Part shown: one piece after another, positions 1 to 64,000 of the stretch | How the letters are laid out: every line of letters begins with the position of its first letter | Position numbering within the stretch: the stretch's first letter is position 1 | Assembly (NCBI GenBank): GCA_020622105.1 | Contig: JAHRYP010000004.1 | Coordinates: 1-64,000, forward strand | Origin: Methylotenera sp. | GTDB taxonomy: Bacteria; Pseudomonadota; Gammaproteobacteria; Burkholderiales; Methylophilaceae | Length of the DNA stretch: 64,000 nucleotides | Direction: 5' to 3' | The notes under the pieces: model-generated | The model's input: only the letters and a program-made list of their open reading frames with translations | What the model was told of the DNA's origin: nothing | Database searches by the model: none | Made by a program: the position numbers and the translations under genes

Positions 1-124
1 TGCGCGGTACTCGCAACCTCGCTGTATATTGCATACTATCTCGGCTCCTGCGTTCTGTGCGTCTGTTACTGCATCCCAAATTCTGCATTTATAAAAGCAC
101 CCCAATAAACTAGGTAATTTCAAA
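1..124. other. Left-edge stretch, no gene called
   Basis: The rightward readings all meet a stop before base 125. One leftward reading is open to the window edge but has no convincing start or motif, so a gene running off the left end cannot be excluded. surE often precedes pcm in proteobacteria, but no SurE C-terminus could be read here. Confidence 0.3.
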
Positions 125-793
125 GTGGCACTCATCAGATCATCACAAACTGGCATCGGCATGACATCTCAGCGCACGCGCGATCGTATGCTATCGCGAT
201 TGCGTGAACAGGGTATCAAAGATGAAATCGTGCTGTCGGCAATCGGTAATACACCGCGACATATATTTGTAGATGAGGCGCTGTCGATTCGTGCTTATGA
301 AGATGTTTCATTGCCTATCGGTTTTGGTCAGACCATTTCACAGCCTTATATTGTGGCACGCATGTCCGAGTTACTACGAAATGGCCAGCCCTTACAAAAG
401 GTTCTGGAAATCGGTACTGGCTGCGGTTACCAGACAGCAGTATTGTCAAAGCTGGCAAAAGAAGTTTACTCTGTGGAGCGTATTCGCCCACTGGTCATGA
501 AGGCACGCGGACATTTGCGCGAGCTTAAATGTGTCAATGTGAAACTGGCACATGCAGATGGCAACATCGGCTTAACCGAAATTGCCCCATTTAACGGTAT
601 TTTAGTGACAGCAGCTGCAAGCCATATCCCGCAGGACCTGCTGGATCAACTTGCAATTGATGGACGCCTGATCATCCCCGTGGGCACCGATGAGCAGATT
701 TTATATCTGGTTGAACGTTTATCTCAAACTGAATACCGCCAGACTAAATTGGAGCCAGTAAAGTTCGTACCCTTACTGGGCGGCACTAGTTAA
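125..793 (+). CDS. pcm: Protein-L-isoaspartate O-methyltransferase
   Basis: Repairs aged proteins in the cytoplasm by transferring a methyl group from SAM to L-isoaspartyl residues. The 222-residue product carries the family's [13 protein letters not shown] segment (about residues 67-79) and the SAM-binding loop [10 protein letters not shown] (95-104). The start taken is GTG at 125; ATG at 161 (MTSQRTRDR) is an alternative, but the preceding GIG residues look conserved in betaproteobacterial relatives and no Shine-Dalgarno sequence precedes 161. The next gene starts 2 bases after the stop, the usual pcm-nlpD pairing, so the two are probably cotranscribed. Confidence 0.93.
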
Positions 794-795
794 CA

Positions 796-1839
796 ATGTC
801 AACTTTGCGTCATGCTTTTATAGCTTTTCTAACGTTACTAATCTTTGGCTGCAGTACCACGCCAGCACCGGTCATAGATCGTACCCCCGCTGTCACAAGC
901 AAATCAAATACTACCAATAAAATATCGACCAAACCTGCTAACGGCAAAAATGGCAGCGATTGGCGCCCAGACACGCATATAGTTAAAAAGGGTGACACAC
1001 TCTTCAGTATTGGCTTGGAATATGGCTATTATTATAAAGACATCGCGCGTGTCAACAATATTGAAGCACCGTACGTCATCAAGATTGGGCAAACACTTAA
1101 ACTCGCAGACCTTAAAGATAAATCAGGTATTGCGGAAGTAAAGCAGCCAGAGACTACGCAACAGGAAGATGGCGTAATAACCTACCCCATCAATACTGAC
1201 AGCAGTACAAATGCCACCAATACTACTATTACGCCACCTGTAGCAGTTACCGCGCCTGCTGTAGTTGCCATCAATGAACCCAAAGCGATCCGTGAGCCTT
1301 ACAGCGAGCAAGCTCTAAAAACATCAATCCCTGTGGCAAAACCGGCAACAACGCCCAGCGCTACAGCTAAAGTAGATACGAATATTAAACCGACCGCTGA
1401 GGTGAATGAAATAAAACCTCCAGCCAAACTAGAAGCTAATCCAGAAATTAAGCCTGCGGCCGAGCCGATAGGAGGTATTAGCTGGATCTGGCCGACCAAA
1501 GGCAAGGTCATTGCGGGTTTTAATGATGGCGGTAACAAAGGTATTGATATTGCAGGCACCAAAGGCCAGCCAATTCTGGCCGCTGCGTCTGGCAAAGTAA
1601 TCTACAGCGGATCAGATTTGCGCGGCTATGGAAAATTAGTAATTGTGAAGCATAATAATACTTTCCTGTCTGTGTACGCTAACAATAGTAATATTTTAGT
1701 AAAAGAAGGTCAGCAAGTAAGTACAGGACAAAAAATTGCCGAAATGGGCGATACTGATAGCAATACTGTAAAATTACATTTTGAAATCCGCCAGCAGGGT
1801 AAATCTGTAGACCCCGCTAAGTTTTTAGCTTCAAATTAA
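796..1839 (+). CDS. nlpD: NlpD-like lipoprotein with LysM and degenerate M23 domain
   Basis: Envelope lipoprotein that in E. coli activates the amidase AmiC during daughter-cell separation. Residues 1-19 form a lipoprotein signal ending LIFGC (Cys19). A LysM peptidoglycan-binding domain spans about 61-103, then a Pro/Ala/Lys/Thr-rich linker, then an M23/LytM fold from about 230 to the end. The zinc-peptidase ligands are incomplete: the HxxxD motif reads N247..D251 and the HxH motif reads K326-L-H328. This is the NlpD/EnvC pattern of a catalytically dead activator rather than an endopeptidase. It follows pcm by 2 bases. Confidence 0.88.
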   Translation: MSTLRHAFIAFLTLLIFGCSTTPAPVIDRTPAVTSKSNTTNKISTKPANGKNGSDWRPDTHIVKKGDTLFSIGLEYGYYYKDIARVNNIEAPYVIKIGQTLKLADLKDKSGIAEVKQPETTQQEDGVITYPINTDSSTNATNTTITPPVAVTAPAVVAINEPKAIREPYSEQALKTSIPVAKPATTPSATAKVDTNIKPTAEVNEIKPPAKLEANPEIKPAAEPIGGISWIWPTKGKVIAGFNDGGNKGIDIAGTKGQPILAAASGKVIYSGSDLRGYGKLVIVKHNNTFLSVYANNSNILVKEGQQVSTGQKIAEMGDTDSNTVKLHFEIRQQGKSVDPAKFLASN

Positions 1840-1859
1840 GCAAAATAAGGAATCTGACT

Positions 1860-2216
1860 ATGGCCAAGAAGGATACAAATAAATACAGTAAAAATGCCAA
1901 TATCAATCCTGAAAGTCACCTGAGCTCCATCCTTGCGATATTGCGTATGGCATTAATGCTTATAGGAATTTTTGGTATTACTTTTGAATTATTTCGCGAA
2001 AACGGCTGGCTTTCAAAGCTACTAGGTGGCATTATCGATTCAACAGCAAATATGCTGTTAGTTGTCGTTGCGCTGCTTGGTTTATGGCTACTCAATCGCA
2101 TGCTTAGTAGCCCGAATAAATCCGAAGCCAAAAAGATCGGTGATATGCCTATGTATGCCATGATGGCAGTGGGTGTATTCTATATATATAGAATATTTAC
2201 CAGCGGCGGATTTTAA
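1860..2216 (+). CDS. Small membrane protein of unknown function
   Basis: A 118-residue protein I do not recognise. It has a polar, Lys/Asn-rich N-terminus (about 20 residues) followed by three hydrophobic segments (about 24-43, 62-80 and 98-113), separated by short charged loops, so it should sit in the inner membrane. An AAGGA ribosome site precedes the ATG. It lies 20 bases after nlpD and before a terminator, so it is probably the last gene of the pcm-nlpD transcript. Confidence 0.7.
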   Translation: MAKKDTNKYSKNANINPESHLSSILAILRMALMLIGIFGITFELFRENGWLSKLLGGIIDSTANMLLVVVALLGLWLLNRMLSSPNKSEAKKIGDMPMYAMMAVGVFYIYRIFTSGGF

Positions 2217-2244
2217 TAGGGCTTTTAGTCAATAAATTGAATCA

Positions 2245-2276
2245 ATAAAAAAGCGGCTTAAAGCCGCTTTTTTATT
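2245..2276. terminator. Bidirectional intrinsic terminator
   Basis: A GC stem (GCGGC/GCCGC with a TTAAA loop) is flanked by an A-run on the left and a T-run on the right, so it can stop transcription in both directions. It separates the rightward pcm-nlpD group from the leftward thioredoxin-like gene. Confidence 0.9.
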
Positions 2277-2305
2277 TAATATTGACGATTAGCAGCTTAA
2301 TGCTA

Positions 2306-2677
2306 TTAGTTGGATGCTTTAGTCTGCTGTTTGTAATATTCACGTACTGGCGTCATATCAAACTCACGTGCCCATTCAATCATTTTATCGAATGCTGGCG
2401 CGCCAATCTCACCCACCTGCGCATGAATGCCAGCTTGCTCACGAATAATCAAAATACCTGGAATTTGTGTCACTTCAAAATATTCACCAATTTCAGGGTC
2501 AGCTTCTGTATCTACCATACCAAATACGATATCAGGATTTTTTTCAGCAGCGGCTTCAAAAGTTGGTGTAAATGCAACGCATGGATCACACCACTTCGCC
2601 CAGAAATCAACAATCACAAAAGGATTATTCTCAATAGTTTCTTTAAAATTCGCTTTGGTAAGTGCTACAACTGCCAT
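2306..2677 (-). CDS. Thioredoxin family protein
   Basis: A 123-residue cytoplasmic thioredoxin-fold protein with the redox motif WCDPC at about residues 29-33 instead of the canonical WCGPC, and the cis-Pro loop QIPG near residue 73. There is no signal peptide. A Gly-to-Asp change within the active site usually shifts redox potential, so it may act as a specialised reductase rather than the main thioredoxin. It follows the nitroreductase by about 65 bases and may read through from that cluster. Confidence 0.87.
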   Translation of the reverse strand: MAVVALTKANFKETIENNPFVIVDFWAKWCDPCVAFTPTFEAAAEKNPDIVFGMVDTEADPEIGEYFEVTQIPGILIIREQAGIHAQVGEIGAPAFDKMIEWAREFDMTPVREYYKQQTKASN

Positions 2678-2743
2678 GATTTTGCCTTTAATTGAACGAA
2701 GCTAGCAGTTTATCAGAACACTAATCTTTCGTTAAGTTTTGTG

Positions 2744-3352
2744 TTAGATAACGTCTTTTACACCCTGCCCCCAGCTTGCATCAAAAAACAATTGCGCCAG
2801 CGGTTTGCGTGTACGCGCAGCAGTTTCTCTAGCAAGCGTATCGCCACTCAAGGTGGATATATCTGCAGGGTAACCAACCGAAATCATAGCCATCGCAGTG
2901 TATTGTGCTGGAATATTAAATTTTTCACGTGCCAGGTCTGCATCAAAACCACCCATCTGATGTGCCATTAAACCCATGTTAGCTGCCTGCAAGCATAAAT
3001 TCTCCGCCGCAGCACCTGTATCATATTGCGCAAATCGATTCGGCTTTTGATTATGGCCAAATAGTGTATCCGCACACGTCAGCAGCAGCACCGGCGCATC
3101 GATAACCCAAGCCTGATTACCAGGAACGAGACAGTCAAACGCCTGCTGCCATGCTTCCGGGCTAGATGCCTTATTCCACACCACAAAACGCCAAGGCTCA
3201 TCGCCAAAACAGGAAGGCGCCCAGCGAGCAGCCTCCAACAAGGCGATTAACTGTGCATGTGATACGGATTTTTTAGCGTCATAAGCACGTCCACTCCAGC
3301 GAGCAGCAATTGTGGTATCAATAGCCACTTGGGTAATAGCAGGTTTATGCAT
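2744..3352 (-). CDS. Nitroreductase family protein
   Basis: A 202-residue FMN-dependent NAD(P)H nitroreductase homologue. The N-terminal half shows the family's RW..R.YD opening and the AARWAPSCFGDEPWRFVV segment that contacts FMN. A MGGFDADLAREKFNIP stretch and a VGYPAD motif follow in the second half. Likely substrates are nitroaromatics, quinones or other electrophiles; the true one cannot be read. Its start lies 4 bases after the stop of the old yellow enzyme gene, so the two are cotranscribed. Confidence 0.87.
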   Translation of the reverse strand: MHKPAITQVAIDTTIAARWSGRAYDAKKSVSHAQLIALLEAARWAPSCFGDEPWRFVVWNKASSPEAWQQAFDCLVPGNQAWVIDAPVLLLTCADTLFGHNQKPNRFAQYDTGAAAENLCLQAANMGLMAHQMGGFDADLAREKFNIPAQYTAMAMISVGYPADISTLSGDTLARETAARTRKPLAQLFFDASWGQGVKDVI

Positions 3353-3356
3353 GATT

Positions 3357-4436
3357 TCAAGCCCCTAAAAATGGATAATCAGTGTAACCTTTTTCTGAAC
3401 CGCCGTAAAAAGAGCTTGAATCAGCTTCATTTAATGGCGCGTCAACGCTATATCTCTCAACCAGATCCGGGTTAGCAATAAAAGGCACGCCATATGCAAT
3501 AGCATCCGCATGGCCACTCGCAATTGCAGTATTACCGCGCGCTTTATCATAAGCCAGGTTGGCAATATAACCGCCTTTGAACAGCTTGCGCATTGCAGAA
3601 AAATCAAATGGCTCAGACTCACCGCCGCCATGAATACCGCCTTCTACCACGTGCAGGTAAGCCAGATTAAATCGACTCAACGCCTCTGTTACGTAATTAA
3701 ACAGCGCTTGTGGATTGCTATCTTTCATATCGTTGAACGGGTTAACCGGAGACAGACGCGCACCTACTTTATCGGCGCCAGCAACAGCCACTACAGCTTC
3801 GGTCACTTCCATCAGGAAACGTGCGCGGTTCTCATAACTGCCGCCATAATTATCAGTACGTTTATTGCTGTCATCACGCAGGAATTGATCCAGCAGATAG
3901 CCATTGGCAGCATGTATTTCAACGCCATCAAAACCAGCTGCAAGTGCGCATTTAGTCGCATGTACATAATCGGCAACAATTTCCGGCAATTCGCTCGCAT
4001 CAAGCGCGCGTGGTTCAACGTAATCGACTAAGCCTTGATAAGTGAACGCCTGACCTGCCGGTTTAATCGCAGAAGGTGCGACCGGTAATGCATTATTAGG
4101 TAATAAACTTGGATGTGAAATACGTCCCACATGCCAGAGCTGGATTACAATCTTGCCGCCTTTGGCATGTACTGCATCCGTAATTTTTTTCCAGCCAGCG
4201 ACTTGTGCATCAGTATAGATCCCGGGAAGCAGAGGATATCCATGTGCCATCTCGGAAATAGGCGTCGCTTCAGTAATAATTAAACCGGCTGTAGCACGCT
4301 GCTCATAATAGGTCACGTTGATTGACTGCGGCACACCAGCTTCACCTGCACGGTTACGTGTCAGCGGTGCCATCACAATACGGTTACTCAGATTAATTGA
4401 GCCTAACTTTGCGGGACTGAATAAATTCAATGACAT
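3357..4436 (-). CDS. nemA: Old yellow enzyme / N-ethylmaleimide reductase-like
   Basis: A 359-residue FMN ene-reductase of the alkene reductase family, reducing activated C=C bonds (N-ethylmaleimide, quinones, nitrate esters). Visible signatures are the N-terminal LSNRIVMAPLTRNRA, the FMN-binding IQLWHVGRISH, the substrate-binding DGVEIHAANGYLLDQF with its His-Asn pair, and NYGGSYENRARF. Length matches E. coli NemA. It is first in a pair with the nitroreductase and sits 80 bases downstream of pirin, consistent with an electrophile-stress group under the divergent LysR regulator. Naming as nemA rests on family resemblance. Confidence 0.88.
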   Translation of the reverse strand: MSLNLFSPAKLGSINLSNRIVMAPLTRNRAGEAGVPQSINVTYYEQRATAGLIITEATPISEMAHGYPLLPGIYTDAQVAGWKKITDAVHAKGGKIVIQLWHVGRISHPSLLPNNALPVAPSAIKPAGQAFTYQGLVDYVEPRALDASELPEIVADYVHATKCALAAGFDGVEIHAANGYLLDQFLRDDSNKRTDNYGGSYENRARFLMEVTEAVVAVAGADKVGARLSPVNPFNDMKDSNPQALFNYVTEALSRFNLAYLHVVEGGIHGGGESEPFDFSAMRKLFKGGYIANLAYDKARGNTAIASGHADAIAYGVPFIANPDLVERYSVDAPLNEADSSSFYGGSEKGYTDYPFLGA

Positions 4437-4516
4437 TGATTACTCCTAAATATTGACTACATTAATTTGTTTTGCTTGTTCTAATAATAAGTGTTCTGAT
4501 GATATCAGTAACATTG

Positions 4517-5263
4517 TTAATCTTTTACACCCAGCTGGCGATGCAATGGCAAATCAAACAACAAGACTTCTGATTCAGCTTTCGCTTTTATATACAACTC
4601 TGCAAAGCCATCCAGCATGACTGCATCACCCGATTCAAACTGCTGACCATCAATCTCTACCTCGCCGCGTGCAATATGCAAATAGGCACTGCGACTATCG
4701 TTTACAGTATAAGAAAGGCTAGCCTGAGCATCCAATACGGAAGCATAGAGCTGTATATCCTGATGTACTGTCAATATAGTCTCTGACAATTCAGAGTCTT
4801 GCTTATTGCGTGCGGCAATCAGACACCACTGATTTAACTTTTGTTCAGCACTGAAATGTTTTTCTTCATAAGACGGCTCCAGATTCAAGCTGTCCGGCAT
4901 AATCCATATCTGCAACAGATGCACATCATTAGTATCTGAAGCATTAAACTCGCTATGCACAATACCAGTTCCGGCAGTCATACGCTGCACATCACCCGCG
5001 CTGATCACTGAACCGGTACCGATATTATCTTTATGCTGCAGTTCACCGCGCAGTATATAGGTGATAATCTCCATGTCTCTGTGCGGATGCATACCAAAGC
5101 CCTGCCCTGGCGCAATAATGTCATCATTAATCACGCGTAGCGCTGAAAAATGCATATGCTTTCTGTCGAAATATTCCGCAAACGAGAAAGAATGATAGCT
5201 TTGCAACCAGCCACGGTCAGCGTAGCCGCGATCACCACTTTTTCTTACCTGCAAGTTCTGCAT
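4517..5263 (-). CDS. Pirin family protein (YhhW-like)
   Basis: A 248-residue bicupin related to E. coli YhhW, which has quercetin 2,3-dioxygenase activity in vitro. The N-terminal cupin keeps the metal site: two His in MHPHRDMEI and a His-x-Glu pair in GIVHSEFN. The C-terminal cupin is more divergent. The protein is cytoplasmic and its physiological substrate is unknown. It is transcribed divergently from a LysR regulator, a common arrangement for this family, and leads the OYE-nitroreductase-thioredoxin group. Confidence 0.88.
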   Translation of the reverse strand: MQNLQVRKSGDRGYADRGWLQSYHSFSFAEYFDRKHMHFSALRVINDDIIAPGQGFGMHPHRDMEIITYILRGELQHKDNIGTGSVISAGDVQRMTAGTGIVHSEFNASDTNDVHLLQIWIMPDSLNLEPSYEEKHFSAEQKLNQWCLIAARNKQDSELSETILTVHQDIQLYASVLDAQASLSYTVNDSRSAYLHIARGEVEIDGQQFESGDAVMLDGFAELYIKAKAESEVLLFDLPLHRQLGVKD

Positions 5264-5275
5264 TTGTATCCTTTC

Positions 5276-5334
5276 TTATTCAAGCTTATTGAATAATTTT
5301 ATGCATACTATTACTAATACAAATATACTAATAG
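5276..5334. promoter_or_regulatory. Divergent promoter region with palindromes (candidate LysR operator)
   Basis: Between pirin and the LysR gene lies an inverted repeat TTATTCAA-GCTTA-TTGAATAA (5276-5296), followed by an imperfect AT-rich dyad bounded by CTATTA (5308) and TAATAG (5334). LysR-type regulators bind interrupted T-N11-A dyads in such divergent regions. That these sites bind the adjacent regulator is inference. Confidence 0.45.
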
Positions 5335-5379
5335 CAAATTGTTTTGCATATTTTGTTCAAAAAAACTGATGGACTTGTC

Positions 5380-6282
5380 ATGAGCGTAAAACTATCGCTG
5401 GAATCACTGGAAGTGCTGGATGCTATCGCCAGCAAAGGCAGCTTTGCGGCGGCAGCAGAATCGCTATTCCGCGTACCTTCAGCAATCACCTATACGGTAC
5501 GCAAACTGGAGGAAGATTTAGGCGTTACCTTATTTAACCGCAGCGGACATCGCGCTGAACTTACTGCTGCCGGAGCAGAACTGCTGCGTGAAGGCCGCAA
5601 TCTGCTCAATGCGGCTAACGAGCTTGAACTAAGAGTCAAACGCGTTGCCAGTGGCGTTGAAACTGAACTCACAATTGCGGTCAGCGATATATTCAATATC
5701 GCTTCGATTTACCCGACGCTGGATAAGTTCTATGCGCAGAACTTCGGCACCCGCCTGAAACTATTGCGCGAAGTTTATGGCGGAAGCTGGGATGCGTTGT
5801 TAAGCGACCGTGCCGATATCGCGCTGGGTGCGCCTGGAGATGCACCCACTGGCACTGGGTATATTGCAAAGCCAATGGGGTCTTTGCAATTCCATTACGC
5901 AGTTGCTCCACAGCACCCCCTTGCCAAGCTACCTGATCCATTGCAGAATCAGGACATCATGCGTTATCGTTCAGTTTCAGCGGCTGACAGCTCCAGAAAC
6001 CTTGCGCCGCGCACTTCAGGTATATTGTCAGGGCAAGATGTGCTGACGGTACCTGACATGATGACAAAGCTTCAGGCGCAGATTGCTGGCCTCGGTGTGG
6101 GCTACCTGCCAAAAAAACTGGCAGAGCAGCATGCGGCTAATGGTAATTTGATCATAAAACTTGTGGCTGAACCCAAGCCTGAAGTCACCAGCTTTCTGGC
6201 ATGGCGCAGCAATGGCGGCAAAGCACAGCAATGGTTAATCAAAGAGTTGCAACGGCTTAATTTAGAAGACTTGTTACTTTAA
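5380..6282 (+). CDS. LysR family transcriptional regulator
   Basis: A regulator of 300 residues counted from the ATG at 5380 (MSVKLSLESLEVLDAIA); an in-frame ATG 36 bases upstream would add an unlikely 12-residue leader. The winged helix-turn-helix spans the first 60 residues (SFAAAAESLFRVPSAITYTVRKLEEDLG), and the rest is a periplasmic-binding-protein-like effector domain. It is divergent from pirin and likely controls that gene, the OYE group and itself; the effector is not evident. Confidence 0.9.
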   Translation: MSVKLSLESLEVLDAIASKGSFAAAAESLFRVPSAITYTVRKLEEDLGVTLFNRSGHRAELTAAGAELLREGRNLLNAANELELRVKRVASGVETELTIAVSDIFNIASIYPTLDKFYAQNFGTRLKLLREVYGGSWDALLSDRADIALGAPGDAPTGTGYIAKPMGSLQFHYAVAPQHPLAKLPDPLQNQDIMRYRSVSAADSSRNLAPRTSGILSGQDVLTVPDMMTKLQAQIAGLGVGYLPKKLAEQHAANGNLIIKLVAEPKPEVTSFLAWRSNGGKAQQWLIKELQRLNLEDLLL

Positions 6283-6418
6283 CCAAGCAACTTAAAGTCA
6301 GACACTTTAAGCCCGATAGTTTTAACCAAGTGAAGGTTAAGCAAATAAGTTAAACCAGTTACTTTGAATTACACGGATGTCAGATAAAATTATGATTAAG
6401 AAAAATAAGGTTACAACA

Positions 6419-7373
<955 letters not shown>

Positions 7374-7387
7374 TTAGTAAACACAAT

Positions 7388-7414
7388 AAAAAAACCCGCC
7401 GCAGCGGGTTTTTT
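7388..7414. terminator. Bidirectional intrinsic terminator
   Basis: The stem AACCCGC/GCGGGTT with a CGCA loop is flanked by A-run and T-run. It lies between the convergent tadA and Bax-inhibitor-1 family genes and can serve both. Confidence 0.9.
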
Positions 7415-7436
7415 AATGATAAGGCTTTAGCAATAA

Positions 7437-8126
7437 TTAATCATCGCCGCCCATTAAACCCATCAGCAATTGCAGCAGGCTTGTGAACAGGTTGTAGATG
7501 CTCATGTACAAGCTTAATGTCGCCATGATGTAGTTAGTTTCGCCACCATTCACAATACGGCTCACGTCATACAAAATAAAACCTGAAAACAGAATCACGC
7601 CTACGCCTGAAAGTGCCAGTGTCATAGCCGGAATTTGTAAAAAGATATTAGCCAGAGAAGCTACAATCAGCAAAACAATACCGATCAGCAAGAACTTGCT
7701 CATGAAGCTGAAGTCTTTTTTACTCGTAGCCGCAAAACTTGCCAGACTGAACAGGATAATACCGGTACCACCGGCAGCTAAACCGACGATTTGTGCACCG
7801 TTACTTAAATTCAGCGCATGCTGCAAAATAGGGCCTAACATCAAGCCAAGCAAGAACGTTAAACCTAACAGCAGTACAACACCGAAGCTGCTGTTACGGT
7901 TTGCTGAGATTGCTGCAAACATACCAAACATAACAGCCATTGCGCCGATTGCGAAAATAAAAGGATGTTGCTGTGCAAAGGCAAAATTCATACTCATGCC
8001 GATGAACGCACCGATCACGGTTGGGATCATAGTCAGACCCAACAAGGCATAGGTATTACGCAGAACTTTATTGGTAGCTTCTAAGGCCGACTCTGAGCGG
8101 CCTAAAACTGGGGTATTGTCAAACAT
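7437..8126 (-). CDS. Bax inhibitor-1/YccA family membrane protein
   Basis: A 229-residue inner-membrane protein with seven hydrophobic segments and the BI-1 C-terminal half (FILYDVSRIVNGGETNYI, with the Asp residues of the family's proton/Ca2+ sensing pair). E. coli YccA is a substrate and modulator of the FtsH protease. I place the start at 8126 because AAGGAAA lies just upstream; an upstream ATG at 8192 would add an unlikely 22-residue leader. It follows nagZ by about 75 bases in the same direction and may have its own promoter. Confidence 0.88.
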   Translation of the reverse strand: MFDNTPVLGRSESALEATNKVLRNTYALLGLTMIPTVIGAFIGMSMNFAFAQQHPFIFAIGAMAVMFGMFAAISANRNSSFGVVLLLGLTFLLGLMLGPILQHALNLSNGAQIVGLAAGGTGIILFSLASFAATSKKDFSFMSKFLLIGIVLLIVASLANIFLQIPAMTLALSGVGVILFSGFILYDVSRIVNGGETNYIMATLSLYMSIYNLFTSLLQLLMGLMGGDD

Positions 8127-8201
8127 TGTTATTTCCTTCAAGTAATTAAGAATTACAGTATGTAAGATAGCGGTTAAAGCAATAAGTTTCAAGTTAATTA
8201 T

Positions 8202-9248
8202 TTATGTAAACAACTCGCCCTCAACAATACCGACCTGCGCCACCTGATGCACAGCATCAACAAACTCTGCACTTTCATGCAGCGTATCCATTGTAGGTGG
8301 ATGTTTATGGCCATGCATACGCGCTAAACGACTTAAACTCTGTGCCGACATCTGCCATTTAAGGTTTTCCAGCAACTCATCTGCCATTGCCGGCTGATTG
8401 CACAGCAGCACCATATCACAACCGGCCGTTAAAGCAGCCAGCGCACGTGTAGTGACATCACCGCCTGCTGTTGCTGCTTCCATACTTAAGTCATCACTGA
8501 ATATCACGCCATTAAACCCTAAACGCTCGCGCAATATCTTTTGTAACCAGCGTGAAGAAAAACCGGCCGGCTTATCATCAACTTTAGGGTAAATGACATG
8601 TGCCGGCATAATGGCAGGAATGCCATCATCAATCAGCATTCTGAACGGCTGCATATCATGCTGTGCAATCTGGTCAAACTCGCGGTCATCTACCGGCATA
8701 CTCACGTGAGAATCCGCTACTACAAAGCCATGACCTGGGAAGTGTTTGCCTACAGCTGCCATACCGGCCTTTTTCAAACCCTGCATGAGCGCGAATGCCA
8801 GGTCATTAATCGCCTGCGGATTTAAATGAAAGGCACGGTCGCCGATCACCAGACTGTCGCCATAGTCCATATCAAGCACCGGCGTAAAACTGAAATCAAC
8901 GCCATGCGCACGTAATTCGGCAGCTAAAATCCAGCCAGCCTCCTTGGCAAGCTCTTTGGCTTTTTTAGGATTCTGATCCCAAATCTTGCCAAATTCCCGC
9001 ATCGGCGGAATTTTAGTAAAGCCTTCTCTAAAGCGCTGCACACGACCACCTTCATGGTCTACCGCAATCAGCAGCGGCGGCTGACGCACAGCATGAATAC
9101 TGGCCGTCAACGCTTTCAGCTGCGCGTTATTTTCATAATTGCGCTTGAACAAAATCACACCACCGACTAACGGATGCTGCAAACGGCGTATGTCATCGGT
9201 AGTAAGCTCTGTGCCTACAACGTCCAACATCACTGGACCTAAACTCAT
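8202..9248 (-). CDS. nagZ: Beta-N-acetylhexosaminidase NagZ
   Basis: Cytoplasmic glycoside hydrolase family 3 enzyme that removes GlcNAc from anhydro-muropeptides during cell-wall recycling. Residues show [11 protein letters not shown] (63-73), KHFPGHG (168-174), the His-containing ADSHVSMP loop (about 178-185), and the nucleophile region FSDDLSM with Asp252. At 348 residues it is the usual single-domain NagZ. Its ATG overlaps the stop of the upstream permease by 4 bases, so translation is coupled. It is the last gene of the binding protein-YkuD-permease-permease operon, which suggests that the transporter brings in its substrates. Confidence 0.94.
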
Positions 9249-10039
9249 GGAATATCCCTTCTCACATCTAATCTATCGCGCAAATAATCGCCACCCAGAT
9301 TAATTGCCAAAATCAAACTCATTAAACACAAACCTACAATCAATACATAATGCGGCGCAACCAGCATAAATCTGACTGCATCACGCAGCATCGCACCCCA
9401 TGAGGCATTGGGTGCCTGTATGCCCAAACCTAAAAATGAAAGGCTAGCCTCGGCAATCATAACGCTGGCAAGACTATATGCAGCCTCCACGACCAAAATC
9501 GAGGCCATGAGCGGCAGTATATGTCTAAACAACAATCGCGGTACACCCGCACCTAACGACTCCGCTGCCTGCACATGCTGGCGATTACGCAAACTCATGG
9601 TTTGACCACGCGTCAATCGAGCATAACTCACCCAGCCGGTTAAACATAAAGCCAATATCAAGTTACCCAAGCCTGGCCCCAGCACAGCAGCAAAAGCGAT
9701 TGCCAGCAGAATACCGGGGAATGCCAGAAAAATATCGGTAATCTGCATGAGTACTGAATCTATCTTGCCGCCATAAAACCCAGCCAGCATGCCAACAGAA
9801 ACGCCAACAACCATCGTGATAACCGTCACAGTCAAAGCAACCAGCACTGACATCTTTACGCCACTTAACACGCGCGCCAGAATATCACGGCCCAGATCAT
9901 CAGCACCGAACCAATGCTGCACACTGGGGCCTTGCAAAACCATGTTCAGATCAATCAGATTTGGATCCAGCCTGAACAGATAACCGATAATGACTGCCAA
10001 CACCCAAAAACCCAATATTGAATAAGAAAACCACTTCAT
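9245..10039 (-). CDS. Peptide-type ABC transporter permease (DppC/OppC-like)
   Basis: A 264-residue inner-membrane permease with about six hydrophobic helices and the conserved cytoplasmic EAA loop ([18 protein letters not shown]) that docks the ATPase. The periplasmic [18 protein letters not shown] motif near the N-terminus is typical of the DppC/OppC/YejE group. It starts 2 bases after the stop of the partner permease and overlaps nagZ. No ATPase gene is found anywhere in this operon. Confidence 0.92.
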
Positions 10040-10041
10040 AT

Positions 10042-10962
10042 TCAGGCTACGCGCACTCTGGGGTCAGCCAGCTTATACAATAAATCAGTGAATAAATTCA
10101 CCACCACATAACTTAATGCAACGATCAGCACACATGCCTGCGTCACCGGGTAATCGCGTTTCTCAATACTTTCTACCAATAGTCTGCCTATGCCATCCCA
10201 ACTGAATATCGTTTCGGTAATCACCGCACCAGCCAGCAAACTACCCATCTGCAAACCGACAATCGTGATAATGGGCAACAATGCTGCACGCAGGGCATGA
10301 CGCAGAATGACCACTCGCTCACTCAAGCCCTTGGCACGCGCAGTACGAATATAATCATCATTCAGCACCTCGAGCAGGCTGGTGCGCGTCATACGCGTAA
10401 GAATTGCACTCAAACCAAAGCCCAAAGTGGCGGCAGGCAGGATAATTGAGGCGCCAGATTCCATACCGCTTACAGGTAGCCAGCCCAACCACACGGCAAA
10501 TATCAGCATTAACACCGGTCCTAACCAGAAAGCTGGCATCGCAGATAACCTGACTGAAACAACCGTCACAAGAATATCCTGCCAGCGCCCGGCTTTAAGT
10601 GCGCTGTAAATACCTAATGGAATACCTACAAAAAGCCCGATCATCAGCGCCAATAAAGCCAGTTTAAGTGTCGCCGGGTAACGCGTGTTAATCAGCTCGG
10701 CAATGGAGGCTTTGGTATGTATGGATCGTCCAAAATCGCCATGGGCGAGTTTATTGAGATAAGTACCGAATTGCTGCAATAAAGGCTGGTTTAAACCCAA
10801 TTCAGTCCGCAGTGCATCACGGTCCGCGCTGCTGGCAGATTCGCCCAGCATCACCTCAACCGGATCACCGGGTACCAGATGAATGAGTAAAAAAGTGAGC
10901 AGCAATACGCCGAAAATAACGGTAAAAAAGCTAGTGAGGCGTTTAATCAAAAACATAAACAA
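10042..10962 (-). CDS. Peptide-type ABC transporter permease (DppB/OppB-like)
   Basis: A 306-residue partner permease. The N-terminus (RLTSFFTVIFGVLLLTFLL, then LVPGDPVE) is characteristic of the DppB/OppB/YejB family, and the EAA loop reads RTARAKGLSERVVILRHALR. A C-terminal TDLLYKLADPRVR segment closes the family signature. It lies between the YkuD-fold gene (58 bases upstream) and the second permease (2 bases downstream). The substrate cannot be read from the permease; context points to cell-wall peptides. Confidence 0.92.
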   Translation of the reverse strand: MFMFLIKRLTSFFTVIFGVLLLTFLLIHLVPGDPVEVMLGESASSADRDALRTELGLNQPLLQQFGTYLNKLAHGDFGRSIHTKASIAELINTRYPATLKLALLALMIGLFVGIPLGIYSALKAGRWQDILVTVVSVRLSAMPAFWLGPVLMLIFAVWLGWLPVSGMESGASIILPAATLGFGLSAILTRMTRTSLLEVLNDDYIRTARAKGLSERVVILRHALRAALLPIITIVGLQMGSLLAGAVITETIFSWDGIGRLLVESIEKRDYPVTQACVLIVALSYVVVNLFTDLLYKLADPRVRVA

Positions 10963-11020
10963 CTCACAATTGCATCATTTCCGCGTGGGCAGGAATGATG
11001 ATGAAGAGAATTTTTACACT

Positions 11021-11500
11021 TCATTCAACAATCACCACTGGCGTACCAGCCTCTACCAGATCAAACAATTCCATGACATCCTGATTACGCATACGCACGC
11101 AGCCATGTGAACACGGCTGGCCCATCGGCTCGGTGTCGGGTGTGCCGTGAATATAAATATAACGCTGCATGCTATCCACATTACCCAATCGATTCTTTCC
11201 GACCTCAGTACCAGACAGCCACAATATGCGCGTCAAAATCCAGTCACGTTGCGGGTATTGCGCTATGAGCTCCGGCGACAGAATTTCACCTGTAGGCCGA
11301 CGGCCGACAAATACTGTATTCAACGGAGCACCCGCACCAATTTTGGCACGTACAACATGTTTACCCAATGGTGTGCGACCGCTGTCTTTTTCACAGCCAA
11401 CACCATTGGCCGCAGTAGATATGTAATACTTGGCTTTAACTGCGCCAAAGTCATCAAGCAGAGTCAGCATCTGGGCTGTAATTGAAATTTCAATGTGCAT
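11021..11500 (-). CDS. YkuD-fold L,D-transpeptidase/L,D-carboxypeptidase, no signal peptide
   Basis: A 159-residue single YkuD domain with the complete active site: IHGT (117-120) and SHGCVRM (131-137), catalytic Cys134. Unlike classic periplasmic L,D-transpeptidases it begins directly with the domain (MHIEISITAQML) and has no signal peptide or membrane segment, so it should be cytoplasmic. Leaderless YkuD proteins such as Acinetobacter ElsL act as L,D-carboxypeptidases in peptidoglycan recycling, trimming tetrapeptides to tripeptides. It overlaps the end of the binding-protein gene by 11 bases and sits in one operon with nagZ, which favours the recycling role. The biochemical assignment is inference. 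Confidence 0.9.
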   Translation of the reverse strand: MHIEISITAQMLTLLDDFGAVKAKYYISTAANGVGCEKDSGRTPLGKHVVRAKIGAGAPLNTVFVGRRPTGEILSPELIAQYPQRDWILTRILWLSGTEVGKNRLGNVDSMQRYIYIHGTPDTEPMGQPCSHGCVRMRNQDVMELFDLVEAGTPVVIVE

Positions 11501-12980
11501 AGCTGTTTATTGTAGCCGACCTTTTAATTGTCGCTAAATCATCCCAGTTTCCATCAGGTTTGGGGGTGTAATGAGTAATGTTTCTATTAAAAGCGGCAAA
11601 CTGCGCCTCATACCACAGTGGAATATATGGCAACTGCTGATGAATACGCGTTGTAACTGCAGGCCAGTCTTCTGCTAATAGCAACGTATCCAGCTCGACA
11701 TCCACATAACGACCGCGGTTAAAACCATGGGGCGGAAACTGCTGCGAACCAAAAGCTTTGGTGTAAATTTCCGGGGTTTTAATCCCCACCCAAGTGAGTC
11801 CAAATAATTGAAAGTTACCTTTTTTAACCTCGTCAAAAAAGGTGCCCCAATCCAGACTACGAATTTCCAAGTCTATACCAGCCTTTGCCATCTGCGCCTG
11901 CAATATCGTTGCCAGCCTCACACGCTGCGCATCGGTTGATGTTTTATATACTAGTTTAAGCGGCAGCTGCACACCTGCTTCTATGAGCAGTTTTTTAGCA
12001 AGCTCAGGGTTATAGTCATAAGCAATCAGCTCGTTTCCGGCGTTGGTGTAGTGCTCGGGCGGCAATATGGCGCCAGCAACCCGTGTACTTTTCACCATCA
12101 CTTTTTCAATAATAGCCTGACGGTCAATTGCATGCGCAATCGCCATGCGCACCTGATGCTGCTTGAGCAAGGGATCTTGCATATTTAAACCGAGATAAGA
12201 AAAATTAGCGCCTTGAACAGTTTGAACCATGATTTCAGGTTTTGATTGCAGGTGTTTGACCAGCTCAGGCGGCAAATCACTCTGCAGTAAATCGGTTTCG
12301 CCGCGCAGCAGTTTCAGTACCCGCACCGTCGGGTCTTTCACCTCGGTAAATATAATCTGCTGTCCATCATGCACTCTTTTCAGCGTCAGTTTATTTTGCC
12401 AATGCTCGAAAGCCAGCGGGCCGCTGCCGATGGGATGATGCGAAAAGTCATGTTCCTTTTCGATGTAATCTTTAGGCAATATCCCCATGATCAACTTAGC
12501 TGCAAACTGCTTATCTGGCTGTTTCAATTGAAATATTACCAGATTCTCGTTTTTCACCTGGATTGAGGAGATATTGGAATACTCAGAGGTATGCGGTGAG
12601 TCTTTAAGTCCAACAATTGAATCATAAGTCGCTTTTACATCATCAGCAGTCAGTGTTTTGTGATGGTGAAAACGCGCAAACGGCTGCTTCATTATGAAAT
12701 GATATTCCCTCGGGCTTACCATCAGCCAGTTTGCTAACTTGGGTACAAGATTGGAAGTTTCATCAAAATCAACCAGCGACTGATAAATCAGACGATTAGC
12801 CCGTTCAGATGCTGCATCCGTAGCATAACGCGGATCTAAATTAATTGGCATCTGCGCCAAAGAGAAACGAATAGGTTCGGCCTGGTCGGATAGCTGGTTG
12901 GAACCGGATTGATTACAGCCGGATAGCGTTAGTACACAGGCTATCAGACAAGTAAGCACAATAGTATTGAATACTTTCAT
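11490..12980 (-). CDS. ABC transporter substrate-binding lipoprotein (peptide family 5)
   Basis: A 496-residue periplasmic binding protein of the SBP_bac_5 family (DppA/OppA/MppA relatives). The lipoprotein signal ends with LSGC (Cys22). The N-terminal lobe has the family's NLDPRYATDAASERANRLIY signature, and the C-terminal half has the FGLTWVGIK hinge region. It is the first gene of a five-gene operon with the YkuD enzyme, two permeases and nagZ. Related proteins bind oligopeptides or muropeptides; the latter fits the context. Its promoter region is shared with the divergent ccoN. Confidence 0.92.
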   Translation of the reverse strand: MKVFNTIVLTCLIACVLTLSGCNQSGSNQLSDQAEPIRFSLAQMPINLDPRYATDAASERANRLIYQSLVDFDETSNLVPKLANWLMVSPREYHFIMKQPFARFHHHKTLTADDVKATYDSIVGLKDSPHTSEYSNISSIQVKNENLVIFQLKQPDKQFAAKLIMGILPKDYIEKEHDFSHHPIGSGPLAFEHWQNKLTLKRVHDGQQIIFTEVKDPTVRVLKLLRGETDLLQSDLPPELVKHLQSKPEIMVQTVQGANFSYLGLNMQDPLLKQHQVRMAIAHAIDRQAIIEKVMVKSTRVAGAILPPEHYTNAGNELIAYDYNPELAKKLLIEAGVQLPLKLVYKTSTDAQRVRLATILQAQMAKAGIDLEIRSLDWGTFFDEVKKGNFQLFGLTWVGIKTPEIYTKAFGSQQFPPHGFNRGRYVDVELDTLLLAEDWPAVTTRIHQQLPYIPLWYEAQFAAFNRNITHYTPKPDGNWDDLATIKRSATINSYAH

Positions 12981-13106
12981 ATAGCCTGAAGTTTACTAGA
13001 TTTTCAATCCGAGAATATTCACCACTTAATTAAATGTTTGTAATCCTCATTAGTTAGCTTAAAGCCAGCTTTGAATAGGTTGAACGCCTCTTTAATACAA
13101 AAGTAA

Positions 13107-13120
13107 TTGATTTGCATCAA
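13107..13120. promoter_or_regulatory. FNR box upstream of ccoN
   Basis: The sequence TTGATTTGCATCAA is a perfect FNR/ANR dyad (TTGAT-N4-ATCAA). A weak -10-like CAAAAT at 13143-13148 lies about 32 bases from the dyad centre, the spacing of an activated class II promoter. It lies 87 bases upstream of the ccoN start, so low-oxygen induction of the cbb3 operon is expected. A regulator of the matching type is encoded at 23.0-23.8 kb. Confidence 0.85.
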
Positions 13121-13200
13121 ATCTCGATTTGGCTTCGTGCGACAAAATGCCACATGTAAAACTAGCTGTAAATTTTAATTAGTACTTTGGGGAGAACTAA

Positions 13201-14637
13201 ATGCAAGTCTCGAATTCGCAATCAAACACGTATAGCGATGGTGTTATACGGCAATTTTCTATCATGGCCGTGGTTTGGGGTGTGGTGGGCATGTTGGTTG
13301 GCGTGATTATCGCCTCTCAACTCGTCTGGCCAGAACTCAACCTTGGCTTACAGTGGACCAGCTTCGGTCGTTTACGTCCGTTACATACCAATGCAGTGAT
13401 TTTTGCATTTGGCGGTTGTACATTGTTTGCTACGTCCTATTATATCGTCCAGCGCACCTGTCACACCGCGCTGTTTATGCCTAAGCTTGCCACCTTTACG
13501 TTTTGGGGCTGGCAGGCAGTTATCGTTGCAGCTGCGATCTCACTACCTTTGGGTTACACACAAGGTAAAGAATACGCTGAGCTGGAATGGCCAATTGACT
13601 TGCTGATTGCAGTGGTTTGGGTATCTTATGCGATTGTGTTCTTCGGTACTATCGGCATCCGCCGCGTTAAGCATATCTATGTAGCCAACTGGTTTCTGGG
13701 GGCTTTCATTATCGCGGTAGCGTTGCTGCACATTGTTAACAGTGCTGCAATGCCGGCTAGTTTTATGCACTCATACTCTGCTTATGCAGGTGTGCAAGAT
13801 GCGATGGTGCAATGGTGGTATGGTCACAACGCTGTAGGTTTCTTCCTGACAGCTGGCTTCTTGGGCATGATGTACTACTTTGTTCCTAAACAAGCAGATC
13901 GTCCGGTTTATTCATACAGTTTGTCTATCGTACACTTCTGGGCTTTGATTTTCACTTACATGTGGGCGGGCCCGCACCATCTGCACTACACCGCTTTACC
14001 TGACTGGACACAATCTTTAGGTATGGCTTTCTCATTGATTCTGCTGGCACCAAGCTGGGGCGGCATGATCAACGGTATGATGACTTTGTCAGGCGCATGG
14101 CACAAACTGCGTACAGACCCTATCTTACGTTTCCTGATCGTTTCATTGTCTTTCTACGGTATGAGTACGTTTGAAGGCCCGATGATGGCGATTAAAACGG
14201 TTAACTCACTCTCACACTACACTGACTGGACTGTTGGTCACGTACACTCAGGCGCTTTAGGCTGGGTTGGCCTGGTTTCTATGGGTTCACTCTACTACAT
14301 GGTGCCACGTCTGTTTGGCCAGAAACAAATGCATAGCATCAAAGCGATTGAACTGCATTTCTGGATGGCAACAGTCGGTATCGTTCTGTACATCGCAGCA
14401 TTGTGGATTTCAGGTGTGATGGAAGGTTTAATGTGGCGCGCTATCAACGCTGACGGCACATTGACATATACCTTTGTAGAAAGCGTAAAAGCTAAACAAC
14501 CTTACTACATCATTCGTGTGCTGGGTGGCCTGCTCTACCTTGGCGGCATGATTATCATGTTGTGGAACGTTATTAAAACTGCAACCAGTGGCAAAGCAGC
14601 AACAGCTACTATTCCACCAGTTGCTGCTCACGCTTAA
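13201..14637 (+). CDS. ccoN: Cytochrome cbb3 oxidase subunit I
   Basis: Catalytic haem-copper subunit (478 residues, 12 or more membrane helices) of the high-affinity cbb3 terminal oxidase. Haem and Cu ligand regions are visible: [15 protein letters not shown] (low-spin haem His), [10 protein letters not shown], and the paired His of [16 protein letters not shown], plus [13 protein letters not shown] near the C-terminus. A GGGGAG ribosome site precedes the ATG. It opens the ccoNOQP-ccoG-ccoH operon behind an FNR box. Confidence 0.97.
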
Positions 14638-14648
14638 GGGAATTCATC

Positions 14649-15275
14649 ATGTCAAATCAAGATAAAAACACTGGCTTCAGCCATGAAAAAATCGAGACCA
14701 GCAACTTTCTGATGATTGTGCTGATTCTGGTAGTGGTCGCTTTTGGTGGTCTGGTGGAAATCGTTCCACTATTTTTCCAAAAATCTACCACTGAGCCTAT
14801 TACAGGCTTGCAACCTTATACACCGGTGCAGTTGGCTGGGCGTGATATCTACATTCGTGAAGGCTGCTACAACTGCCACTCACAAATGATTCGCCCATTC
14901 CGTGCAGAAACATTGCGTTACGGTCACTACTCAGTTGCCGGCGAGTTCGTTTATGACCACCCATTCCAATGGGGCAGTAAGCGTACAGGTCCAGACCTGC
15001 ACCGTGTTGGCGGCAAATACAGTGATGAATGGCAACGTATCCACCTGATCAATCCGCGTGACTTGGTGCCGGAATCTATCATGCCAGCTTACCCATGGTT
15101 GGAAAACACACCGGTAGATGCAAAATCACTGGCGCCTAACATGCGTGCATTGCGTGCGGTTGGTGTTCCATATACCGATGAACAGATTGCTGGTGCAGAA
15201 GCTGAAGCAGCCGGTAAGACAGAGCTGGACGCAATCATTGCGTACCTGCAAGTTCTCGGCACACACTTGAAATAG
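14649..15275 (+). CDS. ccoO: Cytochrome cbb3 oxidase subunit II (monohaem cytochrome c)
   Basis: A 208-residue membrane-anchored cytochrome c that passes electrons to CcoN. It has one N-terminal helix (about 20-40), the haem c site CYNCH at 73-77 and the axial Met region [11 protein letters not shown]. It starts 11 bases after ccoN with an AAGGGA ribosome site. Confidence 0.97.
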
Positions 15276-15286
15276 CTAAGGGGACC

Positions 15287-15427
15287 ATGATGGATATCAA
15301 TACACTTCGCATCCTTGCTACGATTGCCAGCTTTGCGGTATTTGTTGGCATCATGGTTTGGGCTTGGAAACGCCGCAACACATCTGATTTTAAAGATGCG
15401 GCGAATCTGCCTTTTACTGATGATTAA
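15287..15427 (+). CDS. ccoQ: Cytochrome cbb3 oxidase subunit CcoQ
   Basis: A 46-residue single-helix protein (two consecutive ATGs, then DINTLRILATIASFAVFVG, a second aromatic stretch MVWAWKRR and an acidic tail ending FTDD). CcoQ stabilises the oxidase complex. The AAGGGGA ribosome site lies 3-4 bases before the first ATG, making the second ATG (15290) the better spaced start. Position between ccoO and ccoP and the sequence pattern make the call secure. Confidence 0.92.
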   Translation: MMDINTLRILATIASFAVFVGIMVWAWKRRNTSDFKDAANLPFTDD

Positions 15428-15490
15428 AGCTTACAAGACCAAATAAAACATTTAGTTAAAACTTCAGCAAGAAGTTTAGAGGAAAATAAA

Positions 15491-16402
15491 ATGAGCGACT
15501 TTACCAGTAGTTTTTGGCCGATGTTCATCACTGTCATATCAGTGGGTGGCGTTATCGGCTGCGCCTTACTGTTGTGGCTGACCAGCAAGATCAAGGCAAC
15601 CAGCCCCAATGGCGACAACACCAATGGTCACGTATGGGATGAAAACCTGCGTGAGATGAACAACCCTCTGCCACGCTGGTGGGTGTGGATGTTCATTATC
15701 ACCATCGTGTTCTCACTGTTCTACTTTGCAGCGTACCCGGCAATCGGTACTTACGCAGGCAAACTTGGCTGGACACAAGTGAACCAATATGAGAAAGAGA
15801 TGGAAGAAGCCAATAAAACGATTGCGCCTCTTTATGCAAAATTTGCCGCAATGCCCGTAGAAGAACTGGCTGTTAATGCAGAAGCTAAAGCCATCGGCGA
15901 GCGTATGTTCATGAATAACTGCGCACAGTGTCATGGCTCAGATGCACACGGCAGCCGCGGCTTTCCAAACCTGACTGACAAAGACTGGATTTATGGCGGC
16001 AGCCCTGAAAAAATCGCTGAAACACTTACCAATGGTCGCGTAGGTATGATGCCGCCAATGGCAGCAGCAGTTGGTACAGAAGATGACGTTAAAAACGTTG
16101 CTCACTATGTATTAAGCCTTTCAAACAGTGACCATGACGCAACACGTGCAACGGCAGGCAAAGAGAAGTTTGCAGTATGTGCGGCTTGTCACGGTGCTGA
16201 CGGCACAGGTAACCAATCTATCGGTGCACCTAACCTTGCTGACAATATCTGGCTGCATGGTGCTGGTGAAGAGGCTATCATCAAACGCATCCATGAAGGT
16301 AAAGTGAATCAAATGCCGGCACAAGGCGCTAAATTTTCACCTGAGCAAATTCATGTGTTAGCTGCCTATGTATGGGGTTTGTCTAATAACGAAACCAAAT
16401 AG
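15491..16402 (+). CDS. ccoP: Cytochrome cbb3 oxidase subunit III (dihaem cytochrome c)
   Basis: A 303-residue dihaem cytochrome c that feeds electrons into the oxidase. Two N-terminal helices (about 9-31 and 62-84) flank the conserved HVWDENLREMNNPLPRWW stretch. The haem c sites are CAQCH (144-148) and CAACH (230-234), each followed by a Met ligand region (GMMPPM; NQMPAQG). The length is typical of a two-helix CcoP. GAGGA precedes the ATG. Confidence 0.97.
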   Translation: MSDFTSSFWPMFITVISVGGVIGCALLLWLTSKIKATSPNGDNTNGHVWDENLREMNNPLPRWWVWMFIITIVFSLFYFAAYPAIGTYAGKLGWTQVNQYEKEMEEANKTIAPLYAKFAAMPVEELAVNAEAKAIGERMFMNNCAQCHGSDAHGSRGFPNLTDKDWIYGGSPEKIAETLTNGRVGMMPPMAAAVGTEDDVKNVAHYVLSLSNSDHDATRATAGKEKFAVCAACHGADGTGNQSIGAPNLADNIWLHGAGEEAIIKRIHEGKVNQMPAQGAKFSPEQIHVLAAYVWGLSNNETK

Positions 16403-16417
16403 TAAGGTTAGAAATAA

Positions 16418-17857
16418 ATGAGCATTAAAAAGAACTCAAATGTGACAAATGACGCAGTAACTGAGGCGACAGTAATTAATTTGTACGCTGCCGCAGACAA
16501 GATCTATCCGCGCAGCACATTCGGGTTCTTTACCAAATGGCGCTGGGTCATGATATGGCTGACCCAGCTCGTTTTTTATGGCATCCCCTGGCTGGAATGG
16601 GGTCAGCGTCAGGCATTGTTATTTGACCTGGAAGCAAGACGCTTTTATATCTTTAATCTTGTGTTATATCCGCAAGACCTGATTTATCTGACAGGGATTC
16701 TGATTATCTCCGCCCTCTCGCTGTTCCTGTTTACCGCGATTGCAGGGCGTTTATGGTGTGGTTACACCTGCCCGCAAACCGTATACACCGAAATATTTCT
16801 GTGGATAGAAGCTAAAATTGAAGGCGATCGTGCTGCACGCATGAAGCTGGATGATGCGCCGATGTCAGCGAAAAAGTTGCTTAAAAAAGGCGGCAAGCAT
16901 TTTGCCTGGATTACGTTTGCGCTGTGGACTGGTTTTACTTTTGTCGGTTACTTTTCACCGATACGCGATTTGGGCAGTGCGGTGGTGAATCTGGGTTTAG
17001 GCCCATGGGAAACATTCTGGATTGGTTTTTACGGTTTTGCTACTTATGGCAATGCCGGTTTTATGCGTGAGCAGGTATGTAAATACATGTGTCCTTACGC
17101 ACGTTTTCAGAGTGCGATGTTTGATGATGATACTTTGATCGTGACGTATGATGAGAAACGTGGTGAGCCACGCGGTAAGGCATCACTTAAAGCCGATATG
17201 GATAAGAGCAAGCAAGGCGCTTGTATCGATTGCAGCCTGTGTGTACAGGTATGTCCGACCGGTATTGATATCCGTAAAGGTCTGCAGTATGAGTGTATCG
17301 GCTGCGGTGCTTGTGCTGACGTATGTGACACGGTGATGGACAAGATGGGTTATGAACGCGGTTTGGTGAAATACTCGACCCAGCATGCAATTAATCTGGG
17401 CTGGAATCGCGCACAGATGCTGCGCCATGTCTTAAGGCCGCGTGTACTGATCTATACCGCAATCCTGGCTTCTATTGTGGTTGCCTTGCTTACGAGCCTG
17501 ATCATGCGGGATTCATTCCGCGTGGATGTGGTGCGTGACCGTGGCGTGATGGCACGTTTGGCTGATGGCGGTATGCTGGAGAATGTGTATCGTCTGCAGA
17601 TCATGAATGCAACCGAAACAACACAACGCTATGAGCTTAGTGCCAGCGGTATTGATAATCTCAAGGTGGAGTCCGATGTGGCGGATGCTAACAAAACAGT
17701 GACTGTGAACTCTGCTGAGTCGCGCTGGATTCCGGTTCGGTTGCAGATTCCGGATGGTTCAGTCAAGTCTGGATCACATCACGTAGAGTTTAAAGTACGA
17801 GCCATTGAGAGCAATGAACTGGTGGCAGAGAAATCTGTGTTTCTTGTGCCGAGGTAA
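16418..17857 (+). CDS. ccoG: Cytochrome c oxidase accessory protein CcoG (FixG/RdxA)
   Basis: A 479-residue membrane ferredoxin-like protein needed for cbb3 maturation, with Cu(II)-reducing activity reported for CcoG. Four to five helices carry the Cys motifs LWCGYTCPQT and CKYMCPYARF. These are followed by two 4Fe-4S clusters (CIDCSLCVQVCPTG; CIGCGACADVCDT) and a periplasmic Ig-like C-terminal domain. It follows ccoP by 15 bases. Confidence 0.96.
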   Translation: MSIKKNSNVTNDAVTEATVINLYAAADKIYPRSTFGFFTKWRWVMIWLTQLVFYGIPWLEWGQRQALLFDLEARRFYIFNLVLYPQDLIYLTGILIISALSLFLFTAIAGRLWCGYTCPQTVYTEIFLWIEAKIEGDRAARMKLDDAPMSAKKLLKKGGKHFAWITFALWTGFTFVGYFSPIRDLGSAVVNLGLGPWETFWIGFYGFATYGNAGFMREQVCKYMCPYARFQSAMFDDDTLIVTYDEKRGEPRGKASLKADMDKSKQGACIDCSLCVQVCPTGIDIRKGLQYECIGCGACADVCDTVMDKMGYERGLVKYSTQHAINLGWNRAQMLRHVLRPRVLIYTAILASIVVALLTSLIMRDSFRVDVVRDRGVMARLADGGMLENVYRLQIMNATETTQRYELSASGIDNLKVESDVADANKTVTVNSAESRWIPVRLQIPDGSVKSGSHHVEFKVRAIESNELVAEKSVFLVPR

Positions 17858-17930
17858 ATTTCAGAATGATATTTACAAAGCTATTTTTAATTTACGCTGA
17901 CAGACAGTCTTGCATGAAAGTAACAAACCC

Positions 17931-18230
17931 ATGAACAACACTATGAATTCACACACAACACAAAACGAAGCAATAGACCCGCAAGCTGGTAAAGCCTGGT
18001 GGCACTTTGGACATATGTGGCTAGTGGTAGGTGGCCCACTGACTGTAGTCATTGCATCATTTATTACACTTTATCTTGCCATCCAAGTGCCGGACCCGGT
18101 GGTAGATAGCGATTACTATCGCAAGGGTATTGAAATCAACAAAACGCTTGATGGCAAACGCGATGGACTGGTACCTGCTATTCAAGGTCGCAATCATGCA
18201 GCTACTGGCATTAAACCGACACAGCCCTAA
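17931..18230 (+). CDS. ccoH: FixH/CcoH family protein
   Basis: About 99 residues with one long hydrophobic helix (HMWLVVGGPLTVVIASFITLYLAI without charges) followed by the family's conserved PDPVVDSDYYRKGIEINK segment. CcoH/FixH is required for assembly of the cbb3 oxidase. Three in-frame starts exist (TTG 17910, ATG 17931, ATG 17943) and none has a clear ribosome site. It closes the oxidase gene string; genes for CcoI (copper ATPase) and CcoS do not follow. Confidence 0.87.
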   Translation: MNNTMNSHTTQNEAIDPQAGKAWWHFGHMWLVVGGPLTVVIASFITLYLAIQVPDPVVDSDYYRKGIEINKTLDGKRDGLVPAIQGRNHAATGIKPTQP

Positions 18231-18433
18231 GCGCACCTCTAAAACAGTATGCCGAACATTCCAGCAACGTTTCGCTAAAACCTCCTTCTATCTATTAGCA
18301 AATCATACTTCGCTTTTCCTACACAAAAATTACAAGTTACTCAGGCGAACAAATTCATATCTATCAAGCCATAATCCGTTACTATGATCCATACGTTTAT
18401 TGATAATTAGCCCCTGTATCGGGATAAGGCAAT

Positions 18434-21067
18434 ATGGATCATTTCAAACTGTGGCATACGTTATCCGCTGAAGAAACCGCACAAAAACTCAAGACCACGT
18501 CGCAAGCTGGTTTAAGCCATGATGAGGCCGTCAAGCGTTATGCGCAGTACGGTGCTAATGCGCTTAATGAAACAAAGCGCCGTTCTCCCTGGCGTATGCT
18601 ACTGGACCAGTTTTCTGAATTTATGATTCTGGTATTGATCGCCGCAGCGATTATTTCCGGCATTGTTGGAGATATAGAAGACACAATTGCTATTATTGTC
18701 ATCATCACACTCAATGCGGTAATTGGTTTTATTCAGGAATACCGTGCAGAACGTTCAATGGCGGCACTTAGGCGCATGTCAGAAGCCACTGTGCGGGTGA
18801 TGCGCGAAAACAGCATTCATACCATTAATGCTTCTGAACTGGTTTTGGGCGATGCGGTGTTGCTAGAAGCCGGTAATCTGATATCCGCCGACCTACGCCT
18901 TACCGAGTCCAGCCAGCTTAAAATTGATGAGTCAACCCTGACTGGCGAGTCTGTATCAGTAGATAAGCAAACCAATAGTATTCCGCATACAGACGCACCG
19001 CTTGGCGATAAAACTTGCTTAGCCTATAAAGGTACTATCGTTACGCATGGCCGTGGACGCGGCCTTGTAGTGGCAACCGGTATGCGCACTGAATTGGGTA
19101 AAATTGCCTCATTGTTAGTCGATGGCGACCAATCCAAAACGCCGATGCAGAAACGTCTGGCGGATTTTGGTAAAAAACTGGCTGTGGCAGCCCTTGCCAT
19201 TTGCACGCTGGTATTTGCAATCGGTATCGTCCGGGGTGAGCCATTGCTACTGATGTTCATGACTGCAGTGAGTCTAGCTGTGGCTGCGATTCCTGAAGCT
19301 TTGCCAGCAGTAGTTACTATTTCGCTGGCACTGGGTGCGCATAAGATGGTCAAGCAGCATGCCCTGATCCGCCGACTGCCAGCAGTAGAAACGTTAGGAT
19401 CAGTCACTTTTATCTGTAGCGACAAAACCGGCACCCTCACACAGAACAAAATGCATGTCACCTCACTGTATGCAGATCATCAGCATATAAAAATTGTACA
19501 GATTCCAGGCCATGATGAGCCTTGGAATGCCCTGTTCCATGCAATGGCATTAAGCAATGATGCGCATCAGGATAGTCATGGCAAAGTTCAGGGAGAACCG
19601 ACTGAAGCGGCATTGCTACATGCTGCGCTAGAAGCAGGCTGGGATAAAAAACACCTTGAAAATACAATGCCAAGGCTGAAAGAACTTGCATTTGATTCGG
19701 AACGTAAATGCATGACAACCTTTCATCGTGAAGCGGATAGCATCATCGCTTACACTAAAGGCTCTCCGGAAGCTCTGATAGCCCAATGCATACTTACACT
19801 TACCTCAAGCGGAGAAATACCTACTGACAGGGCTGCGCTACTGCAGGTTGCAGAAGCTATGGCTACCGATGGCCTGCGCGTACTGGCCTTTGCTTATCGC
19901 AAATGGCCTACCTTGCCAGATGATGAGCCGCCTGAATATCTGGAAAAAGAGTTGGTATTTTTAGGATTTGCCGGACTCATCGATCCGCCGCGTAGCGAGG
20001 CAAAACAAGCAGTTGCATTATGCAAATCTGCAGGCATTACACCGGTGATGATTACTGGCGATCACCCTGCAACGGCGCGTGCTATTGCACACGAACTTGG
20101 GATTCTGAAAAACAGCGATGGCATTGTAATGACCGGTAGCGAATTATCACGCTTGGACCAACAGGCATTTGAGGCGCAAGTTGAGCATGTTCGTGTATAT
20201 GCGCGCGTTGACCCCATGCAAAAAATCAAGATAGTGAAAGCGCTGCAGGATAAAGGTGAAGTGGTCGCAATGACTGGGGATGGCGTAAATGATGCCCCCG
20301 CACTTAAAACCGCAGACATCGGCATCGCTATGGGCAAAGGCGGTACCGACGTTGCTCGCGAAGCGGCACATATGGTGCTATTGGATGATAACTTTGCGAC
20401 GATCGTGCATGCTGTACGCTACGGTCGGCACCTTTACGACAACATTCGCAAGTTTGTGCGCTATGCCGTCACGACCAATTCCGCTGAAATATGGACTATA
20501 TTCCTGGCGCCATTTCTAGGCTTACCCATTCCACTATTACCAATCCACATACTCTGGATCAATCTAGTCACTGACGGCTTGCCAGCACTCGCATTGACTA
20601 CCGAGCCCGCCGAAAAAGACATTATGAAACGTCCGCCGCGGCGGCCAAATGAGAGTTTATTTTCACATGGGATGTGGCAGCATATGATCTGGGTTGGCCT
20701 GTTAATGGCAGCGATCACATTATTATGCCAAGCCTGGGCCTATCATTCAGGGGAATCTCACTGGCAAACAATGGCATTTACCGTACTGACGCTGTCGCAG
20801 TTAGCGCACGTTATGGCGATTCGCTCAGACAAGATTTCTACATTCAGCCTCGGCTTCTTTTCAAACCGATATCTGGCTATGGCTGTATGCGCGTCAATTT
20901 TGCTGCAAATGGCTATTATTTATATGCCAACCCTAAACGCAATTTTCAAAACCCAGCCGCTGACCTTAAGTGAACTGACCATTTGCTTTGCATTATCCAG
21001 TGTAATATTTATTGCTGTAGAAATTGAAAAATGGCTGGTACGCACAGATCGGCTCTACTATTCATAA
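18434..21067 (+). CDS. P2-type cation-transporting ATPase (Ca2+-ATPase-like)
   Basis: An 877-residue P-type ATPase. The phosphorylated Asp330 lies in DKTGTLT; the actuator TGES is at 170-173 and TGDGVNDAPAL marks the nucleotide domain. Membrane ligand residues resemble SERCA/PacL: PEALP in helix 4 (287-291), Asn and Glu in TTNSAEIW (helix 5) and Asn, Thr, Asp in INLVTDG (helix 6). There is no CPC motif or N-terminal metal domain, so this is not the copper pump CcoI despite its position after ccoH. Efflux of Ca2+ or Mn2+ is the best guess. A 203-base gap separates it from ccoH. Confidence 0.9.
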   Translation: MDHFKLWHTLSAEETAQKLKTTSQAGLSHDEAVKRYAQYGANALNETKRRSPWRMLLDQFSEFMILVLIAAAIISGIVGDIEDTIAIIVIITLNAVIGFIQEYRAERSMAALRRMSEATVRVMRENSIHTINASELVLGDAVLLEAGNLISADLRLTESSQLKIDESTLTGESVSVDKQTNSIPHTDAPLGDKTCLAYKGTIVTHGRGRGLVVATGMRTELGKIASLLVDGDQSKTPMQKRLADFGKKLAVAALAICTLVFAIGIVRGEPLLLMFMTAVSLAVAAIPEALPAVVTISLALGAHKMVKQHALIRRLPAVETLGSVTFICSDKTGTLTQNKMHVTSLYADHQHIKIVQIPGHDEPWNALFHAMALSNDAHQDSHGKVQGEPTEAALLHAALEAGWDKKHLENTMPRLKELAFDSERKCMTTFHREADSIIAYTKGSPEALIAQCILTLTSSGEIPTDRAALLQVAEAMATDGLRVLAFAYRKWPTLPDDEPPEYLEKELVFLGFAGLIDPPRSEAKQAVALCKSAGITPVMITGDHPATARAIAHELGILKNSDGIVMTGSELSRLDQQAFEAQVEHVRVYARVDPMQKIKIVKALQDKGEVVAMTGDGVNDAPALKTADIGIAMGKGGTDVAREAAHMVLLDDNFATIVHAVRYGRHLYDNIRKFVRYAVTTNSAEIWTIFLAPFLGLPIPLLPIHILWINLVTDGLPALALTTEPAEKDIMKRPPRRPNESLFSHGMWQHMIWVGLLMAAITLLCQAWAYHSGESHWQTMAFTVLTLSQLAHVMAIRSDKISTFSLGFFSNRYLAMAVCASILLQMAIIYMPTLNAIFKTQPLTLSELTICFALSSVIFIAVEIEKWLVRTDRLYYS

Positions 21068-21189
21068 AAATAGAGATATATACCCTGCGCAAGCAAGACC
21101 CAACATCACTGATTTGATAAAAACCCGTTATGGGAATACACTGATTACATTGTCTTGATAATGGTTTTTATTGTATTAAGGAGAGCGCT

Positions 21190-22077
21190 ATGAAGAAAAT
21201 TCAACACATCGTAGCTGCTACTGACTTTTCAAGTCCAGCCAATGCTGCGACAACGCGTGCAGCATTTCTTGCACAGGAATTGGGTGCGGAATTACACCTG
21301 ATCCATGTGGTGCACCCTCTGGATCTGTATGTAGGCTCAGAACTGTCCTATGACTTTCAGATGCACTACCAGCAGGTTCAGCAGCAAACTATCAAAACAC
21401 AACTGGAAACAGTCGCCAAACAATTGCGTGAGCAATTCTCGATAAAAGTACATGCCTGCAACCGTATTGGCCGCGCCTATACTGAAATTGCAAGCTATGC
21501 AGCCTCCTCAAATGCAGGATTGATAGTAGCGGGAGCTCAAGGCGAAAACTCTCTGCTGGCAAAATTGATTGGCTCTACGGCACTGCGTTTATTAAAAATA
21601 GCAAAATGCCCAGTGATGATCGTCAAAAGCAAAAGTGAATCCATAAAGAGCTATCAGCAAGTCGTTGCTGCTGTTGACCTTTCACCGGGCTCAGTGCAAG
21701 TTCCTGTGATGGCAAGTACGATTGCTCCAACTGCAAAAATAGAGCTCTTACTGATATTTGATAGCAATCAGGAAGCACACATGTACAAAGCCGGCATTGA
21801 CGAAGCGCTACTGGATGAATATCGCACTAAGGCGTTGACACATGCAGAACAACAACTGGATGACATACTCAAGGCACAGAGCAATGGTCATATGTCGCGT
21901 CAGATTCTAAACGGCTACCCACCGGAGGCAATATGCGCACGAGCAAAAGCGCTGCATGCAGATTTAATTGTGATAGGGAAACACAATACAAAGAATATTG
22001 AAGAATGGCTGCTTGGCAGTGTTAGCAAAGGCATCGCCTATGCAGCTGATTGTGATGTGCTGCTGAATAACGGATAA
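21190..22077 (+). CDS. Universal stress protein, tandem UspA domains
   Basis: A 295-residue cytoplasmic protein made of two Usp domains. The first (about 1-145) ends with the ATP-binding-type GSTALRLLKIAKCPVMIVK. The second (about 153-295) begins VVAAVDLSPGS and ends with a degenerate GSVSKGIAYAADCDVLL. AGGAGAG precedes the ATG. It follows the P-type ATPase by about 120 bases and lies between the low-oxygen genes, where such proteins are often induced by oxygen limitation; no FNR box was found upstream. Confidence 0.92.
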   Translation: MKKIQHIVAATDFSSPANAATTRAAFLAQELGAELHLIHVVHPLDLYVGSELSYDFQMHYQQVQQQTIKTQLETVAKQLREQFSIKVHACNRIGRAYTEIASYAASSNAGLIVAGAQGENSLLAKLIGSTALRLLKIAKCPVMIVKSKSESIKSYQQVVAAVDLSPGSVQVPVMASTIAPTAKIELLLIFDSNQEAHMYKAGIDEALLDEYRTKALTHAEQQLDDILKAQSNGHMSRQILNGYPPEAICARAKALHADLIVIGKHNTKNIEEWLLGSVSKGIAYAADCDVLLNNG

Positions 22078-22128
22078 GCAAGTTGGTGCTTCTCAGCACT
22101 ATAAGCGTAATCTGCACATCACCCTGCC

Positions 22129-22977
22129 CTAAGGACTAACGTGCACAGTGATGCCCAGTAAGCGTATTCGCTGTGCCACTGACTCCAGCCACTCAGCAGA
22201 TAAACGCGTTAACCGGCTTGCTTCCGGCTGTAGTGACAGGCGCGCCAAACCATATAGATGAACACCCTTAATCACCTGTTTCACCTGACTGATTAATGCC
22301 AGATAAGCGGCTATATCCTCTTCGCTCGGTGGATGACCATCCAGGCCAAACATGCAGGTTTGTATAAATGTCGGGCAGGCTTTGGCACAGTTTTCAAGGC
22401 GCTGGATATGACTTTTCGGATTTAAAGTAACATCATTGATACGGGCAATGCCCTCTCTAGTACCGGCATCTACCTTAAACCAGACTTCACCGTTACACTT
22501 AGCCAGATGGCGCATGCTCTCTAGTACCGCAGGCTTATCCATGAGGCTACCATTGGTAATCAGTCGGACTTTAATACTACCAAGCAGGCCATACTCGGCC
22601 AGCACTTTTTCGACCAGCACAAGTACTTGCGGAAACTCTTTTGCACTAGTTGGCTCGCCATTGCCTGAGAAGGCAATATCTTTTAATTGACGATCATCTT
22701 CATGCACATGCAACTGCATAAAGTCGCCATGTAAAACATCATCTAAAAATGTACGCAGCTCATGTTCCAGAACATCCAGCTCGATTGGCGGCGGCGACCC
22801 GCGACTAAGGTCTGGTACATTGCAATAGATGCAGCGCCAGTTACATGCATTATTTACATTGAGATTAATACCGATTGAAACTCCGCCTGCACGGCGCGAA
22901 ACGACAGGGTAAATGTAACGCATACCGACAACATCGCGGTTGTGGTTGGCGGGAGTAAGGTGTCCCTGTAATGTCAT
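22129..22977 (-). CDS. Radical SAM protein of unknown substrate
   Basis: A 282-residue radical SAM enzyme with the 4Fe-4S motif CNWRCIYC (Cys45, Cys49, Cys52) and the SAM-binding FSGNGEPTSAKEF (GGE-like) motif. No auxiliary cluster or partner gene identifies the reaction. It is transcribed alone, away from the adjacent universal stress gene and in the same direction as fnr upstream. I do not assign a pathway. Confidence 0.85.
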   Translation of the reverse strand: MTLQGHLTPANHNRDVVGMRYIYPVVSRRAGGVSIGINLNVNNACNWRCIYCNVPDLSRGSPPPIELDVLEHELRTFLDDVLHGDFMQLHVHEDDRQLKDIAFSGNGEPTSAKEFPQVLVLVEKVLAEYGLLGSIKVRLITNGSLMDKPAVLESMRHLAKCNGEVWFKVDAGTREGIARINDVTLNPKSHIQRLENCAKACPTFIQTCMFGLDGHPPSEEDIAAYLALISQVKQVIKGVHLYGLARLSLQPEASRLTRLSAEWLESVAQRIRLLGITVHVSP

Positions 22978-23028
22978 ATAGCGATTCAGAGCGATATTTC
23001 TATCAGGCTCTGTTTAATATTAAGATTC

Positions 23029-23763
23029 TTAATAATAGGTCTGAGGATTAAATATTTTCTTTAAAGCATCTGGCGCCACAATTTTCACATAGCGCTGCTT
23101 TACTTCGATAATACCCTCTTCACTAAACTTTGAAAAAGCACGGCTAACGGTTTCAAGTTTCAAGCCAAGATAGCTGCCAATCTCCTCACGCGTCATACGT
23201 AATACCAGCTCTGACTGCGATAAACCGCGTGCATGCAGACGCTGTACCAGATTCAGTAAAAATGCGGCTAAACGCTCTTCTGCTCGCATATTACCCAACA
23301 GCATCATCACGCCATTTTCACGCACGATTTCACGACTCATGATTTTATGCACGTGCCGCTGTAAGCCAGGCAGTTCACGTGACAAATTCTCTATATCAGA
23401 AAATGGCATCACACATACTTCAGCATCTTCAAGTGCTACTGCGCTGCAATTGTGATGATCACTGACAATGCCATCCATACCGATGATTTCACCTGCCATT
23501 TGAAACCCGGTCACCTGCTCGCGACCATCTTCGCTAATCACACAGGTCTTAAAAAATCCGGTACGAATTGCATAGAGCGAGGTAAAAGCTTCACCACTAC
23601 TGAACAATGCTTCACCTTGTTTGACGCGACGGCGTTTTTCAACCACTTCGTCAAGCTTTTGCATTTCATCTTTATTAAAGCCGGTGGGCATACAAAGTTC
23701 GCGGAGATTACAGTTTGAACAGGCAACTTTGAGGCCTTCAAGTGTATTTAAAGTAGGTTGCAT
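23029..23763 (-). CDS. fnr: FNR/ANR-type oxygen-responsive regulator
   Basis: A 244-residue Crp-Fnr regulator. The oxygen-labile 4Fe-4S ligands are present: Cys15, Cys18 and Cys24 (CSNCNLREL..C) and Cys117 (AEVCVMP). The recognition helix reads ETVSR (204-208), whose Glu, Ser and Arg contact TTGAT half-sites, matching the boxes found before ccoN, hemN and ompW. It is divergent from hemN across a 217-base region. No FNR box close to its own start is clear apart from the hemN one. Confidence 0.95.
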   Translation of the reverse strand: MQPTLNTLEGLKVACSNCNLRELCMPTGFNKDEMQKLDEVVEKRRRVKQGEALFSSGEAFTSLYAIRTGFFKTCVISEDGREQVTGFQMAGEIIGMDGIVSDHHNCSAVALEDAEVCVMPFSDIENLSRELPGLQRHVHKIMSREIVRENGVMMLLGNMRAEERLAAFLLNLVQRLHARGLSQSELVLRMTREEIGSYLGLKLETVSRAFSKFSEEGIIEVKQRYVKIVAPDALKKIFNPQTYY

Positions 23764-23916
23764 ATAATTTTAATTAACTCGATCAGATAAGCATACCGCT
23801 TTCGTAGATTCGTTGCTAGCAATATGTCTGGCAAACTGAATAATATAATAAAAGTGATAAATATTTATTTGCATCTAAACATCTAACTTAATGTAATTAA
23901 TTATTTAAGTATTCAT

Positions 23917-23930
23917 TTGATTTGCGTCAA
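23917..23930. promoter_or_regulatory. FNR box upstream of hemN
   Basis: TTGATTTGCGTCAA matches the TTGAT-N4-ATCAA consensus with one mismatch in the right half. It is 51 bases before the hemN start and could also affect the divergent fnr. No good -10 hexamer is seen at the class II distance, so the promoter geometry is unresolved. Confidence 0.7.
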
Positions 23931-23980
23931 AGTTTTCTGGGCGTTTATCTGGCAAAGTCCGATCCTAGATTAGGAGTAGC

Positions 23981-25438
23981 TTGATGATAGCAAATAGCCC
24001 CGAAGAACTTACTACCAAAGATGTTAACAATGGTAAACCGGTAGTAAGCATAAATAGTGTCATTCCTCTACTTACACCAGAGACAATACAGAAGTTCGAT
24101 GTAAGCGGGCCGCGCTATACCTCTTACCCAACGGCAGACCGATTTGTAGAAGCCTTTACTGAAGATTCATATAAACTGACACTGGATCAGAGGCGTGTGG
24201 GCGGGTTAGCATTGCCGCTATCAATCTACGTACATATTCCTTTTTGTGAAAATCTTTGCTTTTACTGCGCATGCAATAAAATCATTACCAAGCACCATGA
24301 GCGTAGCATTGAGTATCTTGGGTATCTAAGCAAAGAGATTGATCTGCATGTGAAGCACCTAGGGGTTGGACAAACAATCTCGCAGCTGCATTTAGGCGGT
24401 GGCTCACCTACTTTTTTCAGTGATGATGAACTCAGCGAACTGATGACTATGATCAAGCGCAGCTTTACGCTGGCGCCAGGCGGGGAATACTCCATAGAAA
24501 TTGACCCGCGCACGGTAGATGAAAAACGCCTTGCTCATATTGCATCACTTGGCTTCAATCGTTTGAGCTTTGGTGTGCAAGACTTTGACCCAGAAGTGCA
24601 AAAAGCCGTGCATCGCATTCAGCCTGCAGAACAGGTATTTTCACTGGTAGAAGCTGCGCGCGCCCTGAAATTTGACTCCGTGAATGTGGATCTGATTTAT
24701 GGCCTACCAAAACAGACTTCTGAATCTTTTAAAAAGACATTAGAACAAGTTGTGGAGCTCAAGCCAGAACGCATTGCACTCTATGCCTATGCGCACTTGC
24801 CAGAACGCTTTAAACCACAGCGCCGTATCGACAGCTACGAGCTGCCGGCTGCATCAGACAAAATTGCCATGCTATCCAATGCGCTGTCTACCTTTGTAGA
24901 TGCAGGCTATGTATATATTGGTATGGATCACTTTGCCTTACCTACCGACGCCTTGGCAATTGCTAAACGCCAAGGCAGGCTGCATCGCAATTTCCAGGGC
25001 TATAGTACGCAGCCGGATTGCGACCTGATAGGACTCGGCGTCTCTTCAATTGGACGCATAGGCGCAACTTACAGCCAGAACGCCAAAACGCTTGAAGAAT
25101 ATTATGACTTTCTCAACCAAGGCCGCTTCCCTGTCGTGCGCGGCCTGGCGCTGTCACGCGATGATCTGGTGCGTCGCGCAGTGATCATGGCACTGATGTG
25201 TCAAGGCTCTTTACAGTATGAATCCATCGAACTCGCATACATGATTGACTTTAAGAACTACTTCGCCGCTGAACTGGAAGCACTTAAGGAGCTAGAAAAA
25301 TCAGGCATGGTGGTGCTTGAAGATAATGGTATACAAGTGACTGACTTTGGCTGGTTCTTTGTGCGTGCAGTTGCAATGCTATTTGATCGATACCTGCAGA
25401 CTGATCGTAACCGAGCACGATTCTCTAAGATCATCTAG
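23981..25438 (+). CDS. hemN: Oxygen-independent coproporphyrinogen III dehydrogenase
   Basis: A 485-residue radical SAM enzyme that makes protoporphyrinogen IX without oxygen. The cluster motif is CENLCFYCAC (Cys89, 93, 96, with Cys98), the family signature; GGGSPTFF and SFGVQDFDPEVQKAVHR follow. An AGGAG ribosome site precedes the ATG. The FNR box upstream and the adjacent fnr gene indicate induction under low oxygen, supplying haem for the cbb3 oxidase. Confidence 0.96.
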   Translation: MMIANSPEELTTKDVNNGKPVVSINSVIPLLTPETIQKFDVSGPRYTSYPTADRFVEAFTEDSYKLTLDQRRVGGLALPLSIYVHIPFCENLCFYCACNKIITKHHERSIEYLGYLSKEIDLHVKHLGVGQTISQLHLGGGSPTFFSDDELSELMTMIKRSFTLAPGGEYSIEIDPRTVDEKRLAHIASLGFNRLSFGVQDFDPEVQKAVHRIQPAEQVFSLVEAARALKFDSVNVDLIYGLPKQTSESFKKTLEQVVELKPERIALYAYAHLPERFKPQRRIDSYELPAASDKIAMLSNALSTFVDAGYVYIGMDHFALPTDALAIAKRQGRLHRNFQGYSTQPDCDLIGLGVSSIGRIGATYSQNAKTLEEYYDFLNQGRFPVVRGLALSRDDLVRRAVIMALMCQGSLQYESIELAYMIDFKNYFAAELEALKELEKSGMVVLEDNGIQVTDFGWFFVRAVAMLFDRYLQTDRNRARFSKII

Positions 25439-25459
25439 CCCTTAGTTTTAAAAAACATA

Positions 25460-25497
25460 AAACCTCATTGAGATTCTCGTCTCAATGAGGTTTTTTT
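25460..25497 (+). terminator. hemN terminator
   Basis: A 14-base stem (AAACCTCATTGAGA / TCTCAATGAGGTTT, loop TTCTCG) is followed by a T-run, 22 bases after the hemN stop. Confidence 0.92.
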
Positions 25498-25522
25498 ATT
25501 AACAAACCCAATATTACAAGCA

Positions 25523-25555
25523 TAAAAAAAGCCCCTGTAGACTAAAACAGGGGCT
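25523..25555 (-). terminator. ompW terminator
   Basis: Read leftward, the stem AGCCCCTGT/ACAGGGGCT is followed by seven T residues. It lies about 60 bases beyond the ompW stop and forms a convergent pair with the hemN terminator. Confidence 0.88.
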
Positions 25556-25613
25556 AATGTGGAGTTCTTATACTGCGTTAATTAAGAGGGACTAAACTCT
25601 CAACTGCCAGCTA

Positions 25614-26312
25614 TTAGAACTTTTTACCGATGCCAAGACCGAATACCCATGGGTTAATTTCCAAGTCATCGATTTTTGTCCAAGCATTACCGGCAAGAGG
25701 ATTTCTTAACTTAACATCGGTATCTAAACTGATGTATTTAACGTCCGCGTTAATCAACCAACCGTCTTTCAAATTAATATCCACACCAGCTTGCAGGGCG
25801 TAGCCCCAGCTGTCATTTTCTACCTTAATATCAGAGCCTGTCAAAGGACCTTGTCTTACATCAAGCTTTTTATCTAAAAAAGCTGAGTAGTTAATACCAG
25901 CACCTACGTATGGGTCAATCATTTGATCAGGGTTGAAGTGCCATTGAACAGTTAATGTAGGTGGTAATACATCTACACTACCTAAAAGTTGATTAGGAAC
26001 CACTGCACCAGGCTCGCCACTAACACTAACTTCGTGTTTAGAACCTGTAGCTAGAATTAACTCAGCGGCAATGTTTTTTGTGAAGTAATAAGAAATGTCA
26101 AACTCAAGGATTGTATTGCTATCTACTTTCAACTCAGCGCCATTAGACATCACTGGAGCTACGTTTCTATTCACAGTCTTACCCAAATCACTATCTTCAT
26201 TTGGGTTAATGTTTGCCGCACGTGCGCGTACAACCCAGTCACCAGCTTCAGCTTGAGCCAACATTGGGGCAAAAGCTGCAGCTAATGCCAACACTAATAA
26301 TGATTTTTTCAT
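25614..26312 (-). CDS. ompW: OmpW family outer-membrane protein
   Basis: A 232-residue small eight-stranded beta-barrel. A signal peptide (about 21 residues, cleavage after AQA) precedes alternating strands, including ILEFDISYYFTKNIAAELI and WHFNPDQMIDPYVGAGINYS. The chain ends GIGKKF, with a C-terminal aromatic for barrel assembly. OmpW forms a narrow hydrophobic channel, and in E. coli it is part of the FNR regulon. The promoter here has a class II FNR site (26393-26406) and a TATAAT box. Confidence 0.94.
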   Translation of the reverse strand: MKKSLLVLALAAAFAPMLAQAEAGDWVVRARAANINPNEDSDLGKTVNRNVAPVMSNGAELKVDSNTILEFDISYYFTKNIAAELILATGSKHEVSVSGEPGAVVPNQLLGSVDVLPPTLTVQWHFNPDQMIDPYVGAGINYSAFLDKKLDVRQGPLTGSDIKVENDSWGYALQAGVDINLKDGWLINADVKYISLDTDVKLRNPLAGNAWTKIDDLEINPWVFGLGIGKKF

Positions 26313-26365
26313 TTACGTACTCTCCACTTAATAAAACAATTAAATAACCTAATTTCAATGTGGTA

Positions 26366-26406
26366 ATTATAAAGTTTCGAAATAAGCGAAGTTTGATTCA
26401 AATCAA
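26366..26406 (-). promoter_or_regulatory. FNR-dependent ompW promoter
   Basis: Read leftward, a perfect dyad TTGATTTGAATCAA (26393-26406) is followed by a consensus TATAAT (26366-26371). The dyad centre is 31 bases from the -10 centre, placing it near -41.5 relative to the predicted start, the class II FNR geometry. Confidence 0.88.
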
Positions 26407-26455
26407 ATCGGCAACAGCTAAATATTAAATGTTGTTTTTATACAACACAGAAAAA

Positions 26456-27820
26456 TCACGCTTTTAACTCAAATAAAGCAATAGACTCTACGTGTGCCGT
26501 ATGCGGGAACATATTAATAACCCCGGCAGCTTTCAGCAGGTAACCTTTTTCATTGACCAATACTCCGGCATCACGCGCTAAAGTTGCCGGACTACAGGAC
26601 ACATACACGATACGCTGAGGATTATTCATAAAGTCCAGTGATTTTACTAACTCATAGGCGCCATCACGCGGCGGATCAATTAGCCATTTATCAAAATGAC
26701 CTAATCCTGTCAGCGTTTCCGGCGTCATTTTAAACAGATCCGAAACACCGAACCTGACATTATTAATACTATTTAACTGTGCACTCTCATTGGCACGCTC
26801 AACCAGATTATCCAGCCCCTCCAACCCTAATACTTGTGCACCGCTACGCGCGATCGGCAAGGTAAAATTACCAATTCCGCAAAAGAAATCCGCAATCTTT
26901 TCATCGACTTGCGGCGCCAGTAACTGCATGGCACGGCGTATCATGACCTGATTGATCTGTGGGTTTACTTGTGTAAATTCATTGGGTTTAAATGGATACG
27001 TTAATGCGAATTCAGGCAGACTATATTGCAGCTGCTCACCATCCAATGGATAGAATGGCTTAATCGTATCTGGCCCTTTAGTTTGGGTCCATACTTGTAC
27101 TGCATGCACATCAGCAAAAGATTTCAGCAGCGCCTCATCCTGTGGCGTTAACGGACCCATGATGCGCAGAATCAGCACGATAACTGGCTTATCCTCAACA
27201 GGCTCACCAACAGCCAACTCAATTTGCGGGATTTTGTCTTTCAGGCTTAACTGCAATATCATCTGCTGCAGCGGCTCAATTAACGCAGAAACCTCCGGCA
27301 CCAGCACTTCACATGAATTCATGTCAGCTACAAAACGTGTCGCTTTTTCATTAAAGCCTACTAGCACACGCTGTTTTTTCTCAACGTATTTCACACTTAA
27401 TCTGGCTTTATGGCGATAACCCCAAGTTGGACCGCACAAAGGCGGCAGCATATTTTCAGCTTTCACCTTGCCGATATGCCATAGGTCTTTTTCAAGTAAC
27501 CTTTGTTTTGCTGCAACTTGCGCAGCGAAGTCCAGATGTTGCAGCTTGCAACCGCCGCATTTACCGAAATGCACACACTTGGGAGTAACCCGCTGGTTGG
27601 ATTGCTTCAACACCTCAACCACATTGGCAACTTCGTAAGACGGTTTGGCTAGATGTGACTGGAAAGTCACTTTTTCATTCGGCAATGCGCCATCTATGAA
27701 AATAGTTTTGCCATCTACATGCGCAACACCGCGACCTTCCTGATCTAGCGATTCGATGACTGCGTGTTTGATTTCAAAGACTTGCGGGATTGAGCTGCGA
27801 CTGCGCGAACGACGTGCCAT
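26456..27820 (-). CDS. rlmD: 23S rRNA (uracil-1939-C5)-methyltransferase
   Basis: A 454-residue SAM-dependent rRNA methyltransferase. A TRAM-like RNA-binding domain fills the first 70 residues. The 4Fe-4S site is [12 protein letters not shown], and the C-terminal Rossmann domain has [13 protein letters not shown], the DPPRDG motif and the catalytic-Cys motif [10 protein letters not shown]. The gene is transcribed alone between ompW and the exonuclease gene. Confidence 0.95.
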
Positions 27821-27975
27821 AAAAAAACCTGTGATTGAATTTAAGGCGTAATTTTAACCCGAATGGTTTACAAATGATCGGAATAGCAACATCGAGCAAT
27901 CACATTTGTTGACATAGCTGACACTAGCACTATAGCGACACAGTTTGATACTCACAGCTGAAAATGGAACCGGAA

Positions 27976-28749
27976 TTATTTCCAGGCTGCCAAAAACTCA
28001 GCCCAATGTGGCGTGCTATACCCTGCAAGCGTATCACGGACCAGCTTGATCTCAGCTTCATAAGCAGCAGGTGTTAAATGTCCACGCATGAGCTGAAAAC
28101 GCAAATACACCAGATGCGTATTGGCTACATCCGTTTCACAGTAATTGCGAATTTCGTCTAATTGCCCAGCTTTATAGGCATCCCACACTTTACTGCCATC
28201 CATACCGAGCTTACCGGGAAAGCCGCATAGCTTTGCCAGATCATCCAGTGGCGCATTGGCACGGGCGTTGAACATCGCCATTAAATCCATCAAGTCCAGA
28301 TGCCGTGTGTGGTAGCGGCTGATGTAGTTATTCCACTTGAATTCTTTATCATCTTCACCCAAATCCCAATAACGGCTGGCGTTAATACCATGAATCAAGC
28401 CACGATAATGCAGTACTGGCAAATCAAAACCGCCGCCATTCCAGGAAATGATTTGCGGTGTGTACTTTTCAATACCATCAAAAAAACGCTGAATAATCTC
28501 AGCCTCTGAGGAATTGGCATCTCCCAAAGTCCACACTCTAAAATGGTTACCTTCCCTGAGCGCACATGAAATTGCACAGATTCTGTGCTGATGCAAAGGC
28601 AGAAACTCAGTGCCGTTCTGCTGACGGCGCAGATGCAACGCTATATTGGCAACATCTTCATCTGCCGTGTCAGCAGGTAAATCCAGTAAAGCGCGCAAGC
28701 CGCTGACGTCTGGAATAGTCTCAATATCAAATACTAAAGTAGGCGTCAT
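27976..28749 (-). CDS. Predicted 3'-5' exonuclease, PolB-like
   Basis: A 257-residue DEDDy-type exonuclease domain related to the proofreading domain of DNA polymerase B (DNA_pol_B_exo2 type). The metal-binding residues are visible: FDIETIPD (Asp and Glu of ExoI), SWNGGGFDLPVL (ExoII Asp) and YCETDVANT (Tyr-x3-Asp of ExoIII). There is no polymerase part. It ends the dsbB-cysM-ydbH-ynbE-ydbL string, 9 bases after ydbL. Its physiological target is unknown. Confidence 0.87.
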   Translation of the reverse strand: MTPTLVFDIETIPDVSGLRALLDLPADTADEDVANIALHLRRQQNGTEFLPLHQHRICAISCALREGNHFRVWTLGDANSSEAEIIQRFFDGIEKYTPQIISWNGGGFDLPVLHYRGLIHGINASRYWDLGEDDKEFKWNNYISRYHTRHLDLMDLMAMFNARANAPLDDLAKLCGFPGKLGMDGSKVWDAYKAGQLDEIRNYCETDVANTHLVYLRFQLMRGHLTPAAYEAEIKLVRDTLAGYSTPHWAEFLAAWK

Positions 28750-28758
28750 AAGGTCAAC

Positions 28759-29178
28759 TTATTTTTGCGTCCATCCACCGGCATCCTGTACCCACCAACC
28801 GGATTGCGCTTTATCTATCCAGCGACCAGCAAAGGTACTTTGTATTTCAGCCTGCCATTCCGGATGGCCATTGGCGACTGCGATTTCCTTATATAATTTA
28901 CTGCGATCAGCATTTTCATCCTTAACCAGACCAGTTAATGCGCCACGTTGTGCCAGTGGTACTGCGTTCGCATCCTTTACAGTAATCAAGCCATCTTTAG
29001 TGAGCCCAATCGCACCGCTGCTATAAAAAGGCCCAAGCTGCGTGTGGCGGGCCTGCATGCTGTTTTTAATTGCGGTGATAGCTGGTGTATTCACTTCCAA
29101 ATCTGCAGCGGCTGCAACAAACTGGCTACCTATCAACGTGCCTAGCAACATTAAGCCAAGTAATATCTTTTTCATCAT
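28759..29178 (-). CDS. ydbL: YdbL family (DUF1318) periplasmic protein
   Basis: A 139-residue exported protein: a signal peptide (about 24 residues, ending VAAAA) and a DUF1318 domain with GLVKDENADRSKLYKEIA and an aromatic C-terminus. In E. coli YdbL is reported to work with YnbE and YdbH, tempering YnbE multimer formation. It lies 24 bases after ynbE in the same order as E. coli. Confidence 0.87.
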   Translation of the reverse strand: MMKKILLGLMLLGTLIGSQFVAAAADLEVNTPAITAIKNSMQARHTQLGPFYSSGAIGLTKDGLITVKDANAVPLAQRGALTGLVKDENADRSKLYKEIAVANGHPEWQAEIQSTFAGRWIDKAQSGWWVQDAGGWTQK

Positions 29179-29202
29179 GATTCCTTTATTTATTTTTCAG
29201 GA

Positions 29203-29394
29203 TTATTGAGCAGAAGGAGCTGCGGGCTCTTGTTGCTTGTCAGTATGTTTCTCGGCACCATTTTTTAACTGCCAAACTTCATCAATAATTTTATCTGCTG
29301 CTTTTTCCGCTGCTGCTGCGGGAAAGTAAATATTAATGGTAACGCATGCCGGTATTACGCACACAAACGCTAATCCAAGCATCCAGTTTTTCAT
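29203..29394 (-). CDS. ynbE: YnbE-like small outer-membrane lipoprotein
   Basis: A 63-residue lipoprotein with signal ending IPAC (Cys17), followed by the conserved VTINIYFPAAAAEKAADKIIDEVW core of the family (quoted only as a region: residues 18-41) and a polar tail. In E. coli YnbE partners with the inner-membrane-anchored YdbH to complete an intermembrane lipid-transport bridge. It sits between ydbH and ydbL. Confidence 0.88.
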   Translation of the reverse strand: MKNWMLGLAFVCVIPACVTINIYFPAAAAEKAADKIIDEVWQLKNGAEKHTDKQQEPAAPSAQ

Positions 29395-29496
29395 TTTTTG
29401 TCCTTTTATTCTAAATAACTGCTTATTAAGGCAGGCTACTGCACTTTTAAATTTAGTTAGTAACCCTAGCTACAAAACTATATTGTTGCATCCATA

Positions 29497-31296
29497 TTAC
29501 TGCACTATCACCTTGGTATTACCATCGGTCACACGTTTAATTCGCGATAGCAACTCGCTCCAACCCACTGTTTTATTGTACCCCATCACCGTAATTGCGG
29601 GGATGCCACTTCCTTTAACGATGATATACCCCTGTGGCGTTGACTCAACACCACCCATTTCACAAATATCATTACGCAAGCGGCAACTCAGACCCATTTT
29701 TCCATAATTAAACTGCTCAAAAAATCGCAAGAAACTGCGCTGTACAGCAGCTGCTGCACCGCCACCGCCTAAAGCTGAAATATTCTCAACTGCGCGCTGT
29801 GATATTTTCTTTGGATACTTGCCTGGGCTGCTTTGCACGATGGCATCAAATTTTACCGGCTTCCAGTTTTGCAATTCCAGGTTTTTAATATCACCATCCA
29901 GCTTACCTTCAATAGCGCCAAAAGAGAATGTACTGGTTAACACACCCAAATCAAGGTTACGCAAAGCGATATTGGCATTAAGTTTGGGGGTAATACCTAA
30001 TGGCGTCTGCATGGTTAGCTCTGTTACTGTAGCCGTGCCATCAAATACATTAAGTAAAATACTGCCGTCGGTCGTTAACAGCCCTGCAGCGTAAGTGACC
30101 AATGGAATTTCAGCAGACGCCTTACCATGCATTATTGGCAATTTCAGATGCGTGCTGAAATCTTCCATGGAAATAGCGTCAAGCCTCGCTCCCAAATGCC
30201 AGTACCATTGGTCAGCCTTACGTGACGCTGATATATTAGTCAGATTGAGTGCTCCATCCAGAATTGGCAGTCTGATTTTGGGCGCAGTCAAAGAGTATCG
30301 ATCTACTTGTGCCTGAATATTTGTTTTACCCAAAGGCAGATTCAGCAATGCGCCGCTGTCATAACCAAAACTAACAGTCCTTGCGGCATCATAATCCCAA
30401 GGGATGTTTGCGTTTACTTTATAAAACGCAAACTTTTCATTCTTATCTGCAATATCCACATCCTTTAACTGCAGCTCAAATAATTTTGGTTCTGTGTTCT
30501 CGATTTCAAGCTTAAGTGCTGCCGTACCGTTAATTTCAGCATTTGCAAATGCAGTTTTTTCCAGCAGCGGTTTAAATAGCATGGGGTAAGCAGTACTTAA
30601 ATTTAAATGCGGCAAATTGGCACTCAGATTCAATATCTTAAAATTGTTTAAGCTTAACTGCCCGCTTGCATTTAATTCGCCTACATCTTTAAGCTTCAGA
30701 TGCGCACTGTTAAAAGTCAGCAATTCATTCTCTAATTTCCCGTTAGCTGTGAACTGATGTCCGCCGTTGGCAATATAAAAAGGCTGCCAGAACACTTCAC
30801 CTGATTGCCAATCAAGGGCGGTACGCCATAACCATGTATCAGCTGATGGCTTAAGTGAAACAGCCAGTGAGCCATTGAGCTTCTCCGCAGCATGCAAACC
30901 AGCCTCATCACTGAAACTGACGTTTTTAAAACGCAAAATTGCATCAACATCCAGCTTATTTTGTGTGTATAAACGAGAGAACTCGACGCCAAAAGGAATG
31001 TTCAAACGTTCAGCTTTAAGCAAGCCGTCACCGCACTGGAAAGGATCCCGCTGGCGCGGCAACTCACAATTGAGGCTAAGCTGCATCCATGCTTTTTCTA
31101 CTTTTTGTTTGATTGCAGAGTTGATAGTGAGCTTTACATCAGCATGCTTGAGATTCAGCTTGATCGCCAGCAGGTGAACATCAGCCTGTGGATGCTCAAC
31201 ACGCTCGGCACTGATAGAAATCTCGGATACAGCCTGTGCGCTAAAACTATAAAAAATTGCGCATAAGAAACTACAGGCTGTAAAAAAGATTTTCAT
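29497..31296 (-). CDS. ydbH: YdbH-like AsmA-family intermembrane transport protein
   Basis: A 599-residue protein, shorter than E. coli YdbH (about 880). It begins MKIFFTACSFLCAIFYSFSA, a signal or anchor sequence. Long stretches of alternating beta strands follow, and the C-terminal DUF-like domain contains FEQFNYGKMGLSCRLRNDIC with the family Cys pair. YdbH, TamB and YhdP redundantly move phospholipids to the outer membrane in E. coli. The start at 31296 leaves 4 bases after cysM; an upstream in-frame ATG would overlap cysM. Function follows from linkage with ynbE and ydbL. Confidence 0.82.
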   Translation of the reverse strand: MKIFFTACSFLCAIFYSFSAQAVSEISISAERVEHPQADVHLLAIKLNLKHADVKLTINSAIKQKVEKAWMQLSLNCELPRQRDPFQCGDGLLKAERLNIPFGVEFSRLYTQNKLDVDAILRFKNVSFSDEAGLHAAEKLNGSLAVSLKPSADTWLWRTALDWQSGEVFWQPFYIANGGHQFTANGKLENELLTFNSAHLKLKDVGELNASGQLSLNNFKILNLSANLPHLNLSTAYPMLFKPLLEKTAFANAEINGTAALKLEIENTEPKLFELQLKDVDIADKNEKFAFYKVNANIPWDYDAARTVSFGYDSGALLNLPLGKTNIQAQVDRYSLTAPKIRLPILDGALNLTNISASRKADQWYWHLGARLDAISMEDFSTHLKLPIMHGKASAEIPLVTYAAGLLTTDGSILLNVFDGTATVTELTMQTPLGITPKLNANIALRNLDLGVLTSTFSFGAIEGKLDGDIKNLELQNWKPVKFDAIVQSSPGKYPKKISQRAVENISALGGGGAAAAVQRSFLRFFEQFNYGKMGLSCRLRNDICEMGGVESTPQGYIIVKGSGIPAITVMGYNKTVGWSELLSRIKRVTDGNTKVIVQ

Positions 31297-31300
31297 TGTG

Positions 31301-32188
31301 TCAGGATGGAAACACACCTGTTGATAAATAACGGTCACCCCTATCGCACACGATAGTCACAATTACCGAGTTTTCTACACGTTTTGATAATTGCAAAGCT
31401 GCAAACAAAGATCCGCCGGAAGAAATTCCAGCAAAAATACCTTCCTGTGCCGCAAGCTTGCGTGTGGTATTTTCTGCATCTTTCTGGCTCACGTAAATCA
31501 GTTCATCTACACGTTTCGCATCATAGATTTTAGGCAAATATTGTTCTGGCCATTTGCGAATACCGGGAATCTGCGACCCCTCTTCCGGCTGTACACCGAT
31601 AATGCGGATGTTCGGATTCTGTTCTTTCAGAAAACGCGAGGTCCCCATAATCGTTCCAGTCGTACCCATGCTGGACACAAAATGCGTCACTTTGCCATCA
31701 GTATCACGCCAGATTTCAGGGCCGGTACCTTCATAATGTGCGAGCGGATTATCCATATTGCCGAACTGATCCAACACAATGCCTTCGCCTTCGGCCTGCA
31801 TTTTCAGTGCGACGTCACGTGCCAGTTCCATACTGCCATCTTTTGGGGTAAGCACCAGCTCTGCGCCATAAGCTTTCATACTCTGGCGTCGCTCTACACT
31901 TTGGTTCTCAGGCATTACCAGTACCATTTTATAACCGCGCATTGCAGCCACCATCGCCAATGCAATACCGGTATTGCCGCTAGTAGCTTCAATCAGAGTA
32001 TCGCCTGGCTTGATATCACCACGCGCTTCTGCTCGGGTAATCATCGAGTATGCGGGCCGGTCTTTCACAGATCCGGCAGGATTATTACCCTCCAGCTTCA
32101 GCAAAATCGTATTGCTGGTATTACCGGCCATGCGCTGCAGCTTGACCAGCGGTGTATTGCCAACAAAGTTGTCTATTGTTTTGTACAT
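31301..32188 (-). CDS. cysM: Cysteine synthase B
   Basis: A 295-residue PLP-dependent O-acetylserine sulfhydrylase. The PLP lysine is in NPAGSVKDRPA, the substrate loop is EATSGNTGIALAM and the phosphate-binding GTTGTIMGT follows. The short length and the RKWPEQYLPKIYDA region are those of CysM, which can also use thiosulfate. It lies 12 bases after dsbB and leads into ydbH. Confidence 0.93.
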   Translation of the reverse strand: MYKTIDNFVGNTPLVKLQRMAGNTSNTILLKLEGNNPAGSVKDRPAYSMITRAEARGDIKPGDTLIEATSGNTGIALAMVAAMRGYKMVLVMPENQSVERRQSMKAYGAELVLTPKDGSMELARDVALKMQAEGEGIVLDQFGNMDNPLAHYEGTGPEIWRDTDGKVTHFVSSMGTTGTIMGTSRFLKEQNPNIRIIGVQPEEGSQIPGIRKWPEQYLPKIYDAKRVDELIYVSQKDAENTTRKLAAQEGIFAGISSGGSLFAALQLSKRVENSVIVTIVCDRGDRYLSTGVFPS

Positions 32189-32200
32189 GAAATGATTTCT

Positions 32201-32704
32201 CTATTTTTTGTTTAGTCGAGCCAGATATAGCGCAAATACACCAAAGCCAATAAACGCAATCAGTGATAGCTGCGGAATCGTCAACCCCAGAAAAGTCCAG
32301 TCAATCGCCGCACAATCGCCAGTGCCTCTGAATACCAATGTGAGCGCTTTCTTTAATGGAAAGTTTTCGAACATATAATCAAAACCGACGCCGCAATCAG
32401 CCACCATGCTTTCACGGTGTGCCTGAATCCACCAATGGCGAATTGCGACGCCAGCACCACCCAGTGCAGTTAGCACCTGCAACGCAGCAAAAAAGCTGGG
32501 GAATTTCGGAATCAAGGCAGCCAACAAAAACAGAACACCAAGCGCCATAAAAATAATTCGCTGAGAAATGCAGAGCGGACATGGTTCCAGGTTATATCTT
32601 GTCTGTATCCACAGTGCCAGGCCAACCAAAGCAAAACACTTTAAAAAGCCTATGAAATAGCCGGTACGTCCTGCAAGAAATTTATTAAGCATCATAATCA
32701 TCAC
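32201..32704 (-). CDS. dsbB: Disulfide bond formation protein B
   Basis: A 167-residue four-helix membrane protein that re-oxidises DsbA with quinone. The first periplasmic redox pair is in EPCPLCISQR and the second comprises the Cys of VADCGVGFD and of GTGDCAAID. Several ATGs lie at the start; 32704 or 32692 (MMLNKF) are both possible. No dsbA is present in the window. Confidence 0.93.
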   Translation of the reverse strand: MMIMMLNKFLAGRTGYFIGFLKCFALVGLALWIQTRYNLEPCPLCISQRIIFMALGVLFLLAALIPKFPSFFAALQVLTALGGAGVAIRHWWIQAHRESMVADCGVGFDYMFENFPLKKALTLVFRGTGDCAAIDWTFLGLTIPQLSLIAFIGFGVFALYLARLNKK

Positions 32705-32772
32705 GATATAATCTAGGATTAAGCATTTTAACCCAGATAATCCATTACATCACACATCATAACGAGGCAGTT

Positions 32773-33987
32773 TTGACAGAGTTCACAGCAAATTTAGCGT
32801 CAACAAAAGTAATCACTGTGAGTGAGCTCAATCGCATGGCACGCAATGTGCTGGAGCAAAGCTTTCCGCTATTCTGGGTTTCAGGCGAGGTTTCCAACTT
32901 CACACGCGCAGCCAGCGGCCATTGGTACTTCTCGCTGAAAGATTCCGGCGCGCAAGTACGCTGTGTGATGTTTAAAGGCCGTAATAGCTATGTAGATTTT
33001 GTACCGCGCGAAGGTGACAAAATCGAGGCACGCTGTACAGTGACTCTCTATGAAGCACGCGGCGATTTTCAGCTCACTGTTGAATTTGTACAACGTGCCG
33101 GTCTAGGCGCACTGTTTGAAGCCTTTGAAAAACTCAAAAACAAACTGGCGCTAGAAGGCTTGTTTGATGAGTCCAACAAGCTGCCTATCCCCAAGCACCC
33201 GAAACAAATCGGCATTGTCACCTCAGCGGATGCTGCTGCGCTGAGGGATGTATTAAGCACACTTAAACGCCGTATGCCCAACATTCCGGTGATTATTTAT
33301 CCAACACCAGTACAAGGTAAAGGTGTCGCACAATTGATTGCCAATGCCATCAATACCGCAAATATACGTGCAGAATGTGATGTGCTGATTATTTGCCGTG
33401 GTGGCGGCAGCATTGAAGATCTGTGGCAGTTTAACGAAGAAATTGTTGCCCGTGCGATTGCTAATTGTTCAATCCCCACCGTCAGCGGCGTTGGGCATGA
33501 AACTGACTTTACCATCTGCGACTTTGTCGCGGACATACGCGCTGCAACACCGACCGCAGCAGCAGAATTGGTGACGCCGTCTCGCGATGCGCTACTGAGT
33601 TCTCTCAACCAGTTAAAAATGCATCTAACCAGGAATCTGCAGTTTTCACTGAATCAGCGCGCACAAGCACTGGACTATCTAGCACGCAGACTGACTTCTC
33701 CAACACAGCAGATTAATCAGCAAAAATTGCAGCTTGCGCAAATCACCCACCGCTTGCAAAGCGCTGCTCTGCAGCAACTTAAAATCAGACAGCAAAACTT
33801 GCTGCGCCTGAGCCAGAACCTGCAGCACCTGAATCCGCAGGCAGTACTCACACGCGGCTATGCATTTGTGCAAGATACAAATGGTGGAATTGTGAGCAAC
33901 AGCGACCAACTTAACAAGGGTGATCAAGTTAAACTGACCTTTGGTATTGGCTCAGCTGACGCGATTATCAATAAAGTTAACAGCTAG
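32773..33987 (+). CDS. xseA: Exodeoxyribonuclease VII large subunit
   Basis: A 404-residue subunit of the ssDNA exonuclease ExoVII. The N-terminal OB-fold (FWVSGEVSNFTRAASGHWYF) and the catalytic core (ICRGGGSIEDLWQFNEE, GVGHETDFTICDFVAD) are intact, followed by a coiled-coil region rich in Gln and Leu. The start is TTG at 32773 behind GAGG. It is divergent from dsbB; xseB is not nearby. Confidence 0.95.
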   Translation: MTEFTANLASTKVITVSELNRMARNVLEQSFPLFWVSGEVSNFTRAASGHWYFSLKDSGAQVRCVMFKGRNSYVDFVPREGDKIEARCTVTLYEARGDFQLTVEFVQRAGLGALFEAFEKLKNKLALEGLFDESNKLPIPKHPKQIGIVTSADAAALRDVLSTLKRRMPNIPVIIYPTPVQGKGVAQLIANAINTANIRAECDVLIICRGGGSIEDLWQFNEEIVARAIANCSIPTVSGVGHETDFTICDFVADIRAATPTAAAELVTPSRDALLSSLNQLKMHLTRNLQFSLNQRAQALDYLARRLTSPTQQINQQKLQLAQITHRLQSAALQQLKIRQQNLLRLSQNLQHLNPQAVLTRGYAFVQDTNGGIVSNSDQLNKGDQVKLTFGIGSADAIINKVNS

Positions 33988-34154
33988 GCTTAAAGAAACA
34001 TTAATTAAATCGTCATTACGAGCGAAGTTAAGTGATTTCTTAAACATTATTCTGCCAGATGGAACTTTAACCTATCGATAACACAAAAATATATTGGTTT
34101 CATCTATGAATTGATTGATAATAATTAACTCAACATCAGGTACTTCACATTTTA

Positions 34155-36038
34155 ATGTCATCTCCCTCTGGCAATAAAACAAAGCTCCCGGCGCTTACTC
34201 TCGCCGCACTAGGCGTAGTTTATGGCGACATCGGCACCAGTCCGCTGTATACCATTAAAGAAGTGTTTTCAGTAGGCGCCCACCCGGTGCCTCTCACTGA
34301 GGCCAACATGTTCGGCATTTTATCGCTGATTGTATGGGCACTGATCATGGTGGTATCTGTTAAGTATGTAGCCTTTATCATGCGTGCTGATAACCGTGGC
34401 GAGGGCGGCATCATGGCGCTGCTTGCGCTTGCAAGCCGCAGTTCTGCTGACAGTATGAAAAAACAGCAAATCATCATGATGTTGGGCATTTTAGGTGCCT
34501 GTATGTTTTATGCCGATGGCATGATCACACCTGCCATCTCGGTATTGTCAGCAATTGAAGGCCTGGAGCTTGCCGCACCTGTACTGCACCCGCTTATATT
34601 ACCGATTACTTTAGTTGTTTTATTCTTACTATTCTGGGCGCAAAGTAAAGGCACTGCGACCGTTGGCGCATTCTTCGGCCCTATCATGCTGCTGTGGTTT
34701 GGCACACTCGGTGTATTAGGTGCGCTGGAAATTTTCAATTACCCAGTCATCCTAAATGCGCTTAATCCAATTTACGCCATTGGCTTCTTTCAGGTCAGTC
34801 CGTGGGTTGCATTTGTGGCACTGGGCGCAGTAGTGCTCGCAGTTACCGGTGCAGAGGCTTTATACGCAGATATGGGCCACTTTGGTAAAGTGCCTATCCG
34901 CCTTGCCTGGTTTGGTTTTGTATTACCGGCTTTAATCTTGAATTACTTTGGCCAGGGTGCTTTGGTGTTACAACACCCGGAATACGTAAAAAATCCTTTT
35001 TACTTGCTCGCTCCTGAGTGGATGCTATTCCCAATGATTATACTGGCTACATTAGCCGCGGTGATTGCATCACAGGCCGTGATTACCGGCGCATTTTCGG
35101 TATCTCGCCAGGCACTGCAATTAGGTTACTTGCCACGCATGCATGTTGAACACACCTCAGAAAGTCATCAAGGCCAAGTCTATATGCCGCGCGTAAACTG
35201 GGGCTTGATGCTGGCAGTCATGACGCTGGTAATAGGCTTCCAGTCTTCTGGAAATCTGGCTGCGGCTTATGGTATCGCAGTAACAGGTGATATGGTAATT
35301 ACCACCTTGTTGGCAGGTATTGTGTTCCACTACTTATGGGGCTGGAGCAAGCTACGCACCATCAGCTTGGTATTGTTATTCTTAACGATTGATTTAGCTT
35401 TTTTCACCGCTAACATACTAAAAATCCCCGATGGTGGCTGGGTACCATTGGTGATTGGCATCTTCATTTTCACGCTGATGCTCACCTGGAAAACTGGTCG
35501 TACCATACTCTATATGCACCTGAAAAATGAAGCGATGGCACTTGAGCCATTTATTGAAGCTATCGGCGCACATCCTCCTGCCCGGGTTACCGGCAATGCC
35601 ATATTCATGACACCAAACCCGGATGGCGTGCCACATGCAATGCTGCATAATCTTAAACATAACAAAGTGCTGCATGAAAAAGTAGTACTGCTCACTGTCA
35701 AGTTTCTCGATATCCCGCATGCACCAGCTGAAGACCGTATCAATGTAGAGGCACTTGGGCACGAATTTTATCGAGTGTCCGTACTCTACGGATTTAAGGA
35801 CGAACCCGATTTACCAAGAGACCTCATGCTGTGTGCTGAGAAAGGTCTGGATCTGGAAGAAATGAATAACTCTTACTTCATCGGCAAAGAGAGTCTGATC
35901 GCAAACAGAAAACCAAACATGGCATTCTGGCGCAAGAAAATCTTTATCGGTTTATTCAGAAGTGCAGAAACCATTACCAATCAGTTTAAATTACCACCAA
36001 ACCGCGTGGTAGAGCTTGGTGCGCAAGTATCCTTCTAA
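34155..36038 (+). CDS. kup: KUP-family potassium uptake protein
   Basis: A 627-residue K+/H+ symporter. The N-terminus shows the signature ALGVVYGDIGTSPLYTIKE, about 12 helices follow, and a cytoplasmic tail of about 170 residues begins near the PFIEAIGAHPPARVTGNAIF region. The length is typical. The gene is alone, preceded by a 167-base region holding a short repeat-like remnant. Confidence 0.95.
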   Translation: MSSPSGNKTKLPALTLAALGVVYGDIGTSPLYTIKEVFSVGAHPVPLTEANMFGILSLIVWALIMVVSVKYVAFIMRADNRGEGGIMALLALASRSSADSMKKQQIIMMLGILGACMFYADGMITPAISVLSAIEGLELAAPVLHPLILPITLVVLFLLFWAQSKGTATVGAFFGPIMLLWFGTLGVLGALEIFNYPVILNALNPIYAIGFFQVSPWVAFVALGAVVLAVTGAEALYADMGHFGKVPIRLAWFGFVLPALILNYFGQGALVLQHPEYVKNPFYLLAPEWMLFPMIILATLAAVIASQAVITGAFSVSRQALQLGYLPRMHVEHTSESHQGQVYMPRVNWGLMLAVMTLVIGFQSSGNLAAAYGIAVTGDMVITTLLAGIVFHYLWGWSKLRTISLVLLFLTIDLAFFTANILKIPDGGWVPLVIGIFIFTLMLTWKTGRTILYMHLKNEAMALEPFIEAIGAHPPARVTGNAIFMTPNPDGVPHAMLHNLKHNKVLHEKVVLLTVKFLDIPHAPAEDRINVEALGHEFYRVSVLYGFKDEPDLPRDLMLCAEKGLDLEEMNNSYFIGKESLIANRKPNMAFWRKKIFIGLFRSAETITNQFKLPPNRVVELGAQVSF

Positions 36039-36078
36039 TCGTTACAAATCTTCGTGCACATGTGATTTGATGAAAACT

Positions 36079-36112
36079 TTTACTATCAAGATCAACCGAT
36101 CTTGATAGTAAA
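36079..36112. other. Perfect 15-bp hairpin between kup and M48 gene
   Basis: TTTACTATCAAGATC and its exact complement are separated by AACC. There is no T-run after it rightward; a short TTTT follows in the leftward sense. It could be a weak terminator, an mRNA-protecting hairpin or an operator. Confidence 0.7.
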
Positions 36113-36148
36113 GCGTTAGACTCCCATTAACCAATATGGAGTATAAAA

Positions 36149-36994
36149 ATGAAAACAAGCTTCTCTTTCAAAACAATCACAGTAATTATTGCTGCCGTAT
36201 TTGCAACGCAGATCAGCGGTTGCGCAACCACCACCAGCGACAGCGTTGCAGGTGTGAAACGCTCCCAATTCCTGTTACTGCCAGCCTCTTACGTAAGTGA
36301 TATGTCGAGTCAAGCCTATGCGGAAACACTCACTACCGCCAAAAGTAAACAAACACTGAACGCAGACAAAATTGAACTTGATCGTGTGCGTAAAATTTCA
36401 AACCGTCTCATCAGTCAGGTCGGCGTTTTTAGAGCTGATGCCACCAAATGGCAATGGGAAGTTAACGTAGAGAAAAATGATCAGCTTAACGCCTACTGTA
36501 TGCCAGGCGGAAAAATCATGGTCTATTCCGGCTTAATCAATAAACTCAAGGTTACCGATGATGAACTAGCAGCAGTCATTGGTCACGAAATCGCCCACGC
36601 ACTTCGTGAACACGGCCGTGAACGTATGTCGCAGGCATTTGTTCAGCAATTTGGCTTACAAGCGGTAGCGGCAGTAGTTACAAAAGGCACGAGCGCCACT
36701 GTAGGCAATGCATCAGCGCAGGCGGCTGGCTTGGGCTCTCAGCTGTTTTTTGCATTACCAAACGGCCGTGAGCAGGAACGTGAGTCAGATAAAATTGGGC
36801 TGGAACTCGCAGCTCGCGCCGGTTACAACCCGGATGCAGCAGTTACGCTCTGGCAGAAGATGGCAGCACAAGGCGGCGCTAAACAACCTGAGTTCTTGAG
36901 CACCCACCCTGCCAGCGAAAACCGCATTGCTGAATTACGTGCACTGGCGCCAAAAGTGAGGCCGCTGTACGAAGCAGCAAAAGCTGGCAGATAA
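36149..36994 (+). CDS. M48 family metalloprotease lipoprotein (LoiP-like)
   Basis: A 281-residue zinc protease with a lipoprotein signal ending ISGC (about Cys26). The active site is HEIAHALREHGRE (HExxH) with the downstream Glu in EQERESDKIGLELAARAGY, both intact. Family members LoiP and YcaL degrade misassembled outer-membrane proteins. The gene is alone and ends at a strong terminator. Confidence 0.9.
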   Translation: MKTSFSFKTITVIIAAVFATQISGCATTTSDSVAGVKRSQFLLLPASYVSDMSSQAYAETLTTAKSKQTLNADKIELDRVRKISNRLISQVGVFRADATKWQWEVNVEKNDQLNAYCMPGGKIMVYSGLINKLKVTDDELAAVIGHEIAHALREHGRERMSQAFVQQFGLQAVAAVVTKGTSATVGNASAQAAGLGSQLFFALPNGREQERESDKIGLELAARAGYNPDAAVTLWQKMAAQGGAKQPEFLSTHPASENRIAELRALAPKVRPLYEAAKAGR

Positions 36995-37023
36995 ACAGTC
37001 TAATTTAGAACTGGAATTTACCT

Positions 37024-37058
37024 AAGCGCATGGCATCATTGCCATGCGCTTTATTTTT
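37024..37058 (+). terminator. Terminator after M48 protease gene
   Basis: The 11-bp stem AAGCGCATGGC/GCCATGCGCTT with loop ATCATT is followed by TATTTTTT. Confidence 0.92.
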
Positions 37059-37132
37059 TGGCTATGGCGCTGTTTGAGTTAAAATGACGGATTATTAAAT
37101 TTAACCAACTTAACTTAAATAGAGACTTTCAT

Positions 37133-37960
37133 ATGGATCCACGTCAAAGCATCATCGAAACCGCGTTTGAAGACCGCGCCAACATCAACCCAGCTAATGC
37201 ATCCGCTGAAATCAAGTCAACGGTAGCATCAGTGATTGCAGATTTAGACAGCGGCAAATTGCGCGTGGCTAGCCGCATTGGTGACACCCAGCAATGGGAA
37301 ACGCACCAATGGCTGAAAAAAGCCGTATTACTGTCATTCCGTCTGGATGACAACGTGCTGATGGATGATGGCGTGACTAAATATTTTGACAAAGTACCGC
37401 CAAAATTTGCTGATTACACGGCAGAAGACTTTAAAGCCGGCGGTTTCCGTGTGGTACCAAACGCCATCGTGCGTCGTGGTTCATTCATCGGTAAAAACGC
37501 AGTATTGATGCCTTCATACGTTAACATCGGTGCAAACGTTGGCGAAGGCACTATGGTTGATACATGGGCGACGGTAGGTTCATGCGCACAAATCGGTAAA
37601 AACGTACACCTGAGTGGCGGCGTTGGTATCGGCGGCGTACTGGAGCCTGTACAGGCAGGCCCAACTATCATCGGTGACAACTGCTTCATCGGTGCACGTT
37701 CAGAAGTGGTTGAAGGCGTTGTAGTTGAAGACAACTGCGTGATTTCAATGGGCGTGTATATCGGCCAATCAACAAAAATCTACGACCGTGAAACCGGCGA
37801 AGTATTTTACGGCCGAGTTCCAGCGGGTTCAGTAGTGGTTGCAGGTAACCTGCCATCAAAAGACGGCAGTTATAGCCTTTACTGCGCTGTGATCGTTAAA
37901 AAAGTGGATGCTAAAACATTAGGCAAAGTAGGCATCAACGAGTTGTTACGCGGCATCTAA
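37133..37960 (+). CDS. dapD: Tetrahydrodipicolinate N-succinyltransferase
   Basis: A 275-residue left-handed beta-helix acyltransferase of the succinylase branch of lysine/meso-diaminopimelate synthesis. Hexapeptide repeats run through [19 protein letters not shown] to VIIG-type turns, with the substrate region [11 protein letters not shown]. It is followed by a YffB-type reductase gene and dapE, so two steps of the pathway are neighbours. Confidence 0.96.
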
Positions 37961-37965
37961 ATGAA

Positions 37966-38085
37966 CCTACTGCGCTTGACAATACTTTGTCGGTTTCGCT
38001 GTGCGACTCCTCGCCGTACTATTTGTACTGTCTCGTCGTTGCTCGCTCACCTTCGCGTCTTGTCTGCGTTCGCTTCGGTTCATAA
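37966..38085 (+). repeat. Possible dispersed repeat element, copy A
   Basis: The dapD-yffB gap is a C/T-rich, TCG/CGT-rich sequence unlike its neighbours, with the core GCCGTACTAT (38013-38022) followed by GTACTGTCT. The same core, GCCGTACTAT..GTAATGTCT, appears on the opposite strand at 53445-53464. The similarity outside the core is loose. Confidence 0.45.
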
Positions 38086-38094
38086 AGTTAGCAT

Positions 38095-39581
<1,487 letters not shown>

Positions 39582-39620
39582 GTCACAGGGGATACGGGGC
39601 GCACAGAAAACACCTGTGAT

Positions 39621-39651
39621 GAACTCTGTGTTCTCTGCGCACTCTGTGGCC
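39621..39651. repeat. Three 9-base CTCTGTG direct repeats
   Basis: The dapE-prmB gap contains AACTCTGTG, TTCTCTGCG and CACTCTGTG in a row. Similar CTCTGTG strings occur between genes in many unrelated genomes; that is recollection, not a search result. Confidence 0.6.
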
Positions 39652-39656
39652 AAATT

Positions 39657-40571
39657 ATGATAACACAACAAATCACTACCGAACTCCTGACCATCCGCGA
39701 TTGGTTGCGCTATGCAGTGAGCCGCTTTGAAAACTCTGACATCTTCTACGGCCACGGCACAGACAATGCCTACGATGAAGCAGTCTGGCTGATCATGAGC
39801 GCCCTGCACTTGCCGCATGACACATTGAACAATTTTCTGGACGCAAGACTGACCAGCGCCGAACGCGCAAAACTGGCAGAATTTATCGATGAACGTATCA
39901 GCAAGCACACCCCCACCGCTTACCTGCTCAAAGAAGCATGGTTGCAAGGCTACAAATTTTACGTGGATGAACGCGTATTAATTCCACGCTCCTTCATTGC
40001 CGAGCTTTTGGTAGGAGATGGTTTGCAGCCATGGATAGAATTTCCGGAACTGGTCAACAATGCTGTTGACATCTGTACCGGTAGTGGCTGCCTAGGCGTT
40101 TTATTAGCCGATGCATACCCTGAAGCAGCAGTAGATGTCATTGATATATCAACAGACGCTATTGATGTATGCAATATCAATATAGCCAACTATGGTATGC
40201 AAGATCGCATTACCGCAGTTCAATCCGATATGTTCAGCGCCTTGCAAGACGTTAACGGAAAGCCCAAGCAATACGATTTAATCATCAGCAATCCGCCCTA
40301 CGTAGATGCCCCATCCATGGCAGAACTGCCTGCAGAATACCGCAATGAGCCACAACTGGCGCTTGGCAGCGGCACCGCTGGACTGGATCATACGCACACT
40401 ATCTTGCGTGAAGCTGCCAATTACCTGACTGATAATGGTGTATTAGTGGTTGAAATCGGCCACAATCGTGATGCACTGCTTGAAGCCTATCCTGACATGC
40501 CATTCACCTGGCTGGAAGTCTCATCAGGTGACGAATTTGTGTTTTTACTCACTAAAGAGCAACTAATCTAA
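39657..40571 (+). CDS. prmB: 50S ribosomal protein L3 N5-glutamine methyltransferase
   Basis: A 304-residue class I methyltransferase of the HemK/PrmB group that methylates ribosomal protein L3. It has an N-terminal helical domain (to about 95), the TAYL motif, the SAM loop VDICTGSGCLGVLLA and the catalytic NPPY in ISNPPYVDAPSM. The PrmB group is favoured over PrmC by the LIPRSFIAELL segment. The ribosome site is weak, replaced upstream by the CTCTGTG repeats. Confidence 0.92.
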   Translation: MITQQITTELLTIRDWLRYAVSRFENSDIFYGHGTDNAYDEAVWLIMSALHLPHDTLNNFLDARLTSAERAKLAEFIDERISKHTPTAYLLKEAWLQGYKFYVDERVLIPRSFIAELLVGDGLQPWIEFPELVNNAVDICTGSGCLGVLLADAYPEAAVDVIDISTDAIDVCNINIANYGMQDRITAVQSDMFSALQDVNGKPKQYDLIISNPPYVDAPSMAELPAEYRNEPQLALGSGTAGLDHTHTILREAANYLTDNGVLVVEIGHNRDALLEAYPDMPFTWLEVSSGDEFVFLLTKEQLI

Positions 40572-40582
40572 GGGTTTAATGT

Positions 40583-40777
40583 ATGTATAAAATCACACTT
40601 ATACTCATAGCTGCTGCAATGCTTGCTGCGTGTACCCAAACCAGCACTCAAGACAAACCCCAACCGCCGCAAACAATTGTATGCACTCAAGATGCAAAAC
40701 AATGTTCGGATGGCAGCTGGGTCGGACGTAGCGGTCCAAATTGTGAATTCGCCTGTCCATCAGCCACACCCAATTAA
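40583..40777 (+). CDS. Small Cys-rich lipoprotein
   Basis: A 64-residue lipoprotein with signal ending LAAC (Cys17). The mature part carries the pattern C-x6-C-SDGSWVGRSGPNC-x3-C, a small motif (CpDGs.VgR.gPnCeF) that recurs in secreted proteobacterial proteins; function unknown. It lies 11 bases after prmB and shortly before the next methyltransferase gene. Confidence 0.75.
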   Translation: MYKITLILIAAAMLAACTQTSTQDKPQPPQTIVCTQDAKQCSDGSWVGRSGPNCEFACPSATPN

Positions 40778-40794
40778 TCGATTGACCCCATACT

Positions 40795-41937
40795 TTGAAA
40801 AACACCCAAACTATTGACTGGCTAGAAGCCGGAAAAAACAAAACCGCAATTTGGCATTCTGAGAACGACACGCCAGCGCCCAAGCTGGTGCAGATCGCTG
40901 ATGACACTATTAAGGCAGATGCCGCGCATAAGCTATTCTGCGAGGGGACAGCACTGCTCTGGCGCGGCGACTTTCAAAACGCCAAACTACTCATGCAAGC
41001 CATTAGCCGCCGTATTGACCGCCCGGGTAAAAAACCTAAAAAAGCACCTGCCAGCATGACAGAAGCATTCCACCTGCATCGCCAGGCGCAATCACAAAAA
41101 GCGCGCATCTTAGGCATGTTGTTGATTGAAGTCAGCATTGGCTACCACATCAACCTGCGCCGTGCACCCGATGTAAAAGCGGCCTGCGAACATGCCTATG
41201 GCAAAAGTACACAATCATTCGTCGTATCATTGCGCGAATTGCTAGGTTTGATTGGTGCCTACGAATGGAGTAAAAATGGCGTTGAAATTGCAGCCATTAA
41301 CAACAAGATTCACCCAAGTTACGGCGTGTTCTCGCCAATTCGCGGTGAATATCTGAATCTGGTAGATACCGCACCACTACCGGTGCCTTGCAACCTAGCT
41401 TTTGACATCGGTACTGGTACCGGCGTATTGGCTGCCATCCTTGCACACCGCGGCATTAAGCAAGTCATCGCTACCGATAATTCACAGCGCGCTTTGGATT
41501 GTGCGCAAAAAAATATCAACCAGCTTGATATGAAAAATACGGTCACGATCATTGATGCCGATTTATTCCCAGATGAAGCATATGGCAAAGCAGATTTGAT
41601 TGTCTGCAATCCGCCTTGGTTGCCGGCACGTCCGAGCTCAGTACTGGAATCAGCGGTTTACGATGATGGCAGCAAAATGCTAAAAGGCTTCTTGAATGGC
41701 CTTAAAGCCCACTTGAGTGATGCCGGAGAAGGCTGGCTGATATTGTCAGACTTTGCGGAGCATTTAGGCTTAAGAACACGTGAAGAACTGCAAGGCTGGA
41801 TTGATGCAGCAGGTTTAAAAGTGATTGATAAAATCGACACCAAAGCATCACATCAGAAAACACTTGATGCAAGTGACCCGCTGCATGCAGCTAGAAAAGC
41901 GGAGGTTACGTCGTTGTGGAGATTGGGTAAAGCGTAA
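40795..41937 (+). CDS. Class I SAM-dependent methyltransferase, MTS type
   Basis: A 380-residue protein with an N-terminal region (1-190) rich in basic residues (RRIDRPGKKPKKAP) and a C-terminal methyltransferase domain: FDIGTGTGVLAAIL SAM loop and NPPWLPARPSS catalytic motif, as in RNA or protein N-methyltransferases. The start is a TTG at 40795 with no clear ribosome site. It may be an rRNA or release-factor-like methyltransferase; the target cannot be read. Confidence 0.85.
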   Translation: MKNTQTIDWLEAGKNKTAIWHSENDTPAPKLVQIADDTIKADAAHKLFCEGTALLWRGDFQNAKLLMQAISRRIDRPGKKPKKAPASMTEAFHLHRQAQSQKARILGMLLIEVSIGYHINLRRAPDVKAACEHAYGKSTQSFVVSLRELLGLIGAYEWSKNGVEIAAINNKIHPSYGVFSPIRGEYLNLVDTAPLPVPCNLAFDIGTGTGVLAAILAHRGIKQVIATDNSQRALDCAQKNINQLDMKNTVTIIDADLFPDEAYGKADLIVCNPPWLPARPSSVLESAVYDDGSKMLKGFLNGLKAHLSDAGEGWLILSDFAEHLGLRTREELQGWIDAAGLKVIDKIDTKASHQKTLDASDPLHAARKAEVTSLWRLGKA

Positions 41938-41944
41938 CACCAAC

Positions 41945-42170
41945 CTGTTTTTGAATCCCTTGCTGCCGCGCCGACCAGCGCAATCATTATGGGAGCTTTC
42001 GGCAATCGGCTGTTTGAGCCCAAAGATTTTATGGGGCGAGTTTCCGATTGCCGCCCATAATGATGAGCAGCGCAGGAAATCAGCGGTAGAGGGTGTCGTT
42101 TACTTTGGTTACTTTCTTTTGGACAAGCAAAAGAAAGTAACTCGCAAGTCGCGCGAAAGCGACTATATCT
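41945..42170 (+). repeat. Intergenic repeat module with 13-bp hairpin
   Basis: A noncoding stretch with mosaic blocks: a CGGCTGTTTGAGCCC block (about 42010), a GGCGAGTTTCCGATTGC block (about 42035), then a perfect inverted repeat TTACTTTCTTTTG-GACAAG-CAAAAGAAAGTAA (42109-42140) and TCGCGCGAAAGCGAC. This layout matches my recollection of a dispersed intergenic repeat common in beta- and gammaproteobacteria. Short readings across it are not genes. Confidence 0.6.
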
Positions 42171-42579
42171 AGTTACCAGTACTAATGTTACTTAAATACC
42201 CAAAACCAAGAATTAGAAACCAAATCAAAGACGTTATAGAAAAAATTACGTACAAATAATAAGCAATCAACTGTAACTTTACGACTACTTTATGAACGAA
42301 GTTATTTATTCCATGACTACGATTGTAATGAACTTGGTTGTAGAAAAACCTCCAGAACAAACCCATTAATGCAGAAACACCGCACAATAAAAATAGATAA
42401 TTTAAATTCTTAATTTCTATAAGCTTGTCGGCTGTTAGCAATATATAACCACAACCTACCAACTCAATAGTAATAACAAAATATGTAAGCTTCTGGACTA
42501 ACTCAAGAGAATACTGCCTTGCAGAAAAAATTTGGTCGCGATACTGCAACTCTTCATTTTTATTAAATTCAGTATTCAT
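42169..42579 (-). CDS. AT-rich four-helix membrane protein of unknown function
   Basis: A 136-residue protein that I do not recognise. A charged N-terminus (about 30 residues) precedes four hydrophobic helices (about 29-50, 59-77, 95-113 and 113-131) joined by a HYNRSHGINNFVHK loop. It is noticeably AT-richer than its neighbours and lies between the rluB end and a repeat module, as expected for an acquired gene. Confidence 0.6.
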   Translation of the reverse strand: MNTEFNKNEELQYRDQIFSARQYSLELVQKLTYFVITIELVGCGYILLTADKLIEIKNLNYLFLLCGVSALMGLFWRFFYNQVHYNRSHGINNFVHKVVVKLQLIAYYLYVIFSITSLIWFLILGFGYLSNISTGN

Positions 42580-42590
42580 AAATAATTAAA

Positions 42591-43715
42591 CTAACCCCTA
42601 CCTCTATTCCTATCACTCTTCTTCTGCATCTGCGGCGCATTCAAATCACTGGTCTGGCGTACACGTCGATTCGCTGATTTTCTAGGTACAGGTTTTTTAG
42701 CAGCAGGATTACGCGCTGCATCGGTTTTACCGCGATGCGGTCTGCCCTGACCACCATCATCAGCAGTCGGCACTGGCCTATCCAAAGCACTCATGCGCTG
42801 CTTGCGTACTTTAGGGGTGAATACGGTGGTAGCTTTTAATTTCTCACGCTGCGTAAGCTGTCTTAACGGTGCGCTAGGTACGGGTAAACCAGCCCACTCC
42901 AACAAGCCTACAACTTCTTTTTGTTCCAGCTTGAGCATTTGCCCACGCTTAACACGTGGTGGCAAATTCACCGGGCCAAAACGTACTCGCATCAACCGGC
43001 TTACCGGCATCTGGAATGCTTCAAACAAACGACGCACTTCACGGTTACGGCCCTCACGCAAGATAACCTGATACCAGTGATTTGCACCTTCGCCACCCTG
43101 TGGCGTAATGCTATCGAAGTTTGCAGGGCCATCATCCAGCTCGATACCTTCCTTAAGCTGTGTCATCTGACCTTCAGTCAACTCACCGAAAATGCGCACT
43201 GCATATTCACGCTCTACTTCATAGCGCGGATGCATGAATCGATTAGCCAACTCGCCTGATGTCGTAAATATCAACAAGCCCCCGGTATTCATATCCAGAC
43301 GACCAATAGCAATCCATTTGCCATGCTTGATTTTTGGCAACTTATCAAACACGCTAGCACGGCCTTCAGGGTCATCCTGACTGACGATTTCACCTTCAGG
43401 TTTATGGTAGATCAGCACCTGTGGCAATTCAGCTTCAAATGACAAGCGTAATGGGCGACTATCGACGCGCACCACATCGTGCTCGGTAACACCTTGCCCA
43501 ACAACCGCGACCTGTCCGTTCACCGTAACGCGCCCAGTCGCAATCAACTCTTCCATATCACGACGCGAGCCCAAACCTGCCAGCGCCAATAGCTTATGCA
43601 GCCTTTGTGTTGGCTCTGGCGGTGCGTTCGGGTCAGCTTCTATTTTAGTAAAATTAGTTGTCGGCCTGCGCACCGTGCGCTGAGGGTCTCGTTGTTGCTT
43701 GAAGGGACGTGCCAT
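42591..43715 (-). CDS. rluB: 23S rRNA pseudouridine-2605 synthase
   Basis: A 374-residue pseudouridine synthase: S4 domain (about 40-95), catalytic GRLDMNTGGLLIFTTSGELA with the active Asp, and NREVRRLFEAFQMPVSRL. It ends with a long basic, low-complexity tail (from about residue 290) ending DRNRGRG that probably binds RNA. It is the last gene of the rnm-yciO-M50-trpS-scpA-scpB string, 84 bases after scpB. The name rests on the RsuA/RluB group and context. Confidence 0.92.
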   Translation of the reverse strand: MARPFKQQRDPQRTVRRPTTNFTKIEADPNAPPEPTQRLHKLLALAGLGSRRDMEELIATGRVTVNGQVAVVGQGVTEHDVVRVDSRPLRLSFEAELPQVLIYHKPEGEIVSQDDPEGRASVFDKLPKIKHGKWIAIGRLDMNTGGLLIFTTSGELANRFMHPRYEVEREYAVRIFGELTEGQMTQLKEGIELDDGPANFDSITPQGGEGANHWYQVILREGRNREVRRLFEAFQMPVSRLMRVRFGPVNLPPRVKRGQMLKLEQKEVVGLLEWAGLPVPSAPLRQLTQREKLKATTVFTPKVRKQRMSALDRPVPTADDGGQGRPHRGKTDAARNPAAKKPVPRKSANRRVRQTSDLNAPQMQKKSDRNRGRG

Positions 43716-43799
43716 GTTGAACTTACTTTAATGATTGAAAACGGATTTTACAGCAATTAATGTATATGAGCGCTATTTATAACACTCGCTTACAAAGTA

Positions 43800-44345
43800 C
43801 TAAATCGAGATTTCCTGCTGCACAAAATCTACCATCGGCGGTAGCTCCGAAAGTGAACGGATATTCAGGTCATCCAGAAAATGTTTAGTTGTACCGTAAA
43901 GCGATGGCCGCCCGGGCACTTCACGCTGCCCGATCACGTCAATCCAGTCACGTTCCTGCAACTGGCGGATGACATTGGGGTTTACTGCGACGCCACGGAT
44001 TTCTTCAATATCACCGCGGGTAACCGGTTGGCGGTAGGCAATAATAGCGAGTGTTTCCATCACGGCACGCGAGTATTTTGCCTGGCGCTCCGGATTCAAT
44101 CGCGCTAAAAAGGTAGCATATTCATCACGCGCCTGGAAACGATAACCGGATGCCACTTGCACCAACTCCATTGTACGTCTATCCCAGTCTTGCTTGAGTT
44201 CATCCAACAGCATTCGCAAAGTGGCACGTTCCATTTTCTCAGAAAACAAGCGTAGCATATCGTCAAGAGACAATGGCTCATGCGAAGTGAGCAATGCCGC
44301 TTCAAGTACGTTTTTCAGTTCGGTAATGTTGCTGATTTCACTCAT
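43800..44345 (-). CDS. scpB: Segregation and condensation protein B
   Basis: A 181-residue winged-helix protein that, with ScpA and SMC, forms the bacterial condensin complex. It has the family's NVLEAALLTSHEPLS opening, the ETLAIIAYRQPVTRGDIEEIRG block and the YGTTKHFLDDLNI end. It lies 15 bases after scpA. Confidence 0.95.
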   Translation of the reverse strand: MSEISNITELKNVLEAALLTSHEPLSLDDMLRLFSEKMERATLRMLLDELKQDWDRRTMELVQVASGYRFQARDEYATFLARLNPERQAKYSRAVMETLAIIAYRQPVTRGDIEEIRGVAVNPNVIRQLQERDWIDVIGQREVPGRPSLYGTTKHFLDDLNIRSLSELPPMVDFVQQEISI

Positions 44346-44360
44346 CGCTATGTTTAATAT

Positions 44361-45149
44361 CTAGGAATCAATATCTGAAGCAATCTGCACATAAATCGGC
44401 GAAAACGCCTGTTGCTGGGTAATGCGCAGCAAACCTTCGCGGCACAACTCCAATACGGCTAAAAAGCACACCACCAGTTTGGGAATACCATCATTTTGCA
44501 CATCGAATAGCTGTGTAAATTCCAAGAGCCTATCGTCTTTTAAACGACGCAGAATCATACTCATATGCTCCCTGACGGATAGCTCTGAACGCCCAACTTT
44601 ATGATGTTTGTAATGACTGGCGCGTTTCAGCACATTACGCCAGGCTTCTGCCAAGTCACCGAGGCTGACTTCCGGCGGCTTGACCTGAGTGATATGCTGA
44701 TAGTAAGCACTTGCAACATAGAGCCCATCGCCTACCTTGGGCATTTCATCCAACTGCTGTGCCGCCAGTTTAATTGCCTCATATTCCATGAGGCGCCTTA
44801 CCAGTTCAGCGCGGGGGTCATTTTCCTCTTCCAGTTCAACCGGCTTCGGCAGCAGCATACGTGACTTAATCTCAATCAACATCGCCGACATCAGCAGGTA
44901 ATCTCCTGCCAGCTCAAGTTTAATCGCGCGCATCTTATCTACATATTGCATGTATTGACGCGTCAAATCCGCCATCGGAATATCCAGAATATCCAGATTA
45001 TGCTTGCGTATCAGATACAGCAGTAAATCCAGTGGGCCCTCAAAGGCCTCCAGATACACCTCTAATGCATCGGGCGGGATGTACAGATCTTTAGGAAGTT
45101 CAGTAAACTCCTCACCCTTGATTTTTGCATTTAGCGGAGTTTCTATCAC
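44361..45149 (-). CDS. scpA: Segregation and condensation protein A
   Basis: A 262-residue kleisin bridging SMC heads. The N-terminal LEAFEGPLDLLLYLIRKHNLD is the SMC-contact motif, and IPMADLTRQYMQY and EIKSRMLLP follow; the C-terminus is a winged helix. It begins 10 bases after trpS and leads into scpB. Confidence 0.95.
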   Translation of the reverse strand: MIETPLNAKIKGEEFTELPKDLYIPPDALEVYLEAFEGPLDLLLYLIRKHNLDILDIPMADLTRQYMQYVDKMRAIKLELAGDYLLMSAMLIEIKSRMLLPKPVELEEENDPRAELVRRLMEYEAIKLAAQQLDEMPKVGDGLYVASAYYQHITQVKPPEVSLGDLAEAWRNVLKRASHYKHHKVGRSELSVREHMSMILRRLKDDRLLEFTQLFDVQNDGIPKLVVCFLAVLELCREGLLRITQQQAFSPIYVQIASDIDS

Positions 45150-45159
45150 GGCCGATAAA

Positions 45160-46362
45160 TTAGCTGTAATTTAAGCCCATGGCATCTCGCACTTCACGCA
45201 TAGTCTCACGCGCCATTTTGCGTGCTTTTTCACTGCCTTCAGCCACGATACTCTTAACCAGTGCCGGGTCTTCGGCATATTGAGCTGCACGTTCCTGAAT
45301 CGGTTTCAATTCAGCCAGCACGCCTTCAATCACCGGCCCCTTACATTCGATACAACCGATGCTGGCACCTTTACAGCCGGCTTGTACCCAGCTTTGCGTA
45401 GACTCATCTGAATAAATTTCATGCAATTGCCAAACCGGGCATTTAGCCGGATCGCCCGGGTCTGTGCGGCGTACACGCGCAGGATCAGTTGGCATGGTTT
45501 TGATCTTTTTGGCAATGGAGTCCACATCTTCACGCAATGAAATCGTGTTGTTATAGGACTTGGACATTTTCTGGCCATCAAGACCTGGCATTTTTGAGGC
45601 TGGGGTCAGTTTATAATCCGGCTCAACCAGAATAATTTTGCCGCCGCCTTCCAAGTAACCGAGCAGGCGTTCTTTATCGCCCATGCTCATGCCCTGCTGT
45701 TCTTCGATCATAGCGCGTGCGGTTTCCAGCGCCTCTTCGTCGCCGCTTTCCTGATAGGCTTTACGCATTTCTTCATACAATGCACCGCGTTTGCTGCCCA
45801 ATTTTTTAATCGCGGCTTCAGCTTTTTCTTCAAAGCCTTTTTCTTTACCGTAGATATGGTTAAAACGGCGTGCGATTTCACGCGTGAATTCAATGTGTGG
45901 AATCTGATCTTCGCCTACAGGCACTTGTGTTGCCTTGTACATCAGGATATCTGCACTTTGCAGCAGCGGATATCCCAGAAAACCATAGGTGGATAAATCT
46001 TTGCTCGACAATTTTTCCTGCTGATCCTTGTAAGTAGGCACTCGCTCCAGCCAGCTCAATGGCGTAATCATGGAAAGCAAGGTATGCAATTCGGCATGCT
46101 CAGGCACACGTGATTGAATGAAAATGGTAGAACTTGCCGGATCAACACCTGCTGCCAGCCAGTCAATGACCATTTCCCAAACGCTTTCTTCAATAACTTC
46201 AGGCGTATCGTAGTGTGTCGTTAGTGCATGCCAGTCAGCTACAAAAAATAGACATTCATGCTCATGCTGCAAACGTAACCAGTTTTTAAGTACGCCGTTG
46301 TAATGTCCTAAATGCAGGTTGCCTGTAGGGCGCATGCCCGATAAAACGCGTTCTATTGCCAT
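45160..46362 (-). CDS. trpS: Tryptophanyl-tRNA synthetase
   Basis: A 400-residue class I synthetase. The HIGH-type motif is PTGNLHLGHYNG (near residue 12) and the KMSKS loop is GQKMSKSYNN. At 400 residues it is longer than E. coli TrpS (334) because of an inserted segment after the catalytic fold (KEKGFEEKAEAAIKKLGSKR region), a known variant of proteobacterial TrpS. Confidence 0.95.
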   Translation of the reverse strand: MAIERVLSGMRPTGNLHLGHYNGVLKNWLRLQHEHECLFFVADWHALTTHYDTPEVIEESVWEMVIDWLAAGVDPASSTIFIQSRVPEHAELHTLLSMITPLSWLERVPTYKDQQEKLSSKDLSTYGFLGYPLLQSADILMYKATQVPVGEDQIPHIEFTREIARRFNHIYGKEKGFEEKAEAAIKKLGSKRGALYEEMRKAYQESGDEEALETARAMIEEQQGMSMGDKERLLGYLEGGGKIILVEPDYKLTPASKMPGLDGQKMSKSYNNTISLREDVDSIAKKIKTMPTDPARVRRTDPGDPAKCPVWQLHEIYSDESTQSWVQAGCKGASIGCIECKGPVIEGVLAELKPIQERAAQYAEDPALVKSIVAEGSEKARKMARETMREVRDAMGLNYS

Positions 46363-46464
46363 GTTGAAGAAAAACCTTAAATTAAATATGTTGTTATTAT
46401 ACTAAGTATCGTGTTCAAAACCACGTAAATGCTTTAATTGCAGCAGCTTACAAAGCACACCTAA

Positions 46465-47103
46465 CTAAAAAATAGTAGATATCAGCGCATAGACCAGGTT
46501 AATAAGCGGCTCCAGAATCTTGCCTAATACACCGCTGAATAACAGAATAATTAAAATGATAAATCCATAACGTTCGATCTGTGCGAATGGCCTTGCTAAC
46601 TTTATCGGCAGCAGGCTTACTGCAATGCGGCCGCCATCGAGCGGTGGTAACGGCAACAGATTCAGCACCATCAACACAATATTAATCGTGACCCCGGCTT
46701 TAGCCATTAATGCCATTGGCAGCACAAAAGCCTCTGGCGCATTCACAGAAAATTTCATCATCAGCGCCCAGAATATCGCCATCACAAAGTTCGAGGCAGG
46801 CCCTGCCGCTGCGACCCATAACATGTCTTTTTTAGGATTACGCAAACGGCGAAAATCTACCGGCACCGGCTTGGCCCAGCCAAACAGAATGCCGCCGAGC
46901 ATGACCGTTAGGGCTGGTAATATAATGGTGCCAAACAAGTCTATGTGCTTAAGCGGATTTAAGGTAATACGTCCAGCATCAAATGCGGTCATGTCACCAA
47001 AATGTTTAGCTGCATAACCATGCGCAGCCTCATGCACGGTAATTGCAAAGATTACCGGCAACGCGTAAATGACTATTTTTTGTATTACGGTTAAATCCAT
47101 CAA
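46465..47103 (-). CDS. M50 family site-2 protease
   Basis: A 212-residue membrane zinc protease with the HEAAHGYAAKHFGD active site in the first helix and the NLLPLPPLDGGRI second metal motif. It lacks the PDZ domain of RseP, so it belongs to the short YwhC-type group found beside trpS in many betaproteobacteria. The substrate is unknown. It sits between yciO and trpS. Confidence 0.93.
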   Translation of the reverse strand: MMDLTVIQKIVIYALPVIFAITVHEAAHGYAAKHFGDMTAFDAGRITLNPLKHIDLFGTIILPALTVMLGGILFGWAKPVPVDFRRLRNPKKDMLWVAAAGPASNFVMAIFWALMMKFSVNAPEAFVLPMALMAKAGVTINIVLMVLNLLPLPPLDGGRIAVSLLPIKLARPFAQIERYGFIILIILLFSGVLGKILEPLINLVYALISTIF

Positions 47104-47158
47104 ATTCTCTTAATTTAAAATTAAAAACTCATTCAACAACTGAAGCAATCGTCACGGC

Positions 47159-47782
47159 CTAAAGACCAAAAGGCGTGATGTCACCCAGTCCTTCACGTAC
47201 CAGAACCGGAATATCTTCTGTTAAGTTAATCACGGTAGTAGCACTTTCTAGACAATGCTCGACTTCAATCACCAGATCTACCTGGCGCTCAAGACGCTCA
47301 CGAATCTCCCAAGGCTCCATGGTTGCAATATCAACATCAGGAAAATGTAGCGACATCGTCAGTAGCGGCGCATCAATCGCCTCCAGTATTGCCTGCACGA
47401 CTGTATGTTCTGGAACGCGAATACCAATGGTGCTGCGTTTCGGGTGCTGCAGCTTACGCGGCACTTCTCGCGTTGCATTCAATATAAAGGTATAAGCACC
47501 GGGCGTATTCGCTTTAAGCAGGCGAAACTGCCCATTACTGACTTTCGCATAATTACCTAGTTCACTTAGATTACGGCACATCATGGCAAACAAGTGCTGG
47601 TCATCCACACCGCGAATTTGGCGAATGCGCGCCTGTGCATCTGCATTGCCCAGCATGCAGCCTAGCGCATAACCGGAGTCTGTCGGATACACGATCACCC
47701 CACCTTTGCGCAAAATATCTGCCGTTTGCGCTATCAGGCGCGGCTGCGGGTTGTCGAGATTAATATTGAAAAACTGTGACAT
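47159..47782 (-). CDS. yciO: YciO/Sua5/YrdC family protein
   Basis: A 207-residue YrdC-fold protein with the opening LRKGGVIVYPTDSGYALGC and a TSIGIRVPEH-like STIGIRVPEH motif. The family includes TsaC (threonylcarbamoyl-AMP synthase for t6A tRNA), but the YciO branch is a poor substitute for TsaC and its role is unclear. It overlaps neither neighbour and lies 23 bases after rnm, the E. coli yciV-yciO order. Confidence 0.9.
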   Translation of the reverse strand: MSQFFNINLDNPQPRLIAQTADILRKGGVIVYPTDSGYALGCMLGNADAQARIRQIRGVDDQHLFAMMCRNLSELGNYAKVSNGQFRLLKANTPGAYTFILNATREVPRKLQHPKRSTIGIRVPEHTVVQAILEAIDAPLLTMSLHFPDVDIATMEPWEIRERLERQVDLVIEVEHCLESATTVINLTEDIPVLVREGLGDITPFGL

Positions 47783-47805
47783 GATTTTTAATTTATTTTT
47801 ATGAG

Positions 47806-48654
47806 TTATGCAGCAAGCAATGAGTCAATTTCAGGCCAATCCTGCCAAACCGGAATGCAATTACTCGGCAATTCCGGCAAACGTCCCATCCCCATGAAAC
47901 TGATACCCTTGCCATGATAATCAGAACCCTGAGAAGCTCTTAAACCAAATAACTGTGCATATTTGGCATATTCTACATATTGCGCAGCAGTGTGGCTGCC
48001 GGTTACCACTTCAATAGCCATGCCGCCCAATGCCCTGAACTCTTCCAACAATAGCAGCATGTTAGTACGTTTTATCTCATAGCGTCCAGGGTGTGCCAGC
48101 ACGGCAACGCCGCCGCTATTGATGATTAAACCAAGCGCTGACTCCAAGCTCATCCATTCATGATCTACATAGCCAGGCTTACCTTTAATCAGATATTTCT
48201 TGAATACTGCTTTGGGGTCTTTGGCGTAGCCGCGGTCAACCAGAAACCGTGCAAAGTGCATGCGCGTTAAAATACTTTGCTGTGCAAAAGAAGAAGCTGC
48301 TTCAAAACTGCCATGAATACCTGACTTTTCCAGACTGAGTGCCATTTGCCTGGCACGTTCAAAACGCCCCGCACGCACTGCTGCCAGGCCAGTTTGCAAA
48401 GCTGTATTATCAGGATCGACATTAAGCCCCACTATATGCAGCGTGCGTTTTTTCCAGGTAACAGAGATTTCCACGCCATTGATCAATTTGATTCCGTGCA
48501 GCGCAGCTGCCTGCCGCGCTTCGGCCAAACCACCTAGATCATCATGGTCTGTCAACGCAAGTACGCGCACGCCGTTATTAGCAGCATGCTGTACCAGTTC
48601 CGACGGGGTAAGTAATCCATCTGAAATATTAGAGTGTGAGTGGAGATCAATCAT
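47806..48654 (-). CDS. rnm: PHP-domain phosphoesterase (RNase AM-like)
   Basis: A 282-residue PHP hydrolase. The metal ligands are in IDLHSHSNISDG, LTDHDDLGG, the HPGRYE block and GSDYHG. E. coli Rnm (YciV) is a 5'-3' exonuclease that matures rRNA 5' ends and hydrolyses 3',5'-bisphosphonucleotides. It is the first gene of a seven-gene leftward string ending at rluB. Confidence 0.92.
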   Translation of the reverse strand: MIDLHSHSNISDGLLTPSELVQHAANNGVRVLALTDHDDLGGLAEARQAAALHGIKLINGVEISVTWKKRTLHIVGLNVDPDNTALQTGLAAVRAGRFERARQMALSLEKSGIHGSFEAASSFAQQSILTRMHFARFLVDRGYAKDPKAVFKKYLIKGKPGYVDHEWMSLESALGLIINSGGVAVLAHPGRYEIKRTNMLLLLEEFRALGGMAIEVVTGSHTAAQYVEYAKYAQLFGLRASQGSDYHGKGISFMGMGRLPELPSNCIPVWQDWPEIDSLLAA

Positions 48655-48888
48655 TAAAGCATTTATAGTCAGCGCGTCACGCCTGAATTACACCTGTTAG
48701 CATACATAAAGAGGTCAAAATACTGTTTAAACCTTTGCTACTGCACCTTGGATGCGGTATTTAAATTATTACAATTTACGCCTTGCGGCGCATAGCTAAT
48801 CATAGCAAAATAGCGCACTTGCCTAAAGCATTGTTTTAAATTTGTTTTTGGCATTTTCACTAAAAAAGTCACCTGTTTAAGAGCCTAT

Positions 48889-49440
48889 ATGAAGTTTTTG
48901 TTTGATTTATTTCCAGTTATTTTATTTTTCATCGCATTCAAATTTTTCGGCATTTTCGCGGCCACCGCCGTTGCAATGATCGCAACTATTGCGCAGATTA
49001 TTTACGTAAAACTCCGGCATGGCGTGGTTGATAAAATGCTCATGATGAGCGGCGTGATTATTACCGTGTTCGGCGGAGCAACTCTACTGCTGAAAGATCC
49101 GCAATTCATACAGTGGAAACCGACAATTCTTTACTGGCTATTTACGGCTGGCATGTTAATTTCACAATTATTTTTCAACAAAAACCCGATACGCGGCCTG
49201 ATGGAAAAACAGATTAGCTTGCCAGACATGGTCTGGTCTAGATTGAACATCGCATGGGCATTGCTGTTTTTAGCTTTAGGCTTTTTAAACCTGTATGTTG
49301 CCTACAATTACTCTCAGGATATCTGGGTAGATTTCAAATTATTCGGCATTACCGGCATTATGTTTCTGTTTATCGTTCTGCAAACAGTATTTGTCAGCAA
49401 ATACCTGCCTACAGAGGAATCCAATGGAGACTCCGAATAA
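48889..49440 (+). CDS. yciB: Inner membrane protein YciB/IspZ
   Basis: A 183-residue septation-associated membrane protein with five helices; the opening KFLFDLFPVILFFIAFK and the segments RHGVVDKMLM, KPTILYWLF and MEKQISLP are family landmarks. Its stop overlaps the next start by one base (TAATG). It heads a four-gene rightward operon. Confidence 0.94.
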   Translation: MKFLFDLFPVILFFIAFKFFGIFAATAVAMIATIAQIIYVKLRHGVVDKMLMMSGVIITVFGGATLLLKDPQFIQWKPTILYWLFTAGMLISQLFFNKNPIRGLMEKQISLPDMVWSRLNIAWALLFLALGFLNLYVAYNYSQDIWVDFKLFGITGIMFLFIVLQTVFVSKYLPTEESNGDSE

Positions 49441-49739
49441 TGTGGTATGCGATTATTGCTGAAGATGCGCCTGATAGCCTGGAAAAGCGACTGCAAGCAA
49501 GACCTCAGCATCTGGATCGGCTGAAATCGCTGCAAGATGCCGGGCGCCTGTTATTGGCAGGCCCATTTCCGGCAATCGATAGCAACGACCCGGGAACCAA
49601 CGGTTATAGTGGCAGCTTGATCGTGGCAGAATTTAACACGCTGGATGAAGCAAAAGTGTGGGCGAATAATGATCCATTCAAGATTAATGGCGTGTACCAG
49701 CAGGTAACCGTCAAACCTTTCAGGAAAACCTTACCGTAA
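49440..49739 (+). CDS. yciI: YciI family protein
   Basis: A 99-residue cytoplasmic ferredoxin-like fold protein (MWYAIIAEDAPDS, with the conserved RPQHLDRLKSLQDAG, GPFPA and DPF motifs). Biochemical role unknown; related proteins include dehydrochlorinase-like enzymes. It begins at ATG 49440 and ends at 49739, with one-base overlaps (TAATG) on both sides. Confidence 0.9.
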   Translation: MWYAIIAEDAPDSLEKRLQARPQHLDRLKSLQDAGRLLLAGPFPAIDSNDPGTNGYSGSLIVAEFNTLDEAKVWANNDPFKINGVYQQVTVKPFRKTLP

Positions 49740-49999
49740 TGGCACTGACTGAAGATATATCCAGCCGCTTGGAGGCATTAGAACCAACCGCATTGAAAAT
49801 TATCGATGACAGCGCCTTGCATGCCGGACACAAAAGTAGCGGTGGCGGTGGCCACTTCACACTCCATATAACAAGCTCGCATTTTTGCGGAAAATCACTG
49901 ATAATGCGCCATCGTCTTATTTATCAAACCCTTAGCGATCTGATGCCGCATAAAATACATGCACTTAGTATTCACGCCACGGCAACAGATGAATTATAA
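49739..49999 (+). CDS. BolA family protein
   Basis: An 86-residue BolA/IbaG-type protein with the conserved HAGHKSSGGGGHFTLHI (the His ligand and FxGxx-like region) and LIMRHRLIYQTLSDLM. Such proteins partner monothiol glutaredoxins in iron-sulfur trafficking. It starts by a one-base overlap with yciI and is followed by the PPIase gene after 47 bases. Confidence 0.9.
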   Translation: MALTEDISSRLEALEPTALKIIDDSALHAGHKSSGGGGHFTLHITSSHFCGKSLIMRHRLIYQTLSDLMPHKIHALSIHATATDEL

Positions 50000-50046
50000 A
50001 CTGTTACTCGTTTTTATCTTAAATTCAATATTTTAGGAATTTTTAC

Positions 50047-50835
50047 ATGAAATTCACAAAGACTTTAATCACACTTGCAGTTTTGTCATTTGCACCATCA
50101 GCCTTTTCTGCTGATGCAGTAGCGACTGTCAATGGCAAGCAAATCAAACAATCTACTTACGATGTCATTACTAAAGACATTACGGCAAGTGGCCAAAAAA
50201 TCGATGACAACACCAAGAATGCCATCATCAATGAACTAGTGAGCTCAGAACTGGTTTATCAGGAAGCACAAAAGCTTGGCCTTGATAAACAGCCGGATTA
50301 TTTGGCGCGTGAAGAGTTAGGTCGCCGCAAACTGCTTACCAGCATGTTCCTGCAAGACTATGTGAAAAAACATCCGATTTCAGATGCTGATACTAAAGCC
50401 GCATACGAGCTATACAAAAAAGCCTATGGTGATAAGGAATATAGCGCACGTCATATTTTAGTAAAAACCGAAGCAGAAGCTAAAGACATCATTGCGCAAT
50501 TAAACAAAGGCGGCGACTTTGCAAAACTGGCAAAAGAAAAATCAATCGACCCAGGATCGAAAGACAAAGGTGGCGATTTAGGCTGGTTCTCTCCTGCCTC
50601 GATGGTAAAACCATTCAGTGACGTTGCCGCTAACATGCAAAAAAATACTGTCTCTGCGAGCCCGGTACAAACACAATTTGGCTGGCATGTAATCAAGTTG
50701 ATTGACACACGCCCGGCACAGCCGCTAGCTTATGAAAAACTTAAAGATGGTTTACAGAAGAATCTGCAGCAACGCAATCTGGAAAAGTTAATGTCCGACC
50801 TGCGTAGCAAAGCTAAAATCGATATCGCTAAATAA
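50047..50835 (+). CDS. Periplasmic peptidyl-prolyl isomerase (parvulin, PpiC/SurA-like)
   Basis: A 262-residue exported foldase. The signal peptide (cleavage after FSA, about residue 21) is followed by an N-terminal chaperone helix region and a parvulin domain at about 135-225 (ARHILVKTEAEAK, GGDLGWFSPASMV, VQTQFGWHVIKL). It probably assists outer-membrane protein folding. It ends the ispZ operon before a strong terminator. Confidence 0.92.
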   Translation: MKFTKTLITLAVLSFAPSAFSADAVATVNGKQIKQSTYDVITKDITASGQKIDDNTKNAIINELVSSELVYQEAQKLGLDKQPDYLAREELGRRKLLTSMFLQDYVKKHPISDADTKAAYELYKKAYGDKEYSARHILVKTEAEAKDIIAQLNKGGDFAKLAKEKSIDPGSKDKGGDLGWFSPASMVKPFSDVAANMQKNTVSASPVQTQFGWHVIKLIDTRPAQPLAYEKLKDGLQKNLQQRNLEKLMSDLRSKAKIDIAK

Positions 50836-50861
50836 TCTCTGATTATCCTGAGATAACTAAT

Positions 50862-50890
50862 AAAAGAGGCCCTGTTTATGGGCCTCTTTT
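50862..50890 (+). terminator. Terminator of the yciB-ppi operon
   Basis: The 11-bp stem AAAAGAGGCCC/GGGCCTCTTTT with loop TGTTTAT; the 3' arm is itself followed by an AT-rich stretch. Confidence 0.88.
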
Positions 50891-50938
50891 ATTTATAAAT
50901 AGTCTCTAAGCGACACATACACAATCAAAAAATTATGC

Positions 50939-50957
50939 GATAATAAGAATTGTTATC
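50939..50957. promoter_or_regulatory. Fur box upstream of feoAB
   Basis: GATAATAAGAATTGTTATC matches the 19-bp Fur consensus at 15 positions. It lies about 30 bases before feoA, overlapping the expected promoter, so the ferrous iron uptake operon should be repressed by Fe2+-Fur. Confidence 0.85.
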
Positions 50958-50986
50958 ATTTATAAAACAGGCATTCGCTTAAAAAT

Positions 50987-51214
50987 ATGCAACCTTTATC
51001 TCAATTAGAAACTGGTCAGCAAGCTGTTATTTCAGCGATAGAAGCTGATGAGTCGCTATTTCACAGGTTATCGGCATTAGGTTTTCGCGTAGGCAAAACA
51101 TTAAGCATTATGCGCAGAGCCAGCTTCAACGGTCCACTTCAAGTCAGGCTTGGCACTACGGACGTCATCCTGCGCTGCAACGAAGCGTCACGCATTCAAA
51201 TTCACCCCATCTAG
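50987..51214 (+). CDS. feoA: Ferrous iron transport protein A
   Basis: A 75-residue SH3-like cytoplasmic protein needed for FeoB activity. The features are LSQLETGQQAVI, HRLSALGFRVGK and the VRLGTTDVILRCNEASRI end. It is 12 bases before feoB and directly behind a Fur box. Confidence 0.93.
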   Translation: MQPLSQLETGQQAVISAIEADESLFHRLSALGFRVGKTLSIMRRASFNGPLQVRLGTTDVILRCNEASRIQIHPI

Positions 51215-51226
51215 AAGTCAGCCAAT

Positions 51227-53017
51227 ATGAAGCGCATTGCTCTATTAGGGATGCCCAATACCGGCAAATCCACCCTGTTCAATCGCATTAGCGGCGCATC
51301 CGCACGTGTAGGCAACTGGCCTGGTATCACTGTCGATCTCATGAGTGCCAAAATTCTGCTTGGCGGTCATATTGCCGAGCTGATTGATCTACCTGGCATA
51401 TATGACCTGCATGGCTTCTCAGAAGATGAACAGGTAGTCAGACATTTCTTAACCAACAATCCTGTCGACTTGCTCATCGTACTGCTGAACAGCACTCAAA
51501 TTGAACGCCAGCTTTCATTGCTGCTGCAACTAAAAAAATTAGGTGCGCCTATCGTTCTTGTTTTAAACATGGCAGATGAGGCAAGGCGTGCTGGCATCAC
51601 TATTAACACCGAGAATCTGGCGGCAGAGTTAGCACTGCCTGTGATTCAGATCAGCGCTAAATATGGTGAAGGGTTACCAAAAGCACTGGAAGTGGCTGCT
51701 CACATTGTAAACGAGCAGAAAGCTACAACCAACCCTAAAAGCATCAATCTGCTACTGCAGGAAGATAGCCAGATTGAGCACGAGATGGAAGATTTGATAC
51801 AAAAACATGTACAGATCCCCGCCACGCTAGGTGACGACACCACAGATAAAATTGACAGAATATTGCTACACAAATGGTTAGGCCTGCCTTTGTTTTTTGC
51901 AGCCATGTTTCTGTTATTTCAATTCATTTTCACGGTAGGCGGGCCGCTACAAGAGGCGCTGGCATGGGTTCTGGATCTCATACGCACCAGCTTGCTTGAG
52001 CCGTTATTAAGCGGTAGCCCGACATGGCTAAAAGGCCTGCTGCTGGATGGTGTATATAACGGCATAGCCACCGTAGCTGCTTTTGTACCTATCATCATAT
52101 TATTCTTTCTGGTCATGTCGATGGTAGAAGACAGCGGCTACTTGTCACGTGCAGCGTTCCTGATGGATGCGCTGATGGCAAAAATGGGGCTGGATGGCCG
52201 AGGCTTTGTCATGATGCTAATGGGCTTTGGCTGCAATGTGCCGGCCATCATGGGTACACGCATCATGCGCTCACGCCCGATGCGACTGCTGACGATGCTG
52301 GTGATTCCCCTGTCGCTCTGCTCTGCGCGCCTGCAGGTATTTATCTTTATGATTGCTGCCTTGTTCAGTGCTAAACATGCGCCGCTAGTGCTTTTCTCGC
52401 TCTATTTAATGAGTTTTCTGACTATGTTTTTAACTGCGGTATTGTTCCAGAACCAATATAAAAATGCCGAGCCATTTATTCTGGAACTTCCGCCATACCG
52501 CTTCCCTACACCACGTCAGATCGTTCTGCGTGGCTGGCAGGAAGTAAAACACTTCTTAAACCGCGCCAGCAAATTTATTATTCTAGGTGTGATATTAGTC
52601 TGGTTATTAACCAACTTCCCAAGCAATGTAGCGCCGGCCAGCATAGGCACTTACGCAGGACAAATCGGCGTGTTCTTTGGCCCTATACTTGACCCTATAG
52701 GCATCAACCACGAACTGGCCATCGCGCTGATTTTCGGTTTTGTTGCTAAAGAGATTGTAGTCGGTGCACTGGCTGTGATTTACGGCATGCAGGGTGATGC
52801 GCTGATGGCACAGATGGCAACGCAGATTGACTGGGTGCAAGCCATGAGCTTTATGCTGTTCACACTGATTTACACACCATGCCTGTCTACGATTGCCACC
52901 ATCAGAAATGAATCCAAAAGTTATGCATTTATGTGGCTATCTATCGTGTGGTCACTTGGTTTAGCGTGGGTGGTGAGCTTTGTGTTTTATCAGGGCGCAA
53001 GGGCCCTAGGCTACTAA
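51227..53017 (+). CDS. feoB: Ferrous iron transporter FeoB
   Basis: A 596-residue Fe2+ permease with an N-terminal GTPase domain: G1 GMPNTGKST (8-16), G3 DLPG (54-57), G4 NMAD and the PGITVD switch. The membrane part has the GFGCNVPAIMGTR motif and the second CxxxS-type region. It is shorter than E. coli FeoB (773) and lacks part of the spacer and C-terminal extension, as in other compact FeoB proteins. No feoC follows. Confidence 0.95.
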   Translation: MKRIALLGMPNTGKSTLFNRISGASARVGNWPGITVDLMSAKILLGGHIAELIDLPGIYDLHGFSEDEQVVRHFLTNNPVDLLIVLLNSTQIERQLSLLLQLKKLGAPIVLVLNMADEARRAGITINTENLAAELALPVIQISAKYGEGLPKALEVAAHIVNEQKATTNPKSINLLLQEDSQIEHEMEDLIQKHVQIPATLGDDTTDKIDRILLHKWLGLPLFFAAMFLLFQFIFTVGGPLQEALAWVLDLIRTSLLEPLLSGSPTWLKGLLLDGVYNGIATVAAFVPIIILFFLVMSMVEDSGYLSRAAFLMDALMAKMGLDGRGFVMMLMGFGCNVPAIMGTRIMRSRPMRLLTMLVIPLSLCSARLQVFIFMIAALFSAKHAPLVLFSLYLMSFLTMFLTAVLFQNQYKNAEPFILELPPYRFPTPRQIVLRGWQEVKHFLNRASKFIILGVILVWLLTNFPSNVAPASIGTYAGQIGVFFGPILDPIGINHELAIALIFGFVAKEIVVGALAVIYGMQGDALMAQMATQIDWVQAMSFMLFTLIYTPCLSTIATIRNESKSYAFMWLSIVWSLGLAWVVSFVFYQGARALGY

Positions 53018-53057
53018 TTTGGTTATATTGCCTTAGCTCTATTAATTCGGCTCTACT

Positions 53058-53399
53058 CTATGTCCTGAACATAAAGTAGACAGCACCCATCAAGCATAGA
53101 CCAGCCCACAAAAAATCCAGTTTCAAAGGCTGCTGCATATAAAAAACTGCAAACGGCACAAACACAGACAGGGTAATCACTTCCTGCAGAATCTTAAGCT
53201 GCGCCACCGACATCACCGTAAAACCGATGCGGTTCGCAGGCACCTGAAACATATACTCAAACAACGCAATACCCCAGCTTGCCAATGCGGCAATCATCCA
53301 GGGTTTGTTATTCAGGTTTTTAAGATGGGCATACCAGGCAAACGTCATGAAAACGTTTGATACGGTAAGCAAGAGAATGGTTTTAAAAATAACCGGCAT
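53058..53399 (-). CDS. DUF486 family membrane protein
   Basis: A 113-residue four-helix protein of the DMT/EamA-like superfamily, DUF486 type: KTILLLTVSNVFMTFAWYAHLK, a second helix around FEYMFQVPANRIG, and LSVFVPFAVFYMQQPLKLD; function unknown. The start is ATG 53399. It lies 100 bases from the glnB stop, across a possible repeat element. Confidence 0.85.
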   Translation of the reverse strand: MPVIFKTILLLTVSNVFMTFAWYAHLKNLNNKPWMIAALASWGIALFEYMFQVPANRIGFTVMSVAQLKILQEVITLSVFVPFAVFYMQQPLKLDFLWAGLCLMGAVYFMFRT

Positions 53400-53419
53400 A
53401 GGAATTTTGGCAATAAGTT

Positions 53420-53490
53420 ACAAGGAACAAGAAAGCAAGCCGAAGACATTACGTATAGTACGGCAAGGCGAAGCTGACGCAGTTGATTGT
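53420..53490 (-). repeat. Possible dispersed repeat element, copy B
   Basis: The gap between DUF486 and glnB carries, on the minus strand, the core GCCGTACTAT (53455-53464) followed by ACGTAATGTCT, related to copy A at 38013. The flanking AAGCAAGCCGAAGAC and GCAAGGCGAAGCTGACGCAG fit a family of such intergenic repeats in betaproteobacteria. Confidence 0.45.
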
Positions 53491-53506
53491 GACTTATTGC
53501 TGAAAT

Positions 53507-53887
<381 letters not shown>

Positions 53888-53965
53888 TTAAACATTTCAA
53901 TGAAATGCCTAAAAATTTGCCACGCCTACTTATGCTGCATTTACTTATGATACATTTAATATTGC

Positions 53966-55570
53966 TTACCAAAAATTGGAAAGTTTAGCCGTAATCGGAT
54001 AACGTCGGTCTTTGCCAAACCCTCTATGTGTAATGCGAACGCCGATTGGTGCCTGACGGCGTTTGTATTCATTTCGATCTATCATGGCAATTACCCTGTT
54101 TACATCTGTCGCTGAGTAACCCTGCGCAATAATATCTTCACGGCCGAGATCATCTTCAACATAAGCTTCAATAATACCGTCTAATATATCGTAAGGTGGC
54201 AGACTATCCTGATCTAACTGATTTGCGCGCAGCTCTGCCGAAGGCGGCCGCGTGATAATACGTTGCGGAATAACTTTTGACACACCATTACGGTAATGAC
54301 AAAGCTTATATACCAAAGTTTTAGGTACATCTTTAAGCAAAGCAAAACCACCTGCCATATCGCCATACAAGGTGCAGTAACCCACAGCTGTTTCACTTTT
54401 ATTACCGGTTGTAACCACAATGCTACCGAACTTGTTTGAAACAGCCATTAGCAGCATACCGCGGATACGTGCCTGCAGATTCTCTTCAGTAGCATCGAAC
54501 GGCATATCACCGAACTGTGGAGATAATGCCTCAAGATATTTATCAAACAATGCTTTAATCGCAATTTCGCTATATTTCACACCCAGTATATCTACCATTT
54601 CACGTGCATCATTAATACTGATATCGGCCGTGAATTCAGAAGGCATCATGATCGCATGCACTTTATCGGCACCTAATGCATCTACAGCAATGGCCAGCGT
54701 TAAAGCAGAATCAACGCCACCTGACATACCCAACACCACGCCGGGAAAGCCGTTTTTATTGACGTAATCAGCCAGCCCCAGCTTTAATGCATTATAAACG
54801 GAAGCCTCTACCGTTAGAGTTGGCGCAATCGTACCAGCGAGCGGTGACGCATGTTGAAAATCAATAATGCTCAGGCTTGATTCAAATGCAGGCAGCTCAT
54901 GGGTAATCTCTCCATACGCATTCATAACTAATGATGCACCATCAAATACCAGTTCATCCTGTCCACCCACCATGTTGGCGTAAACGATCGGCAGCCGGGT
55001 ATCAGCTACGCGCTGACTAAGCTTTTCTATGCGTGCAGATTGTTTTTCCATATGGAAAGGCGAAGCATTCAAAGCCAGCAGCAACTCCGCACCAGCGGCT
55101 TTACTGGCAAGCGCAGGAGCAGACTCCCACACATCAGCGCAGATCAGCACCCCGACATTAACACCCTGATGTTCAAATACCAGCGCATCATTGCCGGGGC
55201 TGAAATAGCGCTTTTCATCAAACACTGCATAGTTCGGCAGTACGTGCTTGTGATAGGTTGCGAATACTTTCCCATCCTGTAGTACTGATGCCGCATTAAA
55301 GCACGTGCCATCCACCAGATGGGGATGTCCCACAATCACACTGACACCTGCCAGCCTTTCTGCAAGTGCTGTCAAAGCCTGCGCGCACGCATCAAGAAAG
55401 TCTGCACGCAATAATAAATCCTCAGGGGGATAGCCACATAGTGAAAGCTCAGGCGTCAGCACTAAAGTGGCGCTCTGCGATTTTGCCTGCTGTACCTGCC
55501 GGGTAATTTTTTCTACATTACCGACGATGTCGCCGACGATACAGTTGATTTGAGCAATTGCAATTTTCAT
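53966..55570 (-). CDS. nadE: Glutamine-dependent NAD+ synthetase
   Basis: A 534-residue two-domain enzyme. The N-terminal nitrilase-type glutaminase has the Glu-Lys-Cys triad (LTPELSLCGYPP, YHKHVLPNY, VLICADVWES), and the C-terminal synthetase has the GMSGGVDSALTLAI P-loop. It makes NAD+ from nicotinate adenine dinucleotide. The start at 55570 (MKIAIAQINC) is preferred to an upstream extension. It sits between glnB and the ankyrin gene. Confidence 0.95.
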   Translation of the reverse strand: MKIAIAQINCIVGDIVGNVEKITRQVQQAKSQSATLVLTPELSLCGYPPEDLLLRADFLDACAQALTALAERLAGVSVIVGHPHLVDGTCFNAASVLQDGKVFATYHKHVLPNYAVFDEKRYFSPGNDALVFEHQGVNVGVLICADVWESAPALASKAAGAELLLALNASPFHMEKQSARIEKLSQRVADTRLPIVYANMVGGQDELVFDGASLVMNAYGEITHELPAFESSLSIIDFQHASPLAGTIAPTLTVEASVYNALKLGLADYVNKNGFPGVVLGMSGGVDSALTLAIAVDALGADKVHAIMMPSEFTADISINDAREMVDILGVKYSEIAIKALFDKYLEALSPQFGDMPFDATEENLQARIRGMLLMAVSNKFGSIVVTTGNKSETAVGYCTLYGDMAGGFALLKDVPKTLVYKLCHYRNGVSKVIPQRIITRPPSAELRANQLDQDSLPPYDILDGIIEAYVEDDLGREDIIAQGYSATDVNRVIAMIDRNEYKRRQAPIGVRITHRGFGKDRRYPITAKLSNFW

Positions 55571-55612
55571 TGACCGATTGCCCGTCTCATCAACAATAAG
55601 CATAAATCGGGC

Positions 55613-56569
55613 TTAATAACTGCCACCTGCATCTTTAATCAACTTGATAGTTTCTGCGTCCTGATTTTTAAGCGCATAGACCAAGGCAGTTAAGCCATAC
55701 TGATCTTTGGCTTTGACTTTGGCTTCATTTTCAAGCAGCAATTTCACCATATCGGCATTGCCGTTATCCACCGCCATATGCAGCAATGGCGTGCCCTCGG
55801 AGTCAAGATTGTTCACATTTGCACCGGCAGTCACCAATACCTGAGCCACCTCAAACTGATTCTTTTTGACAGCCCAGGTTAGCGCAGTCCACTTGGACAA
55901 ATCTTGCTGGTCTACCTTTGCACCACGCTGAATCAAAGCATCGACCACCTGCGCATGACCACCGCGTGCAGCAATCATGAGCGCGGTAACGCCCAGCTTA
56001 TCACGAGCTGCTAAATCCGCTTTATAGGCAAGCAGCACGTCTACTGTAGCAAGATCACCACTTTTGGCAGCGTGCATTAATACAGATTTACCGTCATCAC
56101 TTTTTGTATTTGCATCAACACCTTGTTGAATCAGCAGTTCTAGCATAGATGAATAGCCAGAGATCGCAGCCAAACCGAAAGCACTCCAACCGGCACTGTC
56201 TCTTACTTTGAAATCGGCACCTTTTTCCAGCAGCACTTTTGCAGTAGGAATGTTGTTTTTCTTAGCGGCATGCATCAAAGCGGTCCAGCCACCCTTGTCC
56301 TTTGCATTGATGTCGGCACCCTTATTAATCAAGGCAGACACTACATCAGCTTGATCTTTACGCGCTGCATACATCAGCGCGGTCAGGCCATCTGCATCGG
56401 CCACATTTGGATTGACGCCACTGGCAAGCATTGCGTTTACTGTATCCAGATCGCCTTTCGAGGCGACTGTCAGCAAGTAAGGAACATCCTCGGCAGCAAA
56501 TACCGGTGGCGTAGCGGCAAAAAATCCTGCCATTAGTACAGCTATGAAACCTTTAACTAGTATATGCAT
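55613..56569 (-). CDS. Exported ankyrin repeat protein
   Basis: A protein of about 318 residues with a signal peptide (MHILVKGFIAVLMAGFFAAT..VFA) and eight or so ankyrin repeats (for instance DGLTALMYAARKDQADVVSA and GGWTALMHAAKKNNIPT). It is probably periplasmic and mediates protein binding; no partner is evident. It lies between sucD and nadE in one long leftward transcript. Confidence 0.87.
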   Translation of the reverse strand: MHILVKGFIAVLMAGFFAATPPVFAAEDVPYLLTVASKGDLDTVNAMLASGVNPNVADADGLTALMYAARKDQADVVSALINKGADINAKDKGGWTALMHAAKKNNIPTAKVLLEKGADFKVRDSAGWSAFGLAAISGYSSMLELLIQQGVDANTKSDDGKSVLMHAAKSGDLATVDVLLAYKADLAARDKLGVTALMIAARGGHAQVVDALIQRGAKVDQQDLSKWTALTWAVKKNQFEVAQVLVTAGANVNNLDSEGTPLLHMAVDNGNADMVKLLLENEAKVKAKDQYGLTALVYALKNQDAETIKLIKDAGGSY

Positions 56570-56599
56570 GCGATTCACTAAAGAGTTAGTCCTTAATCA

Positions 56600-57478
56600 T
56601 TACTTTTTGTTGTTGATTGCAGCTAGCACCGCTTCACCCAAACCTGCCGGTGAACTCGCCACAACAGCGCCTGCATTTTCTAAAGCACGGATTTTATCAA
56701 CCGCCTTGCCGCTACCACCGGAGATAATCGCACCGGCATGGCCCATGCGTTTACCTGCTGGAGCGGTCTGCCCTGCGATATACGCTGCTACCGGTTTAGT
56801 CACATTACTCTTGATGAATTCCGCAGCAGCTTCCTCGTCTGAACCGCCAATCTCACCCACCATGATAATCGCTTCGGTTTCAGGATCAGCCTCAAACATC
56901 TGCAGGCATTCGATAAAATTCAAGCCTTTAATTGGGTCACCGCCAATACCAACACAGGTACTTTGACCCAAATTCAAAGCAGTAGTCTGATGTACGGCTT
57001 CATAAGTCAATGTACCGGAACGTGATACCACACCCACTTTACCACGTTGGTGAATACTACCCGGCATAATACCGATCTTGCACTCATCCGGCGTAATAAC
57101 GCCTGGGCAATTTGGTCCGATTAATCTAGTGCCATTTGCGCGTAGCGCGGCTTTCACGTTCAGCATATCCAGCACGGGAATGCCCTCTGTAATACAGATA
57201 ATCAATTCAATACCGGCATCGCTTGCCTCAAGAATAGAATCTGCCGCAAAAGCAGGCGGTACATAAATCACGCTTGCATTGGCACCGGTAATTTTGACTG
57301 CATCACGCATGGTATTAAACACCGGCAAACCAAGATGCAATTGACCGCCCTTACCTGGCGTAACGCCGCCGACCATTTTCGTACCGTAAGCCAGCGCCTG
57401 TTCTGAGTGGAAAGTGCCCTGTTTACCGGTAAAGCCCTGACATAAGACCTTGGTGTTTTTATTGACTAAAATACTCAT
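56600..57478 (-). CDS. sucD: Succinyl-CoA synthetase alpha subunit
   Basis: A 292-residue subunit that binds CoA and carries the phosphohistidine: [18 protein letters not shown]. The CoA-binding [10 protein letters not shown] begins the protein. It overlaps sucC by 4 bases. Together they complete the oxidative TCA step from succinyl-CoA to succinate with substrate-level ATP. Confidence 0.96.
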
Positions 57479-58638
57479 ACCAACACCGCCTTCACTGCCT
57501 GCTGTGCAGCATCTGTCAAACCTTCTGCCGAAATAATATTCAAACCACTTTCACGTAGCATTTTTTTACCTAAATCCACATTAGTACCTTCTAAACGCAC
57601 GATCACCGGAATTTGCATACCGACTTCTTTCACGGCAGTGATAATACCTTCCGCAATAATGTCGCAGCGCATAATGCCGCCAAAGATATTCACTAAAATT
57701 GCTTTCACATTGCTGTCAGCCAAAATGATCTTAAATGCTTTGGCTACTGTTTCTGCTGTTGCACCACCGCCTACATCTAAAAAGTTAGCTGGCATGCCAC
57801 CATGCAACTTGATTAAATCCATGGTTGCCATCGCAAGACCTGCGCCGTTTACCATGCAGCCGATATTGCCGTTAAGCGCAATATAATTCAGGCCTGCATG
57901 ATGCGCAGTTGCTTCCTTGCTGTCTTCCTGACTCCAGTCACGCTGCTCTGCGAGTGCTTTCTGGCGATATAGTGCATTGTCATCCACACTCATTTTGCAA
58001 TCTAAAGCGAACAGCTTGCCATCTGCGGTCACTACTAATGGATTGATTTCCAGCAATGCCAAGTCATTTTCTTTGAACAGGCGATAAAGGCCTTTCAATA
58101 ACTTGGTAAACGCACCGATCTGCTCTCCGCTCAAATCCAGTTTGAAAGCTAAATTACGCGCCTGAAAATCGACCAGGCCATTCAATGGATCACATACTTC
58201 CTGCAGGATTTTCTCCGGGCTTGTATGTGCGATTTCCTCGATATCCATACCGCCTGCCACAGAAGCTACAACCACAACACGCTCCAGCGTTCTGTCTACC
58301 AGCATAGACAGATAGAGCTCACGCGCAATTGGTAGGGTTTCTTCGATCAACACCTGATTCACAGGCTGACCATCCGGCGCATTCTGATAAGTTACCAGTG
58401 TTTTACCTAATAGCTCGGTTGCAACATTCTGTGCTTCGATCCCTGACTTAACCACCTTTACACCGCCGGCTTTACCGCGCCCGCCGGCATGCACCTGCGC
58501 TTTGACTACCCAGGCATCACTGTTGATTTCACTGGTTGCTGCAGCCACTTCATTAGCAGCCGCGACAACCTGCCCACGCGGAACCGGGATACCGTATTTC
58601 TGTAATAGCGTTTTGGCTTGATACTCATGCAGATTCAT
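57475..58638 (-). CDS. sucC: Succinyl-CoA synthetase beta subunit
   Basis: A 387-residue ADP-forming subunit with an ATP-grasp domain. Features: [62 protein letters not shown]. It heads the sucC-sucD-ankyrin-nadE-glnB string behind a 337-base intergenic region. Confidence 0.97.
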
Positions 58639-58975
58639 AAAAAATAGCTCTGATTAATAATTATTCACATTTTCTCGCAATTCAGATAAATACACCAGCC
58701 CACACATCAATTACACGCCATACAATTAACGCAACAACTTTGATATATTCTTAAAAAGACTCGCCCATAACTTCAATAGCTGCCAAGTACTGGCGGTGAT
58801 ACCATGCGACGACTGCAAGTGCAACGCACATAGTGCTGCCATTACTCGGCACAAAGTTTTCTATTTAAAACTCAGACTATAAAATAGTAAGGCTAGTCGC
58901 ATAAAAGATTAGAGGCACGATGATCGTGCCTCTACAAGACTATTTAACCACCACAGCATAGCTAAAATATGCCTG
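58639..58975. other. Intergenic region upstream of sucC
   Basis: No gene is seen in these 337 bases. They must hold the sucC promoter (leftward) and the end of the transcript of the repeat protein. A strong hairpin lies at 58911-58933. No riboswitch or RNA gene pattern was recognised. Confidence 0.7.
58911..58933 (-). terminator. Probable terminator after the repeat protein gene
   Basis: A 10-bp stem AGAGGCACGA/TCGTGCCTCT with TGA loop; read leftward it is followed by AATCTTTTAT, a weak T-run. It lies 43 bases beyond the stop of the GGIGGTG protein. Confidence 0.65.
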
Positions 58976-59965
58976 TTAGCAAATAACAGATTGAGCCGAA
59001 CCTTGGTTAAATTCATTAAGTGATTCATACATATACGCCGGTAAGGTCAATATTTCAAAATCTATCGACTCAACTACAATATCTGTGTCTACATCATCTG
59101 GTCTATTGGATAACAACTGACTGCCATCAACAAGAAGATCAACTATAATCGACATATCTTCGCTAACCCCATCTGTTATAGCTTGCAGCTGAATATCAGG
59201 CATAATATCGGGTTGATTACCCGAAAGACCAACGTCGGCAGGAAGTTGCTGATGATCATCTACTCCGCCGATAGTTTGATCTGTTACAGTTTTATCTTTA
59301 GCTTTGTTAGAACTATTTACAACGATAGCATTGTCTAAAACAGGGTTATAATTTGTAGCAGGGGAGGCATTATTACCCTTGACGCTACCTAAGGCGACAT
59401 CTGTAAGCATATCTGACGCCACTGGATCGAGAGTATGCCCAGTACCAACTATGCCGCCACCCACATGAGTCATAACAATTCCACCTGTATCTTCACGTAA
59501 AAATACAGCGTCATCATCTACATGTCCGGTTCCACTCATCCCCCCCGGCGCAATGACATCATTTATATGCTTATCCAACTGACCAATATAAAAACGAGAA
59601 AATTCAGCATTATCCGGCGCATTGCCAGTCCCACCTATGCCGCCGTCTTGATAAGCTTTTACTACAATAAAATCAGCACGATCGTGCACAGATGCAGCAT
59701 CGTCTTGGACATGTCCTGTACCGCCAATACCGCCATCCGGGTAAGCACTTCCTGTTATGAATGAAGCAACCAGCTTATATACAGTGTTTATGAATTTGGT
59801 AGCAATCTTAGCAAGGTCTGTGGACTGAGTATTTATTTCAGCAATCGGAACGGAAACCGAGTAAGTTGCGGAGTCTGCAATATGTATAGGCGTGAACCGA
59901 TTATAACTCAACGTCAGCAATACACGCTCACGGCTCACATCATCTATATTGCTCAAATCAATCAT
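58976..59965 (-). CDS. Unrecognised protein with four GGIGGTG-type repeats
   Basis: A 329-residue acidic protein of no family I know, with no signal peptide or membrane segment. Four copies of a motif recur at 30, 33 and 30 residues spacing: PDGGIGGTGHVQDDA (76-90), QDGGIGGTGNAPDNA (106-120), APGGMSGTGHVDDDA (139-153) and GGGIVGTGHTLDP (169-181). The remainder has Asn/Asp-rich, partly beta-like segments and ends with SVIC. GAGAGGGGA precedes the ATG, so it is well expressed in principle. Function unknown; a secreted, surface or calcium-binding role is only a guess. Confidence 0.75.
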   Translation of the reverse strand: MIDLSNIDDVSRERVLLTLSYNRFTPIHIADSATYSVSVPIAEINTQSTDLAKIATKFINTVYKLVASFITGSAYPDGGIGGTGHVQDDAASVHDRADFIVVKAYQDGGIGGTGNAPDNAEFSRFYIGQLDKHINDVIAPGGMSGTGHVDDDAVFLREDTGGIVMTHVGGGIVGTGHTLDPVASDMLTDVALGSVKGNNASPATNYNPVLDNAIVVNSSNKAKDKTVTDQTIGGVDDHQQLPADVGLSGNQPDIMPDIQLQAITDGVSEDMSIIVDLLVDGSQLLSNRPDDVDTDIVVESIDFEILTLPAYMYESLNEFNQGSAQSVIC

Positions 59966-60128
59966 TACTATTTTCCCCTCTCAAAAGAGCATTATCTTCA
60001 GTATGATGGCGATAAACACCAAAGTTAATTCGATGATTTGCATCAGACCTACCATCATCTCTCTTACATAGTTCAACAACTAAACAATTCACCGACTGCA
60101 AGCTCGCCTTACTAACATCTTCTGCCAC
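59958..60128 (-). CDS. Candidate small protein overlapping the repeat protein start
   Basis: A 56-residue reading from GTG 60128 (VAEDVSKASLQSV.., ending GENSND) with stop overlapping the ATG of the next gene by 8 bases, a coupled-translation layout. The product is hydrophilic with two Cys; I do not recognise it. The GTG has only AAAGG immediately before it, so the start is weak, and the open frame could be chance. Confidence 0.35.
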   Translation of the reverse strand: MAEDVSKASLQSVNCLVVELCKRDDGRSDANHRINFGVYRHHTEDNALLRGENSND

Positions 60129-60442
60129 CTTTAGAACTGATCAATAGACTATTTCGGGCATTCGTTATACTGCAATAATCGCACTAAAAATGGAGAAGAG
60201 TCCCCATGACATTACGGGCTGTTACAGCAAAGTGGGTGCATACATCTGTCATCAAAAACGCATTTTGGCCTCCACCTTTACCATTTAAGATGTAACTTAA
60301 TATATCATATAACCATACTAGTAGTAATGTTAATATACAATCGCCAACATTGATACAATCAACATTAATAGGTTACATAGAAAAGCGCTTCGCACTGTCT
60401 GCAACGCAATGTGTATAATAATAATTTTTTGAATTATATTTT
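60129..60442. other. Intergenic region upstream of serB
   Basis: No gene supported. Two overlapping tiny readings occur (ATG 60190, 32 codons; ATG 60206, 29 codons). A TATAAT at 60414-60419 may be the serB -10 box. The near-dyad TTGATACAATCAA has a 3-base spacer and is not an FNR box. Confidence 0.6.
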
Positions 60443-61282
60443 ATGCGTTTAGTCGTTCAAGGCTCTGCCATCACACTTTCACATTTAACCCATATTCACC
60501 AACTGTGCGGCACTAGTGTTCAATTTGTGCAAATTGCACAGCATGCTTATTATTTGGCTAACCAACCAACGTTGCAGCCTGAGATTCAGCAATTCTGTGC
60601 TGAGCAGAATATAGACTGCGCGTATGTCCAGGACAAAGAGCTACTGCAGAATTTTGGTTTGTGTGTGATGGATATGGATTCCACTTTGATCAGCATTGAA
60701 TGTATTGATGAAATTGCAGATATGGTTGGCATTAAGCCTCAGGTTGCCGCAATTACCGAACGCGCGATGCAGGGCGAACTCGACTTCGCACAAAGCCTGC
60801 GTGAACGTGTGGCTTTGCTTGAAGGCTTATCTGAAGACGACTTGATGCGCGTACTGAACGAGCGCCTGCAGTTAAATCCAGGTGCAAAAGAATGGATTGA
60901 AACCTGCAAAAACAACAACATCACAACCTTGCTGGTTTCAGGCGGGTTCACATTTTTTGCGGAGCGCGTTAAAGCCATGCTTGGGCTGGATTATGCCGTT
61001 TCAAACACGCTGGAAATTATCGATGGGAAACTTACCGGACGCGTTCTGGGTAACATTGTAGATGCGCAAGTGAAGGCAAATGAATTAACGAAACTGCGAG
61101 ATAAACTAGGGCTGGCTGCAACACAAACCATTGCAATCGGCGATGGTGCCAATGATCTCAAAATGATGGCGGTTGCTGGCGTTGGTGTGGCTTACCATGC
61201 AAAACCGGTGGTGCAGGCACAGGCCAGCTACGCCATCAATCACGTTGGACTTGATGGCGTGATCAATCTTTTCACGAGCTAA
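60443..61282 (+). CDS. serB: Phosphoserine phosphatase
   Basis: A 279-residue HAD-family enzyme ending serine synthesis. Catalytic DMDSTLISIE has Asp77 and Asp79; the GDGANDLKMM motif III and the SGGFTFFAERV motif II are intact. The N-terminal ACT-like part is short. It is transcribed alone and convergent with the DUF455 gene. Confidence 0.95.
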   Translation: MRLVVQGSAITLSHLTHIHQLCGTSVQFVQIAQHAYYLANQPTLQPEIQQFCAEQNIDCAYVQDKELLQNFGLCVMDMDSTLISIECIDEIADMVGIKPQVAAITERAMQGELDFAQSLRERVALLEGLSEDDLMRVLNERLQLNPGAKEWIETCKNNNITTLLVSGGFTFFAERVKAMLGLDYAVSNTLEIIDGKLTGRVLGNIVDAQVKANELTKLRDKLGLAATQTIAIGDGANDLKMMAVAGVGVAYHAKPVVQAQASYAINHVGLDGVINLFTS

Positions 61283-61293
61283 ACTAGCTTTTT

Positions 61294-62121
61294 CTATAAT
61301 CGGGCTAGCTCTTCTTCAGTAAACCCCGCCTTGCGTCTAGCCTCAATATTCAGAGGTTTGCGCATGGCGGGAGCGCTGTATTGTTTGGCTAAATTTTCGT
61401 AACACGCAATCGGCTCCAAACCGCGCTGCTCACACAGCCAGTTAAACCAATAATTGCCGATAGCAACATGACCAATTTCATCGCGCAGAATAATATCCAG
61501 AATTTCGGCAGCATCGTTATCACCGATCTGTGCAAATTTATTGCGTAATGGTGGGCTGGCATCCAATCCACGCGCCTCCATTGTTCTGGGTACCAATGCC
61601 ATTCTTGCCAATACGTCGCCCTGTGTGCGCTCTGCCATCTCCCACAGGCTGTTATGGGCATTAAAGTCACCATACTGATAGCCCATATTCAGCAAATACC
61701 CATTCAGCAGCCCGAAATGATAAGCTTCTTCAGCAGCCACCTTGAGCCAGTCTGCGTAGTATTGCGGCGGCATATCAGCAAAGCGCCACACTGCATCTAA
61801 CGCTAAATTAATCGCATTAAACTCGATATGCGCAAGTGCATGAATCAGTGCGGCTCTGCCTTCAGTCGTGCGCATGGACCTTTTTCCAACTTCGAGCGGT
61901 GACACTAGCAGTGGTTTTTCGGGACGCCCCGGAATAGCCAAGGGTTCTGGCAACTCTGCCGTTACGTCAAGCGTAACCTGTCCTGCAAGCCATGCTGCAT
62001 TCAGGCTTTTAACGCCGTCTGCTTTACGTGCCGGACTTATGTTGACCAGCCAGTTAATTGCAGCCTCACGTAAATCAATGGCCTCCAGTGTACAGCCGGA
62101 CCGGCAAGTGTTATTCATCAT
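61294..62121 (-). CDS. DUF455 ferritin-like protein
   Basis: A 275-residue protein with the DUF455 di-iron ferritin-like helices: HIEFNAINLALDAVWRF, AAEEAYHFGLLNGYL and LRDEIGHVAIGNYWF carry Glu and His ligands. Function unknown; relatives are proposed to act in tRNA or lipid oxidation, but this is not established. It is the last gene of the leftward operon starting beyond the window edge. Confidence 0.87.
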   Translation of the reverse strand: MMNNTCRSGCTLEAIDLREAAINWLVNISPARKADGVKSLNAAWLAGQVTLDVTAELPEPLAIPGRPEKPLLVSPLEVGKRSMRTTEGRAALIHALAHIEFNAINLALDAVWRFADMPPQYYADWLKVAAEEAYHFGLLNGYLLNMGYQYGDFNAHNSLWEMAERTQGDVLARMALVPRTMEARGLDASPPLRNKFAQIGDNDAAEILDIILRDEIGHVAIGNYWFNWLCEQRGLEPIACYENLAKQYSAPAMRKPLNIEARRKAGFTEEELARL

Positions 62122-62142
62122 TCGTATTCTAATAATTACGGA

Positions 62143-63021
62143 TTATTTCAGCGGTATAAAATCCAGTACACCAGCTTTCATATCTGGCACCAGCAAATAA
62201 GCTTCGTCTTTAGTGATCGCTATATCTGCTGCTGCCTGATAACCTGATTTAATTACTGTGACATCACCTTTTGTATTTACACTAAAAACTTTACCGTTTT
62301 TCCAATCACTCACATACATCGTGCCGTTAGAGTGATGCACTAAACCGTCACCGCCGCCAAAGCCTTCCGCAATATCTGTGAGTTGCCCAGTTTGCGTATT
62401 CAAGCTGTATAGAATACCGGATACAAAATCTACCTCTAATATAAAGTTTCCGGTGTCATCCGCCAGCAGGCCATTAGGGCCTTTAAGCCTGGCATCCTGC
62501 TTATCATTAATCAGCAATGTTACTTGGCCATGCGCATTTATCTTATAAATTGCACCGCCACCGCCTTTACCAAGAATATCACCGCTGTCGCTCACATAAA
62601 GATTGCCCTGCGGGTCAGCTTCCAGATCGTTTAAGAATATCGGTGTACTGGGGAATGCATCGCTGGCTACGAACACACTGGTTTTACCAGCCGAATCAAT
62701 TTTGATCACTTTATTCTTATCAGCAGCATATAGATTTTTACCGATGATAACCAAGCCTTTGGGATCATCCAGCCCGGTAGCAAAAACCGCTGTTTTACCG
62801 TTACGATCAATTACAGTAATCTGACCATCCCCATCTTTACCGAACTCGTTAATCTCAGACACATAAATACGGCCATCCTTGGCCTGAACTACTGACTCCG
62901 GGGTCTTTAAGCCTGTAATTTTCTGCGGATTATCAAGTGTAGTTTTTGTAGCGCTCTGGCACCCTAGCACCATAAATGTTGACGCCAGCACTAATCCGAT
63001 TTTCATATGTGTTTTCAACAC
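62143..63021 (-). CDS. SMP-30/gluconolactonase-like lipoprotein
   Basis: A 292-residue lipoprotein (signal ending MVLGC, Cys21) forming a six-bladed beta-propeller. Repeated blades include GRIYVSEINEFGKDGDGQI and NLYVSDSGDILGKGG; the family binds a divalent metal and often hydrolyses lactones. Whether the catalytic residues are complete was not checked. It lies 8 bases after the unknown exported protein. Confidence 0.83.
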   Translation of the reverse strand: MLKTHMKIGLVLASTFMVLGCQSATKTTLDNPQKITGLKTPESVVQAKDGRIYVSEINEFGKDGDGQITVIDRNGKTAVFATGLDDPKGLVIIGKNLYAADKNKVIKIDSAGKTSVFVASDAFPSTPIFLNDLEADPQGNLYVSDSGDILGKGGGGAIYKINAHGQVTLLINDKQDARLKGPNGLLADDTGNFILEVDFVSGILYSLNTQTGQLTDIAEGFGGGDGLVHHSNGTMYVSDWKNGKVFSVNTKGDVTVIKSGYQAAADIAITKDEAYLLVPDMKAGVLDFIPLK

Positions 63022-63029
63022 GGGTTCTC

Positions 63030-63629
63030 CTAAAAAGGTAAAGCGCGACGTAATTTATTAGTCGGCAACAATGTCACCATGCTGCACGGTGTTGTTTCTG
63101 TTTGACTGACAGCATCCGCACCAATCTGAGTCTGCAATGTACTATCAGCTTTCATTTTGCTTATTGCATGATCAATCGCTAGCGCATAAGATTGCTTAAT
63201 CCTACTTTCAGCCTGCATGCCTATTCTGCCATGCACGTTAGCTTCACCGACATAAGTGCCAACATGTTTACCTATTCCGGTATAAACTTCAGCAGTCACT
63301 TTGCCATAAAATTGTTGCACTTGCGGGTTATAAAACATTTTAGGCTGCAGCCAAACCAGCACTCGGCCAGACTGATTAGCATCGCAGACTTCTACCTTAC
63401 CATATACCTTGCCAAGCTTCTCTATTGCTATGCTTTCTACTAGCGGCCCCTGGTAAAACCAGTAATCAGAATATGGATGCCAGAGCTTAATTGGATTTGT
63501 GAATTCAACAGGCTGGATGTAAAGCAGCACATCGTGTTTGGTTCCAGCATGTGCAACACTATCTGCCCAAGCACTGAAACTCAGCATTACACCTAAAACT
63601 GCAAACCACTTATGAATATTTTTTTTCAT
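63030..63629 (-). CDS. Exported protein of unknown function
   Basis: A 199-residue protein with a signal peptide (MKKNIHKWFAVLGVMLSFSAWA). The mature part has beta-rich segments such as KLWHPYSDYWFYQG and VWLQPKMFYNPQVQQFYGKV, two Cys (about residues 83 and 182) and no known motif. It lies between the SMP-30-like gene and the sorbosone-dehydrogenase-like gene with gaps of 8 and 9 bases. Confidence 0.72.
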   Translation of the reverse strand: MKKNIHKWFAVLGVMLSFSAWADSVAHAGTKHDVLLYIQPVEFTNPIKLWHPYSDYWFYQGPLVESIAIEKLGKVYGKVEVCDANQSGRVLVWLQPKMFYNPQVQQFYGKVTAEVYTGIGKHVGTYVGEANVHGRIGMQAESRIKQSYALAIDHAISKMKADSTLQTQIGADAVSQTETTPCSMVTLLPTNKLRRALPF

Positions 63630-63638
63630 TTTCTTTCT

Positions 63639-64000
63639 CTATTTACCTTGATAACTAATGCGATATATTACGTCTGAGTCGTCATCTGAAACATAAAGTG
63701 CTCGGTCAGGGCCTACAGCAACATCAACGGGCCGGCCTGTCACATTATTTCTTCTTAACCATCCGCTTTCTGAACCATTGGCTAACCAGCCCGTTGCAAA
63801 ATCTTCCACCTTGACAGGTTTGTTGTCCTTGAATTTTACACGAACCAGCTGGTAACCTGCCGGCTGCTGACGATTCCACGAGCCGTGCAAAGCCACTATT
63901 GCATCTGACTTATATTCATCCGGCCAGTTCGTTTTATCAAGAAAGGTAATGCCGATTGGGGTTGTATGTGAGATAAACGTAATTGCGGGAGCTTGTGCGG
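63639..64000 (-). CDS. Sorbosone/PQQ-type sugar dehydrogenase-like, C-terminal part
   Basis: The open reading frame runs off the right edge; about 119 C-terminal residues are visible. They include TTPIGITFLD, ALHGSWNRQQPAGYQLVRV and VTGRPVDVAVGPDRALYVSDD, signatures of soluble glucose/sorbosone dehydrogenase beta-propellers (GDH/GSDH family). PQQ binding is likely but not visible here. It is the first gene seen in the leftward operon with the exported, SMP-30-like and DUF455 genes. Confidence 0.82.
   Translation of the reverse strand, partial: AQAPAITFISHTTPIGITFLDKTNWPDEYKSDAIVALHGSWNRQQPAGYQLVRVKFKDNKPVKVEDFATGWLANGSESGWLRRNNVTGRPVDVAVGPDRALYVSDDDSDVIYRISYQGK

Follow-up and report, generated by a model that had tools for sequence, protein, structure and literature searches.

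The locus described here raises the question of what a peptide-type ABC transporter might import when its genes form one operon with those of NagZ and a YkuD-fold enzyme. Within the window (the whole stretch of 64,000 nucleotides of a Methylotenera contig that was analysed), the ORF list contains five adjoining ORFs on the minus strand, encoding a substrate-binding protein (SBP), the YkuD enzyme, the permeases PermB and PermC, and NagZ (Table 1). ORF coordinates and Pfam matches confirmed the tight leftward five-gene operon given in the preliminary description of this DNA, with overlaps of 11 bases (SBP/YkuD) and 4 bases (PermC/NagZ) and gaps of 58 bases (YkuD–PermB) and 2 bases (PermB–PermC). 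The core of an Opp/Dpp-type importer is present, as one SBP_bac_5 protein and two BPD_transp_1 permeases (Pfam), and the ORF list bears out that the operon has no ATPase gene.

Table 1. Genes of the operon, in the order of transcription.
Feature	Position	Strand	Remarks
SBP, family-5 substrate-binding lipoprotein	11490-12980	-	496 aa
ElsL-like YkuD L,D-carboxypeptidase, predicted cytoplasmic	11021-11500	-	159 aa
PermB, DppB-type permease subunit	10042-10962	-	306 aa, TTG start
PermC, DppC-type permease subunit	9245-10039	-	264 aa
NagZ, GH3 beta-N-acetylglucosaminidase	8202-9248	-	348 aa

The YkuD enzyme matched Pfam YkuD (4.6e-22) and the NCBIfam model of ElsL, NF040925 (1.9e-57, 193.6 bits, model positions 9-159 of 164). 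Because this score lies below the curated cut-off of 270 bits, which was passed by 0 of 121 relatives, we call the protein ElsL-like. It combines a YkuD domain with a catalytic cysteine, Cys134, as ElsL does; the residues of its SHGC motif (S131, H132, G133 and C134) are invariant in 19/19 aligned sequences. A hydrophobic leader is absent, judged by eye only, and the starts in the 19-sequence alignment are those nearest to the start of the window protein, hence provide no independent evidence on leaders. ElsL is described in the available part of PMC8649774 as the cytoplasmic L,D-carboxypeptidase of recycling, and the window protein matches this class of enzymes, with a putative activity. NagZ matched Pfam Glyco_hydro_3 (3e-82) and passed the equivalog model NF003740 (510.5 bits, cut-off 207); it is leaderless by eye and is the sole GH3 N-domain match in its own genome.

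SBP (Pfam SBP_bac_5, 1.3e-55) carries a lipobox-like LSGC with Cys22 and the motif WVGIKTPE, the family form being mostly WVG(I/L/V)(K/R)xP(D/E); its AlphaFold2 model has a mean pLDDT of 94.5. Its best NCBIfam scores were to NikA and DppA models, far under the respective cut-offs (103.8/600, 102.2/393 and 89.9/1005 bits), the NikA equivalog being missed at 102.2/393 bits. MppA was among the matches (4.9e-41; ranked 22nd in the fold match, at about 19-20% identity). According to the accessible part of PMC12136057, D436 of DppA holds the amino group of the peptide; the aligned residue of SBP is I, L or V in 73/74 rows and T in 1/74, so that this amino-group-binding Asp, with DppA rather than MppA as reference, is missing from SBP. 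The column of the carboxylate-binding R383 of DppA holds D or N in 70/74 SBP rows. We make no claim on that position, since an insertion is adjacent and an invariant Lys and a near-invariant Arg lie nearby.

PermB (BPD_transp_1, 1.3e-42) passed Opp2B (365.9 bits, cut-off 350), whose model name is nickel ABC transporter permease, and fell short of the YejB permease model PRK15133 (124.1/445 bits). PermC (BPD_transp_1, 9.8e-26) directly follows PermB in the recurring gene order. As for the ATPase genes, which the preliminary description had left to be located, the genome has a single Opp-type pair, DppD-DppF, unlinked on contig C41. This rules out an overlooked ATPase near the operon in this genome, and by elimination the pair probably powers the importer. 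DppC-like permeases of another operon adjoin the ATPase in 19 of 20 ATPase loci (19 genomes).

We then asked how far the operon is conserved. SBP orthologues were present in 69 of 73 Methylophilaceae genomes, and all five genes stood in the same order in 14 of 17 loci of this family (each at least 12 kb, from 16 genera), which argues that the operon is not a chance assembly. The exceptions have SBP apart from the rest (L065), NagZ apart (L067), or ElsL and NagZ only (L073). In several Methylophilaceae, a queuosine-precursor transporter gene is inserted between PermC and NagZ, so the cluster is not confined to cell-wall functions. SBP was found in 0 of 48 genomes from 48 other families of the host's order (best 104.5 bits).

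The order SBP-ElsL-PermB-PermC-NagZ recurs across numerous further families of the class and was complete in 35 of 80 SBP loci, a set that leaves out six SBP-positive genomes (G321, G295, G421, G261, G377 and G362), which the SBP-AmpG counts below include. Downstream of SBP we found ElsL in 61 of these loci, PermB in 54, PermC in 53 and NagZ in 43; ElsL was not downstream in 19/80, PermB in 26/80 and NagZ in 37/80, some loci being cut by contig ends. Where PermB was not beside SBP, an orthologue (at least 375 bits) lay elsewhere in 24/26 genomes; none of 10 SBP-less controls reached 375 bits (best 216). Of the 120 SBP-less ElsL carriers, 55 were picked from those with the best ElsL scores; the roughly 2.3 kb downstream of ElsL contained a same-strand NagZ in 41 of the 55 and PermB in 0.

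If the operon were a gate for wall fragments, its distribution might be related to that of AmpG. That no AmpG is encoded nearby is correct for the window and incorrect for the genome, which has an AmpG-family gene at C47:32646-34079 (433 bits against a cut-off of 350 for subfamily TIGR00901; under two stricter AmpG equivalog cut-offs, at 452/656 and 430/756). AmpG matches occurred in 71 of 73 Methylophilaceae genomes, a few matches being contig-end fragments, so the operon would work beside AmpG in this family. With SBP seen within the host's order only in Methylophilaceae, the suggestion that the operon coincides with AmpG loss was rejected at that level.

Class-wide, the same suggestion stood. 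The class, taken to be Gammaproteobacteria in the GTDB sense, was sampled with 274 genomes. Genomes were scored AmpG-positive on any TIGR00901 match at E ≤1e-10 (211 genomes, of which 186 passed the family cut-off). SBP-positive genomes scored 333-621 bits, plus G233 (gene in two pieces) and the AmpG-positive G362 (one 160-residue piece, 149 bits, counted since its genus-mate G233 has the gene); SBP paralogues score at most 161 bits (G242). An SBP orthologue was found in 86 of 273 other class genomes, and AmpG was lacking in 45/86 of these vs 18/187 SBP-negative genomes (p 5e-14). The same was seen with one genome per family (handles G164-G320; 26/48 vs 11/109, p 9e-9) and among ElsL carriers (44/85 with SBP vs 4/120 without, p 1e-16). 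ElsL itself, considered as the driver of AmpG absence, had no association with it (p 0.87). In total 63/274 genomes had no AmpG match, and AmpD was retained in 49/63; AmpD scored over its cut-off in 43/45 SBP-positive AmpG-less genomes vs 6/18 SBP-negative AmpG-less ones.

Incomplete genomes were judged insufficient as a cause of AmpG absence: after SBP carriers less than 90% complete or more than 5% contaminated were dropped, 35 AmpG-less and 36 AmpG-positive carriers remained, and for G284 and G216, both AmpG-less carriers, the genome is one contig with a completeness rating of 100%. On the SBP tree, which omits 2 of 80 fetched SBPs lacking a usable full-length frame, AmpG changed state at least 15 times. 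Phylogenetically independent pairs on well-supported branches numbered 3 and 2 in two tests and were not significant; as a secondary result with unsupported branches included, AmpG went against SBP in about 9.5 pairs out of 15 and with it in 0 (p ~0.002). Opp-type ATPase domains were matched in 43/45 AmpG-less SBP carriers, with exactly two domain matches in 30/45 and none in 2/45, one of the latter (G359) being 99% complete. We conclude that SBP is strongly associated with the absence of AmpG across the class, with AmpD kept. AmpG is also present in 41/86 SBP-positive genomes of the class and in nearly all Methylophilaceae, so the proposed importer is not a strict AmpG replacement.

The proposal of a muropeptide uptake and recycling system was thus strengthened by the likeness to ElsL, the conservation of the operon, and the SBP-AmpG pattern with AmpD. 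We consider it likely that the operon encodes a putative muropeptide ABC importer with two cytoplasmic processing enzymes, partly interchangeable with AmpG. From gene content, recurring order and distribution, we infer binding and transport steps as follows. The lipoprotein SBP would bind wall fragments in the periplasm, likely (anhydro)MurNAc-linked peptides and not free peptides, and PermB and PermC would move them across the membrane with power from DppD-DppF, encoded elsewhere and also used by another peptide transporter. Once inside, the fragments would lose GlcNAc to cytoplasmic NagZ, the ElsL-like enzyme would trim the tetrapeptide to a tripeptide, and AmpD would help to complete recycling in the 43/45 AmpG-less carriers that have it. 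Mpl would also complete recycling. The system may substitute for AmpG in numerous class genomes and act side by side with it in Methylophilaceae.

The substrate could instead be free murein tri- or tetrapeptides, released by periplasmic amidases and imported as by MppA-OppBCDF, with ElsL trimming the tetrapeptide and NagZ a bystander from the same pathway. SBP belongs to a peptide-binding group with MppA among its matches, ElsL works on the peptide part, and coexistence with AmpG in 71/73 family genomes suits a peptide-specific complement. However, the replacement of the amino-group Asp of DppA by I, L or V speaks against free peptides, and this explanation by itself accounts neither for AmpD in 43/45 AmpG-less carriers nor for NagZ in the operon; we regard it as unlikely. 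A general importer of dipeptides, nickel or small molecules, placed beside NagZ and ElsL by an accident of operon history, would fit the passing of Opp2B by PermB and the NikA and DppA models at the top of the SBP scores. Yet SBP is far under the cut-offs of these models, the gene order recurs in many families, and SBP is tied to AmpG absence, which leaves this the least probable of the explanations, with hardly any weight.

It is also conceivable that a different ABC system, which combines a 740-aa SBP with a fused ATPase, is the true importer in AmpG-less genomes and that the operon is only correlated with it. Such a role has a precedent in YejBEF-YepA of Agrobacterium (PMC9790009, available part), the system occurs in 110/274 class genomes (E 1e-60) and co-occurs with SBP (OR 6.3), and an MltD-like gene lies near an Opp-type ATPase operon in 5/20 loci. 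Its own link to AmpG absence (OR 0.48, p 0.013), however, was lost both within SBP-positive (OR 1.7, p 0.35) and within SBP-negative genomes (OR 0.94, p 1), whereas the SBP-AmpG link persisted both in genomes that have the system (p 1e-5) and in those that do not (p 3e-8). These stratified tests reject it as the driver of AmpG absence, it has no match in the Methylotenera genome at E 1e-60, and we hold this explanation to be very improbable.

The muropeptide importer favoured here finds its parallels in several known systems, and no description of this kind of muropeptide ABC importer was found in the literature searched. ElsL (LdtK) of Acinetobacter is a leaderless YkuD protein whose fold and catalytic Cys the window protein shares, and no transporter operon with ElsL is mentioned in the available parts of PMC8649774 and PMC9239154; unlike it, the window protein stays under the ElsL cut-off at 193.6 bits. 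YejBEF-YepA, in the available part of PMC9790009, is an ABC importer of the peptide type and replaces AmpG in lineages with AmpD and NagZ kept, as proposed here; its specificity is set by the SBP, which we count as a shared feature, and YepA is reported there only in Alphaproteobacteria. Unlike in YejBEF-YepA, PermB is closer to Dpp/Nik-like permeases, ElsL and NagZ are clustered with the transporter, and the ATPase is unlinked.

MppA-OppBCDF is the murein tripeptide importer of E. coli. Like the system proposed here, it is an ABC importer for wall peptides, its SBP working with an ATPase encoded elsewhere, but SBP here has its own permeases and about 19-20% identity to MppA (mentioned in the available part of PMC10924461) in the fold match. 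AmpG, the textbook entry point of wall fragments into Gram-negative cells, starts the signal that induces AmpC-type resistance (PMC9790009, available part). The function proposed for the operon, muropeptide import at the inner membrane, would be the same, although AmpG is a single MFS protein and the system here is of the ABC type. On balance we lean towards a third type of muropeptide importer, a Dpp-like SBP and permeases in an old ElsL-NagZ operon, which repeatedly relieved AmpG across the class and works with a shared ATPase. If true, it would be a second ABC family of such importers beside YejBEF-YepA; as the gate in AmpG-less genomes, it would explain wall recycling in most of them, and in methylotrophs such as Methylotenera both gates seem to coexist.

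A re-reading of the window agrees with the preliminary description of five genes and of the overlaps and gaps between them. By Pfam and NCBIfam, their products are a family-5 solute-binding protein (SBP), a YkuD protein, two binding-protein-dependent permeases (PermB and PermC) and NagZ, the last at 510.5 bits against an NCBIfam cut-off of 207. The top match of the YkuD protein, by a wide margin, is NF040925, the model of the cytoplasmic L,D-carboxypeptidase ElsL of wall recycling (1.9e-57, model positions 9-159 of 164), and we call it ElsL-like because its 193.6 bits lie below the model's cut-off of 270. Acinetobacter ElsL is a cytoplasmic enzyme that performs the job of LdcA and cleaves tetrapeptides, not pentapeptides; orthologues have been reported from Betaproteobacteria (excerpts of PMC8649774 and PMC9239154). 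A leaderless YkuD protein is odd as an L,D-transpeptidase and, given the likeness to ElsL, that of the window would make sense as a recycling enzyme.

An SBP orthologue was found in 69 of 73 Methylophilaceae genomes; it is missing from three that are 71-85% complete (G008, G039 and G062) and from G063, a genome of 1.3 Mb rated 99% complete. Among 17 loci of at least 12 kb from 16 genera, 14 carry SBP, ElsL, PermB, PermC and NagZ in this order, the exceptions being L065 (SBP not there), L067 (NagZ not there) and L073 of G063 (ElsL and NagZ only). The neighbourhood is not exclusively devoted to the cell wall, since a YccA-like gene, often with tadA, lies further along the cluster in several loci, and a gene read by eye as a queuosine-precursor transporter is inserted between PermC (or ElsL) and NagZ in L062, L063, L064, L073, L075 and L077 (in L064, the sole locus checked, TIGR00697 scores 105.8 bits against a cut-off of 50.95). 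None of 48 genomes searched, each from a different family of the order outside Methylophilaceae, has the SBP (best score, 104.5 bits); ElsL-like genes are frequent in the order (100 of 121 genomes searched). In seven of eight short loci from other families of the order, the ElsL-like gene directly adjoins tadA (L006, L011, L016, L024, L027, L028 and L030; exception, L002).

The operon had been proposed to coincide with loss of AmpG, and at the family level it does not: 71 of 73 Methylophilaceae genomes have an AmpG match, a few of them just fragments at contig ends, and the genome holding the window carries an AmpG-family gene that scores 433 bits against a subfamily cut-off of 350 and falls under both AmpG equivalog cut-offs. 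Within Methylotenera, the genus of the window, AmpG comes in two versions. The longer, with an open frame of 505-529 aa and scores of 431-446 bits, is present in this genome, G007, G009, G015, G032 and G040; the common version mostly has 417-476 aa and scores about 488-502 bits.

Positions of the genes and loci discussed (own genome, the genome holding the window)
Feature	Genome	Contig	Locus	Positions
AmpG-family gene	own genome	C47		32646-34079
AmpG versions of the genus (with relatives)			L059	6599-8107
DppD-DppF-like ATPase pair	own genome	C41	L066	7937-9647
MltD-related lytic transglycosylase, second family-5 SBP, DppB/DppC-like permeases, fabI-like gene	own genome	C6	L058	6448-12007
AmpG, ElsL and NagZ, consecutive	G196	C162	L314	9241 onwards

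Across the class, Gammaproteobacteria in the GTDB sense, SBP is strongly associated with absence of AmpG. Using a profile of 23 family SBPs (query A1), we searched 273 other class genomes, evenly drawn, and found orthologues in 86. Their scores are 333-621 bits, apart from G233, where the match is in two pieces, and G362, with a single short piece; no paralogue exceeded 161 bits. AmpG and ElsL were searched in the same genomes. With the own genome left out, AmpG was present in 41 and absent from 45 of the SBP carriers, versus 169 and 18 of the genomes without SBP (odds ratio 0.097, p 5e-14). ElsL accompanies SBP in 85 of 86 genomes and on its own shows no link with AmpG in the class genomes (p 0.87); among ElsL carriers, AmpG is absent from 44 of 85 with SBP versus 4 of 120 without (p 1e-16). 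In a subset of one genome per family (G164-G320, 157 genomes), the link stays: AmpG is absent from 26 of 48 SBP carriers and 11 of 109 non-carriers (p 9e-9).

In a tree built from 93 SBPs, of which 78 come from the class and 15 from the family, Methylophilaceae SBPs form a single clade (support 97) and AmpG state changes at least 15 times. Well-supported branches hold too few edge-disjoint pairs to decide independence (three in an ElsL tree with 115 genomes, two in an ElsL+NagZ tree with 73). When all branches of the latter are admitted, there are 15 pairs; AmpG and SBP change in opposite directions in about 9.5 of them and never in the same direction (p about 0.002), a result that we treat as secondary evidence because the trees were built from pathway genes and are not species trees.

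Of the 45 SBP carriers without AmpG, 43 have an AmpD that scores above the cut-off (exceptions, G221 and G353), versus 6 of the 18 genomes lacking both SBP and AmpG. The substrates of AmpD are imported muropeptides, according to excerpts of PMC9790009, and AmpG-less SBP carriers therefore appear to take in muropeptides by a route other than AmpG. The same argument, in that source, led to YejBEF-YepA in Agrobacterium.

Neighbourhoods were read in 80 of the 86 SBP-carrying class genomes, on the same strand and downstream of SBP, within 4 kb for ElsL, 7.5 kb for PermB, 8.5 kb for PermC and 9 kb for NagZ. ElsL was found in 61, PermB in 54, PermC in 53, NagZ in 43 and all four in 35; nine genomes had the permease pair without ElsL alongside. 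Where PermB was not near SBP (26 genomes), an orthologue of at least 375 bits lay elsewhere in 24, the other two genomes being 78% and 75% complete; ten SBP-less controls held no permease in this range (best, 216 bits). Detached permeases directly follow ElsL in G184, G331, G216 and G210. Of the 120 SBP-less ElsL carriers, 55 were read, chosen among the top ElsL scores: 41 have NagZ downstream of ElsL at a distance of up to about 2.3 kb, usually immediately after it, and none has PermB there. A search beside ElsL with the own AmpG as the only query returned G196, where AmpG comes before ElsL and NagZ and occupies the place that SBP has in other genomes. These arrangements look like an ElsL-NagZ pair beside which a transporter can slot in, permeases with SBP in many genomes and AmpG in one.

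Locating the missing ATPase genes had been suggested. The two Opp-type ATPase domain matches of the own genome form one adjacent DppD-DppF-like candidate pair, flanked by hisS on one side and by a tetratricopeptide-type gene and then bamB on the other; neither an SBP nor a permease gene adjoins it. The hisS gene is also a neighbour of the pair in four of seven short loci that come from other genomes of the family (L052-L055). The second SBP-permease set of this genome, another candidate wall-fragment importer, includes no ATPase, and its SBP lies 26 bases downstream of an MltD-related lytic transglycosylase (311 bits, less than the cut-off of 508). The simplest reading is that both permease sets share one ATPase pair, for which Borrelia, with one pair, two permeases and five binding proteins (abstract of PMC5736914), offers a precedent.

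The Opp-type ATPase domain is matched in 43 of the 45 AmpG-less SBP carriers; the others are G233 (78% complete) and G359, which counts against the importer model as it is 99% complete. Twenty ATPase loci were read from these carriers: most have both ATPase halves joined in a single frame, and 19 have an adjacent DppC-like permease that belongs to another operon. Most common among these operons is one with a 740-aa SBP, a system that occurs in 110 of 274 class genomes. This system could itself be the source of the link with AmpG absence, and it does show a weak association with AmpG absence (p 0.013); that association is gone within SBP carriers and within non-carriers, whereas the link of the operon's SBP persists both with and without the 740-aa-SBP system, and we rejected this explanation. 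An MltD-like gene lies near the ATPase operon in five of the 20 loci (L267, L271, L272, L274 and L277).

ABC muropeptide importers are already known as a kind. We found no description of this operon in open-licence PMC literature among the matches listed, and neither this SBP family nor its operon or distribution seems to have been described before. The predicted structure of the SBP is confident (pLDDT 94.5), and the solved structures that resemble it most are of general family-5 proteins; MppA comes only at rank 22, with 19% identity. In a HMMER alignment, SBP residue 400 aligns with position 436 of the E. coli DppA chain, where the wild type has an aspartate that captures the dipeptide together with R383 (excerpt of PMC12136057). 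Unlike DppA, the SBP family has I, L or V at this position in 73 of 74 aligned rows and T in the remaining row, a replacement that would suit a putative ligand whose amino end is not free, such as a MurNAc-linked peptide.
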